A stretch of DNA of 25,954 nt from a virus, in the IMG/VR virus record IMGVR_UViG_3300025120_000480, positions 1-25,954 of that record; one strand, 5' to 3'. A program made the translations under genes and the position numbers. The notes beneath the pieces are model-generated. The model did no database searches. It saw nothing but the letters and a program-made list of their open reading frames with translations, and was not told the DNA's origin. Of the stretch, positions 1 through 25,954 are shown piece after piece (positions within the stretch are counted from its first letter, which is position 1; every line of letters starts with the position of its first letter).

Positions 1-1
1 A

Positions 2-643
2 AAAGAAGATCATGCTAAAGCAAGTTTACAGGCATGCTTAGGTGAAGTTACAAATAAACTAAGTGCAAGCGAATTACAAGACATGGGAGTTTTAAGTAAC
101 TGTCATGTTAATGTAGTTCAACTAAAAGAAACAGCGGTATATAACAATTATCAAAGTGAGCTAACTTACTTAACAACAGATAAAGAACGTATGCAATATC
201 TTAGTAACTTTATTTCAACAGTTGCTGAATCTGGTAATACACTTGTATTAGTTGATAGAATTAAAAGCGGTGAGATAATTGCAGAAAATATACCTGGTGT
301 TACTTTTGTTAAAGGGGCTATGAAAGTCACTGACAGAAAGGACGCATATGATGAAATTAATGAAGCAACTAATAGCATCACTGTCGCAACCTACGGTGTG
401 GCTGCCGTTGGTATTAATATTCCACGTATATTTAACCTTATACTTCTTGAACCTGGGAAGTCGTTTGTTAGAGTTATCCAGTCAATAGGACGTGGAGTTC
501 GTAAAGCCGAAGACAAAGATTTTGTTCAAATTTGGGATGTGACAAGCACAGCCAAGTTTAGCAAAAAACATCTTACTGAACGTAAGAAATTTTATAAAGA
601 AGCTAATTATCCTTTTACTATTGAAAAGACTGATTGGCGTTAA
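2..643 (+). CDS. uvsW: UvsW-like SF2 DNA helicase, C-terminal part (5' truncated by window edge)
   Basis: The frame is open from nucleotide 2, so the gene begins outside the window; the first internal Met is at 83. The visible 213 residues form the second RecA-like lobe of a superfamily 2 helicase. ATYGVAAVGINIP is motif V-like and QSIGRGVRK is motif VI with its arginine finger. In T4, UvsW is a recombination/repair helicase that unwinds R-loops and branched DNA and helps switch origin-dependent to recombination-dependent replication. The Walker A and DExH lobe is not visible, so assignment rests on the C-lobe and the T4-like context. Generic DEAD/DEAH helicase is the alternative. Confidence 0.85.
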   Translation, partial: KEDHAKASLQACLGEVTNKLSASELQDMGVLSNCHVNVVQLKETAVYNNYQSELTYLTTDKERMQYLSNFISTVAESGNTLVLVDRIKSGEIIAENIPGVTFVKGAMKVTDRKDAYDEINEATNSITVATYGVAAVGINIPRIFNLILLEPGKSFVRVIQSIGRGVRKAEDKDFVQIWDVTSTAKFSKKHLTERKKFYKEANYPFTIEKTDWR

Positions 644-654
644 GAGAGAAATAA

Positions 655-1155
655 ATGAAAATATTAACCGTAGAAAACAAGACCTACGATTTGGATGAGA
701 TACCCGAGACGATTGATGACCTGAGATATGGCATCCTTGACTATACAAATCCAAGCAACGTAGATTATTATTTTATTCCATTGGTGTTCTTAGAAAGCTT
801 CTATGCACCAGCGGCAATATTACAAATTGGACAAGTAACTATTAGTATGCCACTTGATTGGCATATTGTTATATGTGATGCAGAAGTAGGCGATCCAGAA
901 GTAATGAGCCTTATGAGTCTAAATGATAGAGGATTTACAGCATTTGCATTTAATCCAATTACAGGATTTAAAGCAGAATATGTAGATATTTCAATTGTAA
1001 ACATATACAGTGATGTAAAATGGTATGCACCTAAACTAAAATATGGACACTTATTATGTGTTCCACTAAGTGACGAACCAAATTCACCATGTGTGTTATT
1101 TGTTAAAGATGCAAACAAGTTACCAGAAGTGCTTGACATAGGCGAGCTTTGGTAG
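655..1155 (+). CDS. hypothetical protein, 166 aa
   Basis: I do not recognise this protein. It starts 11 nt after uvsW behind a purine-rich AAGAGAG sequence, so the start looks sound. It is acidic, rich in hydrophobic beta-type segments (YYFIPLVFLE, DWHIVICDAEVGDPEVM), and has no signal peptide or clear membrane helix. A central stretch with CDAEVGDPEVMSLMSLNDRG looks like a conserved core. The 3' end carries a TTGACA-type promoter (1133-1161) for the next operon. Its place directly behind uvsW suggests co-transcription with it; function is unknown. Confidence 0.8.
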   Translation: MKILTVENKTYDLDEIPETIDDLRYGILDYTNPSNVDYYFIPLVFLESFYAPAAILQIGQVTISMPLDWHIVICDAEVGDPEVMSLMSLNDRGFTAFAFNPITGFKAEYVDISIVNIYSDVKWYAPKLKYGHLLCVPLSDEPNSPCVLFVKDANKLPEVLDIGELW

Positions 1156-1161
1156 TATAGT
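1133..1161 (+). promoter_or_regulatory. sigma70-type promoter for the 1272-3133 operon
   Basis: TTGACA at 1133-1138, a 17-bp spacer, then TATAGT at 1156-1161 (11 of 12 consensus bases). It lies across the stop codon of the upstream gene. The predicted +1 near 1168 is about 104 nt ahead of the ATG at 1272. Confidence 0.65.
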
Positions 1162-1275
1162 ATGTATTGGGCATGGTATAGCAAATTAAGAAAACAAGGT
1201 TATCCTTGGTGGAATTGTTTGTTATGGGCTCGATATAATAATAAGCATTACGATATAGATGGAAATTATAAATGA
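1162..1275 (+). CDS. possible Trp/Tyr-rich mini-protein, 37 aa
   Basis: An open frame of 37 codons begins MYWAWYSKLRKQGYPWWN and ends with a TGA that overlaps the next ATG (ATGA), the coupling style used elsewhere in this genome. It has five Trp and five Tyr, with a basic, aromatic composition. Against it: no Shine-Dalgarno is seen and its ATG lies upstream of the predicted +1 of the 1133 promoter, so only read-through RNA from uvsW could express it. It may be just the leader of the next gene. Confidence 0.3.
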   Translation: MYWAWYSKLRKQGYPWWNCLLWARYNNKHYDIDGNYK

Positions 1276-1730
1276 GTAAGTTAAGCATCAAAGAGGAAAT
1301 GAGATCAATTGATCAAAAAGATCGAGCTTGGTATGATAGTCTTACAGATGATGAGAAAAAGAAACTTGGCTTATGGTTATTAATGCGTTATACAAGCAAT
1401 GCAGGCGGCAAGCATGCAGAACATTATTTAGAATGGACTAATGAAGCGGTTAATGTGCATTTTAACACAATAAGAAAACACCCGCAGTTGCAATATCAGT
1501 TGCTACAATTGGTTGGAGTAGGTTCTACGGTATTCCATCCTTGGATAGCACCAGGTAAAGCAGGTAAGAAAAATAAATTACAAAGTTGGTTTGTAGAAAA
1601 TTATTCACATCTAAATGATGATGAAATTGATATTATGTTAAGCAGTAGCAAAGATGAAATCAAAGCATTGCTACGTGAATATGGATTAAAGGATAAAGAA
1701 ATAAAAGACCTAATCGGCAAACTCAAATAA
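1272..1730 (+). CDS. conserved phage protein, possible clamp-loader small-subunit-like (gp62-like)
   Basis: This is a 152-aa, helix-rich, charged protein. Its layout is FYD/YDSL-x-DEKKKLGLWLLMRY near the N-terminus, a central helix around HYLEWTNEAVNVHFNTIRKHP, then VFHPWIAPGKAGKKNK and a C-terminal charged helix pair. The segment PxGKxxKxxKLQSW recalls T4 gp62 (PRGKRYGKW), and the size is near T4 gp62 (187 aa). The match is weak and no gp44 ATPase is next door, so I leave the symbol blank. It overlaps its downstream partner by one base (TAATG) and heads the operon of zinc-finger and polymerase-like proteins. Confidence 0.8.
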   Translation: MSKLSIKEEMRSIDQKDRAWYDSLTDDEKKKLGLWLLMRYTSNAGGKHAEHYLEWTNEAVNVHFNTIRKHPQLQYQLLQLVGVGSTVFHPWIAPGKAGKKNKLQSWFVENYSHLNDDEIDIMLSSSKDEIKALLREYGLKDKEIKDLIGKLK

Positions 1731-1888
1731 TGGAAGAAATAATAATTTATGTTGACACTGAAGGCGTATCTTGTATGGGCGAGGACAATAGTCATCCTAA
1801 AGTTTATTACTCTGTTCCTGAAGAAGGATATGTAGTGTGTGGATATTGCGGTATTAAGTTTGCGAGAAAGAAAGATAAAGATGTTTAA
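1730..1888 (+). CDS. CHCC-type (NDUFS6-like) zinc-finger protein, 52 aa
   Basis: This small gene has a start overlapping the previous stop (TAATG) and its stop overlaps the next gene by 8 nt. The protein reads V-S-C15-M-G, then SHPKVYY (His22), then VVCGYCGIKF (Cys37, Cys40). That is the C-x6-H-P-x-V-Y-x(n)-C-x2-C-x2-F signature of the zf-CHCC family. Cellular members are the mitochondrial complex I subunit NDUFS6 and small proteins common in Alphaproteobacteria. All four predicted metal ligands are present and the chain is little more than the domain. A phage copy suggests capture from an alphaproteobacterial host, perhaps as an adaptor or DNA-associated factor; that role is inference. Confidence 0.75.
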   Translation: MEEIIIYVDTEGVSCMGEDNSHPKVYYSVPEEGYVVCGYCGIKFARKKDKDV

Positions 1889-2552
1889 ATGTGAATATTG
1901 TAATAAAGTATTTAAACGTGAAAACACATTGTCAGTTCATATGTGCGAACGTAAACGCAGATATATGGCCAAAGAAGATAAAGATGTGCAACTTGCCTAT
2001 AGGTCATACCAATTGTTTTATCGCATAGGAACAAATGCAAAAGGTGCCAAGACATTTGATGATTTTGCATCAAGTCAGTATTATACTGCATTTGTAAAAT
2101 ATGCAAAATATTGTATAGAATTACGCATAGATGATGTTCCTGAATATACACGTTGGTTATTAAAGAATCAAGTAAGAATTGATAGATGGACAAGCGATAG
2201 AAATTTTGCGTCTTGGATTAAAACAAGATTAAAAACAGAAAGTCCAGACAGAGCTATTGAAAGAACAGTTTTATTCTTAAAAGAATGGAGCGATGAATCC
2301 GGACACAATTGGAACGAATACTTCCGCACAGTGGCGCCAAATCTTGCTGTATTTCACATTTGTAGTGGTAAGATTAGTCCATGGATAGTATATGGAAGTT
2401 CGCAAGCACAAGGGCTATTAGACAAGCTCTCAACCGAACAAATACAAATGGTAACAGACTACATAGACCCATATCATTGGCAAAGAGTAATGAAAACAAA
2501 TGCTGAAGATTTTACATGGGTAGAAGGAATTTTAGAAGAGGCAAATTTATGA
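1881..2552 (+). CDS. C2H2-like zinc-finger protein, 223 aa
   Basis: I choose ATG 1881 over the upstream in-frame ATG at 1839 because it puts the zinc finger (MFKCEYCNKVFKRE) at the N-terminus and gives only an 8-nt overlap with the CHCC gene. Cys4 and Cys7 plus His20 and Cys22 (SVHMCERKRR) can form a C2HC finger. The remainder is a soluble alpha/beta domain with many aromatic residues (FDDFASSQYYTAFVKYAKY; SPWIVYGSS; DYIDPYHWQRVMK). No known enzyme motif is visible. I believe similar zinc-finger proteins are common as conserved unknowns in marine T4-like phages. ATGA overlap with the Pol III-like gene suggests they work together. Confidence 0.85.
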   Translation: MFKCEYCNKVFKRENTLSVHMCERKRRYMAKEDKDVQLAYRSYQLFYRIGTNAKGAKTFDDFASSQYYTAFVKYAKYCIELRIDDVPEYTRWLLKNQVRIDRWTSDRNFASWIKTRLKTESPDRAIERTVLFLKEWSDESGHNWNEYFRTVAPNLAVFHICSGKISPWIVYGSSQAQGLLDKLSTEQIQMVTDYIDPYHWQRVMKTNAEDFTWVEGILEEANL

Positions 2553-3133
2553 TAGTAAACACAGATATTGACATTGATGTAGCAGATAGAAATAAGTTAT
2601 TAGACTTAATTAAACATACACCTGCAATGATTAATGACAATGGCAGACGTAAGAAGCATAACACTGGTGTATACTTCCATGAAATGCCAAGTGATCCATT
2701 TACAGGGTTAAGCACAATAGATCATAAAGAAGCAGAAACCAAAGGTTATTTTAAATTAGATGTGTTAAATGTAAGTGTTTACAAAGATGTTGAAAGTTAT
2801 GAACAATTAGATAAATTACTTGCAATGGAACCAATGTGGGATTTGCTTGAACACAAAGAAGTAGTTGAAAACCTATTTCATATACATGCACATTATGGTA
2901 TTGTAAGTAAAATGAAACCTACTAGTGTTGAAGAACTAGCGGCCGTGCTGGCAATTATTAGACCAGCTAAACGTGGGTTGTTAGGAAAAGATTGGAATAC
3001 AGTCTTTGCTACAGTATGGGATAAGCCTACAGATGGAACATATTATTTTAAAAAAGCACACGCAATAAGTTATGCAATGGCTATTGTATTACAGCTTAAT
3101 ATGTTGGTTATGGGTTTTTCTTTAAAAGACTAA
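2549..3133 (+). CDS. miniature C-family DNA polymerase (Pol III alpha/DnaE)-like protein, 194 aa
   Basis: ATG 2549 (ATGA overlap with the upstream stop) is preferred to the in-frame ATG 33 nt upstream because homology starts here. Motifs occur in the same order as in the DnaE palm. DIDID at 6-10, followed by ADR, resembles the DxD of the DFDIDF block. NTGVY at 38-42 follows. GYFKLDVL with Asp71 resembles the GLVKFDFLGL block holding the third catalytic Asp. MKPTSVEELAAVLAIIRP at 122-139 resembles the block before RPGP. FKKAHAISYA at 167-176 resembles FNKSHSAAYAL. DnaE is about 1,100 aa, so PHP, most fingers, beta-binding and OB domains are absent. Whether it polymerises DNA is unknown; a degenerate palm used for binding or regulation is possible. 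Its 3' end overlaps the convergent gene by 26 nt. Confidence 0.8.
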   Translation: MIVNTDIDIDVADRNKLLDLIKHTPAMINDNGRRKKHNTGVYFHEMPSDPFTGLSTIDHKEAETKGYFKLDVLNVSVYKDVESYEQLDKLLAMEPMWDLLEHKEVVENLFHIHAHYGIVSKMKPTSVEELAAVLAIIRPAKRGLLGKDWNTVFATVWDKPTDGTYYFKKAHAISYAMAIVLQLNMLVMGFSLKD

Positions 3134-3479
3134 TATTACGTCTTTTAATTCTTTTAGTAATACTATCACTCAATCTCACTTCAGGCCCAGCAATTACTTC
3201 CATTTGTTTTATATTAAAACTTTGGCTAGTATAACTAAACGGCCATCTATTTAAAAGTGCTATATTAATAGGCAACTTTCTATTTGTCTCCCACCACCAT
3301 TCATCACCAAGTGCTAAAAACTTTTGTCTTTCAGAATTGGTTTGAATTCTATCGTAAACATACATAGTAGCAATTTGGTTATCAATATTTTGCATAATTC
3401 CCAGATACTCATTGCCTGCATATTCAATTACAGTCAAAAACGGAAATTCTTCTAATAATGTTTGATATTTTTTTATCAT
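3108..3479 (-). CDS. conserved hypothetical protein, 123 aa (only minus-strand gene)
   Basis: The frame could start at 3533, but the Met at 3479 (MIKKYQTLLEEFPFLTVIEY) is where protein-like sequence begins; the extra 18 residues are basic and read across the divergent promoter. The protein has an N-terminal helix, beta-rich segments (GNEYLGIMQNIDNQIATMYVY) and a basic C-terminal tail (SITKRIKRRN). WWWETNRKLPINI looks like a conserved core. It resembles a recurrent unknown of marine T4-like phages; function is not known. No Shine-Dalgarno precedes the ATG. It converges with the Pol III-like gene and diverges from 3546. Confidence 0.75.
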   Translation of the reverse strand: MIKKYQTLLEEFPFLTVIEYAGNEYLGIMQNIDNQIATMYVYDRIQTNSERQKFLALGDEWWWETNRKLPINIALLNRWPFSYTSQSFNIKQMEVIAGPEVRLSDSITKRIKRRNISLLKKNP

Positions 3480-3518
3480 TGTATATATATTTATTTTAAA
3501 TTTTTTCTGTGGTTTTTG

Positions 3519-3526
3519 CATAAATA
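3519..3526 (+). promoter_or_regulatory. T4-type late promoter CATAAATA
   Basis: CATAAATACA has one mismatch to the T4 late box TATAAATA. It lies 20 nt upstream of the ATG at 3546, with an AGGAGA Shine-Dalgarno in between. The -35 region is not needed by the phage late sigma (gp55). Confidence 0.65.
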
Positions 3527-3545
3527 CATACACAGGAGAACATGA

Positions 3546-4379
3546 ATGTCAAATTACGCAACCACTTATAATATTAATCAAACAGGCGACCTTTACGCCG
3601 TTGATGCCACTAGTAGCAAAGTAGGACTAGGCAACTATGCTTCATCTACTGGCACTACTATAAACGCTCCTGTTAATTACAGGTTCTTAAAGCTATTTAC
3701 CGGTTTAGATAATGAGTTCTTTTTTTACATTAAGAACATAGATCGTAAACCAATACAGTTGCAAGGACATACTATTACTGCTAATGTAGTTAATAGAGAA
3801 ACCCAGGCAAAATTATTATCAAAGAAATGTCAAATTGTTGACTATGATGAAGGCAAAGTTAAACTGGTTATTACATCCGGTGAAATGGCTGCAATTCAAA
3901 ACGGCTTCCTTGATCTAGTATTTACCTACGTAAATTCTCAAGGTTTAAATCTTCCATTATTTGTTGATCAGAACCTTAGACCAAACTATACAATAGAAGT
4001 AAGTAATCAAACACAAAGTATTCCACTACTATCCGCAGAAACAACTACATTTGTTACTAGAGTAGAAGGAACAGATACATATCATTACAGTAGTCATCTA
4101 CCAGGACCTGGTGCAAAGAACAAGGTTAACGGAATGGTTACATTGGCAGTATATGCCACTAACTACACAGGTAACTTTTTTATACAAGGTTCACTAGAAG
4201 AAAACCCAGCAGAAACTGATTGGTTTAATATTATATTAGGGACTTACACTGAAGAACATTATCCATATATCAACCAAACTGGCATTGATCCATGGACATT
4301 TAGAACTAATATTAAATATCTTAGAGCAAGATTCACACAAACACAAGGAACACTTGACAAAGTCATCATAAGAGTGTAG
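3546..4379 (+). CDS. virion structural protein, 277 aa
   Basis: A strong Shine-Dalgarno (AGGAGA) and late box lie just upstream. The protein is beta-rich and Asn/Thr-rich, with no signal peptide. Residues of about 50-130 (FFFYIKNIDRKPIQLQGHTI ... VKLVITSGEMAAIQNGFLD) look like an immunoglobulin/BppU-type beta sandwich, as seen in baseplate or fibre attachment proteins. The C-terminal half (VTLAVYATNYTGNFFIQGSL ... WFNIILGTY) resembles a carbohydrate-binding or discoidin-like beta domain. Late expression and composition favour a virion surface or baseplate protein. The exact position in the particle cannot be told. Confidence 0.8.
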   Translation: MSNYATTYNINQTGDLYAVDATSSKVGLGNYASSTGTTINAPVNYRFLKLFTGLDNEFFFYIKNIDRKPIQLQGHTITANVVNRETQAKLLSKKCQIVDYDEGKVKLVITSGEMAAIQNGFLDLVFTYVNSQGLNLPLFVDQNLRPNYTIEVSNQTQSIPLLSAETTTFVTRVEGTDTYHYSSHLPGPGAKNKVNGMVTLAVYATNYTGNFFIQGSLEENPAETDWFNIILGTYTEEHYPYINQTGIDPWTFRTNIKYLRARFTQTQGTLDKVIIRV

Positions 4380-4382
4380 TAT
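4354..4382 (+). promoter_or_regulatory. sigma70-type promoter for primase, +1 at or near the start codon
   Basis: TTGACA at 4354-4359, a 17-bp spacer and TAGTAT at 4377-4382 (10 of 12 bases). It sits across the stop codon of the virion gene. The start of TTGACA is exactly 35 nt before the ATG at 4389, so a leaderless message is predicted. Confidence 0.55.
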
Positions 4383-4388
4383 ATACAC

Positions 4389-5396
4389 ATGAGCTTAATG
4401 ATCGACTACGTTAGAAATCTGGTTCCAGTTAACTGGAAACAAAGTCCAAGTGGCTGGACTTCTGGAAATTGTCCTATGTGTATAACAAATGGACAATCAA
4501 GACCAGATACACGTGGACGAGGTGGTTTTCATTTTGAAGATGATAAATTTCAATATCATTGTTTTAATTGTCATTATAAAACAGGGTTTTCGCCTGGTAA
4601 TAAAATTAATGATAGATTAAAAAAACTATTAGTGCAATTTGGTGCAGATCCTACACAAGTGCAACGGTTACAACTAGAGTTGTTACGTGAACAAGATATT
4701 GCACAAACATTAATGGTGCAAGAGCGTAGAAAGACACTAGTAATTGATTGGCCTACAGTAGCATTGCCAGACGATGCTAAACCTTTTATGGAACATACAC
4801 CAACTACTGATTGGACAGAAGCAGTAACATATCTAACAGATAGAGGATTTGATATAACAGATCCTAGGCTGATGTATAGCCCTGCTAAATTGCCTGCTAG
4901 AATGTTCAAACGTTTTGTAGTTCCATTTTATTATAAAGGTAATGTTGTAGGATATACAGCAAGATGGATAGGTAATCCACCAGATAAAATGCCAAAATAT
5001 TTTAATCAACAACCACCTAAAAATTTTGTGTATGGATTGGATAGACAGCATGCTGACAAAGAAATTGTTATATTGACAGAAGGCCCATTAGATGCTATAA
5101 TAACAGATGGAATCAGTGCAGGCACTAATACTATTAGCGATGAACAAGCAGACGTTATTTTAAGTTTAAACAAACAAATTGTTGTGTTACCTGATGCCGA
5201 TAAGGCAGGCATGCAAATGGTTAACGCAGCAGTTAAGTATGGTTGGAGTGTTGCATTTCCTGAATGGGAAGATTGCAATGATGCCGGCGATGCCTTAACA
5301 AAATACGGTAGATTATTTACAGTGCGTAGTATATTAAATAGTGCGGTAAGTAACCCAACAAAAATACAAGTTTTAGGAAGGAATTATTGTAAATGA
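4389..5396 (+). CDS. 61: DNA primase (T4 gp61-like)
   Basis: This 335-aa primase makes RNA primers for lagging-strand synthesis together with the gp41 helicase encoded next. It has an N-terminal zinc ribbon (C28-PM-C31 and C58-FN-C61) and a central basic region. A TOPRIM domain follows with Glu231 in LTEGPLDAI and Asp269/Asp271 in VVLPDADKAGMQ. Length agrees with T4 gp61 (about 340 aa). The first Met (4389) and Met4 (4398) are both possible starts; neither has a Shine-Dalgarno, which is unusual here. The gene overlaps gp41 by 4 nt (ATGA). A perfect sigma70 consensus lies inside its TOPRIM codons at 5073-5101. Confidence 0.93.
   Translation: MSLMIDYVRNLVPVNWKQSPSGWTSGNCPMCITNGQSRPDTRGRGGFHFEDDKFQYHCFNCHYKTGFSPGNKINDRLKKLLVQFGADPTQVQRLQLELLREQDIAQTLMVQERRKTLVIDWPTVALPDDAKPFMEHTPTTDWTEAVTYLTDRGFDITDPRLMYSPAKLPARMFKRFVVPFYYKGNVVGYTARWIGNPPDKMPKYFNQQPPKNFVYGLDRQHADKEIVILTEGPLDAIITDGISAGTNTISDEQADVILSLNKQIVVLPDADKAGMQMVNAAVKYGWSVAFPEWEDCNDAGDALTKYGRLFTVRSILNSAVSNPTKIQVLGRNYCK
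5073..5101 (+). promoter_or_regulatory. perfect-consensus sigma70 promoter inside primase gene
   Basis: TTGACA at 5073-5078, a 17-bp spacer and TATAAT at 5096-5101: 12 of 12 consensus bases. It overlaps the codons for the TOPRIM Glu/Asp motif. It could drive gp41 separately, with a start near 5108, about 285 nt upstream of the helicase ATG. Confidence 0.5.
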
Positions 5397-6790
5397 GTGA
5401 ACAAAAAGAATACACACTAGAACTACAAAAATTATTTGTAGAGTTTTTGGCACATGATCAAGATTTATTTGTTCGTGTAAATGGTATATGTAATTCAGAA
5501 TACTTTACAAGGGAATTACGTAAAACAGTAGAGTTCATTCAAGACCATGCAAACGAATATGGTGCATTACCAACACATGAGCAGATTGTAGCAACAACTG
5601 GGTTGGAATTGCAAAGTTTAAAAGATATTGATCCTAGACATCACGATTGGTTTATAGACGAGTTTGAAACATTTTGTAAACATAAGGCATTAGAAAGTGC
5701 TATATTAACTTCAACTGATTTACTTGAACAAGGTGAGTTTGGTGCAGTTGAGAAAATGATTAAAGATGCTGTAGGTATTGGACTTGCTAAACACATGGGA
5801 ACAGATTATTGGGAAAACCCAATGGAACGCATCGAACGTGTTCGTAACCAACGAGGTGGAACAAGCACAGGTTGGACTGAAATTGATAAAAAATTATATG
5901 GTGGATTTAATAGAGGCGAATTAAATATATTTGCTGCACCATCAGGTGGTGGTAAGAGTTTGTTTTTGCAGAACTTAGCATTAAACTGGGCATTAGAAGG
6001 ACATAATGTATTATATATTAGTTTGGAACTTAGTGAAGAACTATGCAGTATGCGACTTGATAGTATGCTTACAGGATATAATACAAAAGAAGTATTTAAA
6101 AATGCAGAAGATGTTGGATTAAAGGTAGGAGCAATTAGTAAAAAAGCAGGTAATTTACAAATTGTGCAAATGCCAAATGGTGTAACAATTAATGATGTAA
6201 ATAGTTACATGAAAGAGTTTGAAGTAAAGAACAATGTTAAATTAGATGCAGTATTACTTGATTATTTAGATTTAATGATGCCAGCACAACGTAAAGTTCC
6301 ACCAAGCGACTTGTTTATTAAAGATAAATTTGTATCTGAAGAGTTGCGTAACTTTGCAGTAGAAAAAGATTTATTATTTGCAACAGCATCTCAGTTAAAT
6401 AGAGCGGCAGTAGAAGAAGTAGAATTTGATCATTCGCATATTGCAGGTGGTATTAGTAAAATTCAAACAGCTGATAACGTAATTGGTATATTTACAAGCA
6501 CAGCAATGCGTGAACGTGGAAGATATCAAATTCAATTTATGAAAACACGTAGTAGTGCAGGTGTTGGACAAAAAGTTGATTTAGCATTTGATATTGCAGG
6601 CTTACGTATAACAGATCTGCCAGAAGATGAAGAAGGAACAACAATGCATCAACCTAGTGCAATGATGGATAAAATAAAAAGAAATACAAATGTAACGCAC
6701 CAAGAAAAAACTATTGCAGAAGAGAGCATTATTGAAGATACTGACGCTACCGACAGATTACGCAATATGTTGAAAAAAGTCAACAAATAA
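5393..6790 (+). CDS. 41: replicative DNA helicase (T4 gp41-like, DnaB family)
   Basis: This 465-aa DnaB/RecA-fold helicase forms the hexameric motor of the T4 primosome. The N-terminal helical domain (about 1-130) is followed by a linker and the RecA core. Walker A is AAPSGGGKS with Lys188. Walker B is AVLLDYLDLM with Asp289. ATASQLNRAA at about 338-347 is the DnaB-type sensor/loop segment (motif H3), and later MKTRSSAGVG carries the arginine-finger region. Length matches T4 gp41 (475 aa). ATGA overlap with primase shows translational coupling. The acidic C-terminal tail (about 410-465) is probably the flexible loader-binding end. Confidence 0.95.
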   Translation: MSEQKEYTLELQKLFVEFLAHDQDLFVRVNGICNSEYFTRELRKTVEFIQDHANEYGALPTHEQIVATTGLELQSLKDIDPRHHDWFIDEFETFCKHKALESAILTSTDLLEQGEFGAVEKMIKDAVGIGLAKHMGTDYWENPMERIERVRNQRGGTSTGWTEIDKKLYGGFNRGELNIFAAPSGGGKSLFLQNLALNWALEGHNVLYISLELSEELCSMRLDSMLTGYNTKEVFKNAEDVGLKVGAISKKAGNLQIVQMPNGVTINDVNSYMKEFEVKNNVKLDAVLLDYLDLMMPAQRKVPPSDLFIKDKFVSEELRNFAVEKDLLFATASQLNRAAVEEVEFDHSHIAGGISKIQTADNVIGIFTSTAMRERGRYQIQFMKTRSSAGVGQKVDLAFDIAGLRITDLPEDEEGTTMHQPSAMMDKIKRNTNVTHQEKTIAEESIIEDTDATDRLRNMLKKVNK

Positions 6791-6800
6791 CAGTAGAATA

Positions 6801-6808
6801 GATAAATA
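6801..6808 (+). promoter_or_regulatory. T4-type late promoter GATAAATA
   Basis: GATAAATACA lies in the 45-nt gap after gp41, 28 nt before the ATG at 6836. It separates the replication genes from the downstream operon. Confidence 0.55.
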
Positions 6809-6835
6809 CAAGTAATAACAGTTGGAGTTGAGCTG

Positions 6836-7084
6836 ATGAAAAAAAGAACACGTAGTTTATTAGAAGAAATTAATAATCTATCACCTACAAAAGATAGAAT
6901 TAATATACTAGAATCACGTGGCACTAATGCCATTAGTGCAATTATGAATGTATTAGAAATGGTAGATACAAATTATAGTTCAGAAGACGCTCAAGACATC
7001 CAAAAAAGAATAATGCTTAGTATTAAAAACAGAGATCCTGAACGTTTTAATAGAGGTATTAAGAATTTAAGGAATAAAAAATGA
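6836..7084 (+). CDS. conserved hypothetical protein, 82 aa
   Basis: This small helical protein begins MKKRTRSLLEEINNLSPTKD and ends with basic residues. A GGAG Shine-Dalgarno precedes it, and its stop overlaps the next start (AATGA-type, 4 nt). The segments ILESRGTNAISAIMNVLEMV and NRDPERFNRGIKNLRNKK look like the conserved core of a family I associate with T4-like marine phages near gp41. No enzymatic motif is present. Its late box and coupling to the nucleotidyltransferase gene suggest a partner or adaptor role; that is inference. Confidence 0.8.
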   Translation: MKKRTRSLLEEINNLSPTKDRINILESRGTNAISAIMNVLEMVDTNYSSEDAQDIQKRIMLSIKNRDPERFNRGIKNLRNKK

Positions 7085-8028
7085 ATATCCAAGATATTGT
7101 AGGCACAGTTAAGCGTAAAGATCGTAATAACAGAAAACATCGTAAGATTCAGCCTGACAATTTATATAAAGTAAACGTTAAAAACTTATCAGAAGGCGGA
7201 GCAATGCCAGGTGTTGGGTTAATACATCATACTGAAATAGATGCTACATTAGATGCATTAGAAAAATCGTTGGGTATGCCATTAAAAGCAAATGTATTAG
7301 GTTCTGTAGGTAAAAAAGAATTTAGTGGAGACATTGATGTTGCAATTAATATACCAAAAGAAAAATTACAGGATTTTGCTTCAAAATTAGAAGCATCACC
7401 GCTTATACAAGACATAAAAAAATCAAGTGTGTTTATGACATCAGTTGATATTGTTGGATATAATGCAGAAAATACTAAACCAGGATTAAACAGAACAGGT
7501 AAAGTTCAAATTGACTTTATGCCAGGTGATCCAGATTGGATGAAAACATATTATCACAGCCCACATGAAAAGGGATTCGATAAAGAAGGTGGCCGCTCAA
7601 GCAAATACAAAGGCACATTCCGTAATATTATGTTAGCAACTATGGCTTCTGTATATCAGTCAAAAGAGTCAGATGAAAAAATTGAAGATGGACGTCCAGT
7701 AGAACAGCAACGTTGGTTATGGAGCCCTGCAGATGGACTGAACTGGATATCACGTAAACCTAAACCTAAAGCAAATGGAGAAGGATATACTAAAGCAAGA
7801 ATTGATACAGTATTAAAAGGTCCAATTACAAATACACAAGAAATTGCAAAAATACTTGGACTAGATGGTCCAGAAGATTTATATAGCTTTGAAACGCTAT
7901 TAACAACTATTAAGAAAAACTATCCAAGTGATGTCTACGCTAAAATAGTAGATGGATTTAAAAACAATGGACAAGTGCAACAAATGGGTATCCCATCAGA
8001 ATTAGAGGATACACCAAATGAAAATTAA
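7081..8028 (+). CDS. nucleotidyltransferase (DNA polymerase beta-like fold), 315 aa
   Basis: The protein carries the nucleotidyltransferase superfamily signature: G74-S75 in NVLGSVGKKE, D84-I-D86 in FSGDIDVAINIP, and a third acidic residue D145 in KVQIDFMPGDPDW. These three carboxylates would bind two metals and transfer a nucleotide to a hydroxyl group. After the catalytic core comes YKGTFRNIMLATMASVYQ, a likely helical substrate-binding part. The N-terminus is basic (KRKDRNNRKHRK) and may bind nucleic acid. Start is supported by AAGGA. It overlaps the ligase-like gene by 11 nt, so the pair probably act together. Substrate (RNA 3' end, tRNA, protein or small molecule) cannot be read from sequence. 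Confidence 0.8.
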   Translation: MNIQDIVGTVKRKDRNNRKHRKIQPDNLYKVNVKNLSEGGAMPGVGLIHHTEIDATLDALEKSLGMPLKANVLGSVGKKEFSGDIDVAINIPKEKLQDFASKLEASPLIQDIKKSSVFMTSVDIVGYNAENTKPGLNRTGKVQIDFMPGDPDWMKTYYHSPHEKGFDKEGGRSSKYKGTFRNIMLATMASVYQSKESDEKIEDGRPVEQQRWLWSPADGLNWISRKPKPKANGEGYTKARIDTVLKGPITNTQEIAKILGLDGPEDLYSFETLLTTIKKNYPSDVYAKIVDGFKNNGQVQQMGIPSELEDTPNEN

Positions 8029-9133
8029 TGAAATTTTAATGGAAAAAGCCAGTGGTGCTAGAATCCAACATTTAGAAGACTTAATTATTTGGGACGGTAA
8101 AGCAGGCGCCCAAAAAGCAATAGCATCATTACACAGTTTAGAAAGTAATCCAAATGATACAACTATTAAATGGGATGGATCACCAGCAGTCATATTTGGT
8201 CGAAATGAAAATGGTGAATTTATATTAACCGATAAAAGTGGATTTGGTGCAAAAGGATATGATGGTAGATCAAAATCACCAGATGAAATGGAATCCATGT
8301 TAAAGAATCGTCCAGGATATGCTAAAAACCCACAAGGGTATGGAGAATTTATTGGACAAATGAAAAAAGTTTGGCCTGCATTCGAACAAGCAACGCCAGA
8401 AGATTTTAGAGGCTATGTTCATGGTGATTTACTTTGGTTTGATAGACCAGGCACAGAAGAAGGTAGATTATCATTTATGCCAAACACAACAAAGTATACA
8501 GTTGATCCAGCAAGCGACATAGGTAAGCGTATTTCTAGCAGTAGCGTAGGAGTTGTATTGCATGCACACATTGATTTAGAAGGAAATAAAAGTAAAGTAG
8601 ATACTACTAGATTCCAAGAAGGTCCATTGTTAGCAATGCCTCCAGTATCAATTACAGATGTTCCAGATATTGAAAGTGCTAAGTTAAGTGAACTTGAAAG
8701 TTTCATTACACAAGCAGGCAATGATATTAACGCAGTATTGGCTCCACCAGCAGAACTTAAAATGAAAAACTTTCCAGATATTTTATACATGTATATGAAC
8801 AATTTAGCAAAAACTAGATCGGTAAATAGTATTGGTAGTAAACATTTTGTTAATTGGTTAACATCAGATGGTTCTAAAGTAAGTAGTGCTAAACAAGGTA
8901 GACTTGTAGATTACTTAAAACAGCACCAAAAAGGATTAGATGCCATATTTGCATTTATACGTAGTATAGGACCTATTAAAGATAATATTATTGCACAATT
9001 AGACGCCAACCCAGCTGATATTGAAGCAACAACAGCCGGACAAAAAGGCGGAGAAGGTTATGTAATTGGCAAAGATGTCAAATTAGTAAATAGAGCAGGT
9101 TTTACAGCTGCCAATATGGAAAAGAACAAGTGA
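8018..9133 (+). CDS. ligase-like covalent nucleotidyltransferase (DUF6267-type), 371 aa
   Basis: Motifs of the ATP-dependent DNA/RNA ligase and capping-enzyme superfamily are visible. Motif I is IKWDGSPA with the candidate lysine nucleophile K51. A motif III-like segment is GYVHGDLLWF (132-141). A motif IV-like segment is GGEGYVIG (344-351) and a motif V-like segment KDVKLVNR (352-359). Between III and IV about 200 residues, largely helical, are inserted, far more than in normal ligases. Motif IV/V sit at the extreme C-terminus, so no separate OB-fold follows. I associate this arrangement with the uncharacterised phage family DUF6267. GAGGA supports the start. Role in nucleic-acid repair, end-capping or adenylylation is inference. 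Confidence 0.78.
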   Translation: MKINEILMEKASGARIQHLEDLIIWDGKAGAQKAIASLHSLESNPNDTTIKWDGSPAVIFGRNENGEFILTDKSGFGAKGYDGRSKSPDEMESMLKNRPGYAKNPQGYGEFIGQMKKVWPAFEQATPEDFRGYVHGDLLWFDRPGTEEGRLSFMPNTTKYTVDPASDIGKRISSSSVGVVLHAHIDLEGNKSKVDTTRFQEGPLLAMPPVSITDVPDIESAKLSELESFITQAGNDINAVLAPPAELKMKNFPDILYMYMNNLAKTRSVNSIGSKHFVNWLTSDGSKVSSAKQGRLVDYLKQHQKGLDAIFAFIRSIGPIKDNIIAQLDANPADIEATTAGQKGGEGYVIGKDVKLVNRAGFTAANMEKNK

Positions 9134-9134
9134 G

Positions 9135-9332
9135 ATGTTTAGTAAACAATGCAAGTTGCATCTAGAAGAAGCAGAAATGACACGTTGGCAACATTTTAAG
9201 CATGCATGCAAAATTAGTTGGCGTTTAGAAAAGGCAGCATGGGCAGTATTTTTACATGCATTTGCACCTAGGTATTTTAAAACATATGCAAGTGAGACTT
9301 GCAATGATATAGTAACAGAGAACAGTAAATGA
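9135..9332 (+). CDS. DUF6356-like small membrane-associated protein, 65 aa
   Basis: The protein resembles the DUF6356 pattern: EEAEMTRWQHFKHACKISWRL, then AAWAVFLHAFAPRYFKTYASE. A hydrophobic helix at about 33-50 could lie in or on the membrane. Bacterial relatives are small unknown proteins, so this may be a host-derived gene. It starts 1 nt after the ligase-like stop and overlaps the following gene by 4 nt (ATGA). Function unknown. A role in host envelope changes late in infection is possible but not shown. Confidence 0.65.
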   Translation: MFSKQCKLHLEEAEMTRWQHFKHACKISWRLEKAAWAVFLHAFAPRYFKTYASETCNDIVTENSK

Positions 9333-10096
9333 GCGAAGAAAAATATACATTAAGGCAATACGCACAAATGCAAGGAGGACATGAAATGGAAAATATGTAT
9401 TCTAATGATAATAATCTAAGTTTTATGCAATCACTTGGCGAAGCCCGTATGTTTAAGTCAAGAGCTCAAATTGCAGGCGAAGGTGCTCAGAGTATTACCA
9501 ATCATGCTTTTGTTAGTATGTTAACTTTATATGCAATGAGTCAAGACTATAACTCAGCCCCAATAGCATCTAACTATGCAAAATCAACAATATCAAGAGG
9601 TAGTTTTGCAAGTGCTAGTCCGGGCGGAACAGATCTATATCAAACATTGTTTACATTAAGTAAACCAGAAGGACTATTCAAAAATCCAAAAGACGCTTTA
9701 CTAATGAATAAAGTCAGATTTGATCAAACTAAAACCAAAGCGTTTTTAAGAAGAATTCAAACAGGACAAATAACACAAGGTGAGGCTCAAACATTCTTTT
9801 TCAGAATGGAAAGAGATTTAGCAATAACAGATCCTAAACTACGTGCGGCTAGACGACTAACCCAAAATTGGGGCAAACTAACTACAGCACAACGCACACT
9901 TGTAGCTACACAATTAGATAGACATTTTAGAGCAAATGCATTACGTAGCGACATATATCCACATTTTAAAAGGTTTGCAAAAAGCGGTAATCTTATTGTT
10001 GGACAAGGAACAGTTAAGAAAATTGCTAAACGTGTTGCCAGAGGCGCAGCGGCATTTGCCGTTGGATACGCTGCCGGCAAAGCTACAGAATTATAA
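9329..10096 (+). CDS. hypothetical protein, possibly virion-associated, 255 aa
   Basis: I do not recognise this gene. The N-terminus is acidic and Met-rich (MSEEKYTLRQYAQMQGGHEM). The middle is helical (SITNHAFVSMLTLYAMSQDY), then comes a region rich in Lys/Arg/Gln (RIQTGQITQGEAQTFFFRM; LRAARRLTQNWGK). The C-terminus is strongly basic and ends in an Ala/Gly-rich helix (KKIAKRVARGAAAFAVGYAA) that could be membrane-active or pack DNA. ATGA overlap with the DUF6356 gene places it in the late operon. A virion internal or ejected protein is a plausible guess only. Confidence 0.8.
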   Translation: MSEEKYTLRQYAQMQGGHEMENMYSNDNNLSFMQSLGEARMFKSRAQIAGEGAQSITNHAFVSMLTLYAMSQDYNSAPIASNYAKSTISRGSFASASPGGTDLYQTLFTLSKPEGLFKNPKDALLMNKVRFDQTKTKAFLRRIQTGQITQGEAQTFFFRMERDLAITDPKLRAARRLTQNWGKLTTAQRTLVATQLDRHFRANALRSDIYPHFKRFAKSGNLIVGQGTVKKIAKRVARGAAAFAVGYAAGKATEL

Positions 10097-10099
10097 GAC

Positions 10100-10567
10100 A
10101 TGTATACAAAAAGTAATCAGCGACCTACAGAAGTCATTGGTCGTAACACGTCATTCTATTCAATTTATACTTTAATAGATGTAACTGATGCTAATGTATC
10201 AAGTCCTAAAATAAATGCAAAAAAGTTTCATCAAAGTCAAAACTTAAATACATTTATGCAAGTAATTGGACTACGAACACAACCAGTGATAAGTAGTATT
10301 ACTAAGTTACAATCGCAAACTATAACAGACTACAACTTTGGTAATAATTTTACTGGTTCACATACTGTTTGGTTATTAAAATTTGTATCAGAAACCGAAG
10401 GTGCATGGAAAAAAGATAATAACGAAACTTATTTTCTAGCAGAAGATTTTAATCTAGTTCCAATACATGATGGATTAGACGAAACAGCAACAATAGATGG
10501 AGATATTATAAATACTGATAACGAAGATAGGTTAAATACTTACTTCAAATTTAGTGAAAACATATAA
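10100..10567 (+). CDS. hypothetical protein, 155 aa, probably virion-related
   Basis: This is a beta-rich protein with no signal peptide. FYSIYTLIDVTDANV near the N-terminus, NTFMQVIGLRTQPVIS in the middle and an acidic C-terminal tail (DETATIDGDIINTDNEDR) look like conserved blocks. I associate related sequences with unknown genes of marine T4-like phages. It starts 3 nt after the previous stop without a clear Shine-Dalgarno, so it may depend on coupling. Two late promoter boxes lie at or near its 3' end (10507 and 10563). Confidence 0.78.
   Translation: MYTKSNQRPTEVIGRNTSFYSIYTLIDVTDANVSSPKINAKKFHQSQNLNTFMQVIGLRTQPVISSITKLQSQTITDYNFGNNFTGSHTVWLLKFVSETEGAWKKDNNETYFLAEDFNLVPIHDGLDETATIDGDIINTDNEDRLNTYFKFSENI
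10507..10514 (+). promoter_or_regulatory. T4-type late promoter TATAAATA (upstream of a tandem pair)
   Basis: TATAAATACT is a perfect core match plus the following CT of the T4 late consensus. It is inside the last codons of the upstream gene, 56 bp before a second perfect box. Confidence 0.55.
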
Positions 10568-10570
10568 ATA
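10563..10570 (+). promoter_or_regulatory. T4-type late promoter TATAAATA (downstream of a tandem pair)
   Basis: TATAAATAGT spans the stop codon of the upstream gene. A start near 10576 would give a leader of about 67 nt before the holin-like gene at 10643. Confidence 0.65.
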
Positions 10571-10642
10571 GTAGTATATGCTACGAAAGTATATTTAAAG
10601 CAAATCAGCTCTTTAAGAGACTGCAAACAGGATGGACGGAAT

Positions 10643-10930
10643 ATGTCAATGCAACAGTCAAGACTAGAGCGTGAAAACCTAGAAGCACACGTAGATTTAT
10701 GTGCAGAGAGGTACCGCGTTTTGGAAGAAAAATTTACAAGATTAGAAAACAAGGTTGACGACCTTGTGGACTCTGTTCAAAAGTTAGCCGATAAGGCTAC
10801 AGCAGACAAAGTCTCAGGTAATAAATTAGTCCTTGGAGCAGCTGCAACAGTCATTGCAGGATTGCTATCAACAATAGTATTACTATTGTTAAACCTTCAA
10901 GGTATGCAAGGGTTCATACCACCGGGATAA
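10643..10930 (+). CDS. coiled-coil plus single-TM protein, holin/XhlA-like candidate, 95 aa
   Basis: Residues 5-55 form a charged heptad-type coiled coil (YRVLEEKFTRLENKVDDLV). One transmembrane helix follows at about 62-86 (LVLGAAATVIAGLLSTIVLL) and the tail is short (GFIPPG). This layout resembles the XhlA haemolysin/holin-accessory family and other phage holin-like membrane proteins. The GGACGGA sequence just upstream is a probable ribosome site. Expression from two tandem late boxes fits a lysis or late-envelope role. No endolysin is seen in the window, so lysis function remains inference; a virion membrane protein is the alternative. Confidence 0.75.
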   Translation: MSMQQSRLERENLEAHVDLCAERYRVLEEKFTRLENKVDDLVDSVQKLADKATADKVSGNKLVLGAAATVIAGLLSTIVLLLLNLQGMQGFIPPG

Positions 10931-10935
10931 TAGTA

Positions 10936-11223
10936 ATGATATTGAATGAGTCATATAGTAACGTTGTTACAGAAGCTAAAGTAGTATATGCCAGAAGAGG
11001 CAAAAGTGTTACTACCAAGTTTAGATGCACAGTAGGACCTAGAAAAGGTCGTGTTGTAGCCTCTCCTGCTCAATGCACTAAACCTATAGACTTAAAAAAG
11101 AGATTCGTGCTTAAAAAAACGAGAATGTCAAAAGGTTCACGTATGATGAAAAAAGCACAAAGAACAAAACGAGTAAATCCACAAAGTAGAATTGTGAGAC
11201 AATTAAACAAAGCGAGAAGATAA
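10936..11223 (+). CDS. small highly basic conserved protein, 95 aa
   Basis: It is very rich in Lys and Arg. The core is AKVVYARRGKSVTTKFRCTV followed by GPRKGRVVASPAQCTKPIDL, with two Cys (positions 31 and 47) that might bind metal or form a bridge. The C-terminal 40 residues are almost all basic (KKAQRTKRVNPQSRIVRQL). I associate this family with marine T4-like phages as a conserved unknown. Size and charge suggest nucleic-acid binding, for example DNA packed in the head, but this is inference. It starts 5 nt after the holin-like gene and lies 1 nt before the next. Confidence 0.8.
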   Translation: MILNESYSNVVTEAKVVYARRGKSVTTKFRCTVGPRKGRVVASPAQCTKPIDLKKRFVLKKTRMSKGSRMMKKAQRTKRVNPQSRIVRQLNKARR

Positions 11224-11224
11224 C

Positions 11225-12301
11225 ATGTCAGATTCATTAATAAACACATTACAAGATTTTTTATCAAAACAAGATATAAAAGTAGAACAAGAATTACTAT
11301 CAGCTTCGCTTAGAGAATTAAACTTTAGTCAAACACTTGAGTTAATGAAAAAAATAAAAGAATTTGATGTTGAAGGTGTAACATCTATGGTAAATGTAGA
11401 TTATGATTCACCAGTTCAAAATGAATGGGTGCAAGATAGTCCAGCACAAGGCTTTAGTGGACAAGAGAGAAACTTTATACAAGAACTATGCCTTAGAATG
11501 GATGGTGTTAGTAAAAGCCCAGAAGGTTTAAAATGGATGGGTAAGTCAGAGACTTGGGACGAAGGCAATGTTCTAAGTGACAAAGGAAAACTAACTACAG
11601 TAATGCTTTGGGCTAAGAGAAACATAAATGACTTATATGATAAAATGGGAAGCGAGTTTAAAGTATACTCTGACGGGAATGATATAATTGGTCGTTCAGG
11701 ACGAGGCCAATCAGATGGTAACCAAATTATGCAAAACATTATTAATAAAGTTGGTAAAATTGGCGAAGTTGAAGAAGAACAAATTAATGAAATAGATCCT
11801 AGCAGATCACCATGGACACAAAATGGTAAACATCCCGGAGCAATGGATGCCGATGAATTAAGAGATGAACTTGCAGTATTTGACGAACTAAGAGATAGAG
11901 GTGATCATTTGTCACCAAAAGAACTAGCTCAAGAAGATTCGTTATGGCATTACTTAGAAAAAATTGATGGACCACAAGTAGAAGAAGCATATGGAACAGT
12001 AGGAACACAACAACCATCAGCTTCAACAATTAAAGCACAAACAACAAAAGACAACAACAACCAGCGTGATTTTACAAACAATCAACAAGATCAACAAAGA
12101 GATAGTGTAGCAGTTCAACGCACAGTAGCAGGTGGAAATAAACAAGCTACAGGACAAGGCGCAGCAAGATCAGTTGGAGCAGATCCAGATGATGTCCAAC
12201 GTGGACAAAATGCAGCACAGTCAAATGCAAACGCACAATTATCAGATCAAAATGCACAAGAAATCGAAAGATTAAAACAACTCGCATACGGGAGGCGTTA
12301 A
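11225..12301 (+). CDS. hypothetical protein with Gln/Asn-rich C-terminus, 358 aa
   Basis: I do not recognise it. The N-terminal part (1-55) is helical (LLSASLRELNFSQTLELMKK). The middle (about 70-190) is charged and contains WAKRNINDLYDKMGSEFKVY. From about 265 the chain becomes low-complexity, rich in Gln, Asn, Thr, Ala and Asp, and ends in a short helix (QEIERLKQLAYGRR). Such tails occur in scaffold, core and internal virion proteins. GAGAAG precedes the ATG. The stop overlaps the next start (TAATG). An assembly or internal head role is only a guess. Confidence 0.8.
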   Translation: MSDSLINTLQDFLSKQDIKVEQELLSASLRELNFSQTLELMKKIKEFDVEGVTSMVNVDYDSPVQNEWVQDSPAQGFSGQERNFIQELCLRMDGVSKSPEGLKWMGKSETWDEGNVLSDKGKLTTVMLWAKRNINDLYDKMGSEFKVYSDGNDIIGRSGRGQSDGNQIMQNIINKVGKIGEVEEEQINEIDPSRSPWTQNGKHPGAMDADELRDELAVFDELRDRGDHLSPKELAQEDSLWHYLEKIDGPQVEEAYGTVGTQQPSASTIKAQTTKDNNNQRDFTNNQQDQQRDSVAVQRTVAGGNKQATGQGAARSVGADPDDVQRGQNAAQSNANAQLSDQNAQEIERLKQLAYGRR

Positions 12302-12510
12302 TGAGATCCATATTAGGCCCAGGCGGAATCCCGACATTTGTAAACAAATTAGAAAATAAAGTATATGAATGCATGATGGAAGAAAGAGTATGCAAAGACG
12401 ACCTTTCTGAACGTGATGTATATCTAATGCAAAGTCTAATAAACAAGAACTTAGTTAACAAACAAGTAGAAGGCAAGAAAGTCTACTACAAACAAGCGAG
12501 GAGTATATAA
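12301..12510 (+). CDS. small hypothetical protein, 69 aa, winged-helix-like
   Basis: This short protein has a GGAGG ribosome site and a TAATG overlap with the upstream gene. DLSERDVYLMQSLINKNLVN followed by KQVEGKKVYYKQ looks like a recognition helix plus beta hairpin, as in a winged-helix fold. I cannot name a family. The stop overlaps the next ATG by one base. It may be a DNA-binding or assembly accessory protein. Confidence 0.75.
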   Translation: MRSILGPGGIPTFVNKLENKVYECMMEERVCKDDLSERDVYLMQSLINKNLVNKQVEGKKVYYKQARSI

Positions 12511-13124
12511 TGTCATCATCAGAAGATGTCCGTGGAATGCAGGACATATTAAATAAACTAGCAAACGCATCAGAAAGAACACCTATAATCGAAAGTGATA
12601 CTAAATCATCGGTTCCAGGAAATGTTTCATCTGACGCTAAGGCTATGTATAAGATATTACAAAAATTAGATGAGGCAACTACTACAGCCACTAAGAAAAT
12701 GGTAACAGAAGAAGATACAGAATCTTCTATGTTAACAGCAGTAGCACTTAAAGAAAATGATAATATTACTATCAATGGTAATTATAATGTTGAGATAGTT
12801 CAAAAATATGTTATTGATGGTGTTAAAAAGAAATACTATAATGTTAAAGATGCAGAAGGTAATGTGTTATACGAGGACGTAGCATTATTTGAAAGTGCAA
12901 TGGGTATTGTAAAACATTTAATGTTTGACAAACATGCACACAAAGTTGATGAGATTGCAAGACTAGACGAGCGTTATGCTGGATATCTAACAGAAGCAGC
13001 CATGTATAAACAGAAGTCCCTTATGCTAACTGAAGGCTATAAGGTAGATGTATTTGTTGCAAAGCAAGGAAATGCAATACAAAAGATGTCAAATTGCAAA
13101 AAACAGATCAAATCACTGCTCTAA
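12510..13124 (+). CDS. hypothetical protein, 204 aa, virion-type
   Basis: AGGAG lies 8 nt before the start. The N-terminal third is acidic, Ser/Thr-rich and probably disordered, with two similar helices (MQDILNKLANASERTP at 10-25 and MYKILQKLDEATTT at 46-59) that look like a short repeat. The middle is a beta domain (ITINGNYNVEIVQKYVIDGV) and the C-terminal third is helical with DERYAGYLTEAAMYKQK. Similar layouts occur in T4-like marine phage virion proteins. No enzyme motif is seen. Its operon ends here, before a late promoter. Confidence 0.78.
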   Translation: MSSSEDVRGMQDILNKLANASERTPIIESDTKSSVPGNVSSDAKAMYKILQKLDEATTTATKKMVTEEDTESSMLTAVALKENDNITINGNYNVEIVQKYVIDGVKKKYYNVKDAEGNVLYEDVALFESAMGIVKHLMFDKHAHKVDEIARLDERYAGYLTEAAMYKQKSLMLTEGYKVDVFVAKQGNAIQKMSNCKKQIKSLL

Positions 13125-13125
13125 G

Positions 13126-13133
13126 CATAAATA
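13126..13133 (+). promoter_or_regulatory. T4-type late promoter CATAAATA
   Basis: CATAAATACA in the 47-nt gap, 38 nt before the ATG at 13172. The same decamer occurs at 3519 and 18212. Confidence 0.65.
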
Positions 13134-13171
13134 CAATATAAGTATATTAATCAGAAAAATGGGGTTCTAAA

Positions 13172-13933
13172 ATGGAATTACAAGAATTAAAAGAAAACAA
13201 ACTTTCAACACTCAAGCGTGTGCTTGATGATGTTTTTAGTTTGAAATTAGACTTTAATGCACCTAGCTCTAAGTTAGAAGCAATACAAGAGTCTACACAA
13301 AGAAAAATTACAGATCTTCGTGAAAACGGTCAAGACGTTAGTAACAAAGATTTTCAAAAGCTACTATTAATTGCGGAAGGAATGGACATGGCAATAGAGA
13401 AAAAGAAGCTAGAAGAATCAGCTGATTTAGATCAAGCTGAAGTCCTACTAGCGGCAAAACAAATGGCAGATGACTTACAAAAAATGGCTGAAAACTTAGC
13501 AAGTATGCAAGTTGAGGACTTAATGAGTATTCATAATGCTATGAAAGAACAAGTTGGAACAGCAGAAGCAGACGCATTTAATTCAAGTGCCGAAGCAGCT
13601 ATTGGCTCAGCTCTTGAGGCAGTTAAGTCTGCTAATGAGCAAGTTGGTAATGCAGTGTTAACAGCACAAGGTATGGCACCTGAGACAACAGACATGGATA
13701 TGCCAATGGGTGAACCAGAAGGCGACATGGAAGCAGGTCTTGATGATCTAGACGCTCCAATGGATGACGATTTTGGTGGTGCAGATGCAGCCGAAGTTGA
13801 TACAGACATGGATGGACGTGAGATGAAAGAAGATGCATATTTGGCAGCAGTTCGCACAATTAAAGAAGCACAAGCCGAAGGCAAAGTTTCTCCAAGTATT
13901 CTTAAGCAAGCATTTGCACAGTTAAAGAAGTAA
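13172..13933 (+). CDS. virion structural/core-type acidic protein, 253 aa
   Basis: This is a long alpha-helical protein. AEVLLAAKQMADDLQKMAEN and the following NLASMQVEDLMSIHNAMKEQ form coiled-coil-like helices. After it comes an Ala/Glu-rich helix and, from about 170, an acidic Met/Asp-rich linker (DMDMPMGEPEGDMEAGLDDL). It ends in a short helix (SPSILKQAFAQLKK). The pattern matches marine T4-like phage structural proteins of unknown place. It is expressed from the late box at 13126. The acidic linker may be flexible or bind basic partners. Prohead core or internal tail function are both possible. Confidence 0.8.
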   Translation: MELQELKENKLSTLKRVLDDVFSLKLDFNAPSSKLEAIQESTQRKITDLRENGQDVSNKDFQKLLLIAEGMDMAIEKKKLEESADLDQAEVLLAAKQMADDLQKMAENLASMQVEDLMSIHNAMKEQVGTAEADAFNSSAEAAIGSALEAVKSANEQVGNAVLTAQGMAPETTDMDMPMGEPEGDMEAGLDDLDAPMDDDFGGADAAEVDTDMDGREMKEDAYLAAVRTIKEAQAEGKVSPSILKQAFAQLKK

Positions 13934-13936
13934 AAA

Positions 13937-14236
13937 ATGAGGTATAACGATTTGATAAGGCATACTCTAATAGATATGTTGTCAGTATTGACAGCAGAAG
14001 AAGCCACATCAGTATCGTTAGAAACATTAGAAAAAACATTAGATGCACAAAACATGCATGTCGATGAACAAGAACTACGTGAATTACTTGACACTATCCC
14101 CATTGTAAACACAGTCAAGGATAATGTAGTTTTCTTTAACAAAGACGGAGATGTTGATGCACCAGATCCAGAACAGCAAGACAAAACAGTTGCAAAACTG
14201 GCTAAGAAAAAAGTAGATAAAGAGATGAGCAAATGA
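13937..14236 (+). CDS. hypothetical protein, 99 aa
   Basis: It starts 3 nt after the previous stop and overlaps the next gene by 4 nt (ATGA). DLIRHTLIDMLSVLTAEEAT, LETLEKTL and DEQELRELLDTIPIVNTVKD suggest a small helical domain with a final beta strand, possibly winged-helix-like. The tail is Lys-rich (KLAKKKVDKEMSK). No family recognised. Its place between two virion-type genes argues for a role in assembly. Confidence 0.78.
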   Translation: MRYNDLIRHTLIDMLSVLTAEEATSVSLETLEKTLDAQNMHVDEQELRELLDTIPIVNTVKDNVVFFNKDGDVDAPDPEQQDKTVAKLAKKKVDKEMSK

Positions 14237-14850
14237 ACATAGGATTAAATGCAGCACAGGCAAGAGCAAAAAGCTCACAAGATATGATTGTATTCAATGA
14301 ATGCACATCAATTATGAAAGCAGTTATCACTCATAGTTCAACAGGTGGATATGATACATATGTATCAGACGCTACTACAATGACAGAATCTACACCATCT
14401 ACAACTAAAATTGGCACAACAAATAATCCTACTGTATCAGTTGGCGATACTTTTATTATTAATGGAAGCACAATTACATTAGGAGCTTCTGGAACAAATT
14501 TAAATTCTGTTATAGCAGATATAAATGATGCTTCAGTTACAGGTGTAACTGCAAGTAAAGATGCAGGATACTTAGTATTAACTATTGTATTACCAGCATC
14601 AACAACATGGTCATATGAAATAGGAACAGGAACAGCCAACACTGCATTGGGTTTTACAGATGGCATTTATGTCCCTCCTACACCTTCTAGCACTACCTAT
14701 TTTACATCATGGCAAGGCACTATCACAGATAGAGCTTTAGAAAATCAAATGAATTCAGTTATTAAATATTTTAATAACTTGGGTTATAAATTAGAAAGAC
14801 TAACTAACTCAGCTACAGGAAAAACATTCAAGTGGCATATATATTGGTAA
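14233..14850 (+). CDS. Thr/Ser-rich virion-type protein, 205 aa
   Basis: The N-terminal helix (NIGLNAAQARAKSSQDMIVF) and C-terminal helix (LENQMNSVIKYFNNLGYKLE) flank a beta-rich Thr/Ser/Gly domain at about 45-165. That domain contains VSVGDTFIINGSTITLGASG followed by TNLNSVIADINDA, which resembles the flagellin-hook (Flg_IN-type) insertion repeat. The two helices join to read like a known marine phage structural protein with an inserted decoration domain. No signal peptide. The insertion may be variable surface; this could be checked by comparing related phages. Confidence 0.78.
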   Translation: MNIGLNAAQARAKSSQDMIVFNECTSIMKAVITHSSTGGYDTYVSDATTMTESTPSTTKIGTTNNPTVSVGDTFIINGSTITLGASGTNLNSVIADINDASVTGVTASKDAGYLVLTIVLPASTTWSYEIGTGTANTALGFTDGIYVPPTPSSTTYFTSWQGTITDRALENQMNSVIKYFNNLGYKLERLTNSATGKTFKWHIYW

Positions 14851-14866
14851 TTAAAGGAGCATAACA

Positions 14867-15169
14867 ATGGCACACAAATACACATTTAAAGTAACACCGT
14901 CAGCAATCGTAAGAGACGAAACAGGTGTTGCAGACGAAGAACTAGTAATCACAGCAGAAGCTACTGCAATTCACGATAGGTTTGTTACAGAAGGAAAAGT
15001 AACAGGTGGATCTCAAAGTGAAGAAAATGAAGAAGATGGATCTTATCTTCAAAGTATTATATTTACAGATTCAGCAACGTGCGATCAATACCTAACAGAA
15101 ATGGCAGGCATTGGCGAAGTAGAAAAAAGCGGCGGATCACGTTCAGAGCATACTAGAGAAGACGTTTAA
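14867..15169 (+). CDS. small acidic hypothetical protein, 100 aa
   Basis: A good Shine-Dalgarno (AAAGGAGC) precedes the ATG. The protein is acidic with beta-type segments (YTFKVTPSAIVRDE, ELVITAEATAIHDRFV) and an acidic/Ser loop (GGSQSEENEEDGS). I do not recognise it. It is the last gene before the nitroreductase cassette, 24 nt upstream. Confidence 0.75.
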   Translation: MAHKYTFKVTPSAIVRDETGVADEELVITAEATAIHDRFVTEGKVTGGSQSEENEEDGSYLQSIIFTDSATCDQYLTEMAGIGEVEKSGGSRSEHTREDV

Positions 15170-15193
15170 TAACAACCCCTGGAGCGACAGTCA

Positions 15194-15958
15194 ATGTCTA
15201 ACGACCTTCAGAAAAGTATAGACGCAGTTGAAAGATCAAAGATCTGTGCGAGAAACTATGCAGATAAAGAAGTTCCAGAAGAAGTCATTGAACATCTTCT
15301 AAAAGTCGCTACAGGTGGTCCATACAAACAAGGCAGACGATGGCTTGATGTGTCTGCTATAACAAGTAAAGAAAAATGCCTACAACTCTGGAAACTTACA
15401 GCTCGGCCAGACGAAGAAATTCTATTAGTAAACTCATCTAGAGAAAACAGAGACGGAACTCCAGCAACTTTTATTGGCAATGCACAAGTAATAGCACCAG
15501 TATTGTTTGTGTTTACAGTGCCAAAAAATCCTACTCCAGACTATCCAGTAGACGATTGGTATGCGCCATCAGAAGAACAAAAACGAGCAGAAGAAATTAG
15601 AAATCAAAATTTAGCTATAGGTAGTTCAATGGGAATGTTAGTATTTGAGGCTAATAGGTTAGGACTACAAACAGGCAATTGTGTATGTTATGATGGAACC
15701 GAAGTTACAAAACAATTTAAAAAATATGTCCTACACAAAAGTAAAGATATACATCAGGTTATTCTTATGGTAGGTGTAGGATATCCGGTATTACCATGGT
15801 CTCAAAAAGATGACGATACAAATACTGGAACTGAACAAGAACCTGAATATGCAAATGATCCAAAATGGCAGATGAGAGAACATCCTTTAGTGGAAACTCG
15901 ATATGATCCGCCAAACGCTCATAAAAGAGATAACCCAAGAACAAGAAGAATTTACTAA
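15194..15958 (+). CDS. nitroreductase-family flavoprotein, 254 aa
   Basis: The N-terminus RSKICARNYADKEVPEEVIE plus HLLKVATGGPYKQ matches the FMN-binding start of the nitroreductase family (R-x2-x-R-x-F/Y with a following A-P/G-P loop). AIGSSMGMLVFEANRLGLQT is the second conserved helix, and VILMVGVGYP is the typical strand before the C-terminal FMN contacts. Enzymes of this family are dimeric FMN oxidoreductases using NAD(P)H on quinones, nitro compounds, or in cofactor and peptide modification. The C-terminal 50 residues are extra, charged and probably disordered. GGAG lies upstream. TAATG overlap with the SGNH-like gene points to a shared pathway; substrate unknown. Confidence 0.82.
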   Translation: MSNDLQKSIDAVERSKICARNYADKEVPEEVIEHLLKVATGGPYKQGRRWLDVSAITSKEKCLQLWKLTARPDEEILLVNSSRENRDGTPATFIGNAQVIAPVLFVFTVPKNPTPDYPVDDWYAPSEEQKRAEEIRNQNLAIGSSMGMLVFEANRLGLQTGNCVCYDGTEVTKQFKKYVLHKSKDIHQVILMVGVGYPVLPWSQKDDDTNTGTEQEPEYANDPKWQMREHPLVETRYDPPNAHKRDNPRTRRIY

Positions 15959-16836
15959 TGAAAGTAAAAAAGATAGCCTTTATTGGCTGTAGTCATTTAT
16001 CAACACACGATCAGCCATCACAACAGAAAAATAACTGGACTTATCAGTTATATCAAAAATACCCACATTATCAGTATAGAAGCTATTCTAAAGGCGGGCA
16101 AGGAATAGAACATTTTCAATGGCATCTATTAGATGCTAAAAAATGGGGTGCAGATATTGTATTCATGAATAGAACATATCTAGGTCGTTGGGCAATGTTA
16201 ACGCAAGCCGACGGTAAACCGTATGGTGAATTTGATTATATTTCTAACGATATATTTGCAGAAGATAATTGGTCAGAAATGTTACCCATGTATGAGTGCT
16301 ATTGGGGAACAATTAACGATCACATTAGATATACTAGAGCAGCTGACATTCCTGGTGAACAATTTAGATACGATGATACAGATGCAAGAACTACATGCGA
16401 TAAACTTAATACGGCTCAGCCATACTGGAAATTATATTCAGGGTCTGAAACACGACTAAAATGGGAACTTGAATGGTATTCAAATGTAGAGAAATTATAT
16501 AATTTTGATAATTTATTTTTATTAGATTGGAATGCAGCTAGCCATCAAGTGCCAAAAGAATACGCTAATAAGCACAATTATAGAATTGGACCTCATCCAT
16601 ACACAGATGATAAAAATATAAAGCATTATTCAGTTTATACATCAACTACATGGGATATGCCAGTAGAAGATTGGTTTTATAAAAAATATAACCTTGACAT
16701 ACACAAAGGGCAAGCTCTATGGAAAGTTGGTATACAAACATCTGAAACAGATAATCATCTCTCTCCAAAAGGAAATACACAATTACTTAACGAATATATT
16801 TTAGCCAATAAAAAAGTTCTCGATTCGTTAGAGTAA
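15958..16836 (+). CDS. SGNH/GDSL-hydrolase-like protein, 292 aa
   Basis: Block I is FIGCSHLSTHD with candidate nucleophile Ser12. A Gly-rich block II-like YSKGGQGIEHF follows, then an Asn in VFMNRTYLGRW (block III-like). Block V is DNHLSPKGN with Asp265 and His267. The order and spacing fit an SGNH esterase/acyl-transferase fold, although the usual GDS is GCS. Many aromatic residues in the middle suggest a carbohydrate-type binding surface. There is no signal peptide, so it acts in the cytoplasm or in the virion. It is joined by single-base overlaps to the nitroreductase and the kinase-like gene. Confidence 0.7.
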   Translation: MKVKKIAFIGCSHLSTHDQPSQQKNNWTYQLYQKYPHYQYRSYSKGGQGIEHFQWHLLDAKKWGADIVFMNRTYLGRWAMLTQADGKPYGEFDYISNDIFAEDNWSEMLPMYECYWGTINDHIRYTRAADIPGEQFRYDDTDARTTCDKLNTAQPYWKLYSGSETRLKWELEWYSNVEKLYNFDNLFLLDWNAASHQVPKEYANKHNYRIGPHPYTDDKNIKHYSVYTSTTWDMPVEDWFYKKYNLDIHKGQALWKVGIQTSETDNHLSPKGNTQLLNEYILANKKVLDSLE

Positions 16837-17489
16837 TGAAGTTAATCTTACATCAAGGTAAATCTATTAAAGATAACAATTCTACGTTTCCAAGGTGGGT
16901 GTATGACTGTGATACGCATATACTTAAAATTATTCCAAATGGAACTTCTGCCTTATTCACAGCAGAACAGTTGACTAAAAATGCTGATGTAATTAACAAT
17001 TTATTAGAGTTTGAATATTTTTATAGTATTGAAACTGTTGATAATTTTATCCACATGAATATCCACAAATTAGATAATTCAAATTACAATCATATGATTA
17101 AAGAAGATTTTTTAGAAATGTTAGATATATGGATAGATGTAAATATAAAAATATTTCCATTATCTAATGTTGATATTACCCAAGATAATATTAGGCTATA
17201 TAAAGATAAGCCTGTATTAATTGATTGGGATGATGCATTACAAGGTAATAAGCATACAGCATTTTTTATTATAGCAGAATTATATAGGCATTGTATAGTA
17301 TTTTTAGATCAACAAGAAATTGTTGAGTATATACAACACCGCACACAATCAACTTGTTTAGAAATTGATATAAAACAATGGGATTGGATAATCAATAATT
17401 GTGTTGGCGAGCAACTTCGTGGATATAACTTTGAAAAAGTTTTGCATTGGAGTGAACGTCCGGGTAGCATGTTACTTAAAAAAGATTGA
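16836..17489 (+). CDS. APH/kinase-like C-lobe protein, 217 aa
   Basis: The segment DITQDNIRLYKDKPVLIDWD (113-132) resembles the aminoglycoside phosphotransferase/choline-kinase catalytic loop: Asp113, Asn118, then the metal-binding Asp130 in LIDWDDA. The N-lobe is short and I see no clear ATP-binding lysine, so it may be a reduced or inactive kinase. The nearest known use of this fold is phosphorylation of small hydroxyl compounds or proteins. Start overlaps the SGNH stop by one base (TAATG). A TTGACA box for the exonuclease begins at its last codons. Confidence 0.65.
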   Translation: MKLILHQGKSIKDNNSTFPRWVYDCDTHILKIIPNGTSALFTAEQLTKNADVINNLLEFEYFYSIETVDNFIHMNIHKLDNSNYNHMIKEDFLEMLDIWIDVNIKIFPLSNVDITQDNIRLYKDKPVLIDWDDALQGNKHTAFFIIAELYRHCIVFLDQQEIVEYIQHRTQSTCLEIDIKQWDWIINNCVGEQLRGYNFEKVLHWSERPGSMLLKKD

Positions 17490-17514
17490 CAACATAAAGT
17501 TTTTAGTGTAACAT
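17486..17514 (+). promoter_or_regulatory. sigma70-type promoter for the exonuclease gene, +1 at or near the start codon
   Basis: TTGACA at 17486-17491, a 17-bp spacer and TAACAT at 17509-17514 (10 of 12 bases). The first base of TTGACA is 35 nt before the ATG at 17521, the same geometry as at primase. No Shine-Dalgarno is present. Confidence 0.6.
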
Positions 17515-17520
17515 ATAAGC

Positions 17521-18216
17521 ATGGCTGAATTAATTAAACTCTACGACTATAAAGAACTTACCCGTCAAACACAAGCTGACGGCAAACGCATGTATGAGAA
17601 TCCATACGGTGATCCAGTTCCAAGTGTCACAACAATTTTAGGTGCTACACAACCAGCAGAAAAACGCCAAGCATTAGCTAACTGGCGTAAACGTGTAGGT
17701 AAAGAAGAAGCACAACGTATAACAACATCTGCTGCCAATAGAGGCACAGTAATGCATAATATCCTGGAACATTGGGCATTAGGCGAATATGAAACATATA
17801 ACCCAGGAAACAACATTGTGCATAGACAGGCTAAAGCAATGGCACAAGTTGTTGTAGATAATATTGATAAAGATATTGATGCAATATGGGGCACAGAAGT
17901 TATGTTATGTGCGGCAAATTTATATGCCGGCACAACAGACTTAGTTGGTATGTATAAAGGCAAACCAACTATTATGGACTTTAAACAAACTAATAAACCT
18001 AAGAAACGTGAATGGATTGATGACTACTTTTTACAAGGAGCCGCATATGCATTAGCACATAATGAAATGTTTGAAACAAAGATCGAGAACATTGCTATCT
18101 TTATGTGTAGTGGTGATTGCGAATGGCAACTGTTTGAATCAGATGAAACAGAATTTCCTTATTGGGCTACACAATGGGCCAAGAGATTAGAGAAGTTTTA
18201 TGGCATGTCTTCATAA
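17521..18216 (+). CDS. PD-(D/E)XK exonuclease (RecB/Cas4/MGME1-like), 231 aa
   Basis: Motifs of the PD-(D/E)XK nuclease fold occur in order: RGTVMHNILEHW (74-85, His79), Glu126 in GTEVML, Asp140 in YAGTTDLVG, Asp153-x-Lys155 in IMDFKQT, and Gln172 in FLQGAAYALAH. PSVTTILG near residue 34 is the usual opening block of this phage exonuclease group. It probably degrades or trims DNA ends in host DNA breakdown or recombination. Length fits MGME1-like phage exonucleases. The start at 17521 lacks a ribosome site and sits at the predicted +1, so the message may be leaderless. It has its own promoter, separate from the cassette upstream. Confidence 0.88.
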   Translation: MAELIKLYDYKELTRQTQADGKRMYENPYGDPVPSVTTILGATQPAEKRQALANWRKRVGKEEAQRITTSAANRGTVMHNILEHWALGEYETYNPGNNIVHRQAKAMAQVVVDNIDKDIDAIWGTEVMLCAANLYAGTTDLVGMYKGKPTIMDFKQTNKPKKREWIDDYFLQGAAYALAHNEMFETKIENIAIFMCSGDCEWQLFESDETEFPYWATQWAKRLEKFYGMSS

Positions 18217-18219
18217 ATA
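18212..18219 (+). promoter_or_regulatory. T4-type late promoter CATAAATA
   Basis: CATAAATACA spans the stop codon of the exonuclease, 25 nt before the ATG at 18245. Third copy of this decamer in the window. Confidence 0.65.
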
Positions 18220-18244
18220 CAGTATATAGAAACGAGGATCAATT

Positions 18245-19015
18245 ATGGCAATAACAACAAAAGTATCGCAGATTATTATTAGAAAAGATAACGCATCCGC
18301 AGTTCCTACTTTAGGAGCAGGCGAATTTATGCTTGCGGAAGATGAACAAAGACTTTTTCTAGGACAAGCACCAGTAACAGGTGTTGTAGAAAGTTCAACC
18401 ACTACTAATGCAAGTGTATCATTTGCAGTTCCAATTGGTGGAATCTCTACTCCGTTATATCTAAGTAATTTAGCAGACTATTCAATTGTTGTAACCAAAG
18501 CCGCAGATTCCTCAACAACTACAATTGCATCAAATAACGTAACAGTAAGTGATGCAGATGGAGAAGGTAGCAACCCACCAATTTATACATTTGCTCATGG
18601 ATTAGGTGGAGCAGTTGCAGGTGGTGACACATTTGTATTGCATTACAATAAAGAAATAACAAGTTCACCAACAGACGACAGAGTTAAAAGAAATACTATA
18701 AAATTTACTAACACTGGCAATCAAACTGAAACAACAGGTATTAATTTTTCTAGTGCTGTTGTAAATGATATTAGTATTGATTATGCATTGTTTAATGCAA
18801 CACATATGCGTAAAGGAACATTAAGTATTCTAGTTAATGGAAATACAGCCAGTAATATTGAAGACAAGTTTTTTGGCGACAATGAACTAACTGATGTTGA
18901 ATTTTCACTAACAAATAATGGATCAGGAACATTTACATTAAAATTTAAGACAGCATTAACTACCGAATTACAATTTAACTATACACAGACTGCATCAAAG
19001 TTCGTTACAACGTAA
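18245..19015 (+). CDS. tail fibre/virion surface-type protein, 256 aa
   Basis: The N-terminus TKVSQIIIRKDNASAVPTLG followed by AGEFMLAEDEQRLFLGQAP matches the repeat found at the start of many phage tail fibre and major-tropism-determinant proteins (an R-K-D/G block followed by L-x-x-GE and a D-x-x-R-L-F-x-G turn). The rest is beta-rich with Thr/Ser/Asn runs (VVTKAADSSTTTIASNNVTV; LTDVEFSLTNNGSGTFTLKF), as in fibre shafts or surface domains. Strong late box upstream; GAGGA lies before the start. Host-binding role is likely but the tip is not proven. Confidence 0.8.
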   Translation: MAITTKVSQIIIRKDNASAVPTLGAGEFMLAEDEQRLFLGQAPVTGVVESSTTTNASVSFAVPIGGISTPLYLSNLADYSIVVTKAADSSTTTIASNNVTVSDADGEGSNPPIYTFAHGLGGAVAGGDTFVLHYNKEITSSPTDDRVKRNTIKFTNTGNQTETTGINFSSAVVNDISIDYALFNATHMRKGTLSILVNGNTASNIEDKFFGDNELTDVEFSLTNNGSGTFTLKFKTALTTELQFNYTQTASKFVTT

Positions 19016-19024
19016 GATAATAAT

Positions 19025-19459
19025 ATGAACGAATTTTGGCAGTGTTCGCCAAAGCAACGTCTTAGTTTGTGGAGGCAATTCCGAAAAACTTTAGCGAGTA
19101 TGGAATATTCACAACAGCTACAAGAAGTTGTAGACTTTTGGAGAATGGCACCTATGTCTAGTATGCATACAGACATATATGATTCCTCTACTTGGTTAAG
19201 TCCTTGGGATTTTATATGGAATGGCGAATACGATGAAAATAGTGTAGCGTTAGGAATGGCGTATACATTACAGTTAGAAAGTTATTCACAATGTGAAATT
19301 TGGTTAGTGCAAAACACTAAAAAAAGTTACATTAACCTAATAGTTTCAGTTGACAACAAGCACATTTTAAACTATAATTATGGTATAGTAAATAGTTTAG
19401 AAGACTTGGATAAAGACACAACTATTTTACAAAAAACACAAGTTAGCACGTTAACATAA
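19025..19459 (+). CDS. conserved hypothetical protein, 144 aa
   Basis: It starts 9 nt after the fibre-like gene. The core VVDFWRMAPMSSMHTDIYDS followed by STWLSPWDFIWNGEYDENSVALG is a pattern I associate with a conserved unknown of marine T4-like phages. It is Trp-rich, soluble, and has no signal or membrane segment. The later part is a beta hairpin (CEIWLVQNTKKSYINLIVSV). The gene contains a perfect sigma70 consensus at 19350-19378 that probably drives nrdA. Function unknown. Confidence 0.78.
   Translation: MNEFWQCSPKQRLSLWRQFRKTLASMEYSQQLQEVVDFWRMAPMSSMHTDIYDSSTWLSPWDFIWNGEYDENSVALGMAYTLQLESYSQCEIWLVQNTKKSYINLIVSVDNKHILNYNYGIVNSLEDLDKDTTILQKTQVSTLT
19350..19378 (+). promoter_or_regulatory. 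perfect-consensus sigma70 promoter upstream of nrdA
   Basis: TTGACA at 19350-19355, a 17-bp spacer and TATAAT at 19373-19378: 12 of 12 bases. Start near 19385 gives an nrdA leader of about 136 nt, which contains the inverted repeat at 19443-19503. Confidence 0.7.
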
Positions 19460-19503
19460 CACTTTATGCTTTTGGTGTTTATGTAAATAACTAATACGCT
19501 AAC
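19443..19503 (+). promoter_or_regulatory. extended imperfect inverted repeat in the nrdA leader
   Basis: GTTAGC (19443-19448) pairs with GCTAAC (19498-19503). Inside it, ACATAACAC (19454-19462) pairs with GTGTTTATGT (19475-19484) with one bulged base, and TTA/TAA segments pair between. The AT-rich stem lies 17 nt before the nrdA ATG and includes its upstream flank, so it could act as attenuator, RNA stabiliser or terminator of the previous message. Confidence 0.45.
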
Positions 19504-19520
19504 TAAAGAATGGAAAGAAG

Positions 19521-21842
19521 ATGACAGATAATATTACAGTAATTAAACGTGATCAAACTAGCGAACAGCTTGATCTAGAAAAAATGCACAAGGTAGTATT
19601 TTACGCATGTGAAGGAATCACAGGAGTAAGTGCAAGTGAAGTAGAATTAAAAAGTCATTTGCAATTTTATAATGGAATTGAAAGTGCAAATATTCAAGAA
19701 ACATTAATTAAAGCAGCGGCAGACCTCATTGAAGAAGAAACACCAAATTACCAATGGGTTGCAGGCAGACTTATTAATTATCATTTACGTAAAGAAGTAT
19801 ATGGAAAGTTTGAACCATGTAGTCTTAATGAAATTGCTAAACGTAATGTAGAATTGGGTTATTACGATAAAAGTTTTTTTGCCGTTTATAATCCCGAAGA
19901 AGTTTTTCAGCTTGATAGTTATATTAGACATGAACGTGATGAGAATATTGCATTTGCAGGCATGGAACAATTTAGAGGAAAGTATCTAGTTCAAAATAGA
20001 GTAACAGGTGAAATATACGAAACACCACAAATAGCATACATGATGATTTCAGCAACATTGTTTGCTAACTATCCACAAAAAACAAGAATGAAATATGTAA
20101 AGGATTTTTATGACGCTATTAGTAATTTTGATATTAGTTTACCTACTCCTATTATGGCCGGGCTCCGCACACCTCAACGTCAATTCAGTAGCTGCGTTCT
20201 TATTGAAACCGACGACAGTCTTGATAGCATTAATGCTACTTCTAGTAGTATTGTAAAGTATGTAAGTCAAAAAGCAGGCATTGGAATTGGTGCCGGTAGT
20301 ATCCGAGCAATAAATTCACCTATTCGTAATGGCGATGCAAGTCACACAGGTGTTATTCCTTTTTATAAAATGTTTCAAAGTGCAGTTAAGTCTTGTAGCC
20401 AAGGTGGAGTGCGTGGTGGAGCAGCAACATTATATTATCCAATATGGCATTTAGAAGTAGAAGATTTACTTGTGCTAAAAAACAATAAAGGCACAGAAGA
20501 TAACAGAGTTAGACATATGGATTATGGCGTTCAGTTTAATAAACTTATGTATGAGCGTTTATTAGCAGGTGGAAATATCACATTATTTTCTCCACATGAT
20601 GTTCCAGGATTATATGAATCTTTCTTTAGTGACCAAGACAAGTTTAAAGAACTATACGAAACAGCAGAACGTAATACTAGATTGCGTAAAAAAACAGTTC
20701 CAGCAATTGAATTGTTTAGTCAATTTATTGAAGAACGTAAAAACACAGGTCGTGTATATCTAATGAATGTAGATCATGCAAACACACATGGTGCGTTTGA
20801 TGAAGAAGTAGCACCTGTTAAGCAAAGTAATTTATGTTGTGAAATTAATTTACCCACAAAACCTCTTACCTCAGTTGAGGACGAAGAAGGTGAAATTAGT
20901 TTATGCACATTAGCTGCCATTAATTGGGGCAACATTAAAACACCTAAAGATTTTGAACGTGTTTGTAGACTTTCAGTAAGAGCATTAGATGAACTACTAA
21001 CATATCAAAATTATCCAGTAAATGCCGCAGAGCGTAGCACAATGAAAAGACGTCCATTAGGTGTTGGTATTATTAACTTTGCATTTTGGTTAGCAAAAAA
21101 TGATTTAAACTATCAAGATATTGATGAGAATGGTCTAGCATTAGTAGACGAATGGGCAGAAGCATGGAGTTATTATTTAATTAAAGCAAGTGCTGATCTG
21201 GCCGTTGAAAAGGGTGCAATACCTGGCAACAATGAAACTAAGTATGGACTAGGTATTACACCTAACATGACATACAAAACAGAAGTAGATGAATTAGTTC
21301 CACACAAGGAACGTCAAAACTGGAAAAGTTTACGTAAACAATTACAAAAAACAGGCATAAGAAATAGCACATTAATGGCATTAATGCCTGCTGAAACTTC
21401 AGCACAGATTAGTAATAGCACAAACGGAATAGAACCACCACGTAGTTTAGTAAGTGTTAAGCAAAGCAAACATGGAGTTTTAAAGCAAGTAGTTCCTGGT
21501 TTTGCTAAGTTAAAGAATAAATATGATTTACTATGGCAACAAAAGTCGCCAGAAGGATATCTAAAGATTATGGCAGTGTTACAAAAATATATTGATCAAG
21601 GCATCAGCGTTAATACAAGCTATAATCCACAGTTTTACGAAGATGACAAAATACCAATGAGTGTAATGATTCAACATTTGTTGATGTTTTACAAATATGG
21701 TGGTAAACAATTGTATTATTTTAATACATACGATGGACAAGGCGAACTCAATGTGGATGAACTTAATGGGTCAAACGCATTGCCAGAATACGAAGGAACA
21801 TCACAGCTTGATGACGAAGACTGTGATAGTTGCACAATATAA
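19521..21842 (+). CDS. nrdA: ribonucleotide reductase class Ia, large subunit
   Basis: NrdA reduces ribonucleoside diphosphates to deoxyribonucleotides for phage DNA synthesis. An ATP-cone lies at about 4-95. Catalytic residues fall at the same numbers as in E. coli: Cys225 (QFSSCVLIE), Asn437/Cys439/Glu441 (SNLCCEINLP) and Cys462 (SLCTLAAINWG). The Tyr pair for radical transfer is in QLYYFNTYDG near the C-terminus. The final CDSCTI holds the two cysteines that swap disulfide with glutaredoxin. Length 773 aa versus 761 in E. coli. The residue after Cys439 is Cys instead of Leu. GGAAAG precedes the ATG. nrdB follows 11 nt downstream, then grx: one operon. Confidence 0.97.
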   Translation: MTDNITVIKRDQTSEQLDLEKMHKVVFYACEGITGVSASEVELKSHLQFYNGIESANIQETLIKAAADLIEEETPNYQWVAGRLINYHLRKEVYGKFEPCSLNEIAKRNVELGYYDKSFFAVYNPEEVFQLDSYIRHERDENIAFAGMEQFRGKYLVQNRVTGEIYETPQIAYMMISATLFANYPQKTRMKYVKDFYDAISNFDISLPTPIMAGLRTPQRQFSSCVLIETDDSLDSINATSSSIVKYVSQKAGIGIGAGSIRAINSPIRNGDASHTGVIPFYKMFQSAVKSCSQGGVRGGAATLYYPIWHLEVEDLLVLKNNKGTEDNRVRHMDYGVQFNKLMYERLLAGGNITLFSPHDVPGLYESFFSDQDKFKELYETAERNTRLRKKTVPAIELFSQFIEERKNTGRVYLMNVDHANTHGAFDEEVAPVKQSNLCCEINLPTKPLTSVEDEEGEISLCTLAAINWGNIKTPKDFERVCRLSVRALDELLTYQNYPVNAAERSTMKRRPLGVGIINFAFWLAKNDLNYQDIDENGLALVDEWAEAWSYYLIKASADLAVEKGAIPGNNETKYGLGITPNMTYKTEVDELVPHKERQNWKSLRKQLQKTGIRNSTLMALMPAETSAQISNSTNGIEPPRSLVSVKQSKHGVLKQVVPGFAKLKNKYDLLWQQKSPEGYLKIMAVLQKYIDQGISVNTSYNPQFYEDDKIPMSVMIQHLLMFYKYGGKQLYYFNTYDGQGELNVDELNGSNALPEYEGTSQLDDEDCDSCTI

Positions 21843-21853
21843 AGGTAATATAA

Positions 21854-22984
21854 ATGTCAGTATTTAATTCAGCAAACAAAACAAACCATACTAAAGCCTT
21901 AGCTTTTATGGACCCTGCAGGTGGAGTAGCAATACAACGTTACGACACTATGAAATATAAGCAGTTTGATAAGCTAACAGACAAACAATTAGGTTTCTTT
22001 TGGAGACCCGAAGAAGTTGATGTAACTAAAGATGCAAATGACTTTAAAAATATAACAGAACATGAGCGTCATATCTTTACAAGTAATCTCAAAAGACAGA
22101 TACTATTAGACAGTGTGCAAGGTAGAGCACCAGTAGAAGCATTTGGTCCATTAGTATGCTTACCAGAACTAGAAGCATGGATTCAAACTTGGACATTTAG
22201 TGAAACAATTCACTCGCGTAGTTATACACATATTATTCGTAATGTATATGCTAATCCAAGTATTGTGTTTGATGGAATGATGGACATTCCAGAAATAATG
22301 GATTGTGCTGGTGACATCTCAGAATGCTATGATCAACTTATAGAACTAACCTCATATTATAATTTATTAGGTGAAGGAAATCATACAGTAAATGGTAAAA
22401 AAGTAAATGTAAGTAAATATGAAATTAAAAAGTTGCTATACAAAACACTAATGAGTGTTAACATCCTAGAAGGTGTTCGTTTTTATGTATCATTTGCTTG
22501 TAGTTGGGCATTTGCAGAACTTAAAAAGATGGAAGGTAATGCTAAGATTATTAAACTAATTGCACGTGATGAAAACTTACACTTAGCATCTACGCAATCA
22601 CTTCTTAAGATTCTACCAAAAGATGACCCAGACTATATTAAGATTGCAAAAGAAACAGAAGAAGAATGTATTAAAATGTTTATTGATGCAGTTGATCAAG
22701 AAAAAGCATGGGCTGAATACTTGTTTAAGGATGGCTCAATGATTGGACTTAACACACAATTGCTTAACGATTATATTGAATGGATTGCGGCAAAACGTAT
22801 GACAGCCGTAGGATTAAAATGTCCATACAGCATATCACAAGCAAACCCACTACCATGGACACAAAAATGGATCAGCGGTGCAGAAGTGCAAGTTGCTCCA
22901 CAAGAAACTGAAATAAGTTCTTATGTTGTTGGTGGTGTTAAACAGGACGTATCGGAAGATACATTTAAAGGATTTAGTTTATGA
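21854..22984 (+). CDS. nrdB: ribonucleotide reductase class Ia, small (radical) subunit
   Basis: NrdB holds the diiron centre and the tyrosyl radical used by NrdA. Metal ligands are visible: Asp86 in LLDSVQGRAP, Glu117 and His120 in FSETIHSRSY, a Glu in NILEGVRFY, and Glu/His in RDENLHL. The radical Tyr is Tyr124 in SRSYTHIIRN. Length (376 aa) equals E. coli NrdB, to which whole blocks are nearly identical (RFYVSFACSWAFAE; GNAKIIKLIARDENLH). AAAGG lies before the ATG. It overlaps glutaredoxin by 4 nt (ATGA). Confidence 0.97.
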   Translation: MSVFNSANKTNHTKALAFMDPAGGVAIQRYDTMKYKQFDKLTDKQLGFFWRPEEVDVTKDANDFKNITEHERHIFTSNLKRQILLDSVQGRAPVEAFGPLVCLPELEAWIQTWTFSETIHSRSYTHIIRNVYANPSIVFDGMMDIPEIMDCAGDISECYDQLIELTSYYNLLGEGNHTVNGKKVNVSKYEIKKLLYKTLMSVNILEGVRFYVSFACSWAFAELKKMEGNAKIIKLIARDENLHLASTQSLLKILPKDDPDYIKIAKETEEECIKMFIDAVDQEKAWAEYLFKDGSMIGLNTQLLNDYIEWIAAKRMTAVGLKCPYSISQANPLPWTQKWISGAEVQVAPQETEISSYVVGGVKQDVSEDTFKGFSL

Positions 22985-23235
22985 CAATACAAATATACGG
23001 AAAACCAGTATGCCCTTATTGTGTAAAAGCAAAGGCGTTATGCGAAAGCAGAGGTTTTGAGTATGAATACAAAGAACTAGGAAAAGACTTTGACCGTGAA
23101 TTAATCATGGAAGAATTTCCTACAGCAAGAACATTCCCACAAATTGTAATTAACGGTCAAAAGATTGGCGGTTACGATCAGATGGTAAAATATATAGAAG
23201 ACACAAATTTTAACGGAACAGGATATACATTATGA
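22981..23235 (+). CDS. grx: glutaredoxin (reductant for NrdAB)
   Basis: The 84-aa thioredoxin-fold protein has the redox motif Cys11-Pro-Tyr-Cys14 (KPVCPYCVKAKAL), the cis-proline in ARTFPQIVING and the GG turn in KIGGYDQM. It should reduce the C-terminal disulfide of NrdA in each cycle, as T4 NrdC and host Grx do. Length is typical for a minimal glutaredoxin. Start and stop overlap its neighbours by 4 nt (ATGA on both sides), binding it to nrdB and to the Sm-like gene. Confidence 0.93.
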   Translation: MTIQIYGKPVCPYCVKAKALCESRGFEYEYKELGKDFDRELIMEEFPTARTFPQIVINGQKIGGYDQMVKYIEDTNFNGTGYTL

Positions 23236-23525
23236 TAATTGAAACACCTTACAAAGTAGGAGACATAGTAAGTATTAAGCTCAACAGCGGCGAAGAAATG
23301 ATTGCAAAGTTTGAAGAACAAACAGCAACACATATTATATTAAAGAAACCACTTATTTTAGTGGCGGCAGAAAAAGGCGTAGGCCTATCACCATTTATGT
23401 TTACAGTTAGCCCAGAAGCTAAAGTGCGTTTGAATATAAATAGTATTATATGTGTAGTTGAATCAGCGAAGGACGCCAGTAATACATATATCTCACAAAC
23501 AACAGGTATTCATATAGCAAAATAA
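23232..23525 (+). CDS. Sm-like beta-barrel conserved protein, 97 aa
   Basis: This small beta-rich protein starts with YKVGDIVSIKLNSGEEMIAK, then TATHIILKKPLILVAAEKGV and MFTVSPEAKVRLNINSIICV. The GD-x-V-x-I-x-L-x-SGEE-x-x-A block and later K-x-P resemble an Sm/LSm or Hfq-like barrel, seen as a conserved unknown in marine phages. RNA binding is possible, but typical Hfq RNA-contact residues cannot be confirmed. It is coupled to glutaredoxin by ATGA overlap. A perfect late box at 23435 lies within it. Confidence 0.75.
   Translation: MIIETPYKVGDIVSIKLNSGEEMIAKFEEQTATHIILKKPLILVAAEKGVGLSPFMFTVSPEAKVRLNINSIICVVESAKDASNTYISQTTGIHIAK
23435..23442 (+). promoter_or_regulatory. T4-type late promoter TATAAATA for PAAR and downstream gene
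   Basis: TATAAATAGT is a perfect core match inside the Sm-like gene, 85 nt upstream of the PAAR ATG. It would detach the two virion genes from the early nrd operon. Confidence 0.6.
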
Positions 23526-23526
23526 T

Positions 23527-23817
23527 ATGGCAGGAGTTCACAGAAATACAGATAGTCGTTCATGCGGTGCCTCAAATAACGTTGTAGGCCAAAGCACTGT
23601 TTATGTCAATAATAAATTATGTAGTGTAGACAGAGATCCTAATAGTCATGGTGGTGGTGAACTAAAAGCAGCAAATCCACAAGTTTATGTTAACAACAAA
23701 CTTGTTGTTATTAAAGGTAATAGTGCAAACGGTGATAACTATTGTCCTTTGCCTGGAGGAGACCACTGTAACCCAAAGGCTACAGGAGCAAGTGGCGACA
23801 CATACGTAGGCGGTTAA
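23527..23817 (+). CDS. PAAR-domain baseplate spike tip protein (T4 gp5.4-like), 96 aa
   Basis: PAAR proteins form a sharp metal-bound cone on the central tail spike. The chain has the usual pattern: HRNTDSRSCGAS, then two VYVNNKL hairpins (VYVNNKLCSVDRDP, QVYVNNKLVVIKGN) that look duplicated, then CPLPGGDHCNPKATGASGDT with Cys and His to bind metal. Length fits a minimal PAAR tip (T4 gp5.4 is 97 aa). No clear ribosome site; it starts 1 nt after the previous stop, so coupling is likely. Confidence 0.88.
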   Translation: MAGVHRNTDSRSCGASNNVVGQSTVYVNNKLCSVDRDPNSHGGGELKAANPQVYVNNKLVVIKGNSANGDNYCPLPGGDHCNPKATGASGDTYVGG

Positions 23818-23818
23818 T

Positions 23819-25102
23819 ATGGCAGATTTTGAAACAGCGGCTAATTACTTAAAGAACACTGATGTTGATATAGTCACAGGTGTTACTGTTGATGCAGGCA
23901 CAGGTGAAGTAGAAACTACAACAACCAGCATGAGTTTAAGAGAAATTATCTGTAGTTTACTTGCAGGTAATGGAATTAAACTTCCTAACTTACAGTTATG
24001 TTTAAAAATTAACTTAGGTAGATTGTTAGGGATATCAGGAGTTCCACCAGAATTATATAAAGCACTTGCAGAAGCTGAAGCGGCCCTAGATGAATTTATA
24101 GCACATACAAATATTGATAATGTATTAGCAAGACTTAACGCAGCAATTGCCGAGTTTGCCGCAATTGCTAACATGATTAATTTCTGTGGAACACCAGTTA
24201 ATCCAAAGCCTATTCCAAATGTTTTAAAAGAAATATTTGGTTCATATTTAGGTGCAGGTAAAAGTATATTAGATAAACTTGGCACTATGTTAGACAGTGA
24301 CATAGGAGGATGCACATCGGGTGCAGGATTTAACGCAGGTATTTTCCAAGGTGGTATTCTTAAAGATTTAGGTGATATAATAGATGACTTTGGTAGTTTA
24401 GCAAACGCACCGCAGGCTACTATTGATAGTATGGTTAGCCAACTTAATACATTCTCTTCAGATATGAAAGATTTAGTTACACTTGAAAATAACTTTAGTG
24501 GAACAAATTCAAATGGTGGTAGTGCATTCGCAGACTCAAGCACACAAGCAACACACACAGGTGTTGGAACAGCAATTGATTCAAGCACATTAACATTAGC
24601 GAAAGCACAAGGACTTGCAGCGGCACTGAAAGCCGCATATGATAGTTTAAGTGGATATTCAGTTGATGATTTAGGGAACAGTATATTTGATTACCTATTA
24701 GATGCACAAATGTTAGCCAAATTAAAGCAAAATGACTTACCTTCAGTTAGCACAATAGAAAGAACACCAGTTTATGACTATTGTGGAGTAATTGTAGGAT
24801 ATACAACAGCACCTGACTATGCAGCACCAAAAAGCACAGGATCAGCACCAGTTGCCTCACAAGATCCAGGAGCAACAGGACTAGCAGAAGGCGGAATAGT
24901 AAGTAATAGTTCGCCAACTACAACAACGAATCTAACTAACCCTAATCCAATGATAAGAAATGGCGTTCCAGCTACTAGCATTGGTAGTCCAGGCGACAAA
25001 AAGGGTGATATGGCATCAGACAACACATATATCTACATTGCAAGTGCAGATTATGATGGATCTACTAGTATTTGGGCAAGAGCTTCACTAAGTTCTTGGT
25101 AA
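23819..25102 (+). CDS. large virion structural protein, 427 aa
   Basis: It begins 1 nt after the PAAR stop. The N-terminal half is helical and Ala/Leu-rich (ALAEAEAALDEFIAHTNIDN; LNAAIAEFAAIANMINFCG), followed by Gly/Ser/Thr-rich regions (SGTNSNGGSAFADSSTQATH) and a helix (LTLAKAQGLAAALKAAYDSL). The C-terminal block SPGDKKGDMASDNTYIYIAS plus WARASLSSW has the G-D-x(n)-D-x-x-Y-x-Y-x-A pattern found at the ends of phage tail and fibre proteins. Linked to PAAR and driven by the late box at 23435. A baseplate, tail or tape-adjacent role is probable, exact place not known. Confidence 0.82.
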   Translation: MADFETAANYLKNTDVDIVTGVTVDAGTGEVETTTTSMSLREIICSLLAGNGIKLPNLQLCLKINLGRLLGISGVPPELYKALAEAEAALDEFIAHTNIDNVLARLNAAIAEFAAIANMINFCGTPVNPKPIPNVLKEIFGSYLGAGKSILDKLGTMLDSDIGGCTSGAGFNAGIFQGGILKDLGDIIDDFGSLANAPQATIDSMVSQLNTFSSDMKDLVTLENNFSGTNSNGGSAFADSSTQATHTGVGTAIDSSTLTLAKAQGLAAALKAAYDSLSGYSVDDLGNSIFDYLLDAQMLAKLKQNDLPSVSTIERTPVYDYCGVIVGYTTAPDYAAPKSTGSAPVASQDPGATGLAEGGIVSNSSPTTTTNLTNPNPMIRNGVPATSIGSPGDKKGDMASDNTYIYIASADYDGSTSIWARASLSSW

Positions 25103-25133
25103 AACCCTAAAAAACCCAAAAAACCTTAAAAAA
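25101..25133 (+). other. phased A-tracts upstream of promoter (intrinsic bend / UP-like)
   Basis: Four A-runs (25101-25104, 25109-25114, 25118-25123, 25128-25133) are separated by CCCT, CCC and CCTT. Centres of the last three are 9-10 bp apart, close to one helical turn, which predicts bent DNA just before the TTGACA at 25147. Confidence 0.5.
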
Positions 25134-25134
25134 C

Positions 25135-25175
25135 AAGACATTTCGGTTGACAAATGAGTGTCTTACTGTTATATT
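25135..25175 (+). promoter_or_regulatory. sigma70-type promoter with inverted repeat around the -35
   Basis: TTGACA at 25147-25152, a 17-bp spacer and TATATT at 25170-25175 (11 of 12 bases). AAGACA (25135-25140) and TGTCTT (25159-25164) form an inverted repeat that brackets the -35 box and could be an operator. Start near 25182. Confidence 0.65.
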
Positions 25176-25211
25176 ATATATAATTGTATTAAATAAAGAA
25201 ATGACAAGGAT

Positions 25212-25499
25212 ATGAGAGCACAAATATATAATGATGGAGTTAAGCGGATTAATGCTAAGATAGAAGTACCGCTTAGTGATGAAGACGTAGGGGATTATAT
25301 CTTAAGCGCCTTAACTGGTGAGTCTATAGATTTACATACCTTACAAAGAATGAATAAACGACAACTTTTGCATCTTGCCAAAGAAGAAATTAAGACGTTT
25401 GGAACTGAAACTCCAAGAGAACGTGTTGATGAAATTGACAATGATACAAAGGCTATTGTTAAAAACTATGTGAAACAAATGTTTCCAGAACTGCAATGA
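25212..25499 (+). CDS. small hypothetical protein, 95 aa
   Basis: First gene after the promoter at 25147. It is charged and helical (VPLSDEDVGDYILSALTGES; LQRMNKRQLLHLAKEEIKTF), with an acidic C-terminal helix. No family recognised. The AAGGA ribosome site (25206-25210) is only 1 nt from the ATG, which is unusually close; the start may be used weakly, or the true start is different. It lies 14 nt before the glycine-zipper gene and probably shares its message. An early expressed host-takeover protein is possible but unproven. Confidence 0.7.
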   Translation: MRAQIYNDGVKRINAKIEVPLSDEDVGDYILSALTGESIDLHTLQRMNKRQLLHLAKEEIKTFGTETPRERVDEIDNDTKAIVKNYVKQMFPELQ

Positions 25500-25513
25500 T
25501 TAGGAGATCAATT

Positions 25514-25954
25514 ATGAATAAACTTAAATACGGTATTATATTAACAGCGGTATTATTTGCACAATCAGTGTTAGCAAATACTACACAAGCTACTATACAA
25601 GTCGAGTCATATGTAACTAATGTTCAACCGTTACAACAAGAAACTAGAAAAATTGTTAAACCAATTAAGACTTGTTCTGTTGTTGAAGTTCCAATATATG
25701 GCACAACTGGTGGTGCACAAACTGGTAACGTATTAGGTGGTGCAATTATTGGTGGTATACTAGGTAACCAAGTAGGTGGCGGCAAAGGTAAAGATGCGGC
25801 AACTATACTAGGAGCAATACTAGGAGCAGACATTGCCAATAAAAAAGGCGGACAAAAAGTTATTGTTGGTTATAAACAAGTAGAACAATGCGAAATTATA
25901 AACCAAACGGAGTATCAAACTTTACCTACTAAATATAAAGTAACAGTTGAAGTT
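25514..25954 (+). CDS. glycine-zipper 2TM / 17-kDa-antigen-like envelope protein (3' truncated by window end)
   Basis: A strong Shine-Dalgarno (TTAGGAGA) precedes the ATG and the frame runs open to the last base (147 codons). Residues 1-22 form a classical signal peptide (MNKLKYGIILTAVLFAQSVLA). A glycine-zipper double helix follows (GGAIIGGILGNQVGGG ... ILGAILGADIANKKGG), typical of the Rickettsia 17-kDa surface antigen and OmpA-like lipoproteins. Flanking Cys residues (around 56 and 121) may bridge. Such proteins sit in the periplasm or outer membrane. In a phage it is likely captured from an alphaproteobacterial host, perhaps for envelope modification or superinfection exclusion; that is inference. 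Confidence 0.82.
   Translation, partial: MNKLKYGIILTAVLFAQSVLANTTQATIQVESYVTNVQPLQQETRKIVKPIKTCSVVEVPIYGTTGGAQTGNVLGGAIIGGILGNQVGGGKGKDAATILGAILGADIANKKGGQKVIVGYKQVEQCEIINQTEYQTLPTKYKVTVEV

Follow-up and report, generated by a model that had tools for sequence, protein, structure and literature searches.

Polymerases of the C family coordinate their catalytic metals through three aspartates, D401, D403 and D555 in E. coli DnaE numbering, and the position of D405 is Asp in enzymes of the DnaE type and Asn in PolC (PMC3919608). In Pol III the incoming dNTP is contacted by a steric-gate His and the finger O helix, H760 of DnaE being the proposed gate (PMC8485763). The closest described phage system is that of Iyer et al. 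2021 (PMC7824862), who report a split minimal Pol III alpha encoded alongside a B-family polymerase (PolB) in group 2.2 jumbo phages and suggest that the split enzyme cooperates with PolB in one strand or in repair. No laboratory test of a split phage enzyme was found in the literature.

The window analyzed here (the whole stretch of 25,954 nucleotides) carries on its plus strand, at 2549..3133, a gene for a 194-aa protein that probably is the C-terminal chain (C chain) of a two-chain minimal C-family DNA polymerase of the DnaE type, and PHROG 11778, Foldseek and a 47-sequence alignment support its annotation as the C subunit of a split minimal Pol III alpha. The two-chain reading draws on homology, colinearity, conservation and co-occurrence of the partner in relatives, and Iyer et al. 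2021 (PMC7824862) came to the same split-enzyme view. The gene is a new marine member of the kind published in 2021 (PMC7824862), and a C-family palm fragment, which the original prediction called unexpected, is not a new kind in such phages.

The motifs listed in that prediction, DIDID, GYFKLD, MKPTSVEELAAVLAIIRP and FKKAHAISYA, are all present in this open reading frame and in DnaE order. DIDID (residues 6–10; 2564..2578, +) supplies D6, D8 and D10, which align with E. coli DnaE D401, D403 and D405. Within GYFKLD (residues 66–71), K69-L-D71 (2753..2761, +) corresponds to DnaE K553-F-D555, that is, the conserved lysine and the third metal ligand. The finger block MKPTSVEELAAVLAIIRPAKR (residues 122–142; 2912..2974, +), which begins with MKPTSVEELAAVLAIIRP at residues 122–139, was assigned from conservation and from a profile alignment to M. 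tuberculosis DnaE1 (5lew), and FKKAHAISYA (residues 167–176; 3047..3076, +) matches FNKSHSAAYA of the DnaE O helix, with H171 at the place of the steric-gate residue H760. The corresponding motifs start in E. coli DnaE at 400 (PDFDVDF), 552 (VKFDFLG), 636 (ALFRPGP) and 756 (FNKSH), and this numbering confirmed Asp6, Asp8 and Asp71 as the equivalents of the catalytic aspartates and ruled out D8/D10 as the catalytic pair instead of D6/D8. The 194 residues hold the catalytic palm strands and a reduced finger helix. When the protein was shuffled, the ordered set DxDxD ... [KR]xDxL ... RP ... FxKxH arose in 3 of 1,000,000 shuffles. Judged by the Asp at the D405 position, where PolC has Asn, the C chain is DnaE-like and not PolC-like.

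Across 47 diverse relatives of the C chain, D6, D8, D10, K69, D71, R138, P139, K141, F167, K168 and H171 were invariant (47/47), including the three aspartates whose conservation the original prediction had made a test. The dN/dS of the gene was 0.03–0.10 against relatives at 79–99% identity, so the gene is under strong purifying selection, and its start and stop positions are fixed among relatives.

C-family homology and reduced size, both proposed earlier, were borne out by family, profile and fold searches, and only with PHROGs, a family profile and a fold search is the homology to DnaE clear. PHROG 11778 ('DNA polymerase') matched residues 4–187 with E=9.9e-68 and the full-length C-family PHROG 405 matched with E=4e-6, while single-sequence searches were weak, with PF17657 in Pfam at no better than E=0.046 and TIGR00594 in NCBIfam at 0.075; phmmer of the C chain against the PDB matched no polymerase. 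With hhalign, the C family aligned to E. coli DnaE alone over only 42–141 at 7% probability, the DnaE side being a single sequence; the family profile gave a weak, colinear match to Mtb DnaE1 (5lew) at 414–424, 568–663 and 773–788. The AlphaFold2 model had a mean pLDDT of 90.5, and in a Foldseek search of the PDB ranks 1–14 were all Pol III alpha, with probabilities up to 1.00 for the leading matches, a best E of 2e-3 and nothing at E<1 beyond Pol III alpha. Whole-chain TM-scores to Pol III were low (0.35–0.48), a point against the reading, though a global value below 0.5 is expected for a 194-aa, deletion-bearing chain compared with one of about 1100 residues.

By tblastn (E<=0.01) the C chain had matches in 90 phage records, for the most part from jumbo phages, among them 121Q, RaK2, PA5oct, Atu_ph07, XacN1 and Phosso, with 36–55% identity to the listed cultured-phage proteins, and an alignment-based scan of viral contigs returned at least 552 stretches related to it. 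The C subunit was also seen in contigs, one of them 335 kb, binned into MAGs of Pelagibacter, Methylophilaceae, Neomarinimicrobiota and archaea; these matches are scattered across unrelated phyla and are therefore probably jumbo-phage contigs contaminating the bins.

Segment lengths and the chain end were compared with E. coli DnaE. From D405 to the GKHAGG block the C chain has 25 residues and DnaE 104, which means that the thumb is missing; the stretch from RPGP to FNKSH has 29 residues vs 117, and the index finger carrying R709/R710 is likewise lost. Nothing follows the O helix, the parts of DnaE past about residue 780 being absent, and by this comparison the C chain contains no PHP, thumb, HhH/(HhH)2, clamp-binding motif or OB domain. 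Loss of the thumb should weaken DNA binding. R390, R709 and R710 of DnaE are presumably triphosphate contacts, and their absence counts against a two-chain polymerase; K141 and the C-terminal K/R of the partner described below are candidate replacements, which is a guess.

The C chain also lacks the GRGS motif, which is present in a separate chain (N chain). When whole related genomes were searched with PHROG 405, a separate ORF of about 170–180 aa matched profile positions 360–436; it belongs to PHROG 11127, carries a Pol III alpha annotation in both 121Q (gp56) and Phosso, and scores above the PF07733 cut-off while matching only profile positions 16–95 of 260. GRGS was invariant in 57/57 diverse N chains, and the residue equivalent to R390 was Glu or Asp in the same 57/57. 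The model of the N chain had a pLDDT of 90.0 and its Foldseek ranks 1–10 were all Pol III alpha. The chain ends in [ED][FY]L[KR] in 74 of 76 distinct sequences (EFL[KR], DFL[KR] or DYLK, then stop), the remaining two carrying a few extra residues. In Phosso, an ORF of 459 aa that weakly matched phrog_405 was considered as a third piece and proved to be a cysteinyl-tRNA synthetase.

Counted without gaps from GRGS, the last residue of the N chain falls on DnaE N393 and residue 1 of the C chain on about R396, and the two chains follow each other along E. coli DnaE, some two residues being absent where they meet. The break sits in the DnaE loop between FLN (393) and PDxDxD (400), which places it after the GRGS triphosphate-binding helix and ahead of the first catalytic strand. 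With the break at this point, neither chain would have a complete active site, and it is a strong inference from the sequences that the two must assemble to work. The C chain is accordingly not the self-contained minimal polymerase that had been suggested for it, since it lacks the triphosphate-binding part of the palm with GRGS, which in relatives resides on a separate, distantly encoded protein.

In relatives the N and C genes lie tens to hundreds of kb apart, and in contigs G001, G007, G009, G011 and G013 N is located roughly 20–24 kb beyond PolB. The N gene adjoins a gp31/GroES-like co-chaperonin gene in 121Q, Phosso and the marine contig G001, and is near the clamp loader in 121Q. All five viral contigs of more than 200 kb with an N gene also had C and PolB (G001, G009, G011, G012 and G013), as did the four isolate genomes examined (121Q, Phosso, Atu_ph07 and Cassandra; 4/4 with N, C and PolB). 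Among isolate records grouped by organism name, N/C counts were 34/34 for Escherichia, 11/11 for Pseudomonas, 8/8 each for Salmonella and Erwinia, 3/3 for Xanthomonas, 2/2 for Cronobacter and 10/11 for Klebsiella. PolB (PF00136) scored above cut-off in 19/32 related viral contigs searched, many of which are fragments, and in 4/4 isolate genomes, so that the occurrence of a C-family palm beside a B-family polymerase was upheld; the 26-kb fragment itself has no B-family polymerase.

No N gene turned up in the 26-kb window, and a search with a larger profile detected it in 0/25 C-bearing contigs, two of which are 222 and 246 kb long, which counts against the two-chain reading; in the 222-kb contig (G002) about 10 kb separate the PolB gene from the contig end, less than the 20–24 kb given above for N. 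In 20 of the 25 contigs the gp31-like gene that follows N was sought as well, with no clear copy (0/20) and one weak match at E=0.006, and the contigs were read as not reaching the N locus, which fits incomplete assembly, short of proof. On none of the contigs from this phage's own clade was the N locus seen. A lineage with C alone was sought among the C-bearing contigs, and no clean case emerged.

Gene order around C is fixed, running from uvsW through several small genes to the zinc-finger gene, C, a convergent gene, a structural gene, the primase and the helicase. The zinc-finger gene (PHROG 11058; 1839..2552, +) lies upstream of C in 112/112 loci with room and encodes an N-terminal C2H2-like finger, whose Pfam match (E=7e-4) does not reach the curated cut-off. 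It overlaps the C gene by ATGA at 2549–2552, and a purine-rich stretch (agaagaggcaaattta-tga) precedes the C start within this overlap. The ATGA overlap named in the original prediction is present here, with the gene upstream in every such locus, but the gap between the matched stretches has a median of 83 bp in relatives, and tight coupling by ATGA is therefore unlikely to be a general feature. The PHROG 11058 protein is a candidate third partner. On the other side, the 3′ end of the convergent gene (PHROG 11637; 3108..3533, −) overlaps the C gene, by a median of 13 bp among relatives, and this neighbour also occurs in 121Q, Phosso, Atu_ph07 and Cassandra. It was found in 107/107 loci with room, as were the downstream primase (4389..5396, +; annotated as DNA primase in 121Q, Phosso and Cassandra) and the replicative helicase (T4 gp41/DnaB-like; 5393..6790, +; annotated in the same three phages). 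The C gene sits in a replication cluster. A 52-aa protein encoded at 1730–1888 contains a zf-CHCC zinc finger (PF10276, 41.6 bits, cut-off 27), a family known from the mitochondrial complex I subunit NDUFS6.

In the mechanism that we propose, the C chain would supply the metal-binding residues D6, D8 and D71, the lysine K69 and a shortened finger with H171, and the N chain, presumably encoded elsewhere in the genome, would supply the GRGSS helix gripping the nucleotide triphosphate; a composite active site built from two proteins is the most economical account. Without PHP, thumb, index finger, HhH, clamp-binding and OB parts, the pair would be expected to synthesize short, distributive tracts, in keeping with the missing thumb and clamp motif, and retention of the steric gate points to DNA rather than RNA products. 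The pair may extend primers or fill short gaps and then hand over to PolB. We put this role forward tentatively, from the primase-helicase cluster in phages that also have a PolB replicase. More doubtful is the full picture of one active site formed by two unlinked gene products, lacking thumb, clamp motif and the presumed Arg ligands of the triphosphate, and serving as a dedicated primer extender for a B-family replicase. Such a split primer extender would be the phage counterpart of Pol alpha or DnaE3 and among the smallest working C-family polymerases, a comparison to be held just as loosely.

The palm might instead be catalytically inactive and domesticated, with the C chain by itself or both chains together binding DNA or nucleotide and regulating or recruiting PolB, primase or helicase; loss of the thumb, of the index finger with the R709/R710 region and of Arg390 could abolish dNTP use, and these phages already have a PolB replicase. 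Across deeply diverged relatives, however, all three metal ligands, the equivalent of Lys553, the FxKxH helix carrying the steric-gate His and, in the partner, GRGS are invariant, whereas an inactive palm should have lost some of these features. The domesticated, regulatory palm mentioned in the original prediction is accordingly disfavoured; we regard it as unlikely. That the palm has the Pol beta nucleotidyltransferase fold and that template- and duplex-binding parts are largely missing would also suit a nucleotidyltransferase acting on something other than a primer-template, for instance in end-tailing or on RNA ends. This is improbable given the invariant steric-gate His and finger O helix, which contact dNTP in Pol III (PMC8485763), and the constant primase-helicase context.

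Homology of the C chain to the core of the host replicase, with N and C genes that are not adjacent, could alternatively indicate a decoy that inserts into or poisons host DnaE and so stops host replication or diverts host Pol III. C-carrying phages, however, carry a dedicated N partner that ends where C begins, the C gene lies in the replication cluster, and the catalytic residues are kept, which leaves the decoy very improbable. A length of about one-sixth that of DnaE could suggest a decaying remnant or a chance ORF, an idea to which we give almost no credence and which the conservation data refuted: dN/dS is low (0.03–0.10), related stretches number at least 552, the order of zinc-finger, convergent, primase and helicase genes is fixed in all loci with room, and start and stop positions do not move.

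If the two-chain polymerase is correct, a replicative-type polymerase core can be cut inside its active site and yet be kept over long evolutionary times, and the minimal catalytic unit of bacterial DnaE could be tested directly with a pair of proteins, one of about 170 residues and one of 194. Many large phages would then run two unrelated polymerase families together, and one would have to ask which strand or step falls to each.

Compared with the split enzyme of Iyer et al. 2021 (PMC7824862), the present system has the same C-terminal Mg2+/template unit (PHROG 11778) and, seen in relatives, the same separate N-terminal NTP-binding unit (PHROG 11127) at a distant locus and the same coexistence with PolB; a UvsW-type helicase is shared too. 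The order of genes around C matches that of 121Q, Phosso, Atu_ph07 and Cassandra. This member comes from a marine viral contig and is 36–55% identical to the cultured-phage proteins. The break point, the invariant steric-gate His, the missing thumb and index finger and the replacement of Arg390 by Glu/Asp are new here; in the available excerpts, Iyer et al. 2021 (PMC7824862) describe neither where the enzyme is broken nor its steric gate, nor the loss of the thumb and of the Arg residues. PolC, the replicase of Gram-positive bacteria, shares the C-family palm and fingers but has Asn at the D405 position (PMC3919608), where the C chain has Asp. The PolB replicase of the T4 gp43 type that occurs in the same genomes is unrelated to the C chain in fold and family. 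E. coli DnaE (1160 aa) differs in possessing PHP, thumb, index finger, the palm half with GRGS and everything beyond about residue 780, and shares with the C chain, in colinear order, the Asp triad, the D405-type fourth Asp, K553, the finger motif and FNKSH with H760.
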